Positions 1-64,000 of a stretch of 64,000 bases of DNA are shown piece after piece; the stretch's first letter is position 1, and each line of letters opens with the position of its first letter. The position numbers and the translations under genes are program-made. The notes beneath the pieces were generated by a model. The model was not told the origin of the DNA and made no database searches. It was given only the letters and a program-made list of their open reading frames with translations. This DNA is from Fibrobacter sp. (GTDB lineage: Bacteria > Fibrobacterota > Fibrobacteria > Fibrobacterales > Fibrobacteraceae): NCBI GenBank assembly GCA_017412605.1, contig JAFPWY010000010.1, forward strand, positions 124,001 through 188,000, in the 5' to 3' direction.

Positions 1-144
1 GTTGACTGGCGTGATTAGCAGAAACCGCGCTGGAGTGAATTGATCATTGCCTTGCTGCATGAATGCTTGCTGGTACGATGCGGTACACCCTGTTGCAAGT
101 ATGGCAAAAATGGCGAGAAATCCGAGAACGATAGTTTTTTTCAT
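1..144 (-). CDS. lipoprotein, N-terminal part only (runs off the window start)
   Basis: The minus strand reads an open frame from an ATG at 144 to the window edge, giving 48 residues that begin MKKTIVLGFLAIFAILATGC. This is a classic lipoprotein signal: two lysines, a hydrophobic core and a cysteine at residue 20, which would be lipidated after cleavage by signal peptidase II. AAAGGAAC lies a few bases upstream of the ATG and serves as the ribosome binding site. The mature part starts TASYQQAF and gives no family clue. The plus-strand frame over the same bases is its antisense shadow. The function is unknown. Confidence 0.75.
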   Translation of the reverse strand, partial: MKKTIVLGFLAIFAILATGCTASYQQAFMQQGNDQFTPARFLLITPVN

Positions 145-327
145 GAGATTGTTCCTTTTTATTTTGTGGGTAGCAATATATCTTTTTCAAGATGTCCCGT
201 AAACATGACTGTGAAAAACATTTGTAAACAAGTTTTTTCCTAAATGTGGAGATTATTGAAAAAAAAGCGGATTTCCCGTTTTATAATCTGTATGTTGTGC
301 TAGGTTACAACAATATAAGAGCCTTAT

Positions 328-356
328 TTGTGATAAAAAAGGGATTTTGCATTATT
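328..356 (+). promoter_or_regulatory. possible promoter of the esterase gene
   Basis: TTGTGA (328-333), a 17-base gap and ATTATT (351-356) resemble a sigma-70 promoter. The match is moderate. It would place the half-site array at 375-400 just downstream of the transcription start. Confidence 0.35.
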
Positions 357-374
357 TTATTACCATGAAAACTG

Positions 375-400
375 GTTTCTCTGTAGAAACACGTGTTTCT
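375..400. promoter_or_regulatory. three phased 6-bp half-sites, possible operator
   Basis: GTTTCT (375-380), AGAAAC (385-390) and GTTTCT (395-400) alternate in orientation and start exactly 10 bp apart, which puts them on one face of the helix. The array sits 37 bp before the start codon of the secreted esterase. It could be a regulator site or, as RNA, one of two competing small hairpins. The regulator is unknown. Confidence 0.4.
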
Positions 401-437
401 GGCCGGTTTTTAAATTAAAAAGTGGGTTGAGACAAAA

Positions 438-1796
438 ATGAATAAGAAATTTGTAGGGGCGGTGGCCCTATCCTTGTTTTTCCAGGTTTCCGCATTCGCC
501 CAATTTGGCGGTTTCGGTGGACCACAAGGTGGCGGCAGCGTTCCAAATGCCGATAAGACTGCCGATGTAAACTACGTCGGCGATGGAAAAACCTACCATA
601 CACTGGACATTTACATTCCCCAGGAAGCCAAGGATTCATATCCGGTGGTCATCCACACTTACGGCAGCGCCTGGAGCAGTAATAACATGAAGGGCCAGGC
701 GGACTTGAGCACCATCTGTGCCGCCTATGTCAAGGCGGGCTACGCAGTCGTGACCCCGAACCATCGCGCGGCAAGCGATGGCATATACCCGGCGCAGTTG
801 CACGACATCAAGGCCGTGGTGCGCTTTGTCCGAGGCAATGCGGCCAAGTACAAGTTCGATACGAATTTTGTGGCCGTGTCCGGATTCTCTTCGGGCGGTC
901 ACCTTTCGAGCCTTACTGCGACGACCTGCGGCCTGAAGGAAGGTAAGTCCGGCTCGGTGACGGTTGACCTGGTCGGTGACCTCGGCGAGTTCACTTCGCT
1001 TAGCAGCTGCGTTGACGGTGCAGTGCTCTGGTCTCCTCCGACCGACATCTACACGATGAACCCCATCAGCATGGGTGGCTCCGGAACCATGGAAGGCGCC
1101 TTCATTGGTGTGGAACGCGAAGGCAACAAGGACAAGTGGATGGTCGCCAGTTCGCCTTACTACGCAAGTGACGACGATCCACCGGTAATCATGTTCCACG
1201 GTACGTCCGATAACATCGTGAATATCGAGCAGAGCCAGGAACTCTACGATTCCCTCAAGAACCACAATGTGGTCACTGAATTTGTCAAGGTGTCGGGAGG
1301 TTCCCATGGTGGTGACAAGATGAACTCCTCTGAAAACCTGGACAAGGCGGTCGCCTTCCTGAATAAGGCTCGCGAGGCCAAGGCTGCCGCTGCGGTGACG
1401 ACTCCTCCGGCAACTGGTGATTCTACGACGACGCCTCCTGCGACGGGTGATTCCACGACCACACCTCCTGCGACCGGTGACTCCACGACCACGCCTCCCG
1501 CAACCGGCGATTCTACGACGACTCCTCCTGCAACAGGTGATTCTTCTGTGACTGCATCTCCCGCAACGGGCGATTCTACAGTGACGGCTCCTCCTGCAAC
1601 AGGCGATTCTACAGATGCTCTCCCTGCTATGCGCTCGGTCGTTTCCGGTTCGACTACGTACAAAGTATTCTCTCTTGACGGAACACTTGTGATGAAATCC
1701 TCCACGCTCAATCTCTCGCGTTTGAATTCGGGTGTCTACTATGTCGTGGCAACTCGTGCCGGAGCACGTCAGGTGTTCCGCATCGCGAAACCCTAA
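438..1796 (+). CDS. secreted alpha/beta-hydrolase esterase with Thr/Pro repeats and C-terminal sorting-like domain
   Basis: The 452-residue protein has a signal peptide ending AFA-Q near residue 21. An alpha/beta-hydrolase of the carbohydrate-esterase/BD-FAE kind fills residues 40-315: nucleophile motif GFSSG with Ser151, then Asp258 in HGTSDN and His290 in GGSHGG as the likely triad. Residues 320-395 are a decapeptide repeat (TTPPATGDST and variants). The last 55 residues (YKVFSLDG ... LNSGVYYVV ... VFRIAKP) resemble the beta-sandwich C-terminal sorting domains of secreted Bacteroidota and Fibrobacterota enzymes. A role in removing ester groups from plant polysaccharide is inferred. The next gene is a cellulase, but a terminator separates them. 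Confidence 0.8.
   Translation: MNKKFVGAVALSLFFQVSAFAQFGGFGGPQGGGSVPNADKTADVNYVGDGKTYHTLDIYIPQEAKDSYPVVIHTYGSAWSSNNMKGQADLSTICAAYVKAGYAVVTPNHRAASDGIYPAQLHDIKAVVRFVRGNAAKYKFDTNFVAVSGFSSGGHLSSLTATTCGLKEGKSGSVTVDLVGDLGEFTSLSSCVDGAVLWSPPTDIYTMNPISMGGSGTMEGAFIGVEREGNKDKWMVASSPYYASDDDPPVIMFHGTSDNIVNIEQSQELYDSLKNHNVVTEFVKVSGGSHGGDKMNSSENLDKAVAFLNKAREAKAAAAVTTPPATGDSTTTPPATGDSTTTPPATGDSTTTPPATGDSTTTPPATGDSSVTASPATGDSTVTAPPATGDSTDALPAMRSVVSGSTTYKVFSLDGTLVMKSSTLNLSRLNSGVYYVVATRAGARQVFRIAKP
1399..1615 (+). repeat. 30-bp in-frame tandem repeat encoding the linker
   Basis: About seven copies of a 30-bp unit encode T-T-P-P-A-T-G-D-S-T. The 5' copies are nearly identical and the 3' copies are diverged. The unit is a multiple of three, so copy-number change would alter linker length without breaking the frame. 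Confidence 0.85.
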
Positions 1797-1847
1797 GTGT
1801 GACGCGGATTACACCGCACCGATACACTTGATACAGTAAAAGAGCGT

Positions 1848-1884
1848 ATGCTCCCTATGCCTCAACGGCGGGGAGCATTTTTTC
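1848..1884 (+). terminator. intrinsic terminator of the esterase gene
   Basis: ATGCTCCC (1848-1855) pairs with GGGAGCAT (1871-1878), followed by six T. Confidence 0.85.
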
Positions 1885-1937
1885 TTTATATTCTCTCTTA
1901 GATGCGAATGGTCGTATCTGCTACGAGAGAGGATGTT

Positions 1938-3899
1938 TTGGAAAGTAAGCACGTCATTCTGGTTATGGCTTCGACAGTCGCGGCTTGTGTATCGACTGCC
2001 TTTGCGGCCACAGCCTACATAAATCAGGTCGGTTATCGCCCCGCTGACCCGAAGGAACTTTCCTTGGTTGAAGGTTCCGGTGACGTCGAAATCCAAGACG
2101 CTTCCGGGAACACTGTGCTCACGGCAACTCCGAAGGCCGCATCGGTATGGGATGCTAGCGGTCAGAACGTGCAGCTTGTCGATTTTTCCAAGCTCAAGGA
2201 ACCCGGTAAGTACAGCGTGAAGGTGGGCGGGAATTTCGTCCGCGGTGACCTCGTCGTGAAAGAGGAAACCTACAAGGACGTATTCAAGGCTGCGGCAAAG
2301 TGGTTCTACTACCAGCGTGCGTCGATGGCGCTTGAAGAGCAGTACGCTGGTCAGTGGGCGCGCGCCGCGGGACATTTGGATGACAACGTTCAGTTCCACA
2401 ATTCCACAGGGGCGAGCGGTTCCATCAGCAGTCCCAAGGGCTGGTACGATGCCGGCGATTACGGCAAGTACATCGTGAACTCGGGAATCACCACCTACAC
2501 GCTTCTTTCTCTGTACGAGCACTTCCCGGAATATTTCAAGACGCTCAAGTGGAACATTCCTGCGGAAGAACAGCTTCCGGATCTCCTTGCCGAGATTAAG
2601 TACAATCTGGACTGGATGCTGACCATGCAGGCGAGCGACGGTACGGTCTACCACAAGTTGACCGCACTCGGCTTTCCTGGCGACGTGATGCCGGCACAAG
2701 ATTCCGATGAGCGTTATGTTATCGGGAAGAGCGCCGAAGCGGCATTTGATTTTGCAGGAGTGATGGCGCTTGCTTCGCGTGTCTACAAGCCTTTCGATGC
2801 GAGTTATGCATCGACGTGCCTTGAGGCCGCGAAGAAAGCGTACACCTGGGCGTCCTCGAATATGGACGTACACTTTAAGGCGAATCCTGTCGGAGTGTCG
2901 ACCGGCACCTACGAGGGTAGCGATGCGAGCGACGAGAAACTTTTTGCAGGAACGGAACTTGCGATAACGACAGGCGATGAGTCTTACAAACAGTCGGGTT
3001 CCTCTGCCAACATCTCTTACTGGGGAGACATGTCGGGCGTTGCGACCTATGGCAAGGCGACACACGCTTCTGTGTTCAGCGACGCTGCGGAGGCAAAGCA
3101 GAAAATCCTCAAGACGGCGGACGAATTCGTGAAGCGAACCGAGACCGGCTTTGGCGTGGTCATGAGCAAGGACGATTTTGTCTGGGGTTCCAACGCTGCG
3201 GCCTCGAACCAGGGCATTTGGCTTTTACACGCCTACTACCTGACTGGCGACCAGAAGTATTATACTGCTGCGGTTCAGGCTCTCAACTACCTTCTCGGCA
3301 AGAATCCGCTGGACATGTCCTTCGTGACTGGGTTTGGCACAAAGTCCCCGATGATGCCGCACCACCGCCCGAGTACGGCGGATGGCGTGACGGATCCTGT
3401 GCCCGGAATGCTTGTGGGCGGCCCGCAGCCTGGTGGCGAAGACGTGGGCTCTGCTGCCGAATGGAAGTGTGCTGACTACAGGACCGGCTTTGCGGCGACA
3501 GCTTATACTGACCAGCGCTGCAGCTATGCGACGAACGAGGTGGCTATCAACTGGAACGCTCCGCTGGCCTACCTTGCGGGGGCTCTCGAAGCGCTCAATG
3601 CTGGTTATGCTCCTGATTTTGCTGCCGAGGGTGTTGCGCGTGTGGCGGGGAAGGTGGTTCCGGAATCGAGTGCATCAGTGGAACAGTCCAGTTCGTCCGT
3701 GGCTCCTGCGTCAAGTAGTTCCAATGGTTCTGAGGTTGCTCCCGTATCCAGCAGCTCTGCCAATGCTTCGTCAATCCGTAAGGTCGCTCCTATTGTGACA
3801 GGGCAAGACGCTCCCGCGATAATTCGCATGAAGGGGGGCAAGCTCTTTGTCGAAAAGGACGGTCGCCGTTTTGACCTCATCGGCAACAGGGTCCGTTAG
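1938..3899 (+). CDS. secreted glycoside hydrolase family 9 endoglucanase
   Basis: This is a GH9 cellulase with an N-terminal Ig-like (CelD_N) domain starting YINQVGYRP. The frame is open from an ATG at 1902, but the TTG at 1938 is preferred: GAGAGAGG lies just upstream and a normal signal peptide (ESKHVILVMAS ... STAFA) then follows. Numbering from 1902, the catalytic base motif WYDAGDYGKY carries Asp183 and Asp186, the PHHRPS motif is at 486-491, and the acid Glu546 sits in NEVAINWN. After residue 575 comes a Ser-rich linker and a short tail (GGKLFVEKDGRRFDLIGNRVR region) that looks like the start of a sorting-type domain. It should cut beta-1,4-glucan outside the cell. Confidence 0.92.
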   Translation: MESKHVILVMASTVAACVSTAFAATAYINQVGYRPADPKELSLVEGSGDVEIQDASGNTVLTATPKAASVWDASGQNVQLVDFSKLKEPGKYSVKVGGNFVRGDLVVKEETYKDVFKAAAKWFYYQRASMALEEQYAGQWARAAGHLDDNVQFHNSTGASGSISSPKGWYDAGDYGKYIVNSGITTYTLLSLYEHFPEYFKTLKWNIPAEEQLPDLLAEIKYNLDWMLTMQASDGTVYHKLTALGFPGDVMPAQDSDERYVIGKSAEAAFDFAGVMALASRVYKPFDASYASTCLEAAKKAYTWASSNMDVHFKANPVGVSTGTYEGSDASDEKLFAGTELAITTGDESYKQSGSSANISYWGDMSGVATYGKATHASVFSDAAEAKQKILKTADEFVKRTETGFGVVMSKDDFVWGSNAAASNQGIWLLHAYYLTGDQKYYTAAVQALNYLLGKNPLDMSFVTGFGTKSPMMPHHRPSTADGVTDPVPGMLVGGPQPGGEDVGSAAEWKCADYRTGFAATAYTDQRCSYATNEVAINWNAPLAYLAGALEALNAGYAPDFAAEGVARVAGKVVPESSASVEQSSSSVAPASSSSNGSEVAPVSSSSANASSIRKVAPIVTGQDAPAIIRMKGGKLFVEKDGRRFDLIGNRVR

Positions 3900-3984
3900 T
3901 GTTTATTCAAGTTTGGTGTATACAGGGGAGTCGGAGGGAAACCTCCGGCTCTTTTCTGTTGCCTTTATTTTACTAAATTGCGTT

Positions 3985-5367
3985 ATGATGGAGCATATTT
4001 TCAGCAATATCCTGATGTTTGTCCTCGGCCTCGTGGGGCTTAGCTTTCTTGTGACGATTCACGAACTCGGTCACTTCGTTGTGGCCAAGTGGAACAACGT
4101 CAAGGTGAACACCTTCAGCATCGGTTTTGGCAAGAAACTGCTCCGTTATCGCCATGGAGAAACAGAATACTGCCTTTCGGCCATTCCTTTCGGTGGTTAT
4201 GTGGCGATGGCGGGGGAGAACCCCGACAATATCAAGGACGGCGAACTTCCCGATGAAAGAGATTTTGTGGGCAAGTCCGTAGGGGCGCGTGCGGCAATTG
4301 CTTTTGCGGGGCCGTTCATCAACATCGCCTTTGCATTTGTGCTTCTGATGATTCTTTACATGGTGGGTGTACAGGAACCCGCGACTAACGAACTCATTGT
4401 AGGCTTTGTAGCAAAGGATTCTCCGGCTGCTGTTGCTGGCATTGTCCCTGGTGATACCGTTGTTGAAATTAACGGCAAGGCCACTCAGGGTTGGGACGAT
4501 TTCCGCGAGCAGATCGGTGTGAGCCTCGGTGCGAGCGTCCCCCTCACTGTTCACCGCGGTGGCGAACCCGTAACGGTGAACGTCGTCCCCGAAGAACTTG
4601 TGATTCCCGCGCAGGATTCCGCCGGTTCCGAAATCAAGATGGGTATCGGCGACATCGGCATTTATCCCAGGAACCGCGTGATGGTGCGCCTACCTCCTGT
4701 GGCGGGTTCTGCTGCAGAGAAGGCTGGGATACTCCTGAACGACACGATATTTGAAATCAACGGTGAACACATTTCCCGTTACGAAGATGTCGTACGCATT
4801 ATCGACGGCAGTAAGGGCGAACCTGTGAAGATTACGGTCATCCGCTCCGGCGATACGCTCACCAAGACGCTCAGCGCTGTGTACAACGAAGAACACAAAC
4901 GTTACATGGTCGGCATCCAGATGGGCTATGTGCTCTTCCGCGAAACGAAGGTCGTGCGCCGTGGTCCCGTGGATGCCTTCACGAAAACTTGCGCTACCAG
5001 TTGGAAAATGACAACGAGCATCTTCCGCTATTTCAAGCGCATGTTCCAGGGACAGGTCAAGGTGGATGCTTTCTCCGGCCCTGTTTCCATTGTCGCCGTG
5101 ATGGGCAATGTGTGGATGAGCGGCTTCCAAGATTTCCTGATGCTTCTTGCGCTTATCAGCATTAACCTGGGTGTCATGAACCTGCTCCCGCTTGCCATTA
5201 CCGATGGTGGCCTGCTTATGTTCCTCGGCATCGAGAAACTGCGCGGCAAGCCGCTTTCTACCAAGACGCAGTCGGTTATCCAGAATGTTGCTGCCGCATT
5301 CTTCATCAGCTTCTTCGTGTTCATCACGATACTTGACTTCAGCAAGCTCTCGCTGTTCCTGAAGTAA
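3985..5367 (+). CDS. rseP: RIP metalloprotease RseP (site-2 protease)
   Basis: This is a membrane-embedded zinc protease that cleaves anti-sigma factors and signal-peptide remnants within the inner membrane. The upstream part of the frame from 3847 overlaps the GH9 gene and is not protein-like; the ATG pair at 3985/3988 fits the family start (MMEHIFSN). HELGH at residues 26-30 supplies the zinc ligands and catalytic Glu. Two PDZ domains follow, at about 130-210 and 215-300. The C-terminal NLLPLAITDGG is a variant of the usual N-x-x-P-x-x-x-x-D-G-G third ligand motif. About 460 residues is normal for the family. Confidence 0.92.
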   Translation: MMEHIFSNILMFVLGLVGLSFLVTIHELGHFVVAKWNNVKVNTFSIGFGKKLLRYRHGETEYCLSAIPFGGYVAMAGENPDNIKDGELPDERDFVGKSVGARAAIAFAGPFINIAFAFVLLMILYMVGVQEPATNELIVGFVAKDSPAAVAGIVPGDTVVEINGKATQGWDDFREQIGVSLGASVPLTVHRGGEPVTVNVVPEELVIPAQDSAGSEIKMGIGDIGIYPRNRVMVRLPPVAGSAAEKAGILLNDTIFEINGEHISRYEDVVRIIDGSKGEPVKITVIRSGDTLTKTLSAVYNEEHKRYMVGIQMGYVLFRETKVVRRGPVDAFTKTCATSWKMTTSIFRYFKRMFQGQVKVDAFSGPVSIVAVMGNVWMSGFQDFLMLLALISINLGVMNLLPLAITDGGLLMFLGIEKLRGKPLSTKTQSVIQNVAAAFFISFFVFITILDFSKLSLFLK

Positions 5368-5390
5368 CGCAAATTCATCTTTTTCGTTTA

Positions 5391-5424
5391 TAAAAAACCT
5401 CTGAAAAGCATTGCTTTTCAGAGG
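5391..5424 (-). terminator. intrinsic terminator of the AhpD-like gene
   Basis: CCTCTGAAAAGC and GCTTTTCAGAGG form a perfect 12-bp stem (5398-5424). The T-run follows on the minus strand. It lies between two converging genes and could also slow transcription from rseP. Confidence 0.85.
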
Positions 5425-5452
5425 AACTTTATTGAGCACAGAAGGTTTAAGC

Positions 5453-6010
5453 TTATTTGATGTTTGCGCGCCAGGTGGCGGGCTTGAATTCGTTTACAAT
5501 CGGGAGCAAGCGCTGGTCCACGTCGATTTTCAACACGGAGTTGAAGTTGTTCGTCGCAATCATCTGCGCGGCAAAGCCCACGATGGCCACGATTTCGGAA
5601 TCGTTGTAGAACTTGCGCAGTTCATCGAAGTAGGAATCCGGAACGGCGGTGGGATCCTTCACGATTTGCCTTGCAAGCTTCGCGAGAATCTCCTCGTTCT
5701 TCTCGTATTCAAATCCATTGGGGTCGATGCCGAGAGCCTTCAGGTCGCTGATGAAGAACAGCGAGCAGAGCTGGCAGCTGTTGGTGGTAGAAATCGCGTG
5801 GGCGTAGACCGTAGCGGCGCGCTGACCGATGATTTCCACGAGGCGGGCCCAGCTAGTGTACCAGCCCATGAAGGCGTCGAACGTCGCGTAGTCCTGCAAC
5901 AGCGCACGCTTCATGTTGGTGATTTTGCCTGTAGAGACGAGCTTGTCGTAAGCTTCCTTTGCCTTGCCCTGAGCTTCGTCAACCGATTCGATAAATTTTA
6001 CTCTTGCCAT
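5453..6010 (-). CDS. carboxymuconolactone decarboxylase / AhpD-like protein
   Basis: The 185-residue helical protein has a TTNSCQLCSLFF segment matching the CxxC of AhpD-type alkylhydroperoxidases, where the two cysteines form the redox centre. The His that normally follows CxxC by three residues is absent (CQLCSLFFI), so peroxidase activity is uncertain. The ATG at 6010 has AAAGGAG upstream. It lies 66 bp downstream of the alcohol dehydrogenase gene on the same strand and may be cotranscribed with it. A role in oxidative stress is inferred only. Confidence 0.75.
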   Translation of the reverse strand: MARVKFIESVDEAQGKAKEAYDKLVSTGKITNMKRALLQDYATFDAFMGWYTSWARLVEIIGQRAATVYAHAISTTNSCQLCSLFFISDLKALGIDPNGFEYEKNEEILAKLARQIVKDPTAVPDSYFDELRKFYNDSEIVAIVGFAAQMIATNNFNSVLKIDVDQRLLPIVNEFKPATWRANIK

Positions 6011-6076
6011 ATTGTTGTACGCTCCTTTTGGTGCATGTACACCGTTTTATTTTTTTTTGTTTAAGTTTTTTTTTGA

Positions 6077-7237
6077 TTAAAGTGCAATTTTCAAGATGTC
6101 CTTGATTGCGGCAGCGTCCAGCGGCACGTAGTGCCCGACTTTGCCGTTTCGCGTGGCCCTTGCGGCCATCGCATCAAAGTCCTTGTCGCCAATCTTCAAG
6201 TCGGCAAGCGTTGTCGCAAGGCCCAACTTCTTGAAAAATGCAGTCAATTTTTCCGAAAGGATGTATGCCCGTTCTGTTTCGCTGTAGTTGAACGAATCTA
6301 CGCCGAACACACGACTCGCAAGGAGCGCAAGCCTCCAGGGCTTTTTCTCGGCCATGTATTTTGTCCAGGCAACAGTTACCACAGCCATGCCTTCTCCATG
6401 GGTGATGTTGTACTGTGCCGAAAGCTCATGTTCGATTCGGTGAGAACCCCAGTCTGCACGGCGCCCCGCATCCAGGAAGCCTCCGTGAGCGACGCTTGCG
6501 AGCCACTGGATTTCTCCACGGGCATTGACGTCTTTTTGGTTAGCGATGAGCTTGTCCGCATTCACGAGCAATGCACGAATTGCACCCTCGATCAGGTAAT
6601 CCGTGGTGTCGGAATACTTCTCGTCCGAGAAATAACGTTCCAGTAAGTGCGAAAGCACATCCGCAATGCCCACGAAAGTCTGGTATGCCGGCAGGCCCAC
6701 CGTATATTTCGGGTTCATGATGGCGAACTTTGGGATAATGCGGTCGTCTTCGAAACCGAGTTTCCATTGCCCGCTTGAAAGGATTGCCGCGTTCGAAGTT
6801 TCGGAACCGCTCGATGCCGTTGTGGCGATGACGCCGATCGGCAATACCTGTTTCGGTGAAATTCCTTTTTCAAAGAAATCCCATACGTCTCCTTCGTAAG
6901 GTATTCCGAGCGCCACCGCCTTCGCGGTATCTATGGAACTTCCCCCTCCTACGGCCAGGACAAAATCTACCCCGTTTTCTTTGCCCTGCTTCACAAGTTC
7001 ACGCACAAGGTCAATGGATGGGTTCGGAACGACGTTCCCGTTTTCAGAAAAACGAATTCCGAGTTCAGCTACAGCAGCCTTGATGACATCGTAAATGCCG
7101 AGCGTCTTGATAAAATCACCGCTGTAGACAAGCTGGAGTGACTTTACGCCGTATGTGGCCAAAAGTGATTTCAGTTTCTGTTCACTGTGTTCGCCAAAAA
7201 CAATCTTCGCCGGGTTGTAGTATTCAAAATCTATCAT
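6077..7237 (-). CDS. iron-containing alcohol dehydrogenase (butanol dehydrogenase type)
   Basis: The 386-residue cytoplasmic enzyme starts MIDFEYYNPAKIVFG as in the BdhA/YugJ/YqhD group. GGGSSIDTAK near residue 97 is the dinucleotide-binding motif. Metal ligands are expected in IADVLSHLLE (Asp and His) and in HRIEHELSAQYNITHGEGM (two His). It reduces aldehydes to alcohols, or the reverse, with NAD(P)H. The exact substrate cannot be read from the sequence. A terminator of metY lies directly upstream, so it probably has its own promoter. Confidence 0.88.
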   Translation of the reverse strand: MIDFEYYNPAKIVFGEHSEQKLKSLLATYGVKSLQLVYSGDFIKTLGIYDVIKAAVAELGIRFSENGNVVPNPSIDLVRELVKQGKENGVDFVLAVGGGSSIDTAKAVALGIPYEGDVWDFFEKGISPKQVLPIGVIATTASSGSETSNAAILSSGQWKLGFEDDRIIPKFAIMNPKYTVGLPAYQTFVGIADVLSHLLERYFSDEKYSDTTDYLIEGAIRALLVNADKLIANQKDVNARGEIQWLASVAHGGFLDAGRRADWGSHRIEHELSAQYNITHGEGMAVVTVAWTKYMAEKKPWRLALLASRVFGVDSFNYSETERAYILSEKLTAFFKKLGLATTLADLKIGDKDFDAMAARATRNGKVGHYVPLDAAAIKDILKIAL

Positions 7238-7251
7238 TGTATTCTCCGTAC

Positions 7252-7305
7252 AAAAAAAGATCCGTTCCGACGTTCGTTTCCTAATGGTGAAAACGCCGCC
7301 GGAAC
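7252..7305 (-). terminator. intrinsic terminator of metY
   Basis: On the minus strand GTTCCGGCGGCGTTT pairs, with small internal loops, with AAACGAACGTCGGAAC, and a run of seven T follows. Confidence 0.75.
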
Positions 7306-7325
7306 TGGATACTTAACGCAACCAA

Positions 7326-8609
7326 TTAAATTGCTGCAAAGCCGTTTTCAAGGTCGGCGATGATGTCTTCGTAGTGTTCCGTACCGATAGACACGCGGAT
7401 CGTTGCCGGAGTGATTCCGGCTGCAGCCAATTCTTCCGGAGAGAGTTCCGAATGCGTGGTGGTGTACGGGTGAATCACGAGGCTCTTCACGTCGGCGACG
7501 TTGGCAAGCAGGCTGAAGATCTTCAGGCTATCGATGAACTTGAAGGCTTCTTCCTGGCCACCCTTGATGTCGAAGGTGAAAATAGAACCGCCGCCATTCG
7601 GGAAGTACTTCTGGTAAAGCTTGTGGTCAGGATGGTTTTCGAAGCTCGGATGGCTCACGCGGGTAACCTTCGGGTGCTTGGAAAGGAATTCCAGGACCTT
7701 CTTGGTGTTTTCGACATGGCGATCGAGGCGGAGCGAAAGCGTTTCGACACCCTGCAACAGGAGGAATGCGTTGAACGGGGAAATGGCAGCGCCTTCGTCG
7801 CGGAGGAGAATCGTACGCACGTAGATGGCGTAGGCAGCAGCGCCGGCGGCCACAAACGGGAAACCGTAGCTCGGGTTCTTCTCGGTGAACTGCGGAAACT
7901 TGCCACTCTTGGTCCAGTCGAACTTACCGCTATCCACGATGACACCGCCGAGGGTCGTGCCGTGACCGCCGATGAACTTGGTCGCGGAATGCACCACGAT
8001 GTCGGCACCGTGTTCAATCGGGCGAATCAGGTACGGAGTACCGAAGGTGTTGTCGATGACCAGAGGAATCTTGTTCTTGTGAGCGATTTCGGCGATAGCG
8101 TCGATATCCGGAATGTCGGAATGCGGGTTGCCGAGAGTTTCGATAAAGATGAGCTTCGTGTTGCTCTTGACTGCGGCTTCAACGCTCTTGAGGTCGTGAG
8201 TGTCGACGAAGGTCGATTCAATACCGAAGTCACGGAGTGTGTGCTGCAACAGGTTGAAAGTACCACCGTAAACCGTGCGCTGGACAACTACGTGGTCTCC
8301 GCTGCGGGCAAGAGCCGTAACAGCGTAAGTGATAGCGGCGGCACCGGAAGCAACAGCGAGAGCGGCAACGCCACCTTCGAGGGCCGCGATACGTTCTTCG
8401 AGAACACCCTGAGTGCTGTTGTTGATACGGCCATAGACGTTACCACCTGCCTTCAGGGCAAAACGGTCTGCTGCGTCCTGGGAGTTGTGGAAAACGTAGG
8501 AGGTGGTCTGGTAAATAGGAACCGCGCGGGAATCGGTTGCGGGGTCTGCCTGTTCCTGGCCAACATGGAGCTGAAGAGTTTCAAAATGGAGCTTGTTCTG
8601 AGTCGTCAT
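7326..8609 (-). CDS. metY: O-acetylhomoserine sulfhydrylase
   Basis: This PLP enzyme makes homocysteine from O-acetylhomoserine and sulfide, the direct sulfhydrylation route to methionine. The 427-residue length and opening ([11 protein letters not shown] ... YQTTSYVF) are typical of Met[11 protein letters not shown] and the PLP lysine in [12 protein letters not shown] are present. The ATG at 8609 has AAAGGA upstream. A leader of about 240 bases with its own small frame and alternative hairpins precedes it, and its promoter resembles that of the cystathionine operon at 12.3 kb. Confidence 0.93.
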
Positions 8610-8846
8610 GATTAAAATTCCTTTTAGGTTGTAGCGGGCAACCGGGTCTAAAGAGACCCGTGCTCGCGATATTTGGTTTTGGAGATATCCTTAGGCTTAA
8701 TTTTTCTAACCTGCGAAGCCTTAAGGACAAAGGCTTCCGGCTAGTTCGTTTTCAGAATGCCTCTCGGCATTCGACAGTCACTTATCATATGCGCTCCTTC
8801 GAATGCTTAGGGTTCGCAAACCATTTTGTTATCCCTATCAATCTTG
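8610..8846 (-). promoter_or_regulatory. structured mRNA leader of metY
   Basis: Between the inferred transcription start and metY lie several strong RNA hairpins (plus coordinates): GAATGCC/GGCATTC (8755-8772), GAAGCCTT/AAGGCTTC (8715-8737), CGGGTCT/AGACCCG (8643-8660) and GGTTG/CAACC (8627-8643). The segment 8715-8726 can instead pair with CCTTAGGCTT at 8689-8698, so the second hairpin and this alternative exclude each other. No hairpin is followed by a T-run, so control may act on translation or through another termination mechanism. A 15-codon frame overlaps the first hairpin. I do not see the conserved core of SAM-I. Confidence 0.6.
8741..8788 (-). CDS. possible 15-residue leader peptide of metY
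   Basis: An ATG at 8788, with a strong GAAGGAG site five to six bases upstream, opens a frame MISDCRMPRGILKTN that ends in TAG at 8741. It contains one Cys and an internal Met, and its codons 6-12 form the first hairpin of the leader. Translation would therefore melt that hairpin and shift folding downstream. It is too short to judge as a protein; the good binding site and position are the evidence. Confidence 0.5.
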   Translation of the reverse strand: MISDCRMPRGILKTN

Positions 8847-8853
8847 TAGGAAA
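8831..8853. promoter_or_regulatory. imperfect palindrome at the metY transcription start, shared with the cystathionine operon
   Basis: ATCCCTA (8831-8837) and TAGGAAA (8847-8853) flank a 9-bp spacer just after the -10 box. The same arms, spacing and position occur at 12308-12330. It may be a repressor operator for both sulfur transcription units. Confidence 0.6.
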
Positions 8854-8854
8854 G

Positions 8855-8883
8855 AAGATAGAATAAGATTTTGCCCCTGTCAA
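8855..8883 (-). promoter_or_regulatory. sigma-70 type promoter of metY
   Basis: On the minus strand TTGACA (8883-8878), a 17-base spacer and TATCTT (8860-8855). Transcription should start near 8848. Confidence 0.8.
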
Positions 8884-8956
8884 GCCATAAACGCATACTA
8901 TTTAACTATTGAAAGTTATAGGTTTTGATTATAACCAAATCTTCCCCTAGTACGTC

Positions 8957-9934
8957 TTATTTTTCCTTCGCCACTGCGATTTCTTTGATGCATTTCTCAA
9001 AGTTATCGAGTCCCTTCGTGTTTACGATAGTTCCTCTAATGGTAAGCGTGTCCTGGAAGTTTCTTTCGGCATCGTAGTTTTGCAAGCCTTCTGTAGTCTG
9101 ATCCTTGCAGTTTTCCTTCGTCACGTTTACCTGACGCTCTTCGTATGAACATTCCTTGTCGCCCGACTTTACGCTGATGGCGACCTTGTAGTCCAAGGAA
9201 TCGCGGTCGATATCTGTTATCTTGACGTCGTAAGTCTTTCCATCCAATTTGAACTTCTTTGATGTTTTAGTTTGTTCTAAAACTTCGATGTCGCGATCTT
9301 TTTCGACGGCCTTTATGTCGGATTCCCGTTCGGGAGAAAACAGGGATGTGGACGAGCCTACAGTGAGCTCCGTGAATTCATTTCCAAGCACTCCATAAAG
9401 ATTGAGCAGGTATTCCGAATTCATGTAGTCGTTGTATTTGAAATAGGCCGGCTTATACACAAGCTCTTCTTGAAAGATATTTTCGGAAATAGTCAATACC
9501 AATTCCTCGTATTGTTCTTCAAAGTTGCGCTCGTCTTTGGACGGGCAACTTACTTTATCTTGGTATTTGTAGCAACCGATGTTTTCCCATTCGCCATAAA
9601 TTTTATCTGTAGAACCGCCAAGGTAGTAATGGGGATCATCCGTATTGCCGTTGAAGAAGACGACAAGTGTGTCGCCATGAATCTCGTAAGTCGATACATC
9701 GGAGCCCTGATCCGCTTCGGAAGGAATTTTACTCCATTTAAAGACGTTTTGATATAGAGTACAGAATTCTTCGGTGTGGGCGTCCTGTTTAACAACGATG
9801 CGGTGATTTTCTTTGTCTATAGACACATGTTGGTACTCTGTAGTTCCGGAAATTTCCGATGAGCTAGTGCTGTTGTCGCCAGAGCAGGCGAAAAAGAACA
9901 GGGCCGAAGCCAACAAATAGAAATAGCGATTCAA
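8957..9934 (-). CDS. lipoprotein of unknown function
   Basis: The frame is open from 9979, but a TTG at 9934 with AAGGAAGA just upstream gives a clean lipoprotein signal (LNRYFYLLASALFFFAC), so it is taken as the start. The mature protein begins SGDNSTSSSE, a short Ser-rich stretch, followed by about 290 acidic residues with several cysteines (for example FCTLYQ, IGCYKYQDKVSC, KECSYEE, KENCKD) that may form disulfides in the periplasm or at the surface. No family is recognised. It stands between metY and the cystathionine operon without obvious link to either. Confidence 0.8.
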   Translation of the reverse strand: MNRYFYLLASALFFFACSGDNSTSSSEISGTTEYQHVSIDKENHRIVVKQDAHTEEFCTLYQNVFKWSKIPSEADQGSDVSTYEIHGDTLVVFFNGNTDDPHYYLGGSTDKIYGEWENIGCYKYQDKVSCPSKDERNFEEQYEELVLTISENIFQEELVYKPAYFKYNDYMNSEYLLNLYGVLGNEFTELTVGSSTSLFSPERESDIKAVEKDRDIEVLEQTKTSKKFKLDGKTYDVKITDIDRDSLDYKVAISVKSGDKECSYEERQVNVTKENCKDQTTEGLQNYDAERNFQDTLTIRGTIVNTKGLDNFEKCIKEIAVAKEK

Positions 9935-9977
9935 GGTAATCTTCCTTTTTTTTACTAGAAATATAAACAAATTATAC

Positions 9978-10003
9978 AAAAAAACTCCACCAAACTGGTG
10001 GAG
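9978..10003 (-). terminator. intrinsic terminator of the cystathionine operon
   Basis: CTCCACCA and TGGTGGAG form a perfect 8-bp stem (9985-10003), followed on the minus strand by seven T. It lies 35 bp past the stop codon of the cystathionine synthase gene. Confidence 0.85.
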
Positions 10004-10038
10004 CCTTGAAGGTATATGGCAAATTCGATTAGGAAAGT

Positions 10039-10950
10039 TTATTCGTACAGTCCTTTGCTGAAGTAACGGTCGCCGCGGTCGGGGGCGACAAATACGATGT
10101 TTCCACGCGCGCCCGAAGCAATGAGCTTCTTCGCCGCCGCAAATGCCGCACCAGACGATGACCCTGCAAATATACCTTCTTTTTGCGCAAGTTCACGGGA
10201 ACCGGTAAAGGCGTCGTCATCGTTGATTTTGATGACTTTGTCCACGAGCGACATATCCATGGTGTCGGCGATAAAGTCGTTGCCGATTCCTTCGATGTTG
10301 TAGTCGCCGTGTTCTCCGCCGCCCATGGTAGAGCCGATAGGGTCCGCAAGCACGCCTTGGATTTTCGGGTTACGTTCCTTGAGCGCCTTTAAGATGCCGC
10401 TGTAGGTGCCTCCGCTCCCTGCGCCCGCCACAACGTAATCCACGTGACCATCGAGATCGTCATAGATTTCGGGGCCGGTGGTTTCGTAATGGGCAAGCGG
10501 GTTGGCCATGTTGTGGAATTGCCTGAGCGAAATGGAATCCGGAATCTGCTTCAGGAGTTCCTCGGCCTTCTTTTCGGCACCGAGCATTCCCTCTTCGCGC
10601 GGGGTGTTGATGAGCTCTGCCCCGAGTGCGCGCAAGAGCGTCTGCTTTTCTTGCGAGAACTTGGTGGGCACCACGAATATCACGCGTACGCCGCGGTTGA
10701 GCGCCGCGAATGCGATTCCGAGGCCGGTGTTGCCCGCGGTCGCTTCGATGATGGTTCCGCCCGGCTTGAGCGTTCCCTTCGCGAGTGCGTCGTTCACCAT
10801 GTAAAGGCCGGTGCGGTCCTTCACGCTGCCCGAGGGGTTCCAGAGTTCAAGTTTCACAAACAGGTTCACGCCTTCGGGCACTCCGACATGCGTAAGCTTC
10901 ACAAGCGGGGTCTTCCCGATCAGGGACTGCATCGATTCATAGTATTTCAT
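10039..10950 (-). CDS. mccA: cysteine synthase / cystathionine beta-synthase family PLP enzyme
   Basis: The 303-residue fold-type II PLP enzyme has NPSGSVKDRTG with the PLP lysine near residue 44, TAGNTGLGIA (pyridine/phosphate loop) and GAGSGGTYSG. The TAGNTG wording and the neighbour, a cystathionine lyase-family gene 12 bp upstream, resemble the Bacillus mccA-mccB pair, which turns homocysteine into cysteine by way of cystathionine. Plain O-acetylserine sulfhydrylase (CysK/CysM) activity is the alternative. It is the second gene of the operon controlled by the Cys leader peptide at 12246-12302, which fits a product of cysteine. Confidence 0.8.
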   Translation of the reverse strand: MKYYESMQSLIGKTPLVKLTHVGVPEGVNLFVKLELWNPSGSVKDRTGLYMVNDALAKGTLKPGGTIIEATAGNTGLGIAFAALNRGVRVIFVVPTKFSQEKQTLLRALGAELINTPREEGMLGAEKKAEELLKQIPDSISLRQFHNMANPLAHYETTGPEIYDDLDGHVDYVVAGAGSGGTYSGILKALKERNPKIQGVLADPIGSTMGGGEHGDYNIEGIGNDFIADTMDMSLVDKVIKINDDDAFTGSRELAQKEGIFAGSSSGAAFAAAKKLIASGARGNIVFVAPDRGDRYFSKGLYE

Positions 10951-10962
10951 AAAAACCTCTTT

Positions 10963-12120
10963 TTATGCTTTCGCGGCGTTAATGCCGGCGTTCAAATCCA
11001 GGATGATGTCATCCACCTTCTCGATACCCACGGACAGGCGAATCAGCCCGTCGGTAATGCCCACCTTCTCGCGAATTTCCTTTGGGATGGAGGCGTGGGT
11101 CATTGTGGCCGGATGGCATACGAGGCTTTCGACGCCGCCCAAACTTTCGGCCAGCGAAATCAACTTGAGGCCCTTGAAAAACTTCTTGATGTCGTAACCT
11201 TCGTATAGCTCGAACGAAATCATGGCGCCGCCGTTCTTGGCCTGCTTCTTGTTGATTTCGTAACCCTGCGCGTTCGGAAGGCCCGGATAGTAGACATGCT
11301 TTACGGCTTCGTGCTGTTCCAGGTAGCGGGCAATGCGTTCCGCATTTTCGGTATGGCGATCGAGGCGTACGCCAAGAGTCTTGATGCCGCGAATCAGGAG
11401 GAAAGAATCGAAGGGGCCGAGCACCGCACCGACGGCATTCTGCGTGAATGCGAGCCTTTCAGCAATCTCTTTGTTGTTCGTCACCGCGAGGCCCGCCACC
11501 AAGTCGCTGTGGCCACCCAAATACTTTGTCGCGGAATGCACCACGATATCAGCGCCAAGTTCCAGCGGACGCTGCAGATAGGGAGTCATGAAGGTGTTAT
11601 CGACAATCGTCAAGATGCCATGCTTCTTCGCAATCGCGGCGACGCCAGCCAAGTCCGTCACAGTCAGGAGCGGGTTCGCCGGGCTTTCCACAAAGAACGC
11701 CTTCACATCGGGAGTCACCTTGGTATCGAGCGACACCAAGTCGGTGGTATCTTCGATAGAATAAGTGATGCCGAGATTTTTGAATACTTTGTCCAAAACG
11801 CGGAAAGTGCCGCCGTACACATTGCTCGAGATAATAATCTTGTCGCCCTTGTTAAAAAGCGCAAGCACTGTGGAGGTGGCCGCCATACCGCTTGCAAACG
11901 CAAAGCCCGCGACACCGCCCTCGAGTTCTGCAATCAGCGCCTCGAGCGCCGCGCGCGTCGGGTTACCCGTGCGGGAATATTCCCAGCCCGTATTTTCACC
12001 CAGACCCGCCTGCTTATAGGTAGAAGTCTGGTAAATAGGTACATTGACCGCTCCCGTGACCTTGTCGCCATCGATGCCGCCGTGAATGAGTTTCGTTTCG
12101 ATATAGTTGGAAATTGACAT
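10963..12120 (-). CDS. mccB: cystathionine gamma-lyase / gamma-synthase family protein
   Basis: The 385-residue Cys/Met-metabolism PLP enzyme has WEYSRTGNPTR, SNVYGGTF and the PLP lysine in VHSATKYLGGHSD. The frame opens at 12141, but the ATG at 12120 follows AAAGGA with 8-base spacing and gives the family start MSISNYIETKLIHGG. Lyase and synthase members are hard to separate by eye; lyase is favoured by the downstream cystathionine-synthase-like gene and by the cysteine-responsive-looking leader. Together the two genes would run homocysteine to cysteine. Confidence 0.85.
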   Translation of the reverse strand: MSISNYIETKLIHGGIDGDKVTGAVNVPIYQTSTYKQAGLGENTGWEYSRTGNPTRAALEALIAELEGGVAGFAFASGMAATSTVLALFNKGDKIIISSNVYGGTFRVLDKVFKNLGITYSIEDTTDLVSLDTKVTPDVKAFFVESPANPLLTVTDLAGVAAIAKKHGILTIVDNTFMTPYLQRPLELGADIVVHSATKYLGGHSDLVAGLAVTNNKEIAERLAFTQNAVGAVLGPFDSFLLIRGIKTLGVRLDRHTENAERIARYLEQHEAVKHVYYPGLPNAQGYEINKKQAKNGGAMISFELYEGYDIKKFFKGLKLISLAESLGGVESLVCHPATMTHASIPKEIREKVGITDGLIRLSVGIEKVDDIILDLNAGINAAKA

Positions 12121-12177
12121 CTTGAAAATCCTTTGGCGCATTCAATTGCCGCGCCGAGCATTGATGAAAGTTTGAAT

Positions 12178-12208
12178 AAAAAAATCCCGCTCAAACGATT
12201 GAGCGGGA
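12178..12208 (-). terminator. leader terminator (attenuator) of the cystathionine operon
   Basis: A perfect 10-bp stem (12185-12194 with 12199-12208, loop of four) is followed on the minus strand by seven T. It lies before the first gene of the operon, so it must be bypassed for expression. Confidence 0.88.
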
Positions 12209-12259
12209 ACTTGTTTAGAGCTTAGTTAAATCAATAGCCTAAAAACTAGTCGCCCGCTC
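12201..12259 (-). promoter_or_regulatory. candidate antiterminator
   Basis: GAGCGGG at the end of the leader-peptide gene (12253-12259, read on minus) is complementary to CCCGCTC, the 5' arm of the terminator (12201-12207). Between them TTTAGGCT and AGCTCTAAA (12214-12243) form a further helix that would bring the two together. The antiterminator and terminator therefore cannot coexist. Confidence 0.7.
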
Positions 12260-12302
12260 GACATCGACACCAACAACAAGAAGAAGAGTAGATAAGCATC
12301 AT
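12246..12302 (-). CDS. cysteine-rich leader peptide
   Basis: An ATG at 12302 with AGGAAA upstream opens an 18-codon frame, MMLIYSSSCCWCRCRAGD, ending in TAG at 12246. Four of six consecutive codons (9, 10, 12, 14) are TGT for Cys, and the last codons contain the antiterminator strand. A ribosome waiting for Cys-tRNA at codon 9 or 10 would leave that strand free and allow readthrough. A ribosome reaching the stop codon would cover it and let the terminator form. The peptide precedes genes inferred to make cysteine, as expected for attenuation. Confidence 0.8.
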   Translation of the reverse strand: MMLIYSSSCCWCRCRAGD

Positions 12303-12307
12303 GTTTG

Positions 12308-12330
12308 TTTCCTATGATTTTTGTAGGAAA
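12308..12330. promoter_or_regulatory. perfect palindrome at the transcription start of the cystathionine operon
   Basis: TTTCCTA (12308-12314) and TAGGAAA (12324-12330) flank 9 bp and overlap the -10 box. The same element stands before metY at 8831-8853. Confidence 0.65.
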
Positions 12331-12356
12331 ATAGATAAAAAAATGTATTCCGTCAA
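12328..12356 (-). promoter_or_regulatory. promoter of the cystathionine operon
   Basis: On the minus strand TTGACG (12356-12351), 17 bases, TATTTT (12333-12328). The leader peptide begins about 20 bases after the expected start of transcription. Confidence 0.75.
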
Positions 12357-12463
12357 CCGATTTGAGGTTATTTGGCTATACTATTTTTTGCTAGCTGGCT
12401 ATAGGCGAATTTTATTACGGGGCCTTTTGGAAGCTCTCGCCTTACTCCAGACATGGACTTGGA

Positions 12464-13807
12464 TTAAAATTTCTGTCGTTTGATGTTGTAGAAATAGATT
12501 CCCATAATGACCGCAATCGTGATGACCCAGCTGACGGGGTAGACGACCATCAGCGAGGCGAACGAGTTGTATTTGGGGAATACGAAAATTACCCAGAGGA
12601 TGCGGATGCCGCAGACGCCCACCATGCAGGTAAGCGCCGGAGGCAAGGATTTGCCCATTCCCGAAAGCGCGCCCGAAAATACGTCCAGAAAAACGTTGAT
12701 GGCCAAGAGCCCCACCACCACGTACATGCGGATGGATGCGATTTCGATGATCTCGGTATTGGACGTGAATACGCTCAGCATGGGCCTTGCGAAAATGCAG
12801 CAGAGCGCGCTCAATACGATGGTGGAGGAGCTGCCGAGCAGAAGCGTCCAGCGGACCGTGCGGCGGCAGCGTTCCATGTTCTTTGCGCCGAAGTTCTGCC
12901 CCACGAAGGTCACGCAAGCCTGCGAGAATGAACTCAGCCAGTAATACACCACGAATTCGTAATTCAGGGCGATGGATGAAGCCGCCACCGTAGCAGAACC
13001 GAGGCTGTTGATGGCCGACTGCAAACACACATTGCTGAACGAGAATACGACGCCTCGGAGTCCCGTCGGGAGCCCAACGCGCAAGATGCGGCTCAAGAAG
13101 AGGGGCGTCACGCGCAACTTCCAGAATTCCAGCTTGAAGGGCCCCACCTCGTGCAAGAGCATGTAGAACAAGGTAATCCCGCTGATGGTATTGGCAATGA
13201 CCGTTGCAATCGCCACGCCAGCAACACCCATGTCAAAGCCCGCCACCAGAACCAGGTTCAGCGCCACATTGACTGCTCCCGCCACCATGAGCACGTAGAG
13301 AGGCCGCTTTGTATCGCCCTTGCTGCGCAGGATGGCGGAGACAAAGTTGTAAATCATTACAAAGGGCATCCCCGCAAAGTAGATTTGCAGGTAAAGTACC
13401 GCCATGTCCAAAACGTCTTCGGGTGTCGAAATCAGTTCAAGAATCGGCCTTGCAAAAAAGATTCCCACGAACGAGAGGAATATCCCGCTGAAGAACGCCA
13501 CCATCACCGACGTGTGGACGCTGCGGGTCACGGAGCGATAGCTGTGAGCGCCGATGGAATTGGCCACCACCACGTTCGCGCCCACGGAAATCCCGACGAA
13601 CAGGTTGATGAGCATGTTGATGACGAACGTGTTCGCACCCACGGCCGCCAAGGCCTTGTCGCCCGCGAACTGCCCCACCACGGCGACATCCGCCAAGTTG
13701 AACATCTGCTGGAAAATGCTGCTCAAGGCAATAGGGATGGCAAACCTCAGGATCTTTCTCCCGAGGGGCCCGTTCAGCATATCTATGTTCGTCTTTGACA
13801 CGCCCAT
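12464..13807 (-). CDS. MATE family multidrug/solute exporter
   Basis: The 447-residue inner-membrane protein has about twelve hydrophobic segments and the MATE opening (NGPLGRKILRFAIPIALSSIFQQMFNLADVAVVGQFAG). The second half repeats the pattern (LGSATVAASSIALNYEF, FVGQNFGAKN). Members export cationic drugs or metabolites using a sodium or proton gradient; the substrate is not readable. No terminator is obvious downstream; the 3' flank runs into the promoter region of the cystathionine operon on the same strand. Confidence 0.9.
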   Translation of the reverse strand: MGVSKTNIDMLNGPLGRKILRFAIPIALSSIFQQMFNLADVAVVGQFAGDKALAAVGANTFVINMLINLFVGISVGANVVVANSIGAHSYRSVTRSVHTSVMVAFFSGIFLSFVGIFFARPILELISTPEDVLDMAVLYLQIYFAGMPFVMIYNFVSAILRSKGDTKRPLYVLMVAGAVNVALNLVLVAGFDMGVAGVAIATVIANTISGITLFYMLLHEVGPFKLEFWKLRVTPLFLSRILRVGLPTGLRGVVFSFSNVCLQSAINSLGSATVAASSIALNYEFVVYYWLSSFSQACVTFVGQNFGAKNMERCRRTVRWTLLLGSSSTIVLSALCCIFARPMLSVFTSNTEIIEIASIRMYVVVGLLAINVFLDVFSGALSGMGKSLPPALTCMVGVCGIRILWVIFVFPKYNSFASLMVVYPVSWVITIAVIMGIYFYNIKRQKF

Positions 13808-13871
13808 GCATTACCTAGAAAACGGGCGTAAATTTAGTTTTTTTTAATGCGGAAACAAGAAAAGATTGTGC

Positions 13872-14891
13872 TTAATTCTTCAAGCAGCGAATTGAAATAT
13901 AGGACTTGTCGCGATAGGAATCAATTACAGCATGATCATACGAATGATAGAACGTCATTCGGACTGTAGGAGAAGAAGTCCATAATAGTGTTTGAGAACA
14001 CTCGTTATGGTAATCGCCATGAGGGGCCGAACTCGACCAACAATAATAACCTGTAGATCTCAAAGAAAAGCCAAATTCGTTGGCAGCGGGTTCAACAACT
14101 TCCCAACATTTGGTAGACTTGAGCTTTTTGGCTGCAGTCTCAGCACCGCCAACCGCAGCAAATAGCGTTTGGAACTCCGTTGTATCAGGCAAATGCCAAC
14201 CCGAAGGGCACAATCCTTGAACAGGATAGATTGGAGAGCAGTCGCTACCGGTTATACAATTGCCCCACCAGTCATACATCGTCATGCTCGACGAAAATAC
14301 TCCATCGATATCCAAAGCAACCGCCCATTGGTATAAACTTCCAAATTTTTCACAGTACGATTCTTTATCATCGAAGCAAGCGCTAAGCGTATCGAGTTCT
14401 CCGTCGGACCAAAAATTCGTGTAATGGTAATTCAGGTTTTGCGCCATCCATATTTGTTCACCAATCTGAATCGTCTTGTAAACCTGGCTATCCCTTGCAT
14501 CAATTATTTCTCCATACTTGCCTGCTTCTAGGAGTTCTTGGTTCAAGTTTTCAGTCGTAACGCATTTATATTGCGAACAATCATATGTTCCAGACGGCAT
14601 CACCTTTGACTCTGCATAACTAAATGGGGATCTTATTGAACTTGAAGATGAACTTCCCATATCGGAAGCCTTTTCGTTATTTTCGGAATTACTAGATTCT
14701 TCGACGGAGTTTACGCTGGACGAAGTTCTTGAATCCAAAATGACACTATCGGAAGACGTTCTAGAATCTAGAACGACACTGCTAGAAGAGGCCGTTTCGT
14801 TCTCCGGGTTTTCGGACGACGAGGACGAAGAATCATCACAACCGACAAAGAACATTGCCAACGGTAGTGCTGCAATGATAAAATACTTCAT
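13872..14891 (-). CDS. lipoprotein with Fibrobacter paralogous domain (Fib_succ_major type)
   Basis: The 339-residue protein has a lipoprotein signal (MKYFIIAALPLAMFFVGC), a Ser-rich linker at residues 20-90 with the near-repeat VVLDSRTSS / VILDSRTSS, and a C-terminal domain with QIWMAQNLNY, YQWAVALD, GLCPSGWHLPD and a final RCLKN. These are the marks of the domain named for its many copies in Fibrobacter succinogenes. The function is unknown; cell-surface location is likely. Several paired Cys suggest disulfides. Confidence 0.88.
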   Translation of the reverse strand: MKYFIIAALPLAMFFVGCDDSSSSSSENPENETASSSSVVLDSRTSSDSVILDSRTSSSVNSVEESSNSENNEKASDMGSSSSSSIRSPFSYAESKVMPSGTYDCSQYKCVTTENLNQELLEAGKYGEIIDARDSQVYKTIQIGEQIWMAQNLNYHYTNFWSDGELDTLSACFDDKESYCEKFGSLYQWAVALDIDGVFSSSMTMYDWWGNCITGSDCSPIYPVQGLCPSGWHLPDTTEFQTLFAAVGGAETAAKKLKSTKCWEVVEPAANEFGFSLRSTGYYCWSSSAPHGDYHNECSQTLLWTSSPTVRMTFYHSYDHAVIDSYRDKSYISIRCLKN

Positions 14892-15050
14892 TTTGTTTTC
14901 CTCTAATTTTTTCCGAATACAATAATAAAAAAATACGAGTCAATATGGTGGAACGCCTGATGCAAGACTCGCAGACTGTAAGTAACGACTTTCAAGTTCG
15001 CTACCATACGGCCAAGCTTGACAAATTTCGAAAAAAAGAATGGAAAGTAC

Positions 15051-15078
15051 TTGACAAATTTTTTAAATAGTGTACATT
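15051..15078 (+). promoter_or_regulatory. promoter before the VOC pseudogene
   Basis: TTGACA (15051-15056), 16 bases, TACATT (15073-15078). A second TTGACAAAT lies at 15019. Confidence 0.6.
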
Positions 15079-15106
15079 TGAACATGTGATGCAAGGAGGT
15101 TTTGCA

Positions 15107-15413
15107 ATGAAGTTAGAAGGCTTTGGAATTTTTGTAGATGACATGGCGACGATGGTCCGCTTTGTTCCGAAAATCGGATTTTGAAAAAATGACAAGCCAA
15201 AAGTACGCTTACTGCAAAGGCGTCAACGGGCATTTCGAAATAGCATTGGGTGTCGCTAACTACGCTGAAGTAGATAAAGCATACGCCAAAGTCACGGCCG
15301 CAGGTGCAAAAGGCGTCATGCCGCCGACTACGGAGCCGTGGGGACAGCGCACTTGCTACATCGCCGATCCCGAAGGGAATCTGGTGGAAATCGGGTCGTT
15401 CGTCAAGGAGTAA
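15107..15413 (+). pseudogene. VOC (glyoxalase/dioxygenase) family gene with internal deletion
   Basis: A perfect AAGGAGGT site (15093-15100) precedes the ATG at 15107, which reads MKLEGFGIFVDDMATMVRF, a typical VOC start, and then meets TGA near 15182. From about 15165 another frame continues as LFRKSDFEKMTSQKYAY ... IALGV ... CYIADPEGNLVEIGSF, the second half of the same fold. The beta-strand segment between, usually 30 to 40 residues, is missing and the halves are out of frame. The gene is most likely inactive unless the 3' half is started separately from the ATG at 15138. Confidence 0.75.
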
Positions 15414-15428
15414 CTAAAAGGAGAAATC

Positions 15429-16016
15429 ATGGAAATGAAATTTTGTCAGAGCTGCGGCATGCCGCTCACGCCGGAAATTTTGGGCACCAACGCTGACGGC
15501 AGCAAGAACGAAGAATACTGCATCTACTGCTACAAAGACGGCGCGTTCACCGGCGACTTCAACATGGAACAGATGGTCGAATTCTGTTCGCAGTTCGTCG
15601 ATGAATTCAACAAGAATACGGGCAAGAGCCTTACCCGCGAAGAGTACAAGGTAGAACTGCGCAAGTACTTTCCGACGCTCAAGCGCTGGCGCCTCCCGGC
15701 AGATCAACTGCCGCATGCCACATCGCCCATGAAGCAGAAGTTCATTGAAGAAGTCAATGCTCTCGGTATCAAGGACATGCCGACCATCGACAACCTATTT
15801 GTTCTGCAGGGCTCGTTCATCAATCAGGAATACAAGATTAACGGCAACAGCGTCAAGCTCCTGGACGATAACGCAAGCTACTGGGGAAACCAAGTTGCAA
15901 AGATTGGTGCCGAAGGCCGTTGCTTTGGAATTGCTTGCGACGAACGCTACATTCTCGTGAGCGAATACGGCAAGAACGGCGCCGACGCCGAAATCGTCGT
16001 GTTCAAGAAACGGTGA
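15429..16016 (+). CDS. putative zinc-ribbon domain protein
   Basis: The 195-residue protein opens with FCQSCGMPLTPE and a second pair EEYCIYCY, which together make a CxxC-CxxC zinc ribbon over residues 5-36, as in the putative zinc-ribbon family often found next to small-molecule binding domains. The rest (FSQ..LTREEY..LRKYFP, then a beta-rich part from residue 110) is unassigned. GGAG lies upstream of the ATG. It starts 15 bp after the VOC pseudogene and probably shares its promoter. Confidence 0.7.
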   Translation: MEMKFCQSCGMPLTPEILGTNADGSKNEEYCIYCYKDGAFTGDFNMEQMVEFCSQFVDEFNKNTGKSLTREEYKVELRKYFPTLKRWRLPADQLPHATSPMKQKFIEEVNALGIKDMPTIDNLFVLQGSFINQEYKINGNSVKLLDDNASYWGNQVAKIGAEGRCFGIACDERYILVSEYGKNGADAEIVVFKKR

Positions 16017-16042
16017 TAAATAAATGAGAATTGGAAATGCGA

Positions 16043-16070
16043 CCATTCAGGATATCCCTGAATGGTTTCT
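16043..16070 (+). terminator. terminator after the zinc-ribbon gene
   Basis: CCATTCAGG (16043-16051) pairs with CCTGAATGG (16057-16065), followed by a short T-rich stretch (TTTCT). Confidence 0.65.
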
Positions 16071-16081
16071 AAAATAATCGT

Positions 16082-17431
16082 TTATTTTTTGTAATACACG
16101 ATTTCTAGCTGGGCAGCGTTATTTCCCGCCATAATTTCGCTTTCTTTGAGAGCAACGGTATAAAAATCATCTGCGGTTTTGTTGTCGAAATCCGGCCCGA
16201 TGACTACCCAGAATGCCTCCTTTTCGAAATCTGTGGCTTCTGCAAGTCTGGTCATTGCGAACCTGAAATCGGTTGTGTGTGCCGGGGCCGGAGGTAAGAG
16301 TGTGGCGCTCCAATCGTCATCATATTCATGGTCTTGATCATTGCTGTACCTGGTAACCTTGTAGCCGTTGACGCCGTGAAGTGTAAATCTCCCTGTTAAT
16401 TCGTCCATGGTGACTTGAATTTGGGCGTCCTTCAGAGGAACCTCGGCACCTTTCTTGAATGAGTATCCGTTGGTTGTCGAGGTCTTCATTTGACCATTAT
16501 ATTGTATAAGTTCAACTGGCTCAATTGTGCTGGAGGATGATCCTGGTTCTGGGCAGTATATGGGATCACGAACGAATTCTACGGAATCAATGGTGATGAA
16601 CATGTCGTTTATCTCGGGGCTGTTGCTTGCTTTGAGTATAACGAATAGTTTGAATGTCCCACATTGGGCTTTTGCGGAATCAACTATTTTTACACCCATG
16701 TCCCCAAAATTAATTGCTTCTCTAAGCATTGTTTGCGATGTGTATTGAACCTGTGGTAAGGCGCTTTCTTTCTGACCCTGTTCGTTCACATGGACGAGGA
16801 AAAAATCAACTTTTGTAAAGAACGGAGCTAAATCGGAGATTGCGGTTGTGTCAAATGCGTCTATATAAGCTATTCCTGATAGGACGAATACAGTCATGTC
16901 GGCATTGGGGGAAATGCCAAATGACTGGATTCGAATTGGGGAAATCTCTGTTGCAATCAATTCCAGAGAAGAAGATGATTGTGCGGAACTGCTAGGTTTG
17001 GAACTTGAAGAACCTGATACAGTGTTGTCGGAACTGGATGAACTTGATTCAGGATTGCTGGAACTAGAGGAACCTGATTCTGAGTTGTCGGAACTCGAAG
17101 AACCCGATTCGGAGTTCTCGGAACTGGAAGAATTCGATTCGGAATTGGAGGAACTCGATTTTGAGTCTTTAGAACTAGAAGAAGTCTGCTCAGAGCTGGA
17201 AGAATTCTTTTTATTGACGGACGAAGAACTTGAAGATTTAACCGTGCTGGAACTGCAGGATTTTTCCTCTTTGGTTTCTGAACTGGATGAACTCTGAATA
17301 TCACTGGATGAGAGCTCTATAGATTCGGAATCATCTGGGATAGAAATGTCTATTACGCTCCCAGTGCCATTGCCGTCAGAACAAGCCCACAGCAGAAGTA
17401 ATCCAAGCCAAAGAATACTATTTTTTTTCAT
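16082..17431 (-). CDS. polyserine-linker lipoprotein
   Basis: The 449-residue protein has a signal MKKNSILWLGLLLLWAC with lipidation at Cys17. Residues 40-155 are almost only Ser with Glu, Asn, Lys and Gly (units such as SESGSSSSDN), the linker style of Fibrobacter surface proteins. The C-terminal 290 residues fall in two beta-rich parts, around 165-280 (with two Cys) and 300-449. No family is recognised. A role in carbohydrate binding or adhesion is possible but not shown. Confidence 0.82.
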   Translation of the reverse strand: MKKNSILWLGLLLLWACSDGNGTGSVIDISIPDDSESIELSSSDIQSSSSSETKEEKSCSSSTVKSSSSSSVNKKNSSSSEQTSSSSKDSKSSSSNSESNSSSSENSESGSSSSDNSESGSSSSSNPESSSSSSDNTVSGSSSSKPSSSAQSSSSLELIATEISPIRIQSFGISPNADMTVFVLSGIAYIDAFDTTAISDLAPFFTKVDFFLVHVNEQGQKESALPQVQYTSQTMLREAINFGDMGVKIVDSAKAQCGTFKLFVILKASNSPEINDMFITIDSVEFVRDPIYCPEPGSSSSTIEPVELIQYNGQMKTSTTNGYSFKKGAEVPLKDAQIQVTMDELTGRFTLHGVNGYKVTRYSNDQDHEYDDDWSATLLPPAPAHTTDFRFAMTRLAEATDFEKEAFWVVIGPDFDNKTADDFYTVALKESEIMAGNNAAQLEIVYYKK

Positions 17432-17615
17432 AATAAAGCCCCCATTTTTGATAAGATAATATAAAACTTATTTTCTCTTATGGTGCGTTTTTTACGTTAA
17501 ATGCAAAAAACCGTTGTTGTTTTGCCCTTGCTCATAAAAATAGCGTATAATATTTAATTTTTTTTCTTGAATATGTCTTTATTTGCGAATTCTCGTAAAC
17601 GATATGAAAAAATGG

Positions 17616-17672
17616 TATTATAAGGCGAATGCCGCGGTCATACTTGTATGACCATGGTTGGCGCTTGCGCCA
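17616..17672 (+). promoter_or_regulatory. leader of purD with two small palindromes
   Basis: The 306-bp gap before purD (17432-17737) is AT-rich in its first half. A possible -10 box TATTAT is at 17616-17621 with only a weak -35. Downstream are two perfect palindromes: GGTCATA/TATGACC (17636-17653) and TGGCGC/GCGCCA (17659-17672). They could be an operator or leader hairpins. No known purine riboswitch core is seen. Confidence 0.35.
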
Positions 17673-17737
17673 GGATGGGGAGATCTTTCCGCTTGAAATT
17701 TGCTACATTATTCCCCGAAACAGAAAAGGACTAATGT

Positions 17738-19021
17738 ATGAATATTCTCGTCGTTGGTAGCGGTGGTCGCGAACATGCCATCGCTCTTGCAGTCAAGAAG
17801 TCGCCGCTGTGCGACACTCTCGTGTGCGCTCCGGGCAACCCGGGCATGGCTAACCTCGGCAAGTGCGTGCCGGTGGATGTGGCCGACCCGAAGGCTATCG
17901 CCGACCTCACCGTGGCCGAAAAGATTGACCTCGCGGTCATCGGCCCCGAAATTCCGCTGGTCGCCGGCGTGGTAGATGAATTCCGCCGTCGCGGGCTGCG
18001 CGCTTTCGGCCCGACTGCGGCTGCTGCCGCGCTCGAAGGCTCCAAGGCCTTTAGCAAGGATATCATGAAGAAGTACAACGTGCCGACGGCCGCCTTCGAG
18101 ACCTTCACCGATCTCGCCTCCGCCAAGAAGTTCCTTGCCGAACACCCGGCTCCGATCGTGGTGAAGGCGTCGGGCCTCGCTGCGGGCAAGGGCGCCATCG
18201 TCTGCATGACCGACAAGGAAGCGAACGACGCTGTCGAAGAAATGCTCGGTGACAAGGCCGTCTTCGGTGAATCCGGCAAGACGGTCGTGATCGAAGAATT
18301 CATGGACGGCGAAGAAGCCTCCATCTTCGTGGTTTGCGACGGCAAGGACTACGTGATTCTCTCTTCTGCTCAGGACCACAAGCGCGTCTTTGACGACGAC
18401 AAGGGCCCGAACACTGGTGGAATGGGCGCTTATAGCCCGGCTCCGGTTGTGACGGACGCTCTCCTCGACGAAGTCAAGAAGACTATTATTGAACCGACCC
18501 TCAAGGGCATGGCTGCCGAAGGCAAGCCCTACACGGGCGTGCTCTATGTGGGCATCATGGTCACGAGCAAGGGCCCGAAGGTCGTGGAATACAACTGCCG
18601 CCTCGGCGACCCCGAATGCCAGATTGTGCTCCCGCTCTACGACGGTGACGTGCTCGCATTGTTCGACGCTGCCGAAAAGGGCGAACTCGCGAAACTCGGT
18701 GCCCCGAAGGCTCCGAAGGGCAGCTCCGCAATCGTCGTGCTCGCAAGCGCCGGTTATCCGGGTTCCTACGAAAAGGGCAAGGTCGTGACGGGTATCGAAG
18801 AAGCCGAAAAGAACGGCGCCCAGGTGCTCCATGCCGGTACCAAGATGGTCGATGGCAAGCTGGTGACTAACGGTGGCCGCGTGTTCGGCGTGGTGGGCCA
18901 TGGCGAAACGCTCCAGGCCGCTCTCGACATCGCTTACGAAGCCGCCGAAAAGGTTCAGTTCGAAGGCAAGTTCTACCGCAAGGACATCGGCAAGAAGGGC
19001 TTGGCCCGACTGGCGAAATAA
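17738..19021 (+). CDS. purD: phosphoribosylamine--glycine ligase
   Basis: This ATP-grasp enzyme joins glycine to phosphoribosylamine in the second step of purine synthesis. The 427-residue protein starts MNILVVGSGGREHAIA, carries GPEIPLVAGVVDEF, the ATP-grasp loop KASGLAAGKGA near residue 150 and EYNCRLGDPECQ near residue 290. AAAGGA precedes the ATG. purE follows 52 bp downstream on the same strand, so the two purine genes are probably cotranscribed. Confidence 0.96.
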   Translation: MNILVVGSGGREHAIALAVKKSPLCDTLVCAPGNPGMANLGKCVPVDVADPKAIADLTVAEKIDLAVIGPEIPLVAGVVDEFRRRGLRAFGPTAAAAALEGSKAFSKDIMKKYNVPTAAFETFTDLASAKKFLAEHPAPIVVKASGLAAGKGAIVCMTDKEANDAVEEMLGDKAVFGESGKTVVIEEFMDGEEASIFVVCDGKDYVILSSAQDHKRVFDDDKGPNTGGMGAYSPAPVVTDALLDEVKKTIIEPTLKGMAAEGKPYTGVLYVGIMVTSKGPKVVEYNCRLGDPECQIVLPLYDGDVLALFDAAEKGELAKLGAPKAPKGSSAIVVLASAGYPGSYEKGKVVTGIEEAEKNGAQVLHAGTKMVDGKLVTNGGRVFGVVGHGETLQAALDIAYEAAEKVQFEGKFYRKDIGKKGLARLAK

Positions 19022-19025
19022 GGGC

Positions 19026-19049
19026 GGTGCTTCGACAAGCTCAGCAACC
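19026..19049. repeat. short imperfect palindrome between purD and purE
   Basis: The 24-bp intergenic element contains TTCGACAAGCTCAG, a sequence that recurs between genes in many bacterial genomes. Only one copy occurs in this window. Confidence 0.4.
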
Positions 19050-19073
19050 TTATATACACAAGAGGTATTACTA

Positions 19074-19544
19074 ATGGATTTGAAAGAAAATGCAAAGGTC
19101 GGTATCGTTGCGGGAAGCAAGTCCGACCAGGAAACTGTAGATAAGATCACCGCGGTGCTCGACAGCTTCGGCATCGTGTGGGAATTCAACATCCTCTCCG
19201 CGCACCGCACCCCGAACGCCACCGCGAAGTATGCTCGCGAAGCCGCCGGGCGAGGCCTCCAGGTCCTCATCGGTGTCGCAGGCCTCGCTGCAGCCCTTCC
19301 GGGCGTGCTCGCAGGGCACACGATTCTTCCGGTCATTGGTCTGCCCTGTGCCGGCGGCCCGCTCAACGGCGTCGATGCCCTGCACTCCATCGTGCAGATG
19401 CCCCCGGGAATCCCGGTGGCAACAGTCGGCATCGGCAACGGCAAGAATGCCGGTTACCTCGCTGCCCACATCGTCGCCATCGCAGACCCTGCAGTTCGCG
19501 AAAAGCTCATTGCTTACCGCAAGGGCCTCGGAGACATCGATTAG
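19074..19544 (+). CDS. purE: N5-carboxyaminoimidazole ribonucleotide mutase
   Basis: This class I PurE moves the carboxyl group in N5-CAIR to give CAIR. The 156-residue protein begins MDLKENAKVGIVAGSKSDQ; the substrate-binding motifs GSKSD, SAHRTP and AGLAAALPG are present, as is GLPCAGGPLNG. The frame extends upstream to 18873, but the ATG at 19074 fits the family and AAGAGG lies upstream. No purK is seen nearby. Confidence 0.95.
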   Translation: MDLKENAKVGIVAGSKSDQETVDKITAVLDSFGIVWEFNILSAHRTPNATAKYAREAAGRGLQVLIGVAGLAAALPGVLAGHTILPVIGLPCAGGPLNGVDALHSIVQMPPGIPVATVGIGNGKNAGYLAAHIVAIADPAVREKLIAYRKGLGDID

Positions 19545-19690
19545 ACGAAAGAACGGGCTTCGCCCTACAGACGAAAGACGAAAGATGCTTCTCGCTTTCG
19601 TTTGTAGAAAAAGTCTGCCCTTTTAGTGTTTAGGTATTGCTGTTTATATGTTATTGTCTATCGTCTATCGTCTATCGTCTATCGTCTTTC
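19545..19690. repeat. short-unit repeats flanking and entering the DUF3108 gene
   Basis: Copies of AGACGAAAG at 19544-19586 are followed by four to five tandem TCTATCG units at about 19660-19688. The second unit is close to the reverse complement of the first. The tandem part lies inside the first codons of the next gene. A GGGCTTCGCCC mini-hairpin lies near 19555. Confidence 0.75.
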
Positions 19691-20436
19691 TCGTTGCATT
19701 TCTCGTGACCGCGTCCTTCGCTGGTGAACCCGACCTGCCTGTGGTCCAAGCGCCTTGGATGAAGGGCGAAAGGTTGACTTATGATTTGTGCTGGGGCCCC
19801 ATCACTGCGGGCACGGCGACTTTGGAAGTTCGCCCGACGAAGGACGGAAAGACGGAATTTTATTCCTTGGCGCACGATAACGGCGTCTTGAAGAAACTCT
19901 ATCCTGTGGCCGATACGATTTACACGCGTGTCCGCAACAAGGGCCTCATGACGGAAGTTTTCCGCAAGACGCTCCACGAGGGCAGCTTCCACAACAAGTC
20001 CGTCATCCGGTTCGACCGCAAGGGCGAGAAGGCTTGGCTTTCGGACACGGTCTTCCTGGACCCGCCCGAAAAAAGGCAGGTCAAGCGCTCTGCAGATACG
20101 TCCGTCGCTATCCAGGGCATGGAACACAGCATTATTTCTGCCTTCTACTGGGTGAGGACGATGCCGCTGACTGTGGGGGACACCTCCCGATTTGCCGCCG
20201 TGAGCGGGAAAAAACGCTATGAACTGAAGGTGCTGGTTCACGGGAAAGAGGAAATCAAGACCGCCATCGGCAAGGTGAATACGGTCAAAGTGGAACCTGT
20301 GCTTGACGGAGACGGTATTTTCAACTCCAAAGGCCGCATTTTCATCTGGTTGACCGACGATGACAAGCGTATACCCGTGCTTATGCAGTGCGAAATCGCC
20401 TTGGGCTCCATCAAGGCCAAGTTGGTCTCAAAATAA
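19648..20436 (+). CDS. exported DUF3108-like protein
   Basis: The 262-residue protein begins MLLSIVYRLSSIVFLVAF and has a cleavage site near SFA-GEP (residue 26). The mature part (WMKGERLTYDLCWGPITAGTATLEV ... LMQCEIALGSIKAKL) is a beta-rich fold like the DUF3108 family, proteins of unknown role often tied to the envelope. The signal peptide is partly encoded by the 7-bp tandem repeat, and no strong ribosome site precedes the ATG. A change in repeat number would shift the frame. Confidence 0.72.
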   Translation: MLLSIVYRLSSIVFLVAFLVTASFAGEPDLPVVQAPWMKGERLTYDLCWGPITAGTATLEVRPTKDGKTEFYSLAHDNGVLKKLYPVADTIYTRVRNKGLMTEVFRKTLHEGSFHNKSVIRFDRKGEKAWLSDTVFLDPPEKRQVKRSADTSVAIQGMEHSIISAFYWVRTMPLTVGDTSRFAAVSGKKRYELKVLVHGKEEIKTAIGKVNTVKVEPVLDGDGIFNSKGRIFIWLTDDDKRIPVLMQCEIALGSIKAKLVSK

Positions 20437-20529
20437 TGCTTACATAAAACAACTTTTACACGCTGGTTTGGAAAAATTTCGTTTTAATAAATTATATTCC
20501 AAAAGTAAATTATTGTTTTGAGGCTTTTA

Positions 20530-21525
20530 ATGTCAAAAAAACTCATTTTGTTCCTGTGCCTGGTGTTATTTGTTGCCTTTGCGTCTGCTGCCCCTAAAAA
20601 GGCGGCTAAGAAGGCTCCTCCCAAAAAAGCGGTCAAGAAGACTGAGCAGGTTGTTGAGGAACCCAAGAAAGAAGAAAAGGAAGATGACGAGTTCATCTCG
20701 GCCCCCGAGGAAAATTCCGCTACCGCGTCCTCCAAGAGTGACGACGATGACGATGAAGACGAGGAAGAGGATACCAGCCAGTTCACCAGTGCTCAGCTGG
20801 AAGAACGCCTGTCCCGTCAGAAATTTGAAGAAGAACAGCGTTTGGATGAATACGCAAACTCGTTACGCCGTCGTGACTGGTTGAAGGATCGTCTCGTTCT
20901 CCAGGTGGGTATGGGTTCCCGTTATCCTTACATGGGTGAAACGGGCATGGGCATGGGCTTTGGTGCCGGTGTCGAGTATATTACACGCTGGCATGCCGCT
21001 CTGTATGGTTCGTTTGGCTTCCTCCCGAAGGGTGAGGACAACGTGTTCTCGAATATCGATCTTGAGGGCGGTTTCGGTTACAAGGTCGGCCTTAACTATT
21101 ACCTGTTCCCGAAGAACCCGTTGCATCTCGGTGTTTCTGTTTCGTACGGTACGGTCTATTTTGACCACGACATCCGCCCGGACAAAAACAACATGAGGCC
21201 GCTCATTACGGTTAATGGTTACCAGTTCGACGCCCTTATCACGTACCTGACCAACGAATGGTACTATCTTCAGTTCTCCTTCGGTATGTACTATGCTCCG
21301 GAGTTGAAGTCCAAGGGCCTTGATAACCCCAGCTTCGATGTGACTTCCAAGACCGACGAAACACCGGTGTCTATCGTTGTGAATCCGGATGGCATGAGCA
21401 AAACGGGAATCGTGTTCGGTATCGCAATCGGTTATGCGTTCCCGGAATTCTTCCCGGATGACACGGAAAAGCGTCGCCGCGAACGCGAGAAGGAACGCGC
21501 CAAGTCCAGCCGTGCCGACGACTGA
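20530..21525 (+). CDS. outer-membrane beta-barrel protein with Lys/Asp-rich N-terminus
   Basis: The 331-residue protein starts at the ATG at 20530 with GAGG upstream. After the signal peptide (ending FASA-AP) comes a Lys/Pro/Ala stretch (residues 21-45), an acidic run including eight or more consecutive Asp/Glu near residue 75, and a short coiled part. Residues 120-315 alternate polar and hydrophobic residues with many Gly and Tyr, as in a small outer-membrane barrel. A charged C-terminus (KRRREREKERAK) follows. The role is unknown. Confidence 0.75.
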   Translation: MSKKLILFLCLVLFVAFASAAPKKAAKKAPPKKAVKKTEQVVEEPKKEEKEDDEFISAPEENSATASSKSDDDDDEDEEEDTSQFTSAQLEERLSRQKFEEEQRLDEYANSLRRRDWLKDRLVLQVGMGSRYPYMGETGMGMGFGAGVEYITRWHAALYGSFGFLPKGEDNVFSNIDLEGGFGYKVGLNYYLFPKNPLHLGVSVSYGTVYFDHDIRPDKNNMRPLITVNGYQFDALITYLTNEWYYLQFSFGMYYAPELKSKGLDNPSFDVTSKTDETPVSIVVNPDGMSKTGIVFGIAIGYAFPEFFPDDTEKRRREREKERAKSSRADD

Positions 21526-21559
21526 TAATCTCCATCGAAAGTTTCTATGAAAACAAAAA

Positions 21560-21587
21560 CCTGCCACTTGCGTGACAGGTTTTTTTT
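21560..21587 (+). terminator. terminator of the barrel gene
   Basis: CCTGCCAC pairs with GTGACAGG with one mismatch, followed by eight T. It abuts the 3' end of the tRNA-Arg gene on the other strand. Confidence 0.8.
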
Positions 21588-21588
21588 A

Positions 21589-21660
21589 TACCCATGTCCG
21601 GAATCGAACCGGAATACCTTCCTTCGGAGGGAAGGACACTATCCATTGTGATACACGGGC
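21589..21660 (-). tRNA. tRNA-Arg (anticodon CCG)
   Basis: The minus strand folds as a cloverleaf: acceptor GCCCGTG with CATGGGT (wobble pairs), anticodon stem CTTCC/GGAAG with loop CTCCGAA, giving anticodon CCG, and T arm CCGG-TTCGATT-CCGG. The 3' CCA is not encoded. Confidence 0.85.
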
Positions 21661-21950
21661 TCGGCCAATGCAGTCCCGCCTTGAACGGAACCCATCCGAT
21701 TTCGGTTTGCGAAATATAGTAAAAAAGTAGAAGGTTCGAGGTGCGAGGCACGAGCTATGAGCAGTGAGCAATGAGCCTTTGAGAGACTAGAGAATACCTT
21801 TGACCACTTAGTGCTTTAGCACTTATGTGGGCATGGCCCCTTTTGGGGGAGACTGGAGGCTAGTGAAAAGAATCACGCACTTCGTGCGTTAATAACAGAC
21901 GGCGAAGCCGTGATATTTTTCCCTAGCCCCTAGATCCTAGATTCTAACCC
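21661..21950. repeat. 290-bp intergenic patchwork of short repeats and mini-hairpins
   Basis: There is no gene here. The stretch holds degenerate repeats (GAGCTATGAGC, GAGCAATGAGC near 21755-21775; CCCCTAGATCC and TCTAACCCCTA near 21925-21955) and small hairpins with CTTCG-type loops (CGCACTTCGTGCG near 21873; GGCGAAGCC near 21901). The CCCTAGATCC wording recurs at 33494-33540. It separates tRNA-Arg from the end of rimO. Confidence 0.6.
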
Positions 21951-23264
21951 CTATTCTACTATCTTCACAATCAGCTCGTGCGGTTCGGCGTCCACCACCA
22001 GCGCATCGTAGAATTCGCCCACGTCGGCGTCGCCTTCTAGCACTTTCACGATGTCGTCGTTCTCCATCGAGTTGCCTTCGGTACGCCCGTAAAAATGATA
22101 TTCGCTTTCTTCGGCGACTTGGTCGATGATGATGCGGACTTTCTTTCCGATCATCGATTCGGCATGTTCTGCATCGAGTTCTTCCTGCAAATCCGTTACT
22201 GCATCAAGCCTTGCGCGTGCTTCGCTCTCGTCGACGGCGGGCAAGTCCATCTCCATCACGGGTGTGCCTTCTTCAGGGCTGAATACGAACCCGCCCAGGT
22301 GGTCAAACTGGATGTCTTCCAGAAGCTCCATCAGCTCTTCAAAGTCTTCGTGCGTCTCGCCGGGGAACCCGACAAGCACGGTTGTACGCAATGTAACGCC
22401 CGGGATGCGCTCGCGAATCTTGTGAAGGATGTCGACGAGTTCCTTCTTGCGGTAGTTGCGCTTCATGTTCTTGAGCACGTTGTCGCTGGCGTGCTGGATA
22501 GGCATGTCCACGTACTTCACGAGGCGCGGCTCGTTTGCCATCAGGTCCAACAGTTCGTCGTCCACGAACATCGGGTACCAGTACAGCGTGCGTATCCACG
22601 GGATGTTCGTGTTGTCGAGAATGGCTTTCAAAAGCTGTGCGAGTGTGCCGCCCTTCTTGCCTTTCTCACGTCCGAAGTAGGTCGTGTCCTGCGCGATGAG
22701 CGTGATTTCCTGGACTCCCTGAGCCTCGAGTTCCTTCGCTTCGGCGACGATGTCCTCGATAGAGCGGGAAACCTGCTTGCCGCGGATGAGCGGAATGGCA
22801 CAGTAGGCGCAGCGGCGGTTGCAGCCTTCGGCAATCTTTAAGTAGGCGTGGTGCTTGAATCCGCCGAGGTTCATGCGCGGGAGGTTCTCGGCGTCGCAGC
22901 TTTGCGGGGCCACGATGCCCATCTTCTTCAGGAGTTCGCCCGGCTTGTACGTACCCACCCAGTAGTCCACTTCGGGAATTTCCTTCTCGAGGTCCTTGCC
23001 GTAGCGGCCCGAAAGGCAGCCGGAGACAATCAGCTTCTGCTTTGCCTTCTTGCCCTTGACCTGAGCGAGAATCGCATTGATGGATTCTTCCTTCGCGGCC
23101 TCGATGAATCCGCAGGTGTTCACCAGGATGTAGTCCGCCTTGGCGGCCGAGTCGCAGGTTGCAAATCCCGCGTGCAGCATTTCGCCGACGAGGTTCTCCG
23201 CATCGACCTGGTTTTTGGCGCATCCGAGGTGGACAACGAAAATTTTGGGCTTTTTAGTAGGCAT
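21951..23264 (-). CDS. rimO: ribosomal protein uS12 methylthiotransferase
   Basis: This radical-SAM enzyme adds a methylthio group to an Asp of ribosomal protein uS12. The 437-residue protein (start ATG 23264, MPTKKPKIFVVHLGC) has the N-terminal cluster cysteines in HLGCAKNQ, NTCGFIE and SGCLSGRY, and the radical-SAM motif CNRRCAYCAIP near residue 150. The RimO signature GGFVFSPEEGTP and a C-terminal TRAM region follow. The longer open frame upstream to 23474 is not conserved in style. It diverges from the lipoprotein gene at 23345. Confidence 0.95.
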   Translation of the reverse strand: MPTKKPKIFVVHLGCAKNQVDAENLVGEMLHAGFATCDSAAKADYILVNTCGFIEAAKEESINAILAQVKGKKAKQKLIVSGCLSGRYGKDLEKEIPEVDYWVGTYKPGELLKKMGIVAPQSCDAENLPRMNLGGFKHHAYLKIAEGCNRRCAYCAIPLIRGKQVSRSIEDIVAEAKELEAQGVQEITLIAQDTTYFGREKGKKGGTLAQLLKAILDNTNIPWIRTLYWYPMFVDDELLDLMANEPRLVKYVDMPIQHASDNVLKNMKRNYRKKELVDILHKIRERIPGVTLRTTVLVGFPGETHEDFEELMELLEDIQFDHLGGFVFSPEEGTPVMEMDLPAVDESEARARLDAVTDLQEELDAEHAESMIGKKVRIIIDQVAEESEYHFYGRTEGNSMENDDIVKVLEGDADVGEFYDALVVDAEPHELIVKIVE

Positions 23265-23344
23265 ATTGCCAAATTTAGAAAAAACATCTGTTTCTAAAAA
23301 GGTTAGATTTAAGAGAGTTTCCAATTCAATAAATGGAGAAAAAT

Positions 23345-24064
23345 ATGTTTTTAAGAAAAATGGGCTCATTAGCCATGATGTTCGCCGCCGTCGGCTTGAT
23401 TGCTTGCAGTGGCGATAGCAGCAAGTCTGTTTCCACGGCTCCCGCTGTTGAAGAGGATTCCGGAAAAACGACACTTCCGGACAGCGTGAAGGTCGACCCG
23501 GACAATCATGATGCCAACCCCTCGCAGGGAATTTCTGATGAAGATGATCCGGTTGCGCCGGGCATCCTCGATGACGATGATGATGAGGGTTCCGATGAGC
23601 CTTGGGCTGCCGAAGAGACGCAAGAGCCGATTTCGCCTGAGGAGGACGACCCTGACGATGTTGCTAGTAGCGAGGATGAATCTGCTGAGATAGCTCGCAG
23701 GAAGAACGTTGTTTCGGGAAAATACTCTTGCAGCGTGACTTCAACGAGCAATTCCGTAAAAATCGATCAGAAAATCGAGGGTGTGACTTCCTACGTTTCG
23801 ACGGTTTCGGGCCGTGACGGAAGGCTCAGCATAGAAACGGAAATGTGGTATGCGGATGCTGAATACATGAACGAATTTTGCGAAGACTGGAAGGAAGAGG
23901 CGAAATCCTGGAATGGATCCATGACTGTCACATGTACTTCGGGCGCTATAAAAATAAGTGAGTATGACGAAGGTTCTTTGAACCGTCACGAACAAGAATT
24001 TGATGAATTGTGCGACGATGGCAAAATGGAATATGAAAGTGGCGGATTTGATGAATACATTTAG
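23345..24064 (+). CDS. acidic lipoprotein of unknown function
   Basis: The 239-residue protein starts at the ATG at 23345, preceded by GGAGA. MFLRKMGSLAMMFAAVGLIAC is a lipoprotein signal. Residues 40-110 are very acidic (runs of Asp and Glu) and probably unstructured; residues 120-239 form a small domain with four Cys (YSCSV, EFCEDW, TVTCTS, ELCDDG) that may make two disulfides. No family is recognised. Confidence 0.78.
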   Translation: MFLRKMGSLAMMFAAVGLIACSGDSSKSVSTAPAVEEDSGKTTLPDSVKVDPDNHDANPSQGISDEDDPVAPGILDDDDDEGSDEPWAAEETQEPISPEEDDPDDVASSEDESAEIARRKNVVSGKYSCSVTSTSNSVKIDQKIEGVTSYVSTVSGRDGRLSIETEMWYADAEYMNEFCEDWKEEAKSWNGSMTVTCTSGAIKISEYDEGSLNRHEQEFDELCDDGKMEYESGGFDEYI

Positions 24065-24081
24065 TTGTATTAGAACAAAAT

Positions 24082-24113
24082 AAAAAAAAAGAGCCCTTTG
24101 GGGCTCTTTTTTT
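24082..24113. terminator. bidirectional terminator
   Basis: AGAGCCC and GGGCTCT form the stem with A-run before and T-run after, serving the converging genes on both sides. Confidence 0.9.
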
Positions 24114-24131
24114 ATGTTGGAAAGATTTGCC

Positions 24132-25154
24132 TTATTCCCAGTCGTCGACAACGTCGTTGGCGGGAGCCTGCTGGCCGGGCTGTTCCACGTATTCTTCCAC
24201 GACCTCTTCGACAACCTCTTCTTCCTCTTCTTGGGCCGGAGCGGGTGCCGGAGCAGGCTTGGCGGCGGGAGCGGGAGCCGGAGCGGGCTTGGCTGCCGGA
24301 GCAGGTGCCGGGGCAGCGGCCTGGGCCGGAGCAGGTGCGGGAGCCAGTGCAGGTTTAGCTGCCGGAGCGGGTGCCGGGGCCGGAGCAGCTTCCTTGGCGG
24401 GTGCCGGAGCGGGTGCTGCGGCCGGAGCCGGAGCGGGAGTTGCTGCCGGAGCAGGAGCCGGTGCCGCTTCCTTGGCGGGAGCCGGTGCAGGTGCCGGTTC
24501 AGGTTCCGGAGCGGGAGCCGGTTCTTCATAAGATTGAGATTCTTCGTAGGACTGGGAGTCGTCGTAGGACTGCGAACCACCGTAGTATCCGCCGGAGGGG
24601 TTGCCGACCTGGTCGTTGCTGCGGTTGTCGACCCACCAGTCGAGGTTCAGCGCCGCGATGACTTCCTTGCCGTAGGCCTGGGCGCTGGCGATAGAGCTAA
24701 AGTAACCGACACGGACGCGGTAGTAGGTGCCTTCCAGTTCGCCGGGGTTCTCGACCTCTACCAGGTAGGCGGAGATGTTGCTTTCGGCAAGCTTGTTGGC
24801 AATAGCCTGGGCTGCCTTCCTGGTGGGCTTGATGCCGACCTGGATGACGTATTGTCCGTCCTGCTGGGGCTGATTGCTGCCGCTAAAGACCGGTGCAGCT
24901 TTTGCCGGGGCGGGAGCTGCGGCCTCTGCGGGGGCTTCGGCTGAGTTGTCGCCGGAAAGGGACTTGAGCGGGACAAGCTCCGGTTCTTCTTCTGCTGCTG
25001 CGGGGGCGTCAGCCTTCTTTACGTTCTGGGCGGAAGGAGTGGCCTTGGATTTGTCCATCTGGGGAACGACGTCTTGGTCGCCTTGAGAGCAGGCAACGAA
25101 GAATGCACAGGCGATGGCGCCCATGCCGAGTTTGTAAGCCGAAAGAGATTTCAT
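24132..25154 (-). CDS. SPOR-domain lipoprotein with Ala/Pro-rich tail
   Basis: The 340-residue protein has a lipoprotein signal (GAIACAFFVAC, Cys22). A SPOR domain, which binds denuded septal peptidoglycan in other bacteria, spans about 100-175 (DGQYVIQVGIKPTRKAAQ ... GTYYRVRVGYFSS). After a QSYDDSQSYEESQSYEE stretch come about 100 residues of Ala-Pro repeats with Lys/Glu, then an acidic end (DDWE). The order is unusual since SPOR domains commonly lie at the C-terminus. A wall-spanning role at the division site is inferred. Confidence 0.85.
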   Translation of the reverse strand: MKSLSAYKLGMGAIACAFFVACSQGDQDVVPQMDKSKATPSAQNVKKADAPAAAEEEPELVPLKSLSGDNSAEAPAEAAAPAPAKAAPVFSGSNQPQQDGQYVIQVGIKPTRKAAQAIANKLAESNISAYLVEVENPGELEGTYYRVRVGYFSSIASAQAYGKEVIAALNLDWWVDNRSNDQVGNPSGGYYGGSQSYDDSQSYEESQSYEEPAPAPEPEPAPAPAPAKEAAPAPAPAATPAPAPAAAPAPAPAKEAAPAPAPAPAAKPALAPAPAPAQAAAPAPAPAAKPAPAPAPAAKPAPAPAPAQEEEEEVVEEVVEEYVEQPGQQAPANDVVDDWE

Positions 25155-25351
25155 TCAAAACTCCGGTAATGTTTGTTAGGTAACTATCATTTAAAAAATA
25201 GTTACATATCATGCGATAATATACATAAGTCTTTGATTTTACGCAAGTTATATGGAAGAAAAATCGCATTTTTATGGAAATTTTTTGTGTTTTTGGGTGA
25301 AAAAGGGGGCTTTTGTTCGAAAAGGACTTGCAAAACGCCCTCTTCTGTCCC

Positions 25352-25380
25352 TTGACGAAGTGGACATTTATAAATATATT
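25352..25380 (+). promoter_or_regulatory. promoter of rpsU
   Basis: TTGACG (25352-25357), 17 bases, TATATT (25375-25380), about 40 bp before the GTG start. The rest of the gap 25155-25350 is AT-rich with no further clear feature. Confidence 0.85.
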
Positions 25381-25418
25381 TGGGCTCTCAAACTGAATTT
25401 TTTAACCAAAGGATTATC

Positions 25419-25628
25419 GTGATCGGCGTTATTGTTAAGTCCAACGAACCTTTCGAACGCGCTCTTAAGCGTTTCACCAAGTCTTGCGAAAAGAACGGCA
25501 TCATTTCCGATGTCAAGAAGCGTCAGCGCTTCGAAAAGCCTTCCGAAGAGAAGAAGCGCATTGAAACGGCTGCTCGCCGCAAGCGCCTCAAAGAGATTGC
25601 TGACCAGAACCGCAAGCGTCTCTACTAA
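25419..25628 (+). CDS. rpsU: ribosomal protein bS21
   Basis: This small-subunit protein is involved in translation initiation. The GTG at 25419, with AAAGGA just upstream, gives a 69-residue product beginning (V)IGVIVKSNEPFERALKRF, the family start, and a basic C-terminus (KKRIETAARRKRLKE ... RKRLY). The open frame extends a little upstream but only into the promoter region. yqeY follows after a terminator. Confidence 0.95.
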   Translation: MIGVIVKSNEPFERALKRFTKSCEKNGIISDVKKRQRFEKPSEEKKRIETAARRKRLKEIADQNRKRLY

Positions 25629-25653
25629 TTTCGAGTTGGTATAACTGCTTTGA

Positions 25654-25692
25654 TAAGTCGCCGACCTCTGGTCGGGGGCTTATTCGTTTTTT
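25654..25692 (+). terminator. terminator of rpsU
   Basis: TAAGTCGCCGACC pairs with GGTCGGGGGCTTA (25654-25682), followed by a T-rich run. Confidence 0.85.
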
Positions 25693-25756
25693 TATAATTT
25701 CCCGTGAGTAAAACCTTATCGCTTGTCGCGAGGCGTGATAATTTCGCGAAATCATT

Positions 25757-26227
25757 ATGGCAAGTGCATTGTTGACAAAGATTCTCGATGATATCAAGGC
25801 CGCTATGAAGGCCCACGATACCGAAACGCTCGGTACCCTCCGCACCCTCCATTCCGACATCAAGAACGAGGCCATGAAGTCCGGCGCCACCCCGGCACAG
25901 ATTACCGACAGCATTACCGACGAGATGTGCGTCGACGTTCTCGCCCGCAGCGTGAAGCAGAAGCAGGAAGCCATTGAAATCCTCAAGAAGGGTGGATTCA
26001 TGGACAAGGTGCCTGCCGAGGAAGCCTGCATTGCGCTGTACCGCAAGTACATGCCTGCCGAAATGAGCGAAGACGAGGTCAAGGCCCTCATTGCCGAAAT
26101 CAAGGCCGCGACCGGAGCCGCCAGTCCGAAGGACATGGGCAAGATCATGAAGGAACTTTCCCCGAAGGTCAAGGGCCGCTTCGACGCCAAGCGCGCATCT
26201 GCCTTGGTGCAGGAAGCTTTGAAATAG
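25757..26227 (+). CDS. yqeY: GatB/YqeY domain protein
   Basis: The 156-residue protein matches the YqeY family: short helical N-terminus (LLTKILDDIKAAMKAHD), KQKQEAIEILKKGG, and the tail domain with MGKIMKELSPKVKGRFDAKRAS shared with GatB, where it contacts tRNA. YqeY commonly follows rpsU, as here. The biochemical role is not settled. Confidence 0.9.
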   Translation: MASALLTKILDDIKAAMKAHDTETLGTLRTLHSDIKNEAMKSGATPAQITDSITDEMCVDVLARSVKQKQEAIEILKKGGFMDKVPAEEACIALYRKYMPAEMSEDEVKALIAEIKAATGAASPKDMGKIMKELSPKVKGRFDAKRASALVQEALK

Positions 26228-26273
26228 GTCGTCGCAAGCGGCTCGTCGCAGATAGCTCAAGCCTATTGCAAAT

Positions 26274-26307
26274 AAATTCCCGGATTGTCCGGGAATTTTT
26301 CTTTTTA
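26274..26307 (+). terminator. terminator of yqeY
   Basis: AAATTCCCGGA (26274-26284) pairs perfectly with TCCGGGAATTT (26288-26298), then a T-rich run. Confidence 0.9.
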
Positions 26308-26360
26308 TTACATTTTTATTACATTTGTATTGTGAACAACAGAATCTAGGGAGCAAGAAA

Positions 26361-27713
26361 ATGAAAAAAATCCTTTTGCCGCTTTTGGGGACTGTGCTTT
26401 TCTTTGCCGCATGTGGCGATGAAAACACTACCGTGGTCGCAACTTCTGATGCCGAAAAGGTGAAGGCATTTAAAGATTTGGACGATTGCGACTCCGCTAT
26501 CGTAGGCAAGCTGGTCTACGTGAAGGATTCGGTGAAAGCGTTTATTTGCACCGACGATGGTTGGGCTGCCATGAGTGGCGCAGTTGTCGAGAATGGTTCC
26601 GATGGTAGTGATGGCAAGGACGGTAAAAATGGTAAGGCCGGCAAGGACGGAAACGATGGTAAAGATGGCTCCTCTTGCACGGTAAAGGCTATTAAAGGTG
26701 GTTACAAGGTACTGTGCGGTGGAGATTCCGTGGGCGTGCTGATGAACGGAGCCAAGGGGGACTCGGGTGCGCAGGGAATTCAAGGTGAAGCGGGTGAGAG
26801 CGCCTTTGAACTTTCGGGTTTCGAGGGAACGCTTGACGAATGGATTGAATCGTTGAAGGGCGAAAATGGAACGAGCTGCAATATTGAAAACGACAAGAAT
26901 GGTGCTGTTACGATTAAATGCGGCACGGGAAAAAAGGCTGTAAAAACGACTCTCTATAAGGCGGTGTGCGGAGATACCCCTTATGATCCCGATGGCGATA
27001 AATTCTGCTACGGTGTTGAACTCTATGATAAGTGCGGTAGCCCTAAAGCGGCATATAATCCCGACAACCAGTTCTGTGCGAAGTTTGCAGACGATGCGGA
27101 GCAGATTTACAAGAAGGTTACCATTGCTCCTGTGGGTACGGGTTATTTCGAAATATGGATGGCAGAGAATTTGAACTATGAGACCGCAGAGGGTAGCTTT
27201 TGCGCTGGCAAAACTGAAGATGAACAAGCAGCTTTCTGCGCCAAATACGGTCGCCTTTACACATGGGCTACCGCCGTGGGCCGGTCGGAAAGCGAATGCG
27301 GCGACGATAAAAATTGCACAACATTGGGCTCGGGCGATGTTCAGGGCGTGTGCCCTGTAGGTTGGCATTTGCCTAGCGAACAGGAATGGGAAGCCCTGAT
27401 AGTGACGGTGGACGGGAATATAACGGAATATGTCGGCTCTAACAAGGCAGGTGAGGCGCTCAAGTCCAGAACCGGATGGACCAAGAAAAGCGGGATTGTA
27501 AACGCCGACGCCTATTCATTTGCAGCGTTGCCCGCAGGCTTATATACCGGTACAAGTTTCCAAAATGAGGGCACGGATGCGTACTTCTGGACTTCTGTCC
27601 AAAAAAATGTGCAGAACGCATTCGTCATGAGCTTGAGCCACGAAGACGACAAAGCGGATTTGGGTAATACCTACAAGACCACCGGTTTTTCTGTCCGTTG
27701 CATCAAGGACTAG
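26361..27713 (+). CDS. lipoprotein with collagen-like stretch and Fibrobacter paralogous domain
   Basis: The 450-residue protein starts at the ATG at 26361 (AGGGAG upstream) with signal MKKILLPLLGTVLFFAAC. Residues 80-110 are a G-x-x run (GSDGSDGKDGKNGKAGKDG) like a collagen triple-helix segment, and a second one follows (GAKGDSGAQGIQGEAG). The C-terminal half has the Fib_succ_major marks EIWMAENLNY, YTWATAVG, GVCPVGWHLPSEQEW and final RCIKD. It shares that domain with the gene at 13872. Trimerisation at the surface is inferred. Confidence 0.88.
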   Translation: MKKILLPLLGTVLFFAACGDENTTVVATSDAEKVKAFKDLDDCDSAIVGKLVYVKDSVKAFICTDDGWAAMSGAVVENGSDGSDGKDGKNGKAGKDGNDGKDGSSCTVKAIKGGYKVLCGGDSVGVLMNGAKGDSGAQGIQGEAGESAFELSGFEGTLDEWIESLKGENGTSCNIENDKNGAVTIKCGTGKKAVKTTLYKAVCGDTPYDPDGDKFCYGVELYDKCGSPKAAYNPDNQFCAKFADDAEQIYKKVTIAPVGTGYFEIWMAENLNYETAEGSFCAGKTEDEQAAFCAKYGRLYTWATAVGRSESECGDDKNCTTLGSGDVQGVCPVGWHLPSEQEWEALIVTVDGNITEYVGSNKAGEALKSRTGWTKKSGIVNADAYSFAALPAGLYTGTSFQNEGTDAYFWTSVQKNVQNAFVMSLSHEDDKADLGNTYKTTGFSVRCIKD

Positions 27714-27821
27714 CAAACCGAGTGAAATGGTCGCCAAGTTTACTTGAACGACAATTTCCGAGGCGCAGCAGCCTGCACTGTGAAGTAGTGCCAGGACTAG
27801 CAAGTATCGCATAGAGCGAAA

Positions 27822-27854
27822 CCTCGAACTATCCGGCTCGAGGCTTTTCTTTTT
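27822..27854 (+). terminator. terminator after the collagen-like lipoprotein
   Basis: CCTCGA (27822-27827) and TCGAGG (27838-27843) with a 10-base loop, then TTTTCTTTTTT. It ends 13 bp before the next start codon. Confidence 0.65.
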
Positions 27855-27866
27855 TAAATTTTTGCT

Positions 27867-29396
27867 ATGTCCACTTCGCAATCCAAAATCCAGGAACTGG
27901 AACTGCTCTACAAGATCAGTTCTATCTTGAACCAGACGCTCGACTTCGAGAGTGTCGCACATCCGATTTTGGAAGTGGTGGAATCCACGATGGGCGTGGA
28001 GCATGCGACCCTCACCCTGTATAACCGCCACACCGGCGAAATCTCCATCGAAATCGCAGAAGGCCTTTCGAGCCGCCAGGCGCGCAAGGGCCGCTACAAG
28101 GTGGGCGAGGGCATCACGGGCCGCGTGGTGGAGACCGGCAAGCCGGTCATCATTCCTTCCGTTGCGAAGGATCCGGACTTCCTGGACCGTACGGGGCGCG
28201 GCAAGACCGAGGACAAGGCGTTCCTCTGCGTGCCCGTGATTATGGAGCATCAAGTCATCGGCGCCTTCAGTGCCGACGTGCAGAATCCGGTCGAGGATGA
28301 ACTTCCCGAAAAGCTTCGCCTGTTGGAAATCATCGCGCAGATGTTGGCTGCGGCGGTCAAGCTCCGTCGCGAGGCCCGCGAGGAGAACGAAATCCTCAAG
28401 GCCGAAAACGAACGCCTGACGCTTGAGCTCAAGGACCGGTTCCAGCCGGACAACATCATCGGGCGTTCGAGCGAGATGCAGCGCGTGTACGCGCAGATTG
28501 ACCAAGTGTCAAAGAGTCCTCTTCCTGCGCTTATCGTGGGCGAGGTCGGCACGGGCAAGGGGCTTGTGGCCGAGGCCATCCACTACCGCTCCGACCGCAA
28601 CATGGGCCCGTTCGTCCGCGTCCACTGCGCCTCGATGCCTGAATCCGTGCTGGACCGGGAACTCTTCGGTAGTGAGCGCGGTGCCCTGGTGGGTGTCCTC
28701 GCCGAGACACCGGGCCGCGTAGAACAGGCCGAAGGCGGCACGCTCTTCTTGGATGAAGTGGGCGAACTTTCGCCGAACCTTCAGGTAAAGCTTTTGCGCT
28801 TGCTACAGCACGGCGAAGTGGAACGCATCGGCGCCCGCATCGCGAAAAAGGTGAACGTCCGCGTGATTGCCGCCACTACCAAGAACTTGCAGCAGATGGT
28901 GGAGGAGGGCACGTTCCGTGAAGACCTCTATTACCAGCTGCACATTTTCCCAATTTACGTCCCGCCGCTGCGCAACCGCAAGACGGACATCGTGCTGTTG
29001 GCGGACCATTTCGTGGAACACTACTGCCGCATCGTGGGCAAGAATGTGCGCCGCCTCGCACGCACGACCATCAACATGCTCATGAGCTATCCGTGGCCCG
29101 GAAATGTCCGCGAACTTGAAAACGGAATTGAACGCGCCGTGCTCGTGACCGACGAAGACGTCATCTACCCGCACCATTTCCCGACCACGCTCCAGACCGC
29201 AGAAACAAGCGGTACTCCCGTCTCCGGAAATTTAAAGCGCATGGTGGAGGCCTACGAGAAAGACATCATTTGCGATGCCCTCAAGAGCAGCAAGGGAAAG
29301 ATTGCCGCCGCCGCACGCAGTCTCTCCACGACTCCGCGTATTCTTACGTATAAAATAAACCAGCTCGGCATAGACCTCGCTGGTTTCGGAAAATAG
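27867..29396 (+). CDS. NifA-like transcriptional regulator (GAF, AAA+, Fis-type HTH) with altered GAFTGA loop
   Basis: Domain order: GAF sensor (about residues 10-165), short coiled linker, AAA+ ATPase (195-430) and a Fis-like HTH at the end (GKIAAAARSLSTTPRILTYKI). Walker A is GEVGTGKG (225-232, usual GESGTGKE), Walker B LFLDE (293-297) and arginine-finger region FREDLYYQLH are present. The loop that touches sigma-54, normally GAFTGA, reads GALVGV (272-277), losing the key Phe and Thr. It may bind ATP but not open sigma-54 promoters in the usual way. Its targets are unknown. Confidence 0.9.
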   Translation: MSTSQSKIQELELLYKISSILNQTLDFESVAHPILEVVESTMGVEHATLTLYNRHTGEISIEIAEGLSSRQARKGRYKVGEGITGRVVETGKPVIIPSVAKDPDFLDRTGRGKTEDKAFLCVPVIMEHQVIGAFSADVQNPVEDELPEKLRLLEIIAQMLAAAVKLRREAREENEILKAENERLTLELKDRFQPDNIIGRSSEMQRVYAQIDQVSKSPLPALIVGEVGTGKGLVAEAIHYRSDRNMGPFVRVHCASMPESVLDRELFGSERGALVGVLAETPGRVEQAEGGTLFLDEVGELSPNLQVKLLRLLQHGEVERIGARIAKKVNVRVIAATTKNLQQMVEEGTFREDLYYQLHIFPIYVPPLRNRKTDIVLLADHFVEHYCRIVGKNVRRLARTTINMLMSYPWPGNVRELENGIERAVLVTDEDVIYPHHFPTTLQTAETSGTPVSGNLKRMVEAYEKDIICDALKSSKGKIAAAARSLSTTPRILTYKINQLGIDLAGFGK

Positions 29397-29418
29397 TCGC
29401 GCCAATAGGCGCATGGCC

Positions 29419-30546
29419 CTAGAACTGTTCTATGAATTCGCGAACCTTTTGGGGAACCCAGGTGTTTTCCCAGTTGCCGTCGTCGGAAGCGGTCCATTGG
29501 TGGCCGCCATTCCAGGTGCAGACTTGAACGGGGAAGCGCGGGTCAACCTTTTGGAAACTGTAGCAAACGTGTGTTTCGCCCATGTCTTCCGTATAGCGTT
29601 CCATGTCTTCAATCTCGTCGCTGACGTCGGTGAAGTTTCCTTCGCTATCGGCGGGCCCGTTGTGCCTCAGGATTCGCGTAATGGAACTGTCTAGCCTTTT
29701 ATAGCTGCAGTTGTCGTCGTTAATGCCGTGGACGTCCATCCATGCGATGGGCTTGCCTGCGTTTTCGGGAATATAGATGTTGATGTCGGCTACTCCATAA
29801 GTTACAGCAGCACGAATGCGGTGCTGGAAATCCTGAGCTAGGGAATTGCTGAACATGGCTCCGAAACTGAACCCCGTGACAAATACTCGGGAAGTGTCGA
29901 TGCAGAAGTTGTCTTCCAGCAGGGTCAGCATTTTGTCGAAGAAAATGTGGTCCTTGTCGTCGTCAACGCGCCATACGTAGCCAACGAAACCGTCTTCTCC
30001 ACGGGGGGCGACAAAGATGTAGTTGTTTTCAGTGTCCAGTTCCTTTTGGCCATAGTACGGCGAATATGTCGCCATGGTGCCGCTTCCTGTGGCGATGTTC
30101 ACCGCAGGGGTTCCCATGAATTGGAATGCGAAGATTACTTTGTAGGGCTTGTTGTTGTCGTAGTTCTCGGGTAGGTCCATGTAGAATTCGCGCCGCATTT
30201 CCGCAATGGTCATTTTGTAGAGCTTGGTTGTGCCGTTGTCGAGTGTCGAGTCGGGCTCCAGGGTGGACTGGGTTCCGCATCCCTTGCTGGGTGTGGGGGC
30301 GTTCTTCAACTTGTAGCCGAAAATGGGGCTTTCCACGACGGGTTCGCTGGAACTGGATTCGGGCTCTTCGCTAGAGCTGGATTCAGGCTCTTCACTGGAA
30401 CTGGATTCTGGTTCTTCGCTAGAACTGGACTCGGGCGCTTCGCTAGAACTTTCCGGTGTTGTCGGACTGCTTGTATCGTCTGAACAAGATATAAGGAATG
30501 CGGCTATTATGACTAGATAGGCAAAATGGAATAGAGTTCTCATCAT
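29419..30546 (-). CDS. lipoprotein esterase (CE1 / PHB-depolymerase-like)
   Basis: The 375-residue protein has a lipoprotein signal (LVIIAAFLISC, Cys21), a linker of repeated SSSSEEPE (residues 31-70) and an alpha/beta-hydrolase resembling feruloyl/acetylxylan esterases of family CE1. The nucleophile motif is GFSFG with Ser227, oxyanion region FQFMG, and the likely His lies in GGHQW near residue 350. It would remove feruloyl or acetyl groups from xylan at the cell surface. Start ATG 30546 or 30543. It converges with the NifA-like gene, separated by only 22 bp. Confidence 0.82.
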   Translation of the reverse strand: MMRTLFHFAYLVIIAAFLISCSDDTSSPTTPESSSEAPESSSSEEPESSSSEEPESSSSEEPESSSSEPVVESPIFGYKLKNAPTPSKGCGTQSTLEPDSTLDNGTTKLYKMTIAEMRREFYMDLPENYDNNKPYKVIFAFQFMGTPAVNIATGSGTMATYSPYYGQKELDTENNYIFVAPRGEDGFVGYVWRVDDDKDHIFFDKMLTLLEDNFCIDTSRVFVTGFSFGAMFSNSLAQDFQHRIRAAVTYGVADINIYIPENAGKPIAWMDVHGINDDNCSYKRLDSSITRILRHNGPADSEGNFTDVSDEIEDMERYTEDMGETHVCYSFQKVDPRFPVQVCTWNGGHQWTASDDGNWENTWVPQKVREFIEQF

Positions 30547-30646
30547 AATTCTCTGTTCTTCGTGTTTCTACCTCATAATTCTACTAAAAAAAGTCTTGCC
30601 TTTCTTGAAATTTTTATATTTCTCACCCGAAAAACAAGGAACTATT

Positions 30647-31864
30647 ATGCAATTTCGTCCTGTTAAGGAACAGCTTGAAATTTTGATGCGCGGCGTTACC
30701 GACATCGTGCCGCAAGATGAACTCGAAAAGAAACTCCAGAAGTCCTATGACACTGGAGTTCCCCTCCGTATAAAGATGGGTGTTGACCCGACTGCCCCGG
30801 ACGTGCACTTCGGCCATACGGTCGTGATGCGCAAGCTCCGCCAGTTCCAGGATTTGGGTCATACCGTCGTGCTTATCGTGGGTGACTACACCGCACAGAT
30901 CGGTGACCCGAGCGGCCGCAACAAGGCCCGCCCGCGCCTCACGCACGAACAGGTGCTCGAGAATGCGAAGGAATACCAGGAACAGTTCTTCAAGGTAGTG
31001 CGCCGCGACCAGGTGGAAATCCACTACAACGGTGAATGGTTCTCTAAGCTCCCGTTCAGCAAGGTGACCGAACTCATGGGCCAGTTCACTGTGGCCCAGA
31101 TGCTCGAACGCGAGGACTTCCATAACCGCTATACCGCCAATACGCCGATTAGCTTGCACGAATTCATGTACCCGATGATGCAGGGCTACGATTCCGTCGC
31201 TATCAACAGTGACGTGGAACTCGGCGGCACCGACCAGAAGTTTAACGTGCTCCGTGGTCGCGATCTCCAGATTTTCGAGGGCATGGAACCGCAGATCGGC
31301 CTCTTCATGCCCATCCTTCTCGGTACCGACGGAAAGGTCAAGATGAGTAAGTCCATTGGCAACTACGTGGGCCTGAACGAACCCGCCGACGTGATGTACC
31401 ACAAGATTTACAGTCTCGCCGACAGCATTGTCGAGAACTGGTTCGAACTTTTGACGAATATCCCGCTTGAAGAAGTCAAGCAGATGATGGCCGACATTGC
31501 CGCGGGCAAGATGAACCCCAACGATGCCAAGCACCGTCTCGCTATCGATATCGTGACGCAGTACTACGGCGCAGAAGCCGCCGAGGCCGCCGCGCAGAAG
31601 GAACGCGAAATCCACAGCGGTAACGCAATTCCGAGCGATGCAGCCGAGTGCAGCGTGGCGGCCGGCACCTACGGTGCCCTGGACCTGCTCGTGGAAATCA
31701 AGGCTTTTGCCAGCAAGGGCGAAGCCCGTCGCATGGTCCAGAACGGCGGCGTGAAGATTGGCGGCGAAAAGCTTGCCGATCCGCAGTCCCAGATTGAAAT
31801 CAAGGGCGGCGATCAGCTGGTTGTCCAGGTGGGCAAGCGCAAGTTCTACAAGGTGAACTTCTAG
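30647..31864 (+). CDS. tyrS: tyrosyl-tRNA synthetase
   Basis: This class I synthetase charges tRNA-Tyr. The ATG at 30647 follows AAGGA and gives 405 residues. HFGHT (the HIGH motif) is near residue 55 and KMSKS near residue 230; QGYDSVAINSDVELGGTDQKFN is the tyrosine site. A C-terminal S4-like RNA-binding domain ends the protein (FASKGEARRMVQNGGVKIGG). The KMSKS form is that of the TyrZ-like subgroup. The kinase gene follows after 10 bp. Confidence 0.96.
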   Translation: MQFRPVKEQLEILMRGVTDIVPQDELEKKLQKSYDTGVPLRIKMGVDPTAPDVHFGHTVVMRKLRQFQDLGHTVVLIVGDYTAQIGDPSGRNKARPRLTHEQVLENAKEYQEQFFKVVRRDQVEIHYNGEWFSKLPFSKVTELMGQFTVAQMLEREDFHNRYTANTPISLHEFMYPMMQGYDSVAINSDVELGGTDQKFNVLRGRDLQIFEGMEPQIGLFMPILLGTDGKVKMSKSIGNYVGLNEPADVMYHKIYSLADSIVENWFELLTNIPLEEVKQMMADIAAGKMNPNDAKHRLAIDIVTQYYGAEAAEAAAQKEREIHSGNAIPSDAAECSVAAGTYGALDLLVEIKAFASKGEARRMVQNGGVKIGGEKLADPQSQIEIKGGDQLVVQVGKRKFYKVNF

Positions 31865-31874
31865 AGGAATCCTT

Positions 31875-32834
31875 ATGCAGCGAGAAACGTTAATCCTTGG
31901 GTTGAACCCCGCGTGGCAGCGACTCTTTGTCGTGGACAAGTTTACGCCGGGTACGGTGCACCGTTTGCCGAGGGCGCAGGAATATGCGTCGGGCAAGGGG
32001 ATTAACTGTGGACGCGTGCTGCAACACCTGGGCGGAAATCCCGTCCTGATGCATTTTCTCGGTGCAGAAAACGGCACCCGTATTTTCGACGAACTTTCGG
32101 CGAACGGAGTCCAGCAGGCTCCCGTGTGGATTCATGAGCCAACGCGCGTCTGCACGACCATTGTCTGCGATGGCGATACGACGGAACTCATCGAGCCGTC
32201 GCCGGTGCTTGCCGAGGCCGAGAACAACGATTTCATACAAACGCTCAACAACTATTGGCATACGACGCAGTGCGTTGCCCTGTGCGGATCTTTCCCGCAG
32301 GGTTTCGATGTTGACTTGATCAATTCCCTTGATTTTACTGGGAAGGCAGTTTTTATCGATGCCATAAATAATATCGATGCCTGGCTCGAGAAGGGCGTGG
32401 AACTTCTCAAGATTAACAGTCTGGAATACAGCAAGCTGCTTGAACGCATGGGAATTCCCCAAGTCAAGTCGAGCCCGCAGTTCTGGAAGATGACTGCGAT
32501 GGCTGTGCTGGAACGGCTTCCCATCCGGAACCTCGTGATTACCGACGAGGACGCCCCCGTGCGCGCGTTCCGCTTTGTTGAGAAAAAGTTTCAGGGATTG
32601 CAGCTGCAGCCGCCTGAGATCCAGGTCAAGAACGACATCGGCGCGGGTGATTCCTTCTTTGCCGGTTGGCTCTATGCCGATGCTGAAGGCCTGAGCTTTG
32701 AAGAATGCCTCGTGAAAGCGACGGCCGTGGCCGTGGCGCGCTGCGAGGTGGACCGTCCGTGGAACCTTGATTTAAAGCGGGTCGCCGAGCTCGAGGAATC
32801 CCTTGCTCCGGCTCTCGAAAAATTGGGTGACTGA
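31875..32834 (+). CDS. PfkB-family sugar kinase (1-phosphofructokinase-like)
   Basis: The 319-residue protein has ILGLNPAWQRLFVV (the FruK/LacC-like opening), ASGKGINCGRVLQHLGG and the C-terminal signature NDIGAGDSFFAGWL with the catalytic Asp. Members phosphorylate fructose-1-phosphate, tagatose-6-phosphate or similar; the substrate is not readable. It overlaps mqnB (TGATG) and follows tyrS closely, so the four genes tyrS-pfkB-mqnB-mqnD probably form one unit. Confidence 0.85.
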   Translation: MQRETLILGLNPAWQRLFVVDKFTPGTVHRLPRAQEYASGKGINCGRVLQHLGGNPVLMHFLGAENGTRIFDELSANGVQQAPVWIHEPTRVCTTIVCDGDTTELIEPSPVLAEAENNDFIQTLNNYWHTTQCVALCGSFPQGFDVDLINSLDFTGKAVFIDAINNIDAWLEKGVELLKINSLEYSKLLERMGIPQVKSSPQFWKMTAMAVLERLPIRNLVITDEDAPVRAFRFVEKKFQGLQLQPPEIQVKNDIGAGDSFFAGWLYADAEGLSFEECLVKATAVAVARCEVDRPWNLDLKRVAELEESLAPALEKLGD

Positions 32835-33493
32835 TGAATTCCGTGCTTGTGGCGATTCCTTCGATGAGGGAGATTTCGCTCCTGCACCCTCAGTCCGCTA
32901 ATTTGGATGGAAACATTCCCAGTATAATTGAATGTGAACGCTACGACATGGCCGTGTGCGGTGTTGGCATGCTGGACTTCGCAGTGAACCTGTCGGGGCT
33001 TCTCGCAAATCGTAAATATGCGTGCGTTCTCCAGGTCGGCATCTGTGGTGCTTACCCGGGACGTGGTCTTGCCGTCGGTGATGTTGTCCGCGTTCGCTCC
33101 GAGGTTGTGGGCGACATGGGCTTCCAAGAGGCTGACGGATCCTTTTCCCATTGGTCGAAATTAGTGAAGGGGTCTGCTAGTTATTCCGAGAATGCCTGTG
33201 GCGAAAACACGGGAATCCTTCCGGAGCCCTTGTGCCGATTGAAATCGGTAGCGGGCCTTACGGTGAATTGCTGTACTGGCACAGCCGGTCTGTCCCTCGA
33301 CCGGCAGGCCCGGTTCGGTGTCGATGTGGAGAGCATGGAGGGGGCCGCGCTTTTTGCCGTGTGCAAACGTTTCGGCATTCCGGGCTTTGAATTCCGCGCC
33401 GTGAGCAACATCGTGACCGACCGTGACCCGTCCACCTGGCGCATCCCCGAAGCCATGGCCGCCCTCAAAAGGGAGGTGCTGGATAATCTGTGA
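32834..33493 (+). CDS. mqnB: futalosine hydrolase
   Basis: This nucleoside-phosphorylase-fold enzyme cleaves futalosine to dehypoxanthinyl futalosine in menaquinone synthesis. The 219-residue protein has VGMLDFAVN, QVGICGAYPG and the ribose/purine site GVDVESMEGAALFAVC. The start overlaps the kinase stop codon. The nearby mqnD, a pathway partner, supports the call over other MTA/SAH-type nucleosidases. Confidence 0.88.
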   Translation: MNSVLVAIPSMREISLLHPQSANLDGNIPSIIECERYDMAVCGVGMLDFAVNLSGLLANRKYACVLQVGICGAYPGRGLAVGDVVRVRSEVVGDMGFQEADGSFSHWSKLVKGSASYSENACGENTGILPEPLCRLKSVAGLTVNCCTGTAGLSLDRQARFGVDVESMEGAALFAVCKRFGIPGFEFRAVSNIVTDRDPSTWRIPEAMAALKREVLDNL

Positions 33494-33540
33494 GTGCCCC
33501 TAACCCCTAGATCCAAGCCTCTAACCCCTAATCCCTAACT
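33494..33540. repeat. degenerate CCCTAA-type repeat between mqnB and mqnD
   Basis: Units such as CTAACCCCTAGATCC and CTAACCCCTAATCC fill the gap. Related units occur at 21925-21955. Confidence 0.6.
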
Positions 33541-34332
33541 ATGCGCCTTTCCCTCGGCATTTCCACCTGTCCCAACGACACCTACATCTACGAGGCCCTT
33601 ATTGCCGGCCTTGAGAATTCCCCTTTTGAGTGGGATGTCCACTATGCCGATGTCCAGACCCTGAACGAAATGGTCAGACAAGGGGTGCTGGACGTGGCTA
33701 AGGTGAGCGCGCAAGTTTTTCCCAAAATCGAGTGTGATTACCGTCACATGGGCTGCGGCGGGGCCATCGGTTATGGTTGCGGCCCGCTGTTGCTTTCGTC
33801 CTCGGCGGACGTGTTTGACCCGGCGGCCGTGACGACGCTCCCCGGGGCCGATACGACGGCGGCGCTTCTGTTCAAGTTTTGGTACGGGCGCGAAATGGGG
33901 GGAGAGCCCGCTGTGCGCTATGCGCTGTTTAACGAGGTGTACCAGTCCCTGCGTGACGGTTCCTCGGCTCAGGGTGTGGTCATTCATGAGCACCGGTTTA
34001 CCTGGAAGCGGGATGGATTGCATCTTCTTGCCGATTTGGGCGCATATTGGGAGGATAAGACGAATTCTCCGATTCCGCTTGGAATTTCCGTCATTCGCCG
34101 TTCGCTTCCGGACGAAGTGGTTTGCGCAGTCGAGGCGGAAATTCGGAGGAGTATCTCCATTGCGAGAGAAAGGACAGATTTGGTGACGCCTTTTATCGAA
34201 AAGTTGGCACAAATCGAGGACCGGAATGTCATCGAGCAGCACATCAAAATGTTCGTGAACGATTTTTCGGAAAATGTTGGGGAGAAGGGGGAAAAAGCAT
34301 TAAAATGTCTTTGGCAAGTGGCTGGTCGCTAA
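33541..34332 (+). CDS. mqnD: 1,4-dihydroxy-6-naphthoate synthase
   Basis: The enzyme converts cyclic dehypoxanthinyl futalosine to 1,4-dihydroxy-6-naphthoate. The 263-residue protein starts MRLSLGISTCPNDTYIYEAL, with DVAKVSAQVFPKI, GYGCGPLLLSS and PLGISVIRRSL, all typical of MqnD. It has a periplasmic-binding-like fold without a signal peptide, as expected. No strong ribosome site is seen in the repeat upstream, so it may depend on readthrough from mqnB. Confidence 0.93.
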   Translation: MRLSLGISTCPNDTYIYEALIAGLENSPFEWDVHYADVQTLNEMVRQGVLDVAKVSAQVFPKIECDYRHMGCGGAIGYGCGPLLLSSSADVFDPAAVTTLPGADTTAALLFKFWYGREMGGEPAVRYALFNEVYQSLRDGSSAQGVVIHEHRFTWKRDGLHLLADLGAYWEDKTNSPIPLGISVIRRSLPDEVVCAVEAEIRRSISIARERTDLVTPFIEKLAQIEDRNVIEQHIKMFVNDFSENVGEKGEKALKCLWQVAGR

Positions 34333-34361
34333 AAAGGGCTTTATTTTGCCCCTTTTTTGGC
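34333..34361 (+). terminator. terminator of mqnD
   Basis: AGGGC and GCCCC/T form a short stem with a T/A-rich loop, followed by six T. Confidence 0.6.
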
Positions 34362-34473
34362 CCAATTTTGTGTAATAATATATAAACGTAAAATTCATTT
34401 TACAAAATAGCGAATTTTTGAAAAAAACTTTAATTATTTTCACATACAGCATCTTTTTTCCGGGAGTTTGCTT

Positions 34474-34671
34474 ATGAGTTTAGTCAATGATCTCGATCAG
34501 AAAATCGAAAACTTCAAACGCGAGTTCGAGAAGTTCGAACGCGGCAACAAGTCTGCTGGCACGCGTGCTCGCAAGGTTCTGCAGGATATCAAGAAGACCT
34601 GCCAGGACATCCGTGTTCTGATTCAGGGAACAAAAAAGGAGGAAGCGAAGGCTGAATCTTCTGAAAATTGA
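34474..34671 (+). CDS. histone H1-like DNA-binding protein
   Basis: The 65-residue protein (ATG at 34474, GGGAG upstream) has alternating acidic and basic helices and the block RGNKSAGTRARKVLQDIKK. The GNKAAGTRARK wording matches small H1/Hc1-like proteins of Bacteroidota and Chlamydiota, which coat DNA. It has a charged tail (KKEEAKAESSEN). It has its own gap on both sides and probably its own promoter. Confidence 0.75.
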   Translation: MSLVNDLDQKIENFKREFEKFERGNKSAGTRARKVLQDIKKTCQDIRVLIQGTKKEEAKAESSEN

Positions 34672-34697
34672 CTTATACCCCCTAAAAATGGCAAATG

Positions 34698-34730
34698 ACA
34701 CTTTTTTTTTACGCTAAAAAAAGGTGTTTT
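34698..34730 (+). terminator. AT-rich terminator of the H1-like gene
   Basis: ACAC plus a T-run pairs with an A-run plus GTGT, then four T. Confidence 0.5.
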
Positions 34731-34743
34731 CAATAAAAAGTGT

Positions 34744-34772
34744 TTGACTATTGCCGTTTGTAAAGGTATATT
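34744..34772 (+). promoter_or_regulatory. promoter of the envelope cluster
   Basis: TTGACT (34744-34749), 17 bases, TATATT (34767-34772). The leader holds an imperfect palindrome (34781-34806) that contains TTTGTTTACCC. Confidence 0.85.
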
Positions 34773-34854
34773 CCATTCGGGTTTTGTTTACCCTAATGGG
34801 CAAAACAAGAGAATATGAATTTTTTGTGTACTATGATTGGAGAAACGTAGCAGT

Positions 34855-36372
34855 ATGACCCTAAAGAAACTGGTCCTAATTACGGCCGGGGCTTTGCTTC
34901 TTTCCGGAACCGCCATGGCAAGGAATATCAACGTGCCTGGCGATTACTCAAAGATTGCAGATGCACTCGGAAAAGCGGATGCCGGGGATACCATCCTTGT
35001 CAAACGTGGAACTTACAACGAAAACATCACCTTGATCATGGGTGTTGTGCTCAAGGGCGAGGATCCGCTCACTACCATCATCGATGGTGGTCGCCGCGGT
35101 CCGACCGTCATGGGTACTTCGGGCGCCGAAATGTCTCACTTTACGGTGAAGAACGGTATCGAAGGTATTCTTTGCGAAAACGCCGCCCCCTACATCCACC
35201 ACTGCTATGTGTTGGATAACAAGGCAACGGGTATTGGTGCGTTCATTTCGCTCCCTTGGCTCCGTAACAACGTGGTGTACGGCAACCGCTGGTCCGGCAT
35301 TCTCGCATGGGGTGCCAAGTCGCTGGATGCCTTCATCGAACATAACGTTGTTCTCCGCAACGGCTACTCTGGCCTTGCGTTGAAGGGACCGACCAACGTG
35401 GTCGCCCGTAACAACATCTTCATGGAGAACCACTACTACGGTGTGTTCGCCGACCCGGCCGCCGGCCAGACGAAGGTGGAGTACAACAACATCTACAAGA
35501 ACTATTACCCGTTCAACCAGTACATCAAGGTGAACCGCACGAACGTTTCGCTCGATCCGAAGTTCATCAACCACTCGCTGTCGAAGCCGAACTTCTACTG
35601 CCAGTCCACCTCGCCGATGCTCAAGCGCGGTAAGGGCAAGGCTGACATCGGCCTCACCGCTGCTGAAGTGGCTAAGGACGAGGAACAGGCCGAGGAAACC
35701 CGCAATCCGGATACGGATGCCGACGGCCTTTGCGATCCTTGGGTCTCCGAAGAAGGCGTTTCCGACAAGTACGCCTCCGTCTGTACGGGTCTCGACAACT
35801 GCCCGGAAGAAGCCGAAGACTTCGACGGATACCAGGATGACGATGGCTGCCCGGATGCCGACAACGACCGCGACGGTCTCTGCGATCCGTGGGTCGAAGC
35901 TAAGGGTATGCTTTCCAACTTTGCTCACGTCTGTAAGGGTGTTGACCTCTGCCCCGAACAGGCTGAAACTCAGAACGGCTACAAGGACGAAGATGGTTGC
36001 CCGGACGAAGTCCCGCAGCCGCCGAAGAAAGTGTTCGTTCTTGAAGGCGTGAACTTTGAATCCGGCAAGGCCACCATCACTCAGGACTCCTATGTGTCTC
36101 TGATGAAGGTCGTTGATATTATGGAATCCTTCGCCGAAACGACGTTTGAAATTGTCGGCCACACGGATAACGTGGGTATCAAGGAAAAGAACATGCAGCT
36201 CTCCGCTGACCGCGCCGCTGCCGTGAAGAACTTCCTTGTTGAGAAAGGCATCGATGAGAGCCGTATGACTACGAGTGGCAAGGGTGACTCCCAGCCGGTC
36301 GCTTCCAACAAAACCCCAGAAGGGCGTGCGCAGAACCGTCGTATCGAGTTCATCCGCACGGACATCAAGTAA
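34855..36372 (+). CDS. OmpA-family protein with N-terminal beta-helix and calcium-type repeats
   Basis: The 505-residue exported protein (signal TAGALLLSGTAMA) has three parts. A right-handed parallel beta-helix spans residues 22-255 (YSKIADALGKADAGDTILVKRGTY, then NNVVYGNRWSGI, ARNNIFMENHYYGV). Asp-rich thrombospondin type 3-like repeats follow (DTDADGLCDPW, DNDRDGLCDPW, 280-400). The C-terminal OmpA domain binds peptidoglycan (GVNFESGKATI, VGHTDN, LSADRAAAVKNFL, NRRIEF). It opens the cluster. The helix may bind polysaccharide; this is inferred. ATG 34855 is preferred over an in-frame TTG at 34837. Confidence 0.88.
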   Translation: MTLKKLVLITAGALLLSGTAMARNINVPGDYSKIADALGKADAGDTILVKRGTYNENITLIMGVVLKGEDPLTTIIDGGRRGPTVMGTSGAEMSHFTVKNGIEGILCENAAPYIHHCYVLDNKATGIGAFISLPWLRNNVVYGNRWSGILAWGAKSLDAFIEHNVVLRNGYSGLALKGPTNVVARNNIFMENHYYGVFADPAAGQTKVEYNNIYKNYYPFNQYIKVNRTNVSLDPKFINHSLSKPNFYCQSTSPMLKRGKGKADIGLTAAEVAKDEEQAEETRNPDTDADGLCDPWVSEEGVSDKYASVCTGLDNCPEEAEDFDGYQDDDGCPDADNDRDGLCDPWVEAKGMLSNFAHVCKGVDLCPEQAETQNGYKDEDGCPDEVPQPPKKVFVLEGVNFESGKATITQDSYVSLMKVVDIMESFAETTFEIVGHTDNVGIKEKNMQLSADRAAAVKNFLVEKGIDESRMTTSGKGDSQPVASNKTPEGRAQNRRIEFIRTDIK

Positions 36373-36383
36373 AGGAGTAGGTG

Positions 36384-38765
36384 ATGATGCATACTAGTTT
36401 CATCAAAAAAGCAACAGTCTTTGGACTCGCTTTGGCCAGCACTTCTTTGTTCGCCGAGGCAACCTACTCTCCGCACAAGTACCAGCAGAATGACTGGTTC
36501 GCTGAATTCGGTGGTAACACTGCCATGTACGTGAACCCGGCTGGTATTTCTGAGACGGATCAGTTTGAATTGAGCTTTGGCTTCTTCAGCTCCATTAGCG
36601 GCGAAGCTAGCCAGGAATACGTCAGCTTTACCTATCCGATCGATTACAAGCACACGTGGGGATTCTCCTTCTTCGAAAACGGTGCTTCTATCGATGGCGG
36701 TCAGGATTACGTTGAAAACGCATTCATGTTGGGATATGCGTACAACTTAATTCAGTGCATCGCCTTGGGTATCGACATCTCGGTCCTGCAGATCAACCAG
36801 TTCGATGAGAACAAGCACATCTCCTTGGGCGCTGACGTCGGCCTTAACTGGAACCCGATTGCCAACTCCAAGTTTGGTTACCTGTTGGTCGGTGTTGCCT
36901 TGCAGAACGTTGTTCAGCCGGGTATCAGCACCGAGGAAGGCTCTAGTTCCTATTCGTTCGTTGCCCCGGGCTTCTTCGGTGGCGATCGTGACGATGCGTA
37001 CAACATTCCTTCTAACCTGAACTTCTCCTTGTTCTATCGCGGCCTCAACCGCGCTCTGGAAGCCAAGGTCGAACTTTCCTTGATCGACGTGTTCCACTCC
37101 GACAAGGAAGGTGGAGACGGTATGAACCTCGAAGAAAGCTTCACGGTGACATACTTCCTCTCTCCGCACCTCGGTGTTCGCCTCCGCTTCACCAAGGAAG
37201 GTTATCCGGTTGCAGGTGCGACGGTTAACGTTAAGGACGTGAGCCTCTTCCGTTACCTCGCTCTTGATCTCGAAATGTCTCACGATGACCTCTACGCCAA
37301 GAAGAACCGTGGCTTCATTTGGGCTGTCAAGCTCACCAGCCGCTTCGGTGACACTCGTGAAGAGAAGATTGGTGAAGAACGTTATCGTCGCTTGAAGATC
37401 GAACCTGAAAACGACTACCGTGCCGCTATGCGTCTGTACTTGAACCGTCAGTTCCTCGAAGCAGCTTATGCCTTCGGTAAGGTTCAGACCAAGTACCCCG
37501 CATTCCACCTTGTCGACCAGGCTGCGTTCTACAAGGCAAAGTCCTTCGAAAACCTCCGTATGCACAAGGCTGCTAAGGCCGTGTACGAAGACGCTATCAA
37601 GCGCTACCCGCAGAGTGACCAGCGCGCCAAGTACCACTTCCAGTTGATGAACATCGACTATAAGGAAGGCAAGTACACGGAAGCTATGGCCAAGTACCAG
37701 AATATCGCCCAGAAGTTCGGCGAAAGCGACGTGAAGGCTGACGCTGACTACGTTGCCGGCCAGATCAAGTTCGAACAGGGCCTCTACCAGGAAGCTGTCG
37801 ACCTGCTCGCCGCCATCCTTCCGGGTAACGCAAACTACTTCTACGCCCGTTACACCATGGGTATCGCCTACAGCCGTATGGGCAAGTGGGACGAAGCCGA
37901 AAACTGCTTCCGCGATATTACGGAACAGCCGGTTTCCAACCAGTCCGAACGCGACCTGCAGGATGCCGCCAAGGTGAAGCTCGGCCACATCTACTTCTCT
38001 GGTGAAAAGCCGGACATTGCTCAGGCCGCTCAGATGTACGGTCAGGTGCAGGCTGGTTCCCCGGTGTATGACGAAGCTATGCTCGGTATCGCATGGTCCT
38101 TCCTCAAGGTGAACAAGCCGAACGAAGCCATGAAGCCGGCTCAGTGGATTATCAGCAACCTTCCGGAATCCTTCCTGGTTTCCGAAGCCTACCTGGTGAT
38201 TGGTTACTGCCACTTCATGAAGAAGGATTACAACAACGCTGCCAAGGCTCTTGAACAGGCTGAAAAGCGCACCGAACAGCCGGTTGTGACTGTTGCCGCT
38301 CGCGACAGTGCCCGTCAGGCTTACGATGCTATGCAGGACGAATTTGACTCCGTGCAGGTCAAGGCTTTGGATCTTGCTCGTCAGCTCCCCACGCCGCGTG
38401 TGGAGAAGAAGCGTGAAGCTCTGCGTCCGTCCTTCGACAAGGCGAACAAGACAATTGAAGATTATGCAGCATTTACCCAGAAATCCATTCAGAGTGACCG
38501 CTTCGAGTCCAACCGTAAGCGTATCTTGGATGACGCCGGCTTTACCTTGGCAACTGTGAAGACCAAGATGAGCCAGGGCGGCGCCTCCTCTGAAGCTGCT
38601 CAGGAACTCGAATCGTTGGAAGACGATCTTGAAATGGGCGGTGACGATATGGGTGGTTCGTCGGATGCTGGTAGCAGCAGCGAAGCTCCTGCTCCTGCTG
38701 GTGGCGACGAAAGCGCTGGCGGTTCTTCTGATGAACTCGGCGATGACCTCGGAGACGACTTCTAG
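36384..38765 (+). CDS. outer-membrane barrel fused to TPR repeats
   Basis: The protein has about 793 residues, with AAAGGAG before the ATG. After the signal peptide (LALASTSLFA) residues 25-330 are beta-rich with barrel-like strands, starting NDWFAEFGGNTAMYVNPAGI, a wording reminiscent of PorV/PorQ-type proteins. Residues 350-640 are TPR-like helical repeats (YLNRQFLEAAYAFGKVQTKYP, YKEGKYTEAMAKYQNIAQKF). The C-terminus is a Ser/Asp/Gly-rich tail. It follows the OmpA gene by 11 bp. A pore with a periplasmic scaffold is the natural reading. Confidence 0.78.
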   Translation: MMHTSFIKKATVFGLALASTSLFAEATYSPHKYQQNDWFAEFGGNTAMYVNPAGISETDQFELSFGFFSSISGEASQEYVSFTYPIDYKHTWGFSFFENGASIDGGQDYVENAFMLGYAYNLIQCIALGIDISVLQINQFDENKHISLGADVGLNWNPIANSKFGYLLVGVALQNVVQPGISTEEGSSSYSFVAPGFFGGDRDDAYNIPSNLNFSLFYRGLNRALEAKVELSLIDVFHSDKEGGDGMNLEESFTVTYFLSPHLGVRLRFTKEGYPVAGATVNVKDVSLFRYLALDLEMSHDDLYAKKNRGFIWAVKLTSRFGDTREEKIGEERYRRLKIEPENDYRAAMRLYLNRQFLEAAYAFGKVQTKYPAFHLVDQAAFYKAKSFENLRMHKAAKAVYEDAIKRYPQSDQRAKYHFQLMNIDYKEGKYTEAMAKYQNIAQKFGESDVKADADYVAGQIKFEQGLYQEAVDLLAAILPGNANYFYARYTMGIAYSRMGKWDEAENCFRDITEQPVSNQSERDLQDAAKVKLGHIYFSGEKPDIAQAAQMYGQVQAGSPVYDEAMLGIAWSFLKVNKPNEAMKPAQWIISNLPESFLVSEAYLVIGYCHFMKKDYNNAAKALEQAEKRTEQPVVTVAARDSARQAYDAMQDEFDSVQVKALDLARQLPTPRVEKKREALRPSFDKANKTIEDYAAFTQKSIQSDRFESNRKRILDDAGFTLATVKTKMSQGGASSEAAQELESLEDDLEMGGDDMGGSSDAGSSSEAPAPAGGDESAGGSSDELGDDLGDDF

Positions 38766-38814
38766 TCTTCGGGGTTTTCCCCTTTTTAAAGAAATAATAG
38801 GTGGATAGATAACA

Positions 38815-41800
38815 ATGAAAAAATTCTTGCTTGTGAGCGCAATGATTTGTGCTCTGGTCGGGAATGCCTTTGCTGCATCCGACCCCTGTAAAGACAAAGT
38901 CGCCGAAGCCAAGAAGTTGGCGGCAAAGTGCAAATCCTACAAGAAGGGCAGCTCTGAATTCAAGAAGTGCGCCAGTTCATATAAGGTCCTCAAGAACCAG
39001 GCCGACCAGGCTTGCCGTTCCGGTGGCCTTGATGAGAATGGCATGCGTCAGGCTATTGCCCAGTGGGAAAAGCAGGTGAACAACTGTAAGGGTAAGCAGA
39101 ACAAGCGCTGCGCTTCTGCTCTCCAGCAGCTGGGTCACTATCAGTTCCAGTTGGAAGAGAAACTCTTCCTCGATGCCCAGGGCCAGTACGAAGAAGACGT
39201 GGCATGGTGCGCCGACCGCGATAACAAGCCGGCCAAGTGCGCAAACATCGACCAGCTTCCGAAGGCCGAGCACTCCAAGTCTCTCGGTTACTTCCTCGAA
39301 TACATCGACAAGTACCCGAAGGAAGACAAGACGCCGGTCGTGATGTACCAGGCTGCTGCAGTGCTCGAAGCTAGCGGCGAAGACGACAAGGCCTTCCGCC
39401 TCCGTGAACGTCTCGTCAAGGGCTTCCCGGACAACGGCCTCGTTCCGAAGGCCTGGCTCCGTATGGCTGAATACCACTTCATGAACCGCAAGTTCCGCGA
39501 CGCTATCGGTGCCTACAAGAAGGTGACCGGCTTCGAGAACCTCACGGGTAAGGAAGCGGCCCTCGCCATGTACCACTTGGCTGAATCCTACTATAACATT
39601 GCCGAATACGAAACGGCTGCTATCAAGTACTACGATTACATCATCGGCGCCGACAAGGGTAAATACCCGAACGACTTGCGCGCAGAAGCTATGGACTTCA
39701 TGGCTGCTTCCTTCTCTGACCTTGAAGGTGGTGGTGTTGCCGAAGCAGAAGCCTTCCTTAAGGACAAGAAGGTTCCGTTCAAGGATTCCGTCTACTACCG
39801 TATCGGTATGAAGAACAAGGACCATGACCGTAACGAAGAAGCTGTCCAGTCCTTCAAGCGCTTGATGGCCATCAACCCGGACTACATCGACGCTCCGCTC
39901 GCCGATATCGCCATGGTTGAAATCTTCATCGTGCAGCAGAAGTTCGACGAAGCCCAGCAGCATCGTTATGTTGTTGTGAAGCGTTATGACCGCAACTCTT
40001 CTTGGTACAAGAAGAACCAGAAGTATCCTGAATCTGTGAAGAATGCCGAACGCGCTATCCGTTCCGCTATGCTTGACATCCCGCAGTTCCACCATGCGCG
40101 CGCTGCCAAGCTTACCAAGGAAGGCGACCTGGAAGCCGGCAAGAAGCAGTACATGGAAGCTATCAAGGCTTACGAAGCATTCCTGAAGCGCTACGCCAAG
40201 GAACCGACCTGGGACGAATACAAGGTGCACATCAACTTGGCTCTCGTCTACCAGGAAATGGGTCAGTTTGCTAACGCCGCCAAGATGTTCAACTGGATCG
40301 TCGATACCGATACCACTCGCTACGGCCGTCGCCCGATGGGCTCCGAAGCTCTCCTCAAGAAGGAAGAAGCTGGTTACAACGCCGTGCTCATGATGGATCA
40401 GTCTCGTGAAAACGCCAAGAAGAACAAGTACGGTGACGACGCTGTCAAGGCTTACAAGTCCGAAGAGACCAAGGCCTACTTCGCACAGGTCGACAAGTAC
40501 ATGAAGAAATTTGGCAACAACAAGGAAGCTGCCGAACTTGCTTACAACGCAGCCATCGTCCACTACGATGCCAAGCAGTACAAGACCGCCGTGACGGTGC
40601 TCCGCGAACTTCGCCAGAAGTATCCGAACCACCAGTACATTTTGCTCATCAGCCGTATGCTTGCCCAGTCCTTGCTGGAATCCAACCAGCTTGACGAATC
40701 CCTCAAGGAATTCGAATGGCTCTACAAGCAGTATCACGATGTCAAGGCCACCAGGAACGACTCCATGGCCAAGGAAATCGAAAAGGCTATCGCTGCCGTG
40801 CTCTTCCAGATGGCTGAACAGTCCGTCAAGAACGGCCAGTACGAAAAGGGTGCCCAGGCTTACTTGGCCCTCGTGAAGCGCTATCCGCTGGTCTCCTTCT
40901 CTGACAAGGCCGTGTTCGAAGCCGGTGCCGCTTACGAAAACGCCAAGCAGTACACCAAGGCTGCCGAGACCTTCATGATCTTGCCGAAGCAGTACTCTAG
41001 CTCTCCGCTGACCATCAAGGGCGTGCTCCGTGCCGCATCCGCTTACAAGAAGGACAACAAGCCGCGTGAAGCTGCTACGACGTTCCTCTTCATCACGAAC
41101 CAGTTCCCGCAGGATTCCATGGCCTTCCAGGCTATCGGTTTCGCAGCCCAGACTTACGACTCCATCCCGGATAAGAAGCAGGCCGCTATCACGTTCGAAC
41201 TCGCTTACAAGCGTTATCCGAAGAACGAAAAGACTCCGGCATTCCTCTACAGCGCATGCTTGAGCTATGACGAAGCCAAGATGACCGACGAAGCCATCCG
41301 CTGCTCTAAGGACCTCGTTCGCGACTACCCGAAGAGCACCTACGCTCTCGACGCTGCGTTCTCTATTCCGCTGGCCTACGCCAACGCGAAGAAGTGGGAC
41401 GAAGCCGCCAAGGAATACCACAACTTCATCAGGATGTACACCGAAGACAAGGAAAAGCTGATTGCTGCCTACATCGGTGCCGCCCGTGCCTACATGGAAC
41501 TCAAGGAAGAAGACAAGGCAGTCGAAGACTACCGCAAGACTCTGGAAGCCTACGACAAGTACGGTTTGCAGATCAAGAATGCTGACCCGGGTATCCCGGC
41601 CGAAGCAGCCTTCTACCTCGGCGAACATGAATTCCACAAGATGGACCCGTATGTGCTGAAGGGCAAGGAAAAGGACAAGGCCAAGACCATCAAGACCTTG
41701 GTTGAAATCCTCCAGAAGGCCATGGGCCACTACTCCAAGTCTGCAGCCTACGCTTCTGAAAAGTGGACCTTCCGTGCCACCAACAAGATGGGTATGCTCT

Positions 41801-42570
41801 TCGTTACGATGGCCGCCAAGATCCGCGAACAGGAACTGAACGGCAAGAAGGAAGAAGAACGCTTTGCCGAACGTATCACCGTTGTGCAGCAGCTCCCGAC
41901 CTACTACGAACAAGCTCGTCCGATCTTCCAGAAGAACATCGACCTTGCTCGTGACCAGGGCTTCTACAACCAGGACGTGATCGAGGCTGAAGAAGGTTAT
42001 ATCGAAATGTACTACCAGGGCTGCGCCGTGTTCGTCGAAGTCGCCGATGCGTTCGCTAACTCTCCGCTGCCTGACTCTGCCGCTATCGTGAAGGAATACG
42101 TGGAATACGAAGGCGCCGTCAAGGAAGACGCTATCGAAATGGCTCACGAAGACCTCGAAGCCTACCGCGAAGCCCTTAACGAAAAGTCCGAAGGTGCTAA
42201 GCAGCTTGCTATCCCGCAGTGCGCTACGGGTATCAAGGCTTCTGCCCACTATGGTATCGATAACCAGTGGACCGCTAAGTTGTTCGAAACCTTGAAGTCT
42301 CTCGACGAGAACAATGAGGCCAACAACACGAAGATCACGAAGTTCGACCCGTCTACGCTGTTCAGCGACCCGTCCTACTTCAAGACCAAGGCTCGTCTGG
42401 AACAGATCGCCAAGTCCGAAGTCATGACTCCGGAAGAGCAGATCAACACCTACCGCGACATCATCAAGGATGCCAAGGCTGAGAACGAAAAGCTGAAGGC
42501 CGAACTCGCTAGCTTGAAGAAGCAGCTCGCTCCGGCTCCGGCTCCCGCCGCCTCTCCGGCCGGATACTAG
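38815..42570 (+). CDS. very large periplasmic TPR-repeat protein
   Basis: The 1251-residue protein has signal peptide MKKFLLVSAMICALVGNAFA, a Cys-containing N-terminal region (residues 24-140), then TPR-type repeats nearly to the end (for example FLKRYAKEPTWDEYKVHINLA, NGQYEKGAQAYLALVKRYP). A short coiled coil (AKAENEKLKAELASLKKQL) and an Ala/Pro tail close it. Codon use is strongly biased, like the genes beside it, suggesting high expression. It probably forms a long scaffold between the barrel proteins and the motor genes that follow. The 49-bp gap upstream holds a small GGGG/CCCC hairpin with T-run. Confidence 0.82.
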   Translation: MKKFLLVSAMICALVGNAFAASDPCKDKVAEAKKLAAKCKSYKKGSSEFKKCASSYKVLKNQADQACRSGGLDENGMRQAIAQWEKQVNNCKGKQNKRCASALQQLGHYQFQLEEKLFLDAQGQYEEDVAWCADRDNKPAKCANIDQLPKAEHSKSLGYFLEYIDKYPKEDKTPVVMYQAAAVLEASGEDDKAFRLRERLVKGFPDNGLVPKAWLRMAEYHFMNRKFRDAIGAYKKVTGFENLTGKEAALAMYHLAESYYNIAEYETAAIKYYDYIIGADKGKYPNDLRAEAMDFMAASFSDLEGGGVAEAEAFLKDKKVPFKDSVYYRIGMKNKDHDRNEEAVQSFKRLMAINPDYIDAPLADIAMVEIFIVQQKFDEAQQHRYVVVKRYDRNSSWYKKNQKYPESVKNAERAIRSAMLDIPQFHHARAAKLTKEGDLEAGKKQYMEAIKAYEAFLKRYAKEPTWDEYKVHINLALVYQEMGQFANAAKMFNWIVDTDTTRYGRRPMGSEALLKKEEAGYNAVLMMDQSRENAKKNKYGDDAVKAYKSEETKAYFAQVDKYMKKFGNNKEAAELAYNAAIVHYDAKQYKTAVTVLRELRQKYPNHQYILLISRMLAQSLLESNQLDESLKEFEWLYKQYHDVKATRNDSMAKEIEKAIAAVLFQMAEQSVKNGQYEKGAQAYLALVKRYPLVSFSDKAVFEAGAAYENAKQYTKAAETFMILPKQYSSSPLTIKGVLRAASAYKKDNKPREAATTFLFITNQFPQDSMAFQAIGFAAQTYDSIPDKKQAAITFELAYKRYPKNEKTPAFLYSACLSYDEAKMTDEAIRCSKDLVRDYPKSTYALDAAFSIPLAYANAKKWDEAAKEYHNFIRMYTEDKEKLIAAYIGAARAYMELKEEDKAVEDYRKTLEAYDKYGLQIKNADPGIPAEAAFYLGEHEFHKMDPYVLKGKEKDKAKTIKTLVEILQKAMGHYSKSAAYASEKWTFRATNKMGMLFVTMAAKIREQELNGKKEEERFAERITVVQQLPTYYEQARPIFQKNIDLARDQGFYNQDVIEAEEGYIEMYYQGCAVFVEVADAFANSPLPDSAAIVKEYVEYEGAVKEDAIEMAHEDLEAYREALNEKSEGAKQLAIPQCATGIKASAHYGIDNQWTAKLFETLKSLDENNEANNTKITKFDPSTLFSDPSYFKTKARLEQIAKSEVMTPEEQINTYRDIIKDAKAENEKLKAELASLKKQLAPAPAPAASPAGY

Positions 42571-42588
42571 CGGTAAAAACAATTTTAC

Positions 42589-42622
42589 GGGGAACCTTGT
42601 TCATAGGGTTCCCCCTTTATTT
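42589..42622 (+). terminator. terminator after the large TPR gene
   Basis: GGGGAACC (42589-42596) and GGTTCCCC (42607-42614), then CTTTATTT. It may lower rather than stop expression of the motor genes. Confidence 0.7.
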
Positions 42623-42646
42623 GGGGCGGAAATGGCGTTTTTGAAT

Positions 42647-42666
42647 GGGTAAACAAAGTTTTACCC
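42647..42666. promoter_or_regulatory. palindrome before the TolQ-like gene
   Basis: GGGTAAA (42647-42653) and TTTACCC (42660-42666). The minus strand carries TTTGTTTACCC, also present in the leader of the OmpA gene at 34783-34793. Confidence 0.4.
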
Positions 42667-42759
42667 CTCAGACGCCCCTTTATTCCCCAAAAAAAATTAA
42701 TTATGAACGCAGGATTTCAAAATTAACAAACAACACACTCAATAAAGGAGTACTACACA

Positions 42760-43380
42760 ATGTCTAAAATGCTTGAATCTTTCAGCCCTGATGCAGATGG
42801 TTTCCAGTTCATGTGGATCATCTTGATCGTTTTCATGATCGGTCTTGGTTTCTCTATTGAACGTTTCGTTTACATCATGCTCAAGAGCTCTAGCGGCCGC
42901 GCTCGCTTCCTCGCTGATTTCGGCAAGCTCATCTCTTCCCAGCAGTTTGACCAGGCTCTGAGCCTCGCCAACGCTACCAACCTCCCGATTGCCCGCGTTA
43001 TGGCTGCCATCGTTGGTGCCAAGAACCAGGGCCGCGACGGCATGCAGGCCGCTTGCGACGCCGTGTTCCTGACCGAAGCTCCGCGTCTGACTCGTTACGT
43101 TTCCATCATCTCCGTTATGGCTTCCATCTCTACGTTGCTCGGACTTATGGGTACGATTTACGGTCTGATCTTCACGTTCGATGCCGTTGCTAACAAGCCC
43201 GCTGCTGAACGTCCGAAGGCTCTTGCTGACGGTATCGCTATCGCTATGGGTACTACGCTCCTCGGACTTCTCTCCGCCGTGCCTCTTCTGGTTATCGTCG
43301 GTATCCTCAACATGAACTCCGAACGCCTTATCCAGGAAATGGAAGAAAAGGGCCTCAAGATTATCAACTCCCTGTCGTAA
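42760..43380 (+). CDS. TolQ/ExbB/MotA-family proton channel protein
   Basis: The 206-residue inner-membrane protein has three hydrophobic segments: near 17-38, 112-137 (SVMASISTLLGLMGTIYGLIFTF) and 158-183 (GIAIAMGTTLLGLLSAVPLLVIVGIL). The last two match the ExbB/TolQ channel helices, including the GLMGTIYG and GTTLLGLLSAVP motifs. AAAGGAG lies upstream. With the TolR-like genes behind it, it should form a proton-driven stator that powers an envelope process. Confidence 0.92.
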   Translation: MSKMLESFSPDADGFQFMWIILIVFMIGLGFSIERFVYIMLKSSSGRARFLADFGKLISSQQFDQALSLANATNLPIARVMAAIVGAKNQGRDGMQAACDAVFLTEAPRLTRYVSIISVMASISTLLGLMGTIYGLIFTFDAVANKPAAERPKALADGIAIAMGTTLLGLLSAVPLLVIVGILNMNSERLIQEMEEKGLKIINSLS

Positions 43381-43422
43381 TAGTCGATTAGAGTAGAACT
43401 ATTTAACTGGAGTTTATAAACT

Positions 43423-44307
43423 ATGGCAAAAGAAATCAAGAAGCCGAAAAAGCCTGATGAACCGGACCTGTTGCCGGCGATGGGCTTGTTCACGATTCTG
43501 ATTCCTATGCTGCTGTCTATGACGGCGTTTCAGAAGCTTGCCATCGTCGAAGTCAACCTGCCTGAACGCAGTAACATGATTATGGACGATACGCCTCCCG
43601 AACCCGACCAGCAGGCATTGAATCTGTCGTTGGCTGTTACCACCGATTACTTGGTGATCGGCGCACGTGGCGGTTTCCAGCCGAACGTGTACTTCAAGGA
43701 AATGTGGACCTTCCGCTGCAAGACCGATGCTAAGCTCATCACTTATGCTCCGGAAGACGTGAAGGCTGCCGTTGAAAGCGGTCATGGTCCGAAGTGCCAG
43801 GATGGTTCCGAAATGGATGTCGAAAAGTACATCTACGATATCGAAACTATCGAACTTTGGGCTATCCAGAAAGAATCCGAAGAAGATCCGGGCCGCGTGA
43901 TCTGGGGCATGTATTCGTCCCAGGGCGAAGGCCGTCCGGACAGTGCTTACCTCGACGGTGCCAACAACTTCCTAGCCCTTCCTGGCGAAGGCCCGCTCGG
44001 CTTGCAGAAGCCGGCTGCTCTGAAGTTGCCGAGTGCCGGTACCCGCGTAAGTACGCTCTCCGAAAACTCTGAACGCGCTCTGAAGCCCGATGCCGCGGCA
44101 AGCAACATCATCTATGCTCTCTCTGCATACGATGTGATTGCCAAGGACCTGATTGCTATCCATACGCAGTTCATCGACCTGGAAGACGTCGACAACATCA
44201 TCATCGTGGCTAACGATGACACGCAGTTCGACAAGATCATCCAGCTCATGGACCGTGCTAAGGAAGCCGGTTTCACCAAGATCAACCTTGCGAAACTGGG
44301 AGGCTAA
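43423..44307 (+). CDS. TolR/ExbD-like protein lacking the membrane Asp
   Basis: The 294-residue protein has one N-terminal membrane helix (LLPAMGLFTILIPMLLSMTAF), followed by VEVNLPERS as in ExbD. Where ExbD and TolR have the protonatable Asp (PFIDVM), this reads PAMGLF with Gly21. A periplasmic region about twice the usual length follows. It ends in a TolR-like segment (FDKIIQLMDRAKEAGFTKINLAKLGG). It may be a structural partner of the next protein, which keeps the Asp. Confidence 0.85.
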   Translation: MAKEIKKPKKPDEPDLLPAMGLFTILIPMLLSMTAFQKLAIVEVNLPERSNMIMDDTPPEPDQQALNLSLAVTTDYLVIGARGGFQPNVYFKEMWTFRCKTDAKLITYAPEDVKAAVESGHGPKCQDGSEMDVEKYIYDIETIELWAIQKESEEDPGRVIWGMYSSQGEGRPDSAYLDGANNFLALPGEGPLGLQKPAALKLPSAGTRVSTLSENSERALKPDAAASNIIYALSAYDVIAKDLIAIHTQFIDLEDVDNIIIVANDDTQFDKIIQLMDRAKEAGFTKINLAKLGG

Positions 44308-44310
44308 TAC

Positions 44311-44802
44311 ATGAGAAAAACTCGTAAATATAGCGAAGATGTCCCGTTCTCATTGACATCCATGATGGACATGATGACCATCATCCTGGTGTTCATGATT
44401 AAGAACATCGATGCTGAAGGTCAGTTGGTGACCCAGGCCGAAAACCTGGTTCTGCCGAACTCCACCTCCAAGATTCAGCCGAAGGAAGTGTCTTTGACGG
44501 TCGTGGTCGATAATGGCTTCGTGGTGGTCGACAATGAAAAGATTGTTCCCACTGCTGACGTGCTTGCCCAGGATTCCCTCCTCGTCGAGAAGGTGAACAC
44601 TGTTCTGCAGGACCGCCGCCAGATCGAAAAGGACCATGCTCTGGCCAACAACCTGCCTGCTGACGAAGCTGGTCACATCATTGTCCAGATTGACAAGAAC
44701 ATCCCGTACGATGCCATGTATAAGGTGATGGCCACTTGCGGCTTCTCCGGTTACACGAACATCGCATTTGCTGTGATGATGAAGAACGGCGGGGAGGAAT
44801 AA
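44311..44802 (+). CDS. TolR/ExbD-like protein
   Basis: The 163-residue protein has the ExbD membrane segment FSLTSMMDMMTIILVFMI with Asp20, the residue that carries protons through ExbB-type channels. The periplasmic part (VSLTVVVDNGFVVVDNEKI ... IVQIDKNIPYDAMYKVMATCGFSGYTNIAFAV) is the TolR fold. It follows the first paralogue by 3 bp and precedes the TonB-like gene by 2 bp, so the three are surely cotranslated. Confidence 0.9.
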   Translation: MRKTRKYSEDVPFSLTSMMDMMTIILVFMIKNIDAEGQLVTQAENLVLPNSTSKIQPKEVSLTVVVDNGFVVVDNEKIVPTADVLAQDSLLVEKVNTVLQDRRQIEKDHALANNLPADEAGHIIVQIDKNIPYDAMYKVMATCGFSGYTNIAFAVMMKNGGEE

Positions 44803-44804
44803 CT

Positions 44805-45734
44805 ATGGCTAAGAATGTTGCTATGGATCCGTTAGTCGCGTCGCTTATGCCGGAATCCGACAAGAAGATGGGCGCTATCGCCGGTATCTCCTTGGTCGTC
44901 GCTCTGGCTATCTGTATGTGGGCTTCCATGTACGAAGCTGTCGTTGACGAAGTCGTGTTCGAAGAATCCGCAAATGAAGATCTTTCCGCTTCTATGACCA
45001 TCGAACAGAAGGAAGAGAAGAAGGAAGAAAAGAAGAAAGAAGAACCCAAGAAGCCTCGTAAGAAGGCCGGTGGTGGCGGTAAGCCGCGTGGTAAGGGTCA
45101 GCCGAACGCTCCGCAGACTCGTGGTGTGTTGAAGCTCCTCACTGCTCAGACCAAGAACGCCTCTGCTGCTGCTTACGACCTCATGAAGAACCAGAAGTTC
45201 ACTAAGGACATCGATAAGGTTCTTAAGGACGTGGCTGGCCTCCAGACGACGGGTAAGACCGTTCTCGGTGGTCGTCGCGGTAAGGCTGATGGCGGCTTCA
45301 ACGAAGGTTATGCTGAAGGTGGTTCCGGTGGTATCGGTGACGGCCTTGCTGGCCTCCTTGGCGGTGGTGGCGGTGGTATCGCTACTAAGGCTAAGGGCTC
45401 CATCAAGACTCCGTCTGAACGCGATATCGACATGGGCGCCGGCGGTGGTTCCCGTTCCGCAGCGGACATCATGAAGGTCGTCCGTCAGCGTACTCCGGGT
45501 CTCCGTCACATCTATAACAAGTTCCTGAAGAAGAAACCGGGATTCCAGGGTAAGGTTACCTTGAAGTTCACGATCGCTCCGGGTGGCGAAGTTATCAGCA
45601 TCTCCATTGCTTCTTCCACCACTGGTTACGGCGAATTTGATGGCGAAATCAAGAATGCCGTCAGCCGCTGGAAGTTCAGCAAGGTGAAGTCCGGTAACAC
45701 GACGGTAACCATTCCGTTCACGTTCTCCGAATAA
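44805..45734 (+). CDS. TonB-like protein with AgmX/PglI-type C-terminal domain
   Basis: The 309-residue protein (ATG 44805, GGGGAGGA upstream) has one membrane helix (24-43), a Glu/Lys-rich stretch (EEKKEEKKKEEPKK), Gly-rich loops and a C-terminal domain. That domain (IMKVVRQRTPGLRHIYNKFLKKKPGFQGKV ... FTIAPGGEVISISI ... WKFSKVKSGNTTVTIPFTF) resembles TonB and, more closely in wording, the AgmX/PglI C-terminal domain of Myxococcus gliding proteins. It would carry force from the TolQ/TolR motor to outer-membrane partners. The gene ends the motor set at a strong terminator. Confidence 0.85.
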   Translation: MAKNVAMDPLVASLMPESDKKMGAIAGISLVVALAICMWASMYEAVVDEVVFEESANEDLSASMTIEQKEEKKEEKKKEEPKKPRKKAGGGGKPRGKGQPNAPQTRGVLKLLTAQTKNASAAAYDLMKNQKFTKDIDKVLKDVAGLQTTGKTVLGGRRGKADGGFNEGYAEGGSGGIGDGLAGLLGGGGGGIATKAKGSIKTPSERDIDMGAGGGSRSAADIMKVVRQRTPGLRHIYNKFLKKKPGFQGKVTLKFTIAPGGEVISISIASSTTGYGEFDGEIKNAVSRWKFSKVKSGNTTVTIPFTFSE

Positions 45735-45756
45735 TCTTTGGAAAGCTTGAAAAAAG

Positions 45757-45783
45757 GACCGAGCTCAGCTCGGTCTTTTTTTT
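45757..45783 (+). terminator. terminator of the motor genes
   Basis: GACCGAGC and GCTCGGTC with a 3-base loop, then eight T. Confidence 0.93.
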
Positions 45784-45918
45784 ACGCGTTTTTTTGTTTT
45801 TAGACCTTGGGGCGTGGTCCTAAAAAAAACCGAAAAAAATCAGCAAATTTGTTATAATCTATTGTTTTTATGGTTAAATAAAATTAACTTTATAGCAGGT
45901 TTTTCAACAGGAGTTCAT

Positions 45919-47208
45919 ATGAATTTCAAATCAGCTGCCGCAGTTGGCATGGCGTTCGGCATTTTGGGTGTCGGTTCCGCCTTTGCGACTTTTGCCCGTA
46001 TCGAATCCATGGGCAAGAACACAACGTACATCATGGATGATGTGAGCATCTTCGATAACCCCGCAAACATCAATCTCTACCCGAACTACTTGATTGGTGA
46101 ATTCGGCCCGTATACGCAGGACGTGGAGACGGGGAAGAACCTCGATCCTCAGCATCCGAACTTCGGCGGCATCTTCTCTGTTTCTCTCGGTGACGAGGGA
46201 AATCCTGACCCGCGCCTTTCCATCGGTGGCCTTTTCGGACGTACCTCCGAACTCGCCAAGTATCTGCCGACTCGCGTTATTGGCCTGTCTGCAAGCGATA
46301 CGACTAAGGTCCCTGAAACGGTGACGAACTTCGACGGCTTCTTGGGCGGTTCGCTTTCCAACGGCGATGCCTGGGGCTTGCACATCTACATCGCTCACCA
46401 GGACGGTGGCGACGAGGCTGAGGACGGTTCCTACCAGGTGGCCAAGAATGCCTTTGCCTCCATCGTGCAGGCGGACGCAGGTTTGAACCTCCAGTTCGGC
46501 AGCAGCATCGACTTCGAGTTCAGCTTCGGCCTTGCCCGTATCCAGTACGGCCCCGAACATAAGAACTTCTTTGACGACGGTGACTTCTCCTTCCTCGCCA
46601 ATTCTCGTGCGTTCTTCTCTCTCGACGCAATCGACGGCGAACTTGTCCCGGCGTTCTCCATGAACCTCATCCAGGCTCCGGGCATCGACGACAAGCATGC
46701 GCAGGTCGGCCTCGGCATCAACGTGGCTCTGGACCGCGGTTTCTTCTGGTTGGGCGGCGACTTCATCTGGAACCAGCTGAAGGCTCACGACTGGACGTTT
46801 AACTATGCGACGGGCGAAAGCCTCTACAACTCCCAGAACGATGACGATCCAAACTGGGACAAGCGCAGCGACATCGGTGGCATGATCAGCTTCGGTATCG
46901 AACGCAACATCTGGTGGGATTGGTTCGTCATCCGCGTTGGCGGTCAGAAGTCCATTCTCTACACGGAGTGCGACGTCGACTCGAAGAACACCGGCAACAA
47001 CGGCATCTGCCGCGACAACGGCAACTTCTTCGCCACGAACCCGCTGGCTAACGGCACCGCGGACGACCATGTCGGCTTCGGCTTCGGCATCAACATCGAA
47101 GAAAAGCTGAAGATCGACGTGACCGTTGCTGAAGACCTCCTCTTCCGCAACCCATTCCAGGGCGAAGGCCGCATCTTCTCTAGAATTTCTGCAACTTACT
47201 CCTTCTAG
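45919..47208 (+). CDS. outer-membrane protein (barrel-like)
   Basis: The 429-residue protein (ATG 45919, AGGAG upstream) has a signal peptide ending SAFA-TF. Residues 30-70 (IESMGKNTTYIMDDVSIFDNPANINLYPNYLIGEFG) resemble the plug-like start of barrel proteins such as those beside gliding or secretion genes. The remainder alternates strands and ends in the aromatic ISATYSF, as outer-membrane barrels do. A possible -10 box TATAAT lies near 45854. It stands alone between two terminators but next to the motor cluster. Confidence 0.75.
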   Translation: MNFKSAAAVGMAFGILGVGSAFATFARIESMGKNTTYIMDDVSIFDNPANINLYPNYLIGEFGPYTQDVETGKNLDPQHPNFGGIFSVSLGDEGNPDPRLSIGGLFGRTSELAKYLPTRVIGLSASDTTKVPETVTNFDGFLGGSLSNGDAWGLHIYIAHQDGGDEAEDGSYQVAKNAFASIVQADAGLNLQFGSSIDFEFSFGLARIQYGPEHKNFFDDGDFSFLANSRAFFSLDAIDGELVPAFSMNLIQAPGIDDKHAQVGLGINVALDRGFFWLGGDFIWNQLKAHDWTFNYATGESLYNSQNDDDPNWDKRSDIGGMISFGIERNIWWDWFVIRVGGQKSILYTECDVDSKNTGNNGICRDNGNFFATNPLANGTADDHVGFGFGINIEEKLKIDVTVAEDLLFRNPFQGEGRIFSRISATYSF

Positions 47209-47227
47209 TTGAAATCCTGAAAAACGG

Positions 47228-47259
47228 GAAACGCGCCTCGAGGGCGCGTTTCTTTTTTT
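47228..47259 (+). terminator. terminator of the barrel gene
   Basis: GAAACGCGCC (47228-47237) and GGCGCGTTTC (47243-47252), then seven T. Confidence 0.93.
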
Positions 47260-47299
47260 ATGATGGTTTGACCGCGCGCAAGATTTATATTTTTTCGCC

Positions 47300-47662
47300 A
47301 TGAAATTTTTTGTTTTTGCAATAGCGTGCGCCTTGCTCCTGGGCTGTTCCGAGCCTACGGAACGTATCGAAACCAAGCTTGAAGCGTTCCTCCAGGACGA
47401 CCTCCAGTTTAATGTCGCCGAGTTCCTGCATGGCTCGGGAGACCGTTCTGCCCTGCTCGATACTCCCTACTACCGCATCAAGGATTTTCGTTTGTTCGAA
47501 GGCGCCAAGGCCGAGATTTATTCGGCCTACGCCGAGGTGGACTTCTTTATGTACAAGGACATCAGGCTGCACGAGAAGCGCAAGTACCGCTACGATGCCC
47601 ATTATCGCCACTGGGACCGCTACTTTAAGAAACTCTATTTTGGCGGGGATTCCTTGCAGTAG
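47300..47662 (+). CDS. small lipoprotein
   Basis: The 120-residue protein has a lipoprotein signal (MKFFVFAIACALLLGC, Cys16). The rest (TERIETKLEAFLQDDLQFNVAEFL ... YFKKLYFGGDSLQ) is a small mixed fold rich in Tyr, Phe and basic residues. No family is recognised. It lies 80 bp before mreB on the same strand; a link to the rod complex is possible but unproven. Confidence 0.78.
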   Translation: MKFFVFAIACALLLGCSEPTERIETKLEAFLQDDLQFNVAEFLHGSGDRSALLDTPYYRIKDFRLFEGAKAEIYSAYAEVDFFMYKDIRLHEKRKYRYDAHYRHWDRYFKKLYFGGDSLQ

Positions 47663-47742
47663 CGCACTCAGAGCTCTTCAAATAATTGTATTTTTCTTAC
47701 ATAGGATTATTTGGTTTTAACCCCTTAAAAAGGACCATAATT

Positions 47743-48765
47743 TTGTTCGGCTTATTCTCTTGTGATATTGGTATCGACCTCGGCACGGCGAACACTCTTG
47801 TTCATGTGGCCGGCCAGGGCATTGTCATTAACGAACCGACCGTGATTGCCGTGGACAGTAAGAACAACCGCGTCTCGGCTATCGGTTTCGAGGCCAAGAA
47901 GATGCTTGGCCGTACTCCCGGCGAAAGCCGCGCCGTGCGCCCGATGCGCGATGGCGTGATTGCCGACTTCGAATTGGTGGAGAACCTGCTGCAGACTTTC
48001 ATCAAGCGCGTGCAGAAGTACCCGCTGTGGATGGTGAAACCTCGTGTGGTGGTCGGTGTTCCTTCCGGCATTACCGAGGTGGAAAAGCGCGCTGTGATTG
48101 ACGCTGCACGCCAGGCCGGTGCAAAGGAAGTGCACCTGGTCCACGAACCGATGGCTGCTGCCGTGGGCATGGGCATTCCGGTTGAGGATCCCGTGGGCAA
48201 CATGATTGTCGATATTGGTGGCGGAACCTCCGACATCGCTGTTATCGCCTTGAACGGCACCGTCTGCAACGCTTCCGTGCGTGTGGGCGGCGACGAGATG
48301 GACGAAGCCATCGTGCGCCACCTGCGCACCATGTACAACCTCTGCGTGGGTGAAAGCACTGCCGAACAGATCAAGATCCAGATTGGCTCCGCTAGCCCGC
48401 TCGAAGAAGAACTTTCCATGGAAGTCAAGGGCCACGACTTTATCGCCGGTGTCCCGCGCACCATGACTATCACCAGCACCGAAATCCGCTCCGCACTGGA
48501 AGAGCCGGTTACGGCCATTATCGAGGCCGTCAAGCAGGCACTCAGCATGACTCCTCCCGAGCTGTCTTCCGACATCTTGGACAAGGGTATCATCATGACG
48601 GGTGGTGCGTCTCAGCTGCGCGGTTTTGACGAACGTATCCGCAAGGAAACGGGCCTTTCCGTCAACGTGATTGACGATGCCCTCGTGTGCGTCTGCAAGG
48701 GCGCTGCCCGAATTCTCGAAGACCTCGACAAGTATCGTCCCGTCCTTATCGCCTCGTCCAACTAA
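47743..48765 (+). CDS. mreB: rod-shape actin homologue MreB
   Basis: This actin-like protein guides wall synthesis along the cell side. The start is a TTG at 47743 with AAAAAGGA upstream, giving (M)FGLFSCDIGIDLGTANTLV, the usual opening; the frame further upstream is not MreB-like. Phosphate-binding motifs DIGIDLGTANT, VDIGGGTSDIAVI and MTGGASQLRGFDERI are intact in 340 residues. It is the first gene of mreB-mreC-mreD-mrdA-rodA. Confidence 0.96.
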   Translation: MFGLFSCDIGIDLGTANTLVHVAGQGIVINEPTVIAVDSKNNRVSAIGFEAKKMLGRTPGESRAVRPMRDGVIADFELVENLLQTFIKRVQKYPLWMVKPRVVVGVPSGITEVEKRAVIDAARQAGAKEVHLVHEPMAAAVGMGIPVEDPVGNMIVDIGGGTSDIAVIALNGTVCNASVRVGGDEMDEAIVRHLRTMYNLCVGESTAEQIKIQIGSASPLEEELSMEVKGHDFIAGVPRTMTITSTEIRSALEEPVTAIIEAVKQALSMTPPELSSDILDKGIIMTGGASQLRGFDERIRKETGLSVNVIDDALVCVCKGAARILEDLDKYRPVLIASSN

Positions 48766-48786
48766 GCCCTTTTTGGTTGGAGTCTG

Positions 48787-49614
48787 ATGCGTAAGGCGTT
48801 CCGCTTTGTTTTAGACTTGTTTACCCAGAGACATGGCGTTGTCGCCTTTGTCTTCTTTATGCTGTTGGGCTTGCTCATGCGCGAAGCGCCGAACCCGGTG
48901 CGCGAGAGCATCGTGTCGTCTGTGCTCGGTTCCGTGTTCTATCCGGCCCAGGTGGCCTTGTCATCGCTCAAGGAATACCGTTCCGTTGCCGAGGAGAACG
49001 AACGCCTCAAGGAAGAGAATGCGAGGCTGCGTCAGGAACTCTACCATGCAAGCGAAGGGCTGGAAGAACTGGCTAGACTCCATACGCTGGTCCGGTTTGA
49101 TGACAAGTGGGATTTCCCTATTGTTACGGCACGCGTGGTTGGGCATAATCCCGGACGTTTCCTCACGACACTTGTTGTGAACAGGGGCACCTACCACGGC
49201 ATCAAGGAGAGCATGCCGGTGTTTTCTACGAAGGGACTTGTCGGCAAGGTGACCAAGGCATCGTTCGCCCATTCCAGGGTGCAGTTGCTTTCCGACCCGA
49301 ACCTTAAGTTATCTGTAATGGAACGTAGGACCCGCGTAGTGGGCTTCCTCGAAAGCGCCGACGGGCATATGCTTTCGGCTATGGTGCCGACGCATGCCGG
49401 TGTCAAGGAGGGCGATACGCTGATTACCTCCGGCTTGGGCGGTATATTCCCGAAGGGCATTCCCGTGGGTCTTGTGAAGGAAGTTCGCAGGGCCGACCTT
49501 GACGTGATGCGCAAGCTTGATGTTACGCCGTTCCAGGATATCACCACGCTCGAGGAAGTGTTCATCATGCAGAAGGACCCGGAATGGGTCATTCAGGAGT
49601 TGCTGGATGAGTAA
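48787..49614 (+). CDS. mreC: rod-shape protein MreC
   Basis: The 275-residue protein has one membrane helix (17-34), a coiled coil (EYRSVAEENERLKEENARLRQEL) and the MreC beta-domain (GHNPGRFLTTLVVNRGTYHGI ... DTLITSGLGGIFPKGIPVG). It links MreB to the wall synthases in the periplasm. It overlaps mreD by 8 bp. Confidence 0.95.
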   Translation: MRKAFRFVLDLFTQRHGVVAFVFFMLLGLLMREAPNPVRESIVSSVLGSVFYPAQVALSSLKEYRSVAEENERLKEENARLRQELYHASEGLEELARLHTLVRFDDKWDFPIVTARVVGHNPGRFLTTLVVNRGTYHGIKESMPVFSTKGLVGKVTKASFAHSRVQLLSDPNLKLSVMERRTRVVGFLESADGHMLSAMVPTHAGVKEGDTLITSGLGGIFPKGIPVGLVKEVRRADLDVMRKLDVTPFQDITTLEEVFIMQKDPEWVIQELLDE

Positions 49615-50092
49615 GTGGCTGAAGGCGTTCGTGCTCTTTTTGCTGAGCTTTGTCCTGCAGACGACCGTTGCGGACTGGATCAGCATGTTCGGCGTGGCTC
49701 CGGACTTCGTCATCATTTTCGTAGTGGCTGTCGCCATCAAGCGCGGCCCGGCTTCGGGATGCTTCTGGGGATTCCTCGCGGGTTTCGCGCAGGATGTCTA
49801 TGCGCCGGTGGAATGGCTCGGCGCGCATGCTATATCGATGACTTTGATTGGATTCCTCGTCGGTCAGCTCGAGGAACGTTTCCTTACGCTCAACTTCCCG
49901 ACGAAAGTCGGTGTGCTCGGGCTCGCCTTTTTCGTGTGCGACATGGCGTACTTCTTCTTTACCGGGCTGGAAGGGGAGGCCGTGACGAACCTTTTCTTCA
50001 AGGAAACGCTGCCGGAATGCGGGTACACGCTATTTGTCGGGGCCTTGGTGTTCTACTTGAGTATGGGGAAGCCGGCAAAGCATGCTAAATGA
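49607..50092 (+). CDS. mreD: rod-shape protein MreD
   Basis: The 161-residue protein has five to six hydrophobic segments and the MreD wording GVAPDFVIIFVVAVAIKRGP and GFLAGFAQDVYAP. The ATG at 49607 lies inside the end of mreC, and the stop overlaps mrdA, so translation is coupled. Confidence 0.92.
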   Translation: MSKWLKAFVLFLLSFVLQTTVADWISMFGVAPDFVIIFVVAVAIKRGPASGCFWGFLAGFAQDVYAPVEWLGAHAISMTLIGFLVGQLEERFLTLNFPTKVGVLGLAFFVCDMAYFFFTGLEGEAVTNLFFKETLPECGYTLFVGALVFYLSMGKPAKHAK

Positions 50093-51935
50093 CAATCAAG
50101 ACAACGAGGCCGTACAAAGCAGGAACTGGCATATTGTCGTGTTCCTGGCTGGCGTAGGTCTGCTGTTCCTGGTGCTGGTCATCAGGCTCTACTCGTTGCA
50201 GTTTACCCATTACGAGGAAAACCTCCAGCGTTCCGAGAATAACCGCTTGCGCAAGGTGGTGCTTACTGCCGAGCGCGGATACATCTACGACCGCAACGGC
50301 AACGTGCTCGTGCGCAACAGGCCTTCGTACCAGATTGCCATCCAGGCGATGAGCCTTCCCAAGAAAAAAGAAGACCGCAAGGCCATTTTCAATAGGCTCC
50401 TGCAGATCAAGGACAAGGACGGCGAGTTCCTTTTCGACTCCCTTTCCCTGGATACGGCGTTCCAGCGCGTCAACTGGATCAAGACACGTCCCATCCGCAT
50501 TTTGGAAGATGCGACCGCGGAACAGGTGTCCATCATCGAAGAGCATTCCTCCGAGCTGCCGGGTGTCATCACGCAGATCGAGTCCCGACGCGAGTATCCT
50601 TACGGTACGCTGGCGTCGCATGTTCTGGGCTATACGAGCGAAATTTCCGAAGAACAGCTGAAACAGCCGGAATACGAGAACTATTCCTTGGGTGACCGTA
50701 TTGGCCAGAAAGGGCTTGAGCAGGGCTACGACCAGGAATTCCGTGGCAAGAACGGCCTGAAACTGGTCGAGGTGAACGCGTCCGGTCGCGAGGTGGGCCA
50801 GGTGCGCGGTGTGGAAACACAGGCCCCGATTACGGGTCTGCAACTGATTTCTACCATCGACTTGAGATTGCAGAAGGTGGCGGAGGAGGCTATCCCCGAC
50901 TCGGTAAAGGGCGCTCTTGTGGCCATTGACCCGCGTAATGGTGAAATCCTTGCGATGGTGAGCTCGCCGAGGCTTGACCCGAACATTTTCTCCCTGAAAA
51001 AGCGCGACCGCAACAAGGGCTGGGCCCAGGTGGCGCTCGATTCCATGCGCCCTTTGACGAACCGTGCCATTTCGGGAACCTATACGCCGGCATCGGTGTT
51101 CAAGCTCGTCACGGCGGGTGCAGGGCTTGAATATGGCGTACTCTCCGAAAGCAAGTATTATCCGAAATCCTGTACGGGGGGCTACCAGTATGGCGCCCGC
51201 TACCAGAAGTGCTGGGGCGTGCATGGCAACCTGAACGTGGTGCATGCGCTGCGCCTCTCCTGCGACGTGTTCTTCTACCAGGCGGGTCTCGATATCGATA
51301 TGGCGCGCATCAACGAGTTCGGCAGGCGTTTCGGCCTAGGCGAGAAGCCGCTCGGTGTGGACATCCCCGGCGAAAAGGGCGGATGGCTCCCGGATTCCAC
51401 TTCCTTCAACGCGAAGAACAAGCGCCTCGGCTGGCGCTGGGCTCGCGGCCTCATTCTGAACCTCGCCATTGGCCAGGGCGAACTGGTGACTCCGCTGCAG
51501 CAGGCTGTGCTTATCGGCTCCCTTGCAACGAACAAAGGGGTGTACCAGCCGCACTTCATGAAGGAACTCCGTGACGAGAACGGCACGCTGGTGCGCCGTT
51601 ACGAACCGAAGATCATCCGTTCGGGCCGCATGAAGCCCGAGACGCATCGCATCTTGATGAACGCCCTCGATTCCGTGGTGAACCATCCGGGCGGCACGGG
51701 CAAGCGCGGCGCTGTGCCCGGCATCCGTGTCGGTGGCAAGACGGGATCGGGCGAATGGAAGAAGGGCGAGAAGACGCACGCCTGGTTTGCGGCGGTGGCC
51801 CCGCTTAGCGACCCGCAGATTGCTGTCGCCGTGATTCTCGAGGCGGCGGGTGGCGGTGGCGCGAAGGCCGCTCCGGTGGCCCGCAAGGTCCTTATGGCGT
51901 ATTTCGGTATCGAGGAGGAGGAAACCAAGAAATGA
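50082..51935 (+). CDS. mrdA: penicillin-binding protein 2 (rod transpeptidase)
   Basis: This class B PBP crosslinks side-wall peptidoglycan. The 617-residue protein has one N-terminal membrane helix (18-38), the dimerisation domain with RGYIYDRNGNVL, and the transpeptidase motifs Ser338-V-F-Lys341, SCD (393-395) and KTG (553-555). It starts within the last codons of mreD and overlaps rodA by 4 bp. Confidence 0.95.
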   Translation: MLNDNQDNEAVQSRNWHIVVFLAGVGLLFLVLVIRLYSLQFTHYEENLQRSENNRLRKVVLTAERGYIYDRNGNVLVRNRPSYQIAIQAMSLPKKKEDRKAIFNRLLQIKDKDGEFLFDSLSLDTAFQRVNWIKTRPIRILEDATAEQVSIIEEHSSELPGVITQIESRREYPYGTLASHVLGYTSEISEEQLKQPEYENYSLGDRIGQKGLEQGYDQEFRGKNGLKLVEVNASGREVGQVRGVETQAPITGLQLISTIDLRLQKVAEEAIPDSVKGALVAIDPRNGEILAMVSSPRLDPNIFSLKKRDRNKGWAQVALDSMRPLTNRAISGTYTPASVFKLVTAGAGLEYGVLSESKYYPKSCTGGYQYGARYQKCWGVHGNLNVVHALRLSCDVFFYQAGLDIDMARINEFGRRFGLGEKPLGVDIPGEKGGWLPDSTSFNAKNKRLGWRWARGLILNLAIGQGELVTPLQQAVLIGSLATNKGVYQPHFMKELRDENGTLVRRYEPKIIRSGRMKPETHRILMNALDSVVNHPGGTGKRGAVPGIRVGGKTGSGEWKKGEKTHAWFAAVAPLSDPQIAVAVILEAAGGGGAKAAPVARKVLMAYFGIEEEETKK

Positions 51936-53182
51936 GCTCGGGACGCTTCCTAGACAAGTCGCTCAAGTACGACTGGCTGTTCTTGGGCATCACGTTTGCG
52001 CTGATGTCCGTCGGCGTCTGTTTGGTGTATTCCGCGACGACCGGCGAGGATATCCCCATGTACGATACCTTCTGGTTTAAGCAGATCGTCTACTTTTTCG
52101 GCGGCAGCCTCCTTGCGGCCGGCATCGTATTCGTGAAGATTGACTGGCTCAAGAATATCGCTTTCCCTATCTATATCGTGTCGCTTGTGCTGCTGTGCAT
52201 TGTGCTCTTTTTGGCGGGCGACGTGGTGAAGGGCGCCGGGCGATGGATAGACCTGGGTATCTTCAAGCTGCAACCGTCGGAATTTGCAAAGATTGCGTAC
52301 CTGCTCACTATTTCGTTCTGGCTTTCCAAGCATCCCGTTAGTTTATTCAAACTGAAGACTTTTGCCGTTCCGGCCCTGCTGTTCATCGTGCCCTTTGCGC
52401 TGGTGCTCAAGCAGCCGGACCTGAGTACGGCGCTCGTGTTTATCGCAATGACGCTGGTGGCCTTCTTCTTTGCGGGGCTTTCTCTCACGGACCTGTTCCT
52501 CGTGGTAAGCCCGGTGTTCTCGGTGCTACTCTCGCATTCGCAGTCCATCCTTTTCCAGGTGCTGTGGGGCGCCTTCATCTGCCTCGTTGTCTTCGCCGTG
52601 TTCCGCAGGCGCTTGCCCAAGGCCCTGATGGCGGCCATCCTCGTGGTGAACATCCTTTCGGGCTATGCGAGCTCCATGGCGTGGAACATGCTCGAACCGC
52701 ACCAGCAGAAGCGCGTGAACACGTTCCTCGACCCGATGAGCGACCCGCTGGGCGACGGCTACCAGGTGCTGCAGTCCATCACGGCTATCGGTTCCGGCGG
52801 CGCAGTGGGGAAGGGCTTCGGCAACGGTTCGCAGACCAACCTCGCATTCTTGCCCGAAGAACACACGGACTTCATCTTCAGCGTGCTGGGCGAGCAGTTC
52901 GGGTTCTTCGGCTGTACGTTCGTGCTGCTGCTCTTTGCGCTGTTCCTCTGGCGGGCAACGGGCATCTGCAAGATGTCATCCGACCCGTTCGTGACGCTTG
53001 TGACGATGGGCGCGTCGACAATAATCCTGTTCCACGTGGTGGTGAACATAGCCATGACTGTGGGACTCATGCCGGTTACGGGTCTTCCGCTGCCGTTTAT
53101 CTCGTACGGTGGCTCTTTCGCGCTCACCTGCATGGTCCTGGTCGGCTTCCTCGTGAACATGAGGCTGCACGGCCGCCAGTAG
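51932..53182 (+). CDS. rodA: RodA glycosyltransferase
   Basis: The SEDS protein polymerises lipid II together with PBP2. The 416-residue protein has about ten membrane segments and the signatures LQPSEFAKIAYLL, LKQPDLSTALVF, GSGGAVGKGFGNG, LPEEHTDFIFSVLGEQFGF and GLPLPFISYGGS. It is the last gene of the rod operon. Confidence 0.95.
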   Translation: MSSGRFLDKSLKYDWLFLGITFALMSVGVCLVYSATTGEDIPMYDTFWFKQIVYFFGGSLLAAGIVFVKIDWLKNIAFPIYIVSLVLLCIVLFLAGDVVKGAGRWIDLGIFKLQPSEFAKIAYLLTISFWLSKHPVSLFKLKTFAVPALLFIVPFALVLKQPDLSTALVFIAMTLVAFFFAGLSLTDLFLVVSPVFSVLLSHSQSILFQVLWGAFICLVVFAVFRRRLPKALMAAILVVNILSGYASSMAWNMLEPHQQKRVNTFLDPMSDPLGDGYQVLQSITAIGSGGAVGKGFGNGSQTNLAFLPEEHTDFIFSVLGEQFGFFGCTFVLLLFALFLWRATGICKMSSDPFVTLVTMGASTIILFHVVVNIAMTVGLMPVTGLPLPFISYGGSFALTCMVLVGFLVNMRLHGRQ

Positions 53183-53214
53183 ACAGCAGTTCCGACCGCA
53201 ATCCCCGTTCTTTT

Positions 53215-53242
53215 GAAAAAGGCGCGCGTCCGCCTTTTTTTT
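53215..53242 (+). terminator. terminator of the rod operon
   Basis: AAAAAGGCG and CGCCTTTTT with a six-base loop, then further T. Confidence 0.92.
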
Positions 53243-53298
53243 GTTTTGGGGTGGACAAAAACCCGTGCTGGAACGTCTATAGTTCCAGGAGGTCTATC

Positions 53299-54012
53299 AT
53301 GGGTGTCTTAAGGACCATAGAGAATTTTGTTTTTGGCATGGATTGCCTCGGCTGCGGCAGGAGCTCGGAAGCGCTGGACCCGTGGCTTTGCCCGGACTGC
53401 GTGCGCCGGCTGAAGCACGAGTCAAGCGGGATGAGTTTCCCTGCTCCCGACGTGTTCTGCCTTTACCCGATGGATTCGCTGACCCGTAGGCTAGTCCATT
53501 CGCTCAAGTACAAGTCGATTCCCGGGATGGCTCGGTTCCTGGTGCGCCACTCGTCGGCGATGCCGGGAGGTGAAATCTACCAGACTGTGGATGCTTTCCC
53601 GCGTCCGTTCTTCTTTGTGCCTGTTCCGCTGCACAGGGCTCGCTATAGGGAGAGGGGCTACAACCAGGCCGAGATGATTGCGAGGGCTTTGGCCGAACTC
53701 TACGGGGGCCGTGTGTGCCGCTGGCTTCGGCGGCGGACTTTCAGGGTGTCGCAGACCAAGCTTTCGCGCGCTCAGCGGGAAATCAACGTGGCGGGCGCAT
53801 TCGAAAGCGTCCTGCCCGCGAAGTTGCCGCGGCGTGGGACGGTCTTCGTGGTAGACGACGTGTTCACCACGGGGGCGACCACGTTCTCCTGTCTGGGGGC
53901 GCTCGGGCGGGATTTCCCGTTGCCCGTCAAGGTCTTTACGCTGCTTTACGACCAGCCGGTCTCGGCGTCGGCCGACTACGCAGCGGACGTACAGGCGTTC
54001 TACGGCGTCTAG
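53299..54012 (+). CDS. ComF family phosphoribosyltransferase-like protein
   Basis: The 237-residue protein (ATG 53299, AGGAGG upstream) has an N-terminal zinc finger (MDCLGCGRSS ... LCPDC) and a type I PRTase domain with PVPLHRARYRERGYNQAEMIA and the PRPP loop VFVVDDVFTTGATT. ComF proteins are required for DNA uptake in naturally competent species; no other competence gene is seen here. The long frame upstream to 52564 is an out-of-frame shadow of rodA. Confidence 0.9.
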   Translation: MGVLRTIENFVFGMDCLGCGRSSEALDPWLCPDCVRRLKHESSGMSFPAPDVFCLYPMDSLTRRLVHSLKYKSIPGMARFLVRHSSAMPGGEIYQTVDAFPRPFFFVPVPLHRARYRERGYNQAEMIARALAELYGGRVCRWLRRRTFRVSQTKLSRAQREINVAGAFESVLPAKLPRRGTVFVVDDVFTTGATTFSCLGALGRDFPLPVKVFTLLYDQPVSASADYAADVQAFYGV

Positions 54013-54040
54013 TGGGCGTTCTGCAGATTGGTCCTGAAAC

Positions 54041-54071
54041 AGAAAAGGGCCGGCATGGCCGGTCCTTTTCT
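54041..54071. terminator. bidirectional terminator between comF and tRNA-Ser
   Basis: A 13-bp stem (54042-54054 with 54058-54070, one G-T pair) with 3-base loop; T-rich arms occur on both strands. Confidence 0.8.
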
Positions 54072-54073
54072 AG

Positions 54074-54154
54074 CGGAGGAAGAGGGACTCGAACCCCCAA
54101 GCCTTACGGCGGCGGTTTTCAAGACCGCTGACTTACCAATTAGCCTATTCCTCC
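54074..54154 (-). tRNA. tRNA-Ser (anticodon TGA)
   Basis: Acceptor GGAGGAA/TTCCTCC with discriminator G, D arm GGCT/AGTC, anticodon stem GCGGT/ACCGC with loop CTTGAAA (anticodon TGA), a variable arm with GCC/GGC stem, and T arm GGGGG-TTCGAGT-CCCTC. CCA is not encoded. Confidence 0.92.
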
Positions 54155-54256
54155 AGGCGGAGTGTAAGGTAAAAAAGTTTACCATCTGTGTCAACAAGTA
54201 AACCCTTTTGCCGAAAGTTTTATACTTTTATGGTGATGGTGCCAGAAGAGAGCAAA

Positions 54257-55360
54257 ATGGTAAAGGACGAATCGCAGAGAATTCTTCATCTGCTTTTCGA
54301 GTATATGCCCAAGATTGCGGAAGAGCGCAAGGTGGATAGCCTCCTCGTGCTCATGAACGACTTGGGCCGTTCCATCGTATGCGCAGACCGCTGCTCCCTG
54401 TGGCTTCTGGATAAGCAGAAGAAGGAATTGTGGACCAAGGTCGCTCATGGAGTCGATGAACTCCGCATTCCGATGGAAGCTGGCTTTGCCGGGCATTCTC
54501 TGGTCACTGGCGAATCTCTGCGTGTAGAAGACGCATACCTCGACGATCGGTTCGACCGCCGTAGCGACGAGAAGACGCACTACCACACGAAGTCCGTGCT
54601 GGCGGTTCCCCTCAAGAATTCTATCGGGAAGGTCATGGGTGTGTACCAGGCCATCAACAAGAAGGGTGAACCGGGCTACTTCACGCAGGAAGACCTCGAA
54701 AACCTTTCGCTTATCGCCGTGTATTCCGCTAAGACCGTGGAATCCACGATGCTCAACGCTGAACTGGAGGCGACCCAGAGGGATATCATCCATATCCTGG
54801 GCGATGCTTCCGAGTACCGCAGCCAGGAGACGGGCGACCACATCCAGCGTGTTGCCGAGGTCTCGTACAATTTGGCCAAGTTCCTTGGACTTTCTGAATC
54901 CTATTGCGAGAAGATCCGCCTGGCGGCTCCGCTGCACGACTTGGGCAAGATTGGCATCCCGGATGCCGTGCTCAACAAGCCTGGCCGCCTGAACACGACG
55001 GAATTTGCCGTCATGAAGACGCATTCCGTTATCGGGCGCGAGATGCTGCGTGCTTCCAAGCGCAAGTTGCTCCGCTTTGCCGCCGAGATTGCCGGAAGCC
55101 ACCACGAACGCTGGGACGGCACGGGCTATCCCGATGGGCTGAAGGGCGAGGATATCCCGCTTTCCGGCCGTATCTGCGCCGTAGCCGACGTGCTGGACGC
55201 TCTGTCCTGCCCCCGCTGTTACAAGGAAGCCTGGCCCGAAGAAGACGTCCGCGCCGAGTTCATCAAGCAGCGCGGAACGCAGTTCCAACCGGAACTGGTG
55301 GATGTCCTTCTGGACAATTGGGAACTTTTCTATTCCGGATACCGCAACAGGCGTATCTAG
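54257..55360 (+). CDS. GAF / HD-GYP cyclic-di-GMP phosphodiesterase-like protein
   Basis: The protein has an N-terminal GAF domain (residues 20-165) and an HD-GYP domain (175-367) with LHDLGKIGIPD (His227-Asp228) and HHERWDGTGYPDGLKG (282-297), the metal and signature residues for hydrolysis of cyclic di-GMP. No signal peptide is seen, so it acts in the cytoplasm. The ATG at 54257 follows AGAAGAGAG; in-frame ATGs at 54230 and 54236 lack a site. It could control adhesion or motility; the target is unknown. Confidence 0.88.
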   Translation: MVKDESQRILHLLFEYMPKIAEERKVDSLLVLMNDLGRSIVCADRCSLWLLDKQKKELWTKVAHGVDELRIPMEAGFAGHSLVTGESLRVEDAYLDDRFDRRSDEKTHYHTKSVLAVPLKNSIGKVMGVYQAINKKGEPGYFTQEDLENLSLIAVYSAKTVESTMLNAELEATQRDIIHILGDASEYRSQETGDHIQRVAEVSYNLAKFLGLSESYCEKIRLAAPLHDLGKIGIPDAVLNKPGRLNTTEFAVMKTHSVIGREMLRASKRKLLRFAAEIAGSHHERWDGTGYPDGLKGEDIPLSGRICAVADVLDALSCPRCYKEAWPEEDVRAEFIKQRGTQFQPELVDVLLDNWELFYSGYRNRRI

Positions 55361-55379
55361 GCGCCGTGGGCGCCTTTTT
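55360..55379 (+). terminator. terminator overlapping the stop codon of the HD-GYP gene
   Basis: GGCGCC-GTG-GGCGCC followed by five T. The first G is the last base of the TAG stop. Confidence 0.85.
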
Positions 55380-55436
55380 CCCATACAAAAAGGCCCTTTC
55401 CCGGGACAATCGCAAATACGTAAATTTTGGGTAAAA

Positions 55437-55463
55437 AAAAGCCTCCGAAACCGGAGGCTTTTC
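55437..55463. terminator. terminator of tRNA-Phe (and backup for the HD-GYP gene)
   Basis: AAAAGCCTCCG and CGGAGGCTTTT; on the minus strand a run of eight T follows. Confidence 0.88.
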
Positions 55464-55464
55464 G

Positions 55465-55537
55465 TGGTCCCGGGCGGAATTGAACCGCCGACACGTGGAT
55501 TTTCAGTCCACTGCTCTACCAACTGAGCTACAGAACC
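55465..55537 (-). tRNA. tRNA-Phe (anticodon GAA)
   Basis: GGTTCTG acceptor, D arm GCTC/GAGC, anticodon stem GTGGA/TCCAC with loop CTGAAAA (anticodon GAA), T arm GGCGG-TTCAATT-CCGCC and discriminator A. CCA is not encoded. Confidence 0.93.
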
Positions 55538-55626
55538 ATTTTGGTAGACCAAATTTAGCAAAAATGTGTTCCTTGTCAAGGTGTAAAGAAGATATTACCA
55601 ATGTTTTTTCATTTTTTCTTCATTTT

Positions 55627-55694
55627 CTACTAGATTTAGTAGTGGATGATATGAATTGGGCTGTTTCTGCACGGTAACGTGCGGAATGGTTTCT
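55627..55694. promoter_or_regulatory. palindromes before the CotH gene
   Basis: CTACTA/TAGTAG (55627-55642), GCACG/CGTGC (55669-55682) and two GTTTCT copies (55663-55668, 55689-55694). GTTTCT is the half-site seen at 375-400. Their role is unknown. Confidence 0.3.
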
Positions 55695-55714
55695 TTGTTT
55701 TATAGGCGGGTATC

Positions 55715-58243
55715 GTGCGTTACTTTAAAATGATTCGAAATCTGATGGCAGTTGGGGTGTCGGTGTGCGGTCTCATTGCATGTGGCAATGGAGACAATTC
55801 CACGATGGAAGTTGATCCGATCGCAGATGGGTCTTCGTCCAGTGTTTTGCTGGATGTTCCTTCGATAACATCCACTTCTGTGGTTGTTGATCCGCAAACC
55901 GGTGAGGAAGTGCATGTTACCGACACTTTGGATCCGGAAATTGTTGCCCGCATCAAGGACATTAACGAAGCGGGCGATACCATATGGCAGTATGATACCG
56001 TATTTGTTCCTAGGGACACGCTTGTGCGCTGGGTGGGCAATTCCGCATTGCGTATAACGGAAGTTGTTTCCATCAACCTGGATTGGCTTGATGAAGATGG
56101 TGACGATCCGGCTTGGGTCGAAATCTATAACGCAGGTGACTCCGTCGCCGACTTGAACGGCTATTACCTTGTTGAAAGTCTGGACAAGACGCGCAAGTGG
56201 GCCTTCGGCAACGAAATCATCCGTCCGAAATCCTTCCGCAACGTGTTTATTTCCAAGAAGAACATTCCGAAGGCTTCCGAGGCCAAGGATGTCGATAATC
56301 GCCATTACCGTACGCATACCAACTGGAGACTCGACAAGAATGGCGGTACCATCTACTTGATCGACAAGTTCTACGGTGTCCGTGACACAGTGCAGTTCCC
56401 TGTGCTTGAACCGGGCATGAGCTGGGGCCGTGTCGATGGCGGTGGCTGGAGGTACATGGAAAAGCCGACTCCTGAGGCTCCGAATACCGAAGCCGAAGCA
56501 TATCAGGGTGTTGTGCCCAAGTTCAATTTCGGTTCGGCAGGTGCCGGCTTCTACAATTCTCCGGTCACGCTGAAGAAGCCGAACGTGTCTGATGGAACCA
56601 AGATTCGCTGCACCAAGGATGGTTCGTTGCCGAACGAAAGCTCCGAGGAATTCAAGAGCGACATGACCATTGACCATAGCATGGTGTTGCGCTGCGCTGC
56701 TTACAAGGATGGCTTCCTGACGAAGGATGTTGTCACCAACACTTACTTTATCAATGAACAGGTCAAGATGCCGGTGGTGGCTGTGACTGTGGACTCTGTT
56801 TTCTTCAGGGAAAACTACGTCAAGTGCGATGCCTCTGATCCCGATGAATGTCCGAAAGGCATGTATGCCGATGTGGAACGTCCTGTCCACGTGGAATATT
56901 TCGAGAAGGGCAGCGATTCTAAGGAAAAGGCCTGGGAAATAGATGCTGGCATCTCGCTCATGGGTAACTGGAGCCGTGTCAAGGACAAGAAGTCCGTTGC
57001 CATTGTGATGCGTGAAAAGTACCAGAATGGGCGCATCAACTACCCGCTGTTCCCGACAAACCCGAATGTCACAAAATACAAGGCTTTCAATCTCCGCAAC
57101 AACGGTAACCGCTTCGTGAGCGACTACATTGAAGACGCTATGGGCGGTGAAATCTTGAACGGCAGCGGTGTGGATTACCAGCACAGCCGTCAAGTGGTTG
57201 TGTTCTACAATGGTCGTTACTACGGTATCCACGACATGCGAGAACGCTTCAACGAAAGCTATATCGAATCTAACTACGGCATCGACAGCAAGTCCGTTGA
57301 TATGGTGAAGCACCTGAACGATAGCTTGCATGCCAATGGCGGTTCCACGGATGGTTACGAGCAGATGCTCAAGTTTATCGGCTCGAACGATTTCTCTGGT
57401 GAAAATAACGCCAACTACGAAGAAGCGAAGAAGTTGATCGATGTGGGTAATTTCGCCGACTACATGGCGGCCGAAATCTACATCCACAACGGTGACTGGC
57501 CGAACAACAACGTCCGTGCCTGGCGCAGTCCCGAGCAGCCTTGGAAGTTCATGGTCTACGACTTGGACCATGGTTTTGGTTGGCAGTGGGGCGTGAACGA
57601 TGGTGAATTTACGGATGGCACAAATATGTTCAGCTGGATTAAGAAGGGTGGTGGCAATAAACCCTGCAAGGAAACAGGTTGCTTTGCCAACCTGTACATC
57701 CAGCTTATCAAGAACCCCGATTTCAAGCGCCTGTTCATCAACCGCAGCTGCGCCATGTGGAAGGGCTACCTGAACGGCGATAGGGTTTCGAAGGTCGTCA
57801 ACGATATGGCCGCTACCATACCGGAAGCCGAGAAGGACAGGGACCTCGAAAAATTCAAGCAGAACGAAATGTACTATCCGGGCGGTTTCGACTGGAAGGG
57901 TGATCGTCTGAAGGAATGGGCAAGATCTCGCGATGGTGAAGTCGTCAGCCTCTACAAGGGCGAATTCTTTGAAGGTGATGAAAATGCCAAACTTGTGACG
58001 GTCAAGATTAAAGCCGATGGTGATGGCACGGTGCTCATGGAAGGCATGAATCTGCCTGGAACGACTGCTCCGACCAATTTCGAAGGTAAGTTCTTCAACG
58101 GAATGCAGATGGAACTGACTGCCGTGGCGACGAACGGTGCTGTGTTCAAGAGCTGGTCGGGTTGCGAAGCCGTAGAAGGCAAGCCGGAAACCTGCATTGC
58201 AACGGTTACGGATGGTTTGTCGATTACAGCTAACTTCAAGTAA
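55715..58243 (+). CDS. large CotH-kinase-domain lipoprotein
   Basis: The 842-residue protein starts at a GTG with AGGCGGG upstream; the signal MRYFKMIRNLMAVGVSVCGLIAC region gives a lipid-modified Cys. A lamin-tail-like domain (110-240: ITEVVSINLDWLDEDGDDPAWVEIYN), a chitobiase-C-type domain (260-340) and a CotH kinase-like domain (380-720) with KAFNLRNNGNR, YYGIHDMRERFNE and YDLDHGFGWQWG follow. A C-terminal InlB-like repeat closes it. CotH phosphorylates spore-coat proteins in Bacillus; here a surface role, perhaps in adhesion, is inferred. Confidence 0.85.
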   Translation: MRYFKMIRNLMAVGVSVCGLIACGNGDNSTMEVDPIADGSSSSVLLDVPSITSTSVVVDPQTGEEVHVTDTLDPEIVARIKDINEAGDTIWQYDTVFVPRDTLVRWVGNSALRITEVVSINLDWLDEDGDDPAWVEIYNAGDSVADLNGYYLVESLDKTRKWAFGNEIIRPKSFRNVFISKKNIPKASEAKDVDNRHYRTHTNWRLDKNGGTIYLIDKFYGVRDTVQFPVLEPGMSWGRVDGGGWRYMEKPTPEAPNTEAEAYQGVVPKFNFGSAGAGFYNSPVTLKKPNVSDGTKIRCTKDGSLPNESSEEFKSDMTIDHSMVLRCAAYKDGFLTKDVVTNTYFINEQVKMPVVAVTVDSVFFRENYVKCDASDPDECPKGMYADVERPVHVEYFEKGSDSKEKAWEIDAGISLMGNWSRVKDKKSVAIVMREKYQNGRINYPLFPTNPNVTKYKAFNLRNNGNRFVSDYIEDAMGGEILNGSGVDYQHSRQVVVFYNGRYYGIHDMRERFNESYIESNYGIDSKSVDMVKHLNDSLHANGGSTDGYEQMLKFIGSNDFSGENNANYEEAKKLIDVGNFADYMAAEIYIHNGDWPNNNVRAWRSPEQPWKFMVYDLDHGFGWQWGVNDGEFTDGTNMFSWIKKGGGNKPCKETGCFANLYIQLIKNPDFKRLFINRSCAMWKGYLNGDRVSKVVNDMAATIPEAEKDRDLEKFKQNEMYYPGGFDWKGDRLKEWARSRDGEVVSLYKGEFFEGDENAKLVTVKIKADGDGTVLMEGMNLPGTTAPTNFEGKFFNGMQMELTAVATNGAVFKSWSGCEAVEGKPETCIATVTDGLSITANFK

Positions 58244-58268
58244 GATTGCAGTTGAACCGAAAATTTAC

Positions 58269-58300
58269 GCGCGGGCTTTTAAGTCCGCGCTTTTCTTTTT
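58269..58300 (+). terminator. terminator of the CotH gene
   Basis: GCGCGG (58269-58274) and CCGCGC (58285-58290), then TTTTCTTTTTT. Confidence 0.88.
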
Positions 58301-58340
58301 TGCATGCGGCCTGTGCTAGGTATATTTCTAAATTTGTGGC

Positions 58341-59045
58341 ATGAAAAGTCCCGTACGCAAGATGTTCGACGATATTGCCAACCGCTATGATTTCTTGAAT
58401 CATGCACTGAGTTGCTGTCAGGACATTCTGTGGCGCCGGAGCTGCTGCCGTGAATTGAGGCGTATGAAGCCGGGCAAGCGCCTGCTGGATTTGTGTGGCG
58501 GTACGGGCGACTTTGCGGCGACCTACGAAAAGTTTAACGGTGTACAGGATGTCGCCATTCTGGGCGATTTTTCGTATGGCATGCTGAAGGGGGCCGCAGG
58601 CAAGAAGACGTCGGCTGTTCCTGTGCAGCTCGACGCAATGAAGATGCCCTTTGCCGACGGTTCGTTCGACGTGATCCTGAACGGGTTCGGGATGCGCAAC
58701 CTTCCGGATGCGGAAGGGGGGCTGAAGGAATCGGCCCGAGTGCTTGCCGAGGGCGGGTTCCTCCAGGTGCTCGAATTCTTCTCGCCGCGCGGGGTGTTCA
58801 ACAAGTTCTTTTACAAGAAGCTCGCTCCGCTGTTCATCCCGGTGCTCGGTGCGTTTTTCAGCAAGCGCGATGCGTATGAGTACCTGGTGAATTCGATTCT
58901 CCGTTTTTTGCCTGTGGCGGATTTTGTTGCCTTGGCCGAGAAGAACGGCTTCGAGCTTGTGCATGTGAAACCCTGCTTTTTCGGGGTGGCGTTCCGCGTG
59001 CTGTTGCGCCGCAAGCCTAACGTTGTGGCGGGAGGTGAAGCATGA
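58341..59045 (+). CDS. ubiE: demethylmenaquinone methyltransferase
   Basis: This SAM-dependent enzyme does the last methylation of menaquinone. The 234-residue protein has VRKMFDDIANRYDFLNHALS, LLDLCGGTGDFA (SAM loop) and the UbiE signature FDVILNGFGMRNLPDAEGGLKE. It overlaps the next gene by 4 bp and starts a three-gene quinone cluster. With mqnB and mqnD at 33-34 kb it points to menaquinone made by the futalosine route. Confidence 0.93.
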   Translation: MKSPVRKMFDDIANRYDFLNHALSCCQDILWRRSCCRELRRMKPGKRLLDLCGGTGDFAATYEKFNGVQDVAILGDFSYGMLKGAAGKKTSAVPVQLDAMKMPFADGSFDVILNGFGMRNLPDAEGGLKESARVLAEGGFLQVLEFFSPRGVFNKFFYKKLAPLFIPVLGAFFSKRDAYEYLVNSILRFLPVADFVALAEKNGFELVHVKPCFFGVAFRVLLRRKPNVVAGGEA

Positions 59046-59617
59046 GCCGCTATATTCTCGGGGTGACGGGTGCGAGTGGAGCGATTTATGCCACGCGCAC
59101 GGCGATGCACTTGAAGCGCCTCGGGCATGATGTCTCGCTGATTGTGACGGCACCGGGCCGTGAAGTCGTGGAATACGAAGGACAGAAGGCGCTTTTTGAT
59201 TATGCCGACAGCGTGTTCAATGTAGACGATTTCTTTGCGGAATGCGCGAGCGGTTCTGCCGACTATGCGGGTATGGCCGTTGTGCCGTGTTCCATGGGAA
59301 CGCTTGGCCGCATTGCTGCGGGAACGTCCGACAATTTGCTGGTACGCAGTGCGGACGTTTGCCTCAAGGAACGCCGCCCGCTGGTAATCGTGCCCCGCGA
59401 GATGCCGTACAACCTGATCCATATTGAGAACATGGAGCGCGTGACCCGTGCCGGTGCCGTGGTGATTCCCGCTTCGCCGCAGTTCTACAGTAAGCCCGCC
59501 ACTATCGAAGACCTCGTGGATACCGTCGTCGCGAAAATCCTGAAACACCTGGGTGCGGGTTCGGCTGTGGACTGTGCCGGAATCGTCAAACCGTGGGGAG
59601 ACCCAAAAAAGACTTGA
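59042..59617 (+). CDS. ubiX: UbiX-type flavin prenyltransferase
   Basis: The enzyme makes prenylated FMN, the cofactor of UbiD-type decarboxylases. The 191-residue flavoprotein has GVTGASGAIYATR, VVPCSMGTLGRIAAGTSDNLLVRSADVCLKE and VPREMPYNLIHIENM. In the futalosine pathway a UbiX/UbiD pair is thought to decarboxylate a prenylated naphthoate; no ubiD homologue is in the window. Confidence 0.93.
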   Translation: MSRYILGVTGASGAIYATRTAMHLKRLGHDVSLIVTAPGREVVEYEGQKALFDYADSVFNVDDFFAECASGSADYAGMAVVPCSMGTLGRIAAGTSDNLLVRSADVCLKERRPLVIVPREMPYNLIHIENMERVTRAGAVVIPASPQFYSKPATIEDLVDTVVAKILKHLGAGSAVDCAGIVKPWGDPKKT

Positions 59618-59619
59618 TT

Positions 59620-60513
59620 ATGTTGAAGAAGATTCTCGAATTCGGCCATCTTGTTCGCTTCAGCCACTCGCTGTTCGCGATGCCTTTCGCCCTCGGTTCC
59701 ATGTGGGTCGCGGCAAACGGTTTCCGCGGCATGGAGGTTGCTGCGGCTGCCAAGATGATTGCCCTGATCGTGGGCTGCATGGTGACCGCCCGTAACAGCG
59801 CGATGACCTTCAACCGCATCGCCGATGCCGATATCGACGCGAAGAACCCGCGCACGGCAAAGCGCCACCTGCCTGCGGGCCGCCTGAGCCGCCGCTCCGT
59901 ATACGCATTCCTCGCCGTGAACGGAGTGCTTTTCGTTGCCTTCGCCTTTTTGCTGCAGCCCCTCGCGGGCGCCCTCGCGCTTCCCGTGTGGCTTCTGCTG
60001 CTCTCGTATTCGTACTGGAAGCGCTTCTCGTGGCTCTGCCACTGGTTCCTCGGCTTCGCCATCGGAATGAGCCCGCTCGGCGCCTGGATCGCCATCCGTG
60101 GCGAGTTTGCCGTGTTCCCGATATTCCTGCTCGTGATTCTCATGCTCTGGATGGGCGGTTTCGACATCATCTATGCGACGCAGGACGAAGAAATCGACCG
60201 TGCGATGGGATTGCATTCGGTGCCCGCCCGTTTCGGCCGCAAGCGTGCTTTGCAAATTGCGTTTTGGAGCCACATCGCCATGCTTGTGCTCTGCGTGGCC
60301 TTTGGCCTTTTCTGGGGCATGGGTGCCCCTTGGTGGGCGGTGACGGCCCTGATGGCTGCTGCCGTCCTCTACATTCACTTGTTCCGCAAGTCCGATGACC
60401 TGGACGCTATGAACCGGGACTTTTTCCTGGCGAACGTCGCCATCAGCGTGCTCGTGATGGCGGGACTCATCGTGTGGATTTGCATGGGAGGCGACGTCAA
60501 TGCCCTTTATTAA
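59620..60513 (+). CDS. mqnP: UbiA-family prenyltransferase (probable menaquinone pathway)
   Basis: The 297-residue membrane enzyme has nine or so hydrophobic segments and the two Asp motifs: NRIADADIDAKNPRT (near residue 70) and DIIYATQDEEIDRAMG (near residue 190). It adds a polyprenyl tail to an aromatic acid. In this cluster 1,4-dihydroxy-6-naphthoate is the likely acceptor, hence MqnP. The ATG at 59620 is used; a GTG at 59593 is possible and would overlap ubiX. Confidence 0.87.
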   Translation: MLKKILEFGHLVRFSHSLFAMPFALGSMWVAANGFRGMEVAAAAKMIALIVGCMVTARNSAMTFNRIADADIDAKNPRTAKRHLPAGRLSRRSVYAFLAVNGVLFVAFAFLLQPLAGALALPVWLLLLSYSYWKRFSWLCHWFLGFAIGMSPLGAWIAIRGEFAVFPIFLLVILMLWMGGFDIIYATQDEEIDRAMGLHSVPARFGRKRALQIAFWSHIAMLVLCVAFGLFWGMGAPWWAVTALMAAAVLYIHLFRKSDDLDAMNRDFFLANVAISVLVMAGLIVWICMGGDVNALY

Positions 60514-60718
60514 AAAGCCCTTTACCACCGAAGACAAGATCAAGATGTTCGAACGCATGGGCTCCACTGCCGCCGTCATCGCGCTCGTGCTGGTTGTCCT
60601 TATCGAGACGGGCCTTGCTGGCGAAAACAGGGAAGCCGCCGATACGGCTCTCACAGCGATGATCGTGGTGCTTGCCGTCTCGCTTGTCGGCAGCATGTTC
60701 TTCAAACGGAAAAAATAA
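60500..60718 (+). CDS. small membrane protein
   Basis: The 72-residue protein has two hydrophobic segments (GSTAAVIALVLVVLIETGL and TAMIVVLAVSLVGSMFF) with a short loop and a basic end (KRKK). It overlaps the prenyltransferase gene by 14 bp, so it is probably translated with it. No family is recognised. It converges with birA, 3 bp away. Confidence 0.65.
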   Translation: MPFIKKPFTTEDKIKMFERMGSTAAVIALVLVVLIETGLAGENREAADTALTAMIVVLAVSLVGSMFFKRKK

Positions 60719-60721
60719 TCC

Positions 60722-61570
60722 CTAGATTTCCAGGTCTGCGCTGTAGACGGTCTGTATCTCGCCGTCGTCGCATTCGAATTTCAGGCTGCCGTCTTCCTGC
60801 ATGTCGAGAATCTTGCCGTGCTTGCGGACGGGCTGCCCGCTCATGTCCAGCTCGATAATCGTGCCCGGGGCCCCGATGAACTTGTCCATCTTGCGCCAGG
60901 CGCTAACCCACGGGGCGATGCCGAAAGCCGTGAACTGCTTCACTGCGCGTTCCAGGCTCCCGATGAGTGCCTTCAGTAATCTTTCCCTGTCCACTTCGAA
61001 TCCGAGAATCGCCTTGAGCGTCGTGACTTCGCGGTTGAGTTCCGCATAGTCTTCCGGGTCGCTGTTCACGTTGATGCCAACACCCATGGACAGTGCCGGG
61101 ACGGTCTTGCCGTGCGAGTTGCTGACCGTGCTGGCCGGGATATAGACAATCTCGGAAAGGATTCCGCAGAACTTGCTCCTGCCGTAAAGGATGTCGTTGG
61201 GCCACTTGACGGTAATCTTTGTGCCGTCGCTTGCGGGGCTCTCCTGCATCCCGGTGAAAACCTCGGCGAACGTGAGTGCCGCCACCTGGGTAATCTGTGC
61301 GAATCGCTTCGCGGGAATGCCCTCGAGCGGGATGAGGATGTTGAAGTAGAGGTTTTTGCCGACGGGCGAACTCCACGTGCGCTCGTGGCGGCCGCGTCCT
61401 GCGCTCTGCGAGTCCGCGACAAAGAGGGTGCCTGGCGGAATAAGCCCTTCACGGGCCTGTTCCTTCATGAGCGTGTGCGTGCTGCCGATATTGTCGAAAA
61501 GTCTAGCCGGTGCGCTGTCGAAGCCGAATACTTGCCAATCGTGGAACTTGTGCGATTCCATCTGCGGCAT
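60722..61570 (-). CDS. birA: biotin--protein ligase
   Basis: The enzyme attaches biotin to acetyl-CoA carboxylase and similar proteins. The 282-residue protein has FDNIGSTHTLMKE, the biotinyl-AMP loop SAGRGRHERTWSSP and VKWPNDILYGRSKFCGIL, and a C-terminal SH3-like part. It lacks an N-terminal HTH, so it should not act as a repressor. It follows the small exported-protein gene by 3 bp. Confidence 0.94.
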   Translation of the reverse strand: MPQMESHKFHDWQVFGFDSAPARLFDNIGSTHTLMKEQAREGLIPPGTLFVADSQSAGRGRHERTWSSPVGKNLYFNILIPLEGIPAKRFAQITQVAALTFAEVFTGMQESPASDGTKITVKWPNDILYGRSKFCGILSEIVYIPASTVSNSHGKTVPALSMGVGINVNSDPEDYAELNREVTTLKAILGFEVDRERLLKALIGSLERAVKQFTAFGIAPWVSAWRKMDKFIGAPGTIIELDMSGQPVRKHGKILDMQEDGSLKFECDDGEIQTVYSADLEI

Positions 61571-61573
61571 TGG

Positions 61574-62050
61574 CTAGTCGTCGTCCTTGCGCTCGTCCTC
61601 GAGCATCTTCAGGGCTTCTTCGGGGAAGATATTGAAGTATTCGCGCTTCTTGTCCTCGAAAAGCTGCAGCAGGCGTTCCTGCTCGAACTGCTCGCGGTCG
61701 ATATTCTGCATGAAGAACTCGTCGCGGGCGAAGTCGCGCGTGGTCATCAGCTTCTTGATGTCCTCGGAGAGGTCCACCTCGTCCCACAGGATGTAGTAGG
61801 ACTGAACGTCCAGGCTGCCGAAAATGTCGACGTTCAGCATCACGGAGTTGCTCTTGCTGGAATCGACGAGCTCGACCCTGGTTTCGCGCTTCTCGGGACG
61901 GAAGACGTCCACGTCGTTGACCTTCTTGTTCAGGTCCTGGGCCGCAGCGGGCAAAGCCAGGATGGCGCAGAGGGCCAAAACGCCAAAAACGCACCGGCTA
62001 ATTGCCCGGTGCTCGAAATGCTTATGGTAACCCCAGCGTCTCATACACAT
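61574..62050 (-). CDS. small exported protein of unknown function
   Basis: The 158-residue protein has a signal peptide (CVFGVLALCAILALPAAA-QD). The mature part is acidic with long charged helices (LSEDIKKLMTTRDFARDEFF, REQFEQERLLQLFEDKKREYF, ALKMLEDERKDDD). Start ATG at 62050 or 62044; neither has a clear ribosome site. No family is recognised. It lies just before birA on the same strand. Confidence 0.7.
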   Translation of the reverse strand: MCMRRWGYHKHFEHRAISRCVFGVLALCAILALPAAAQDLNKKVNDVDVFRPEKRETRVELVDSSKSNSVMLNVDIFGSLDVQSYYILWDEVDLSEDIKKLMTTRDFARDEFFMQNIDREQFEQERLLQLFEDKKREYFNIFPEEALKMLEDERKDDD

Positions 62051-62177
62051 ACAATATAATTTTTACATGGGCGTGTAAGTAGGGAAAATTTCCAGATTTC
62101 GCACAAATTTCAAAACCTGTGAGTAAAAATACGGGTTTTTGAAGAAATTTGGGCGAAAAACGGGTCTGGTGACCCTT

Positions 62178-63185
62178 TTACGGGGCGAGCGGCATCCAGG
62201 GCTTTACGGTATCGATGGACTTGAGCAGTCCCTGCCGGTTGCGACGGATGGCAGCGGCGGCGATCATCGCTCCGTTGTCTGTGCTGAGGCTTCTGTCGGG
62301 GATGCAAAAACGGATGCCATGCCTGCCGCAGTAGTCCTGCAGGCGTGTGCGCAGCCACGCGTTCGCGCTCACGCCGCCACCGACGACGAGCGTCTTCATC
62401 TTGGTCAATTTCAAGGCGTTGATGGTCTTCGAAACGAGACTATCGACGATGGCGTCTTCAAGCGAAGCGCAGATGTCGCCGAGGTGCCCCTTGATGAAGT
62501 CGTGTTCGTGGGTTTCCGTGTAGCGGAGCACGGCCGTCTTGAGACCGCTGAAAGAGAATTCGCAGTTGTTGTGGATGTGCAGGGCTCGCGGGAAATCCAC
62601 GAACTTGCGGTTGTGCCCTTGGGCGAGCTTGCTGATGGTCGCTCCCGCGGGGTACTTGAGGCCGATGAGCTTGCCGCACTTGTCGAAGGCTTCGCCGGCG
62701 GCGTCGTCGCGGGTGCGACCGATGCTCGTGTACTTGAAGCCGGGTTCTTCCAGGATGAGTTCCGTGTGCCCGCCCGAGACCGTGAGCGTGAGGAAGGGCG
62801 GCTCGATGTCGGGGTTGCTGAGCCATGCGGCGGCGAGGTGGCCTTCAAGGTGGTTCATGCCGTATGCCGGGATGCCCAGGTCGCGGGAAAGCCCCTTGGC
62901 GAAGCTTGCGCCGACGAGCAGTGGTCCCATGAGCCCGGGGCCCGTGGTGTAGGCGATGGCGTCGATATCCTTGAGCGAAATACCCGCCTCTTTGACGGCA
63001 GCTTCAGCGATGGGCGCAATCTTTTGCAGGTGGGCCCTTGCCGCGATTTCGGGGACGACGCCCCCGTAGAGCGCATGCTCGTCTATTTGGCTGTAGAGCG
63101 GGTTCGATAGCACCTGGAGCGGTTCATCTTGCAGTACGGCGCAGGCGGTCTCGTCGCAGCTGGATTCAATACCAAGCCAGAGCAC
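62178..63185 (-). CDS. tsaD: tRNA N6-threonylcarbamoyladenosine transferase
   Basis: TsaD, with TsaB and TsaE, makes t6A37 in ANN-decoding tRNAs. The 335-residue protein has GIESSCDETACAVLQ, the metal ligands in MNHLEGHLAAAW, GGHTELIL and VGGGVSANAWLR. It starts with GTG at 63185, sharing bases with the stop codon of the YbbR gene (TAGTG), so the two are translationally coupled. Confidence 0.96.
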   Translation of the reverse strand: MLWLGIESSCDETACAVLQDEPLQVLSNPLYSQIDEHALYGGVVPEIAARAHLQKIAPIAEAAVKEAGISLKDIDAIAYTTGPGLMGPLLVGASFAKGLSRDLGIPAYGMNHLEGHLAAAWLSNPDIEPPFLTLTVSGGHTELILEEPGFKYTSIGRTRDDAAGEAFDKCGKLIGLKYPAGATISKLAQGHNRKFVDFPRALHIHNNCEFSFSGLKTAVLRYTETHEHDFIKGHLGDICASLEDAIVDSLVSKTINALKLTKMKTLVVGGGVSANAWLRTRLQDYCGRHGIRFCIPDRSLSTDNGAMIAAAAIRRNRQGLLKSIDTVKPWMPLAP

Positions 63186-64000
63186 TATTTGCCCTCCTCT
63201 TCAAGGTCGTCCATCGTGAACACGGTGGGCTTGGCCGGTGCCTGCGTGGAATCAGTCTCCGTTTCGGTGGTGGGCTGCGGAATCTTCCGCTGCAGGCGCA
63301 CCTTGTCGGGCTTGATCTGGATGCCCTTGATGCTCAGGTCGGTGTTGATGTTCTTGTCGATCATCAATCGAACAGTGGGCGGCAGGCTGTCTACGTCTTC
63401 GATAGCGAAGCGGTTGATTTCCACGAACAGGTCGAGCGCTTCAGCCTTCAGCGTGTCCAAGATCTTTTCGCCACCGGTGATTTCTACCTCGACGGTGTTT
63501 GGAACGAGGCTCATTTCGTTCTTGTCGTAGCGGCCAATCAGATGGACCGGAATGCTCTTGAATACTTTGTTTGTAACCTTCTGGACGTCAATGGAAATTT
63601 CGATTGAGGAATCGTTCGGCGCGACATAGGCGGGAAGCTGGTCGAAGCGGAGCGGGACCGTGTAGCGGCCGGGCGCCTTGACGGAATCGTAGCGGATGGA
63701 ATCGGTGGGCACTTCGATGATGCGCATGAGTGCGTTGCGGGCACCGGACACGTTCAGACCTTCGGGATTGAGTACCGGGTCGCTCGTGATGATGTAGCCG
63801 TTGGCCGGCCTGAACGTCACGTTGGACTTGATCGGGACGTTACGGACGATGCGCGTGTCAATGTCGAGGTCGATAAAGCTGAGCCTTTCGTCGGAGTCCA
63901 CGTAATGGATGTTCGGGAAGTTCGGGGCGGAGTAGTTCTTGGAGCCGATATGCACGCGGTGGCTGCCGAGCTCGATGTCGTGCAGGTCCACGACGATGCT
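63185..64000 (-). CDS. YbbR-domain protein, C-terminal part (runs off the window end)
   Basis: The frame is open to the window edge, reading SIVVDLHDIELGSHRVHIG and onward, so the start lies outside. About 270 residues show beta-rich YbbR-type repeats (FIDLDIDTRIVRNVPIKSNVTFRPANGYI, KSIPVHLIGRYDK ... VEVEITGGEKILDTLKAEALD, LMIDKNINTDLSIKGIQIKPDKVRLQRKI). In Firmicutes such proteins (CdaR) regulate the diadenylate cyclase CdaA, whose gene is often just upstream; that region is not in the window. Confidence 0.75.
   Translation of the reverse strand, partial: SIVVDLHDIELGSHRVHIGSKNYSAPNFPNIHYVDSDERLSFIDLDIDTRIVRNVPIKSNVTFRPANGYIITSDPVLNPEGLNVSGARNALMRIIEVPTDSIRYDSVKAPGRYTVPLRFDQLPAYVAPNDSSIEISIDVQKVTNKVFKSIPVHLIGRYDKNEMSLVPNTVEVEITGGEKILDTLKAEALDLFVEINRFAIEDVDSLPPTVRLMIDKNINTDLSIKGIQIKPDKVRLQRKIPQPTTETETDSTQAPAKPTVFTMDDLEEEGK

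Follow-up and report, generated by a model that had tools for sequence, protein, structure and literature searches.

A putative ribosome-mediated cysteine attenuator preceding the mccB-cbs operon of Fibrobacter

Does a short leader ahead of the cystathionine genes mccB and cbs tie their transcription to the supply of cysteine, and by what means could it do so? We have studied this question in a window of 64,000 nucleotides (the whole stretch of DNA that was analysed), which belongs to a Fibrobacter genome; its near relatives also bear the name Fibrobacter. The features on which the argument is built all lie on the minus strand:

12328..12356, minus strand: promoter of the sigma-70 type, with TTGACG (12356-12351), a 17-nt spacer and TATTTT (12333-12328)
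12310..12313, minus strand: Shine-Dalgarno sequence AGGA, 7 nt 5' of the first leader ATG
12246..12302, minus strand: leader frame MMLIYSSSCCWCRCRAGD, 18 codons and TAG (ATG 12302-12300, TAG 12248-12246); frame and Cys codons conserved
12261..12278, minus strand: control region, TGT codons 9, 10, 12 and 14; in constrained folding, stalls at the first of these expose the antiterminator strand
12243..12259, minus strand: 5' strand of the antiterminator, GAGCGGG (12259-12253), then GACT and GTTT; from folds and pair counts
12201..12216, minus strand: 3' strand of the antiterminator, AAAC, AGTT and CCCGCTC, overlapping the terminator 5' arm; from folds and pair counts
12178..12208, minus strand: intrinsic terminator, 10-bp stem, TCGT loop and T7; 94.6% of cells paired in 39 sequences
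10963..12120, minus strand: mccB, PLP enzyme of the cystathionine gamma-lyase/synthase family, first gene of the operon (ATG at 12120); from NCBIfam and Pfam scans
10039..10950, minus strand: cbs/mccA, PLP enzyme of the cysteine synthase / cystathionine beta-synthase family, second gene; order conserved in relatives
9981..10007, minus strand: terminator-like hairpin closing the mccB-cbs operon; from a pattern scan

The promoter, the Shine-Dalgarno (SD) site, the 18-codon frame with its four TGT codons, the GAGCGGG motif and the 10-bp terminator with its T-run, which a first-pass annotation of the window had read as a cysteine attenuator, are all present in the sequence. In the window copy the four TGT codons fall within six codons (9, 10, 12 and 14), and the terminator reads TCCCGCTCAA-TCGT-TTGAGCGGGA at 12208-12185, followed by T7 at 12184-12178. 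Promoter-like and terminator-like sites identified by pattern scan alone are no more numerous than in shuffled sequence, and the significance of the element therefore rests on its conservation. The choice of cysteine as the signal fits the genes that would be controlled, which family scans identify as cysteine genes; for both mccB and cbs the assignment is at the level of the family and does not fix the exact reaction, as neither reaches a curated NCBIfam cut-off among the families shown.

Just 3' of the -10 box there is also a CCTA-(8 to 11 nt)-TAGG motif (12326-12310 in the window, minus strand), which overlaps the SD (TAGGAA). The same motif is found at the 5' ends of Fibrobacter transcripts unrelated to one another (L055, L056, L090 and the metY leader); it may represent a 5' hairpin, or a signal for initiation, used throughout the genus.

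Conservation and coding of the leader

We have read the upstream regions of 52 close orthologues of mccB (approximately 90% protein identity or more) from genomes of the same genus. The leader element was found in 51 of them, yielding 44 distinct sequences of what we call the type I leader; the 51 include two mccB copies preceded by a different, type II, leader described below. In the remaining case (L024) the element was not found in the 198 nt available between a contig edge and mccB, where there is a different hairpin. In most relatives the promoter position is occupied by TTGACA/G-17-TATATT, and every leader frame of either type (44 of type I, 21 of type II) is followed by an intrinsic terminator, a hairpin that ends in a T-rich tail. 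A model of the type I leader matches 50 of the 80 genomes of the genus, among them a few with weaker matches to type II leaders or with chance matches. Two genomes (G071 and G072) each contain two type I leader-mccB copies on different contigs, reflecting either mixed bins or real duplicates.

The leader is absent before distant homologues of mccB (48-64% identity) and in other genera, whose mccB homologues are without it; in two genomes of genus g6, mccB is directly preceded by metY. Neither an exact-core scan of 168 Fibrobacterota genomes nor model searches of the genus and family produced a genuine element outside Fibrobacter. The one exact-core match outside the genus (L058) is a chance match, antisense inside a long frame resembling the small subunit of glutamate synthase, and a contig labelled Clostridiales Firm_16 (L123, LVAV01000030.1), which has mccB-cbs with the leader, carries genes 91-95% identical to those of Fibrobacter and is probably misbinned. 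Three weak model matches that were opened (L197, L199, L200; E in the range 0.0006 to 0.008) are ordinary hairpins without a Cys leader, and a whole-genome pattern scan for runs of Cys codons was discarded, as it returned hundreds of chance matches. The Cys leader has no match in Rfam; since no Rfam family covers these leaders, annotation probably misses them.

The evidence that the short frame is coding comes from the comparison of its copies. The Cys codons share one frame in all 44 distinct leaders, with 3 to 6 of them in each, and at least two adjacent Cys codons are in the frame of CGA TGT in every leader; the N-termini vary freely. From the first Cys codon to CGATGT the leaders differ in length by 3, 6 or 9 nt, all multiples of three, while the differences 3' of the stop codon are not. 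The stop is a TAG 18 nt past the CGA in 38 leaders, a TGA at 6 nt in five and a TAA at 0 nt in one; in every lineage the antiterminator strand is within reach of a ribosome that terminates there. The ratio of TGT to TGC is 172:19 in the leaders (90% TGT), versus 54:178 (23% TGT) in the genes of the window, for which 41 large frames serve as codon reference; Cys accounts for 1.3% of window codons. Part of the TGT bias may derive from constraint on CGATGT. The choice of a particular synonymous codon in attenuators has been discussed by Elf and Ehrenberg (PMC1183508).

The CGATGT hexamer itself (Arg-Cys codons, 12266-12261 in the window) is nearly invariant in both leader types, being altered only in L026. 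It lies outside the core of the antiterminator, which a ribosome stalled at this point would cover; the hexamer may have a role in the protector or in slowing release at the stop codon.

Alternative pairings and the proposed mechanism

When all RNA from the first Cys codons on is left free to pair, the leader end folds onto the 5' arm of the terminator in all 44 leaders. In the window copy the pairing of GAGCGGG with CCCGCTC, which the first-pass annotation had noticed and which is retained in relatives, is extended by GACT/AGTT and GTTT/AAAC; the further helix it had placed at 12214-12243 also appears in the folds, where it becomes continuous with the GAGCGGG/CCCGCTC pairing, as one long antiterminator stem, when a ribosome occupies the early codons. 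Constrained folding was carried out on the RNA as it is before the terminator 3' arm is made, since the equilibrium of the full-length RNA did not separate the states: there the terminator often or usually wins even with a stalled ribosome, and in most sequences stalled and finished ribosomes are not told apart. With a ribosome footprint assumed to extend 12 nt beyond the start of the A-site codon, the mean probability of the antiterminator over the 44 leaders is 0.79 when the ribosome stands at the first Cys codon, 0.01 when it stands at the stop codon, and 0.75 in its absence. In the model folds, at least, this reproduces the switching logic of the first-pass annotation, by which a stall would free GAGCGGG and a ribosome at the stop codon would cover it. 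Because the terminator wins at full-length equilibrium, the switch must be kinetic, set by the order of synthesis; that this order decides the outcome in attenuators is generally accepted.

Pair counts were made in 39 type I sequences, leaving out the two most divergent leaders, which were misaligned by MAFFT. The antiterminator is 88.5% paired, against 63% at best in slid versions, with a mismatch at one core pair in 21 of the 39 sequences, and within this set no covariation beyond that of shuffles was found for it; the terminator, besides its high level of pairing, has one exchanged pair and weak covariation. When the leader end was shuffled, p was below 0.02 in only 6 of the 44 leaders. In L023 and L039, where GAG replaces GGG, the antiterminator is re-formed in a shifted register, and compensation is seen both in these lineages and between type I and type II. 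Overall, type I pairing is a matter of conservation with a few adjustments, not of strong covariation. The comparison of mccB upstream regions that the first-pass annotation had put forward as a check thus bears it out as regards the Cys frame, found in every readable close orthologue except L024 at its contig edge, and the retention of both pairings, but yields few compensatory changes within the main group. As far as strong pairings are concerned, its claim of a single anti-structure is correct in the window copy; weak local protectors are possible in type I (hairpins of -4 to -10 kcal/mol, with the antiterminator still favoured), and type II has a real protector. Since type I is without a strong protector, readthrough is predicted when its leader is not translated (P 0.75).

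From the sequence comparisons and the folding models together, we consider it very probable that a ribosome-mediated, cysteine-specific transcription attenuator controls the mccB-cbs operon. The basis of this reading is observed: the parts, their conservation, the reading frame, the bias toward the rarer codon, and the mutually exclusive pairings. The features of an attenuator found here are a Cys-rich leader frame, tested for enrichment and coding conservation, a terminator between this frame and the first gene, and an antiterminator that excludes the terminator and becomes inaccessible when the ribosome is at the stop codon but not when it is at the control codons, the antiterminator only for folding before the 3' arm is made. 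According to the scheme, RNA polymerase would start near 12325 and make the leader, with a ribosome following. With enough charged tRNA-Cys, the ribosome would reach the stop codon and cover GAGCGGGCGAC; CCCGCTC would then pair with its 3' arm, and transcription would end at 12178. With Cys-tRNA in short supply, the ribosome would stall at the first TGT codons, and GAGCGGG...GTTT would stay free to pair with AAAC...CCCGCTC before the terminator 3' arm is made; the antiterminated polymerase would read into mccB and cbs, whose products would turn homocysteine into cysteine. Translation of the frame, stalling, the efficiency of termination and the direction of the response are the elements of this scheme that we infer.

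The hairpin might instead be the plain terminator of a MATE transporter gene, which in the window is found upstream, also on the minus strand, with its end at 12464, and the short frame a chance open frame of a kind that is common enough, another frame of the same stretch being open in 25 of the 44 leaders. However, the MATE gene is upstream only in the window and in one close relative, whereas promoter, SD, leader and terminator stay with mccB elsewhere: because the neighbour is not conserved while these parts persist, the terminator belongs to the mccB-cbs operon. The conservation of the Cys codons, frame, SD and promoter, and the occurrence of a second Cys leader before other genes, also argue against this explanation, which we regard as highly improbable.

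Translational or Rho-dependent attenuation, with a minor role for the hairpin, is another possibility; it has been proposed for mycobacterial cysteine operons. The polycysteine leaders that precede cys operons of Mycobacterium and Propionibacterium have no conserved terminator hairpins, and Rho has been suggested there (PMC1262725); mycobacterial cysteine genes have been reported to be under translation attenuation (PMC13236596); and one type II clade has a broken T-run (GCGGGCGTTTCTTATG). We nonetheless judge it unlikely for Fibrobacter, where hairpin and T-rich tail are present in 44 of 44 type I and 21 of 21 type II leaders, with the terminator 5' arm being the partner of the antiterminator in each one, and where the mccB start, about 58 nt 3' of the T-run, is not involved in any predicted stem. 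The nucleotide conservation of CGATGT and CTAGTTTTTAGGC, which persists even where the leader frame stops earlier, could also point to a riboswitch-like RNA that binds a ligand or protein directly, with the Cys codons as a by-product. To this we give very little credence, as the RNA has no Rfam match, the number of in-frame Cys codons varies from 3 to 6 with TGT and TGC interchanging, and type II has nothing beyond the Cys codons, CGATGT and the logic of pairing in common with type I.

A second leader type and its methyltransferase genes

Other weak matches to the type I model (E 0.0006 to 0.008) led to the type II leader, a frame of 15 codons (...CC...RC and a stop; for example, MNIQFANICCLSGRC and a stop). 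A model of this leader identified 21 copies among 111 genomes of the family, all in the genus Fibrobacter and all with their Cys codons in frame. In 19 cases the gene that follows encodes an LCM-domain methyltransferase (PF04072, E 7e-38), and in two it is mccB. The two leader types have in common only the CC codons, CGATGT and the logic of pairing, which in type II involves CGGGCG and CGCCCG. In the 17 distinct sequences antiterminator and terminator are 100% paired, and a protector, in which codons after CC pair with the antiterminator strand, has 8 pairs, 97.8% paired, with A-U/G-C exchange in seven. Over the 21 leaders, the probability of the antiterminator is 0.96 with a stalled ribosome, 0.00 with the ribosome at the stop codon and, on average, 0.63 without a ribosome. 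As a ribosome stalled at the last Cys codon covers the antiterminator, only the early Cys codons can be regulatory in type II. In the clade with the interrupted T-run the tail contains TTTCTT.

Of the 20 LCM orthologues with readable upstream sequence, 19 carry a type II leader, the exception being that of G039, in whose readable upstream sequence the leader was not found. A paralogue (42-46% identity) lies directly 3' of cbs in G057, G022, G067 and G046. In G061 (L251, G061:C257) the paralogue is directly behind a type I leader, which lies within the 300 bases before the gene, with a remnant of the mccB start in between; apparently mccB and cbs were deleted here and the attenuator was retained. 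The genome of the window has the paralogue on another contig, without a leader. The recurrence of Cys leaders at mccB, cbs and the methyltransferase is further support for what would be a shared signal.

A comparable grouping is known from Bacillus subtilis, where the yrrT-mtnN-mccA-mccB operon combines a SAM methyltransferase gene with mccA and mccB, which make cysteine from methionine, under the repressor CymR. Fibrobacter likewise groups a methyltransferase with mccA and mccB but, unlike B. subtilis with its CymR, places putative Cys attenuators before mccB-cbs and before the methyltransferase gene. By analogy, the methyltransferase may supply SAM-derived homocysteine, and the leader predicts a role in cysteine supply for an LCM-domain enzyme of unknown substrate. 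We put at about even the chances that there is a cysteine regulon based on attenuation, in which two interchangeable leader types jointly induce mccB, cbs and LCM-type SAM methyltransferases, and which would be the first Cys attenuator to be described with a complete intrinsic terminator-antiterminator switch and the first such regulon in the phylum. If this is true, LCM methyltransferases would feed SAM-derived homocysteine into cysteine.

Known leaders and a neighbouring metY leader

Leader-peptide attenuation itself is textbook knowledge. As in the trp, his, leu and thr attenuators of E. coli, a short frame in which the amino acid made by the pathway is heavily represented is followed by an intrinsic terminator, antiterminator and terminator compete for one strand, and synonymous codons are biased (PMC1183508). 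Unlike these, the Fibrobacter leader would sense cysteine, has a strand of the antiterminator inside the last leader codons and, in type I, is without a strong protector. In the actinobacterial polycysteine leaders (PMC1262725; Canestrari et al. 2020, as cited in PMC13236596), too, Cys codons follow one another in a short frame, near its stop codon, ahead of cysteine genes; in Bifidobacterium longum the gene regulated is cbs, of the same kind as here. The Fibrobacter leaders differ from them in that each has an SD, whereas mycobacterial Cys leaders are described as leaderless, as well as an intrinsic terminator and an antiterminator to match it, and in that they belong to a different phylum. 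The Fibrobacter leader therefore works in part like the actinobacterial ones and is not to be classified with them, given its conserved terminator.

Among open-access papers we found none that describes a Cys leader in Fibrobacter; those known come from Actinobacteria and have been reported to be without terminators. The occurrence of what is probably a complete Cys attenuator in a rumen phylum so distant from these suggests that the device arises repeatedly. In bacteria that degrade fibre in the rumen, the leader would also make it easy to read out whether cysteine or sulfur is limiting.

A separate observation concerns metY (7326-8609), which has a conserved structured 5' leader (8605-8870 in the window, minus strand), aligned from Fibrobacter and genus g6, with no match in Rfam even at E 10. 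It contains a mini-frame, MVCEP and a stop, and a second frame, MISDCRMPRGILKTN and a stop, with a conserved SD, AAGGAGCGC. A hairpin GAATGCC-GNRA-GGCATTC has a 5' strand that can pair instead with the upstream GCATTCGA, and the loop GTCCTT of a later hairpin pairs with a downstream AAGGAT to form a pseudoknot. Of the cells of the metY leader 96.6% are paired, and its covariation score is above those of all 500 shuffles. It is a candidate for a new riboswitch or arrest-peptide leader, and possibly more novel than the Cys attenuator.
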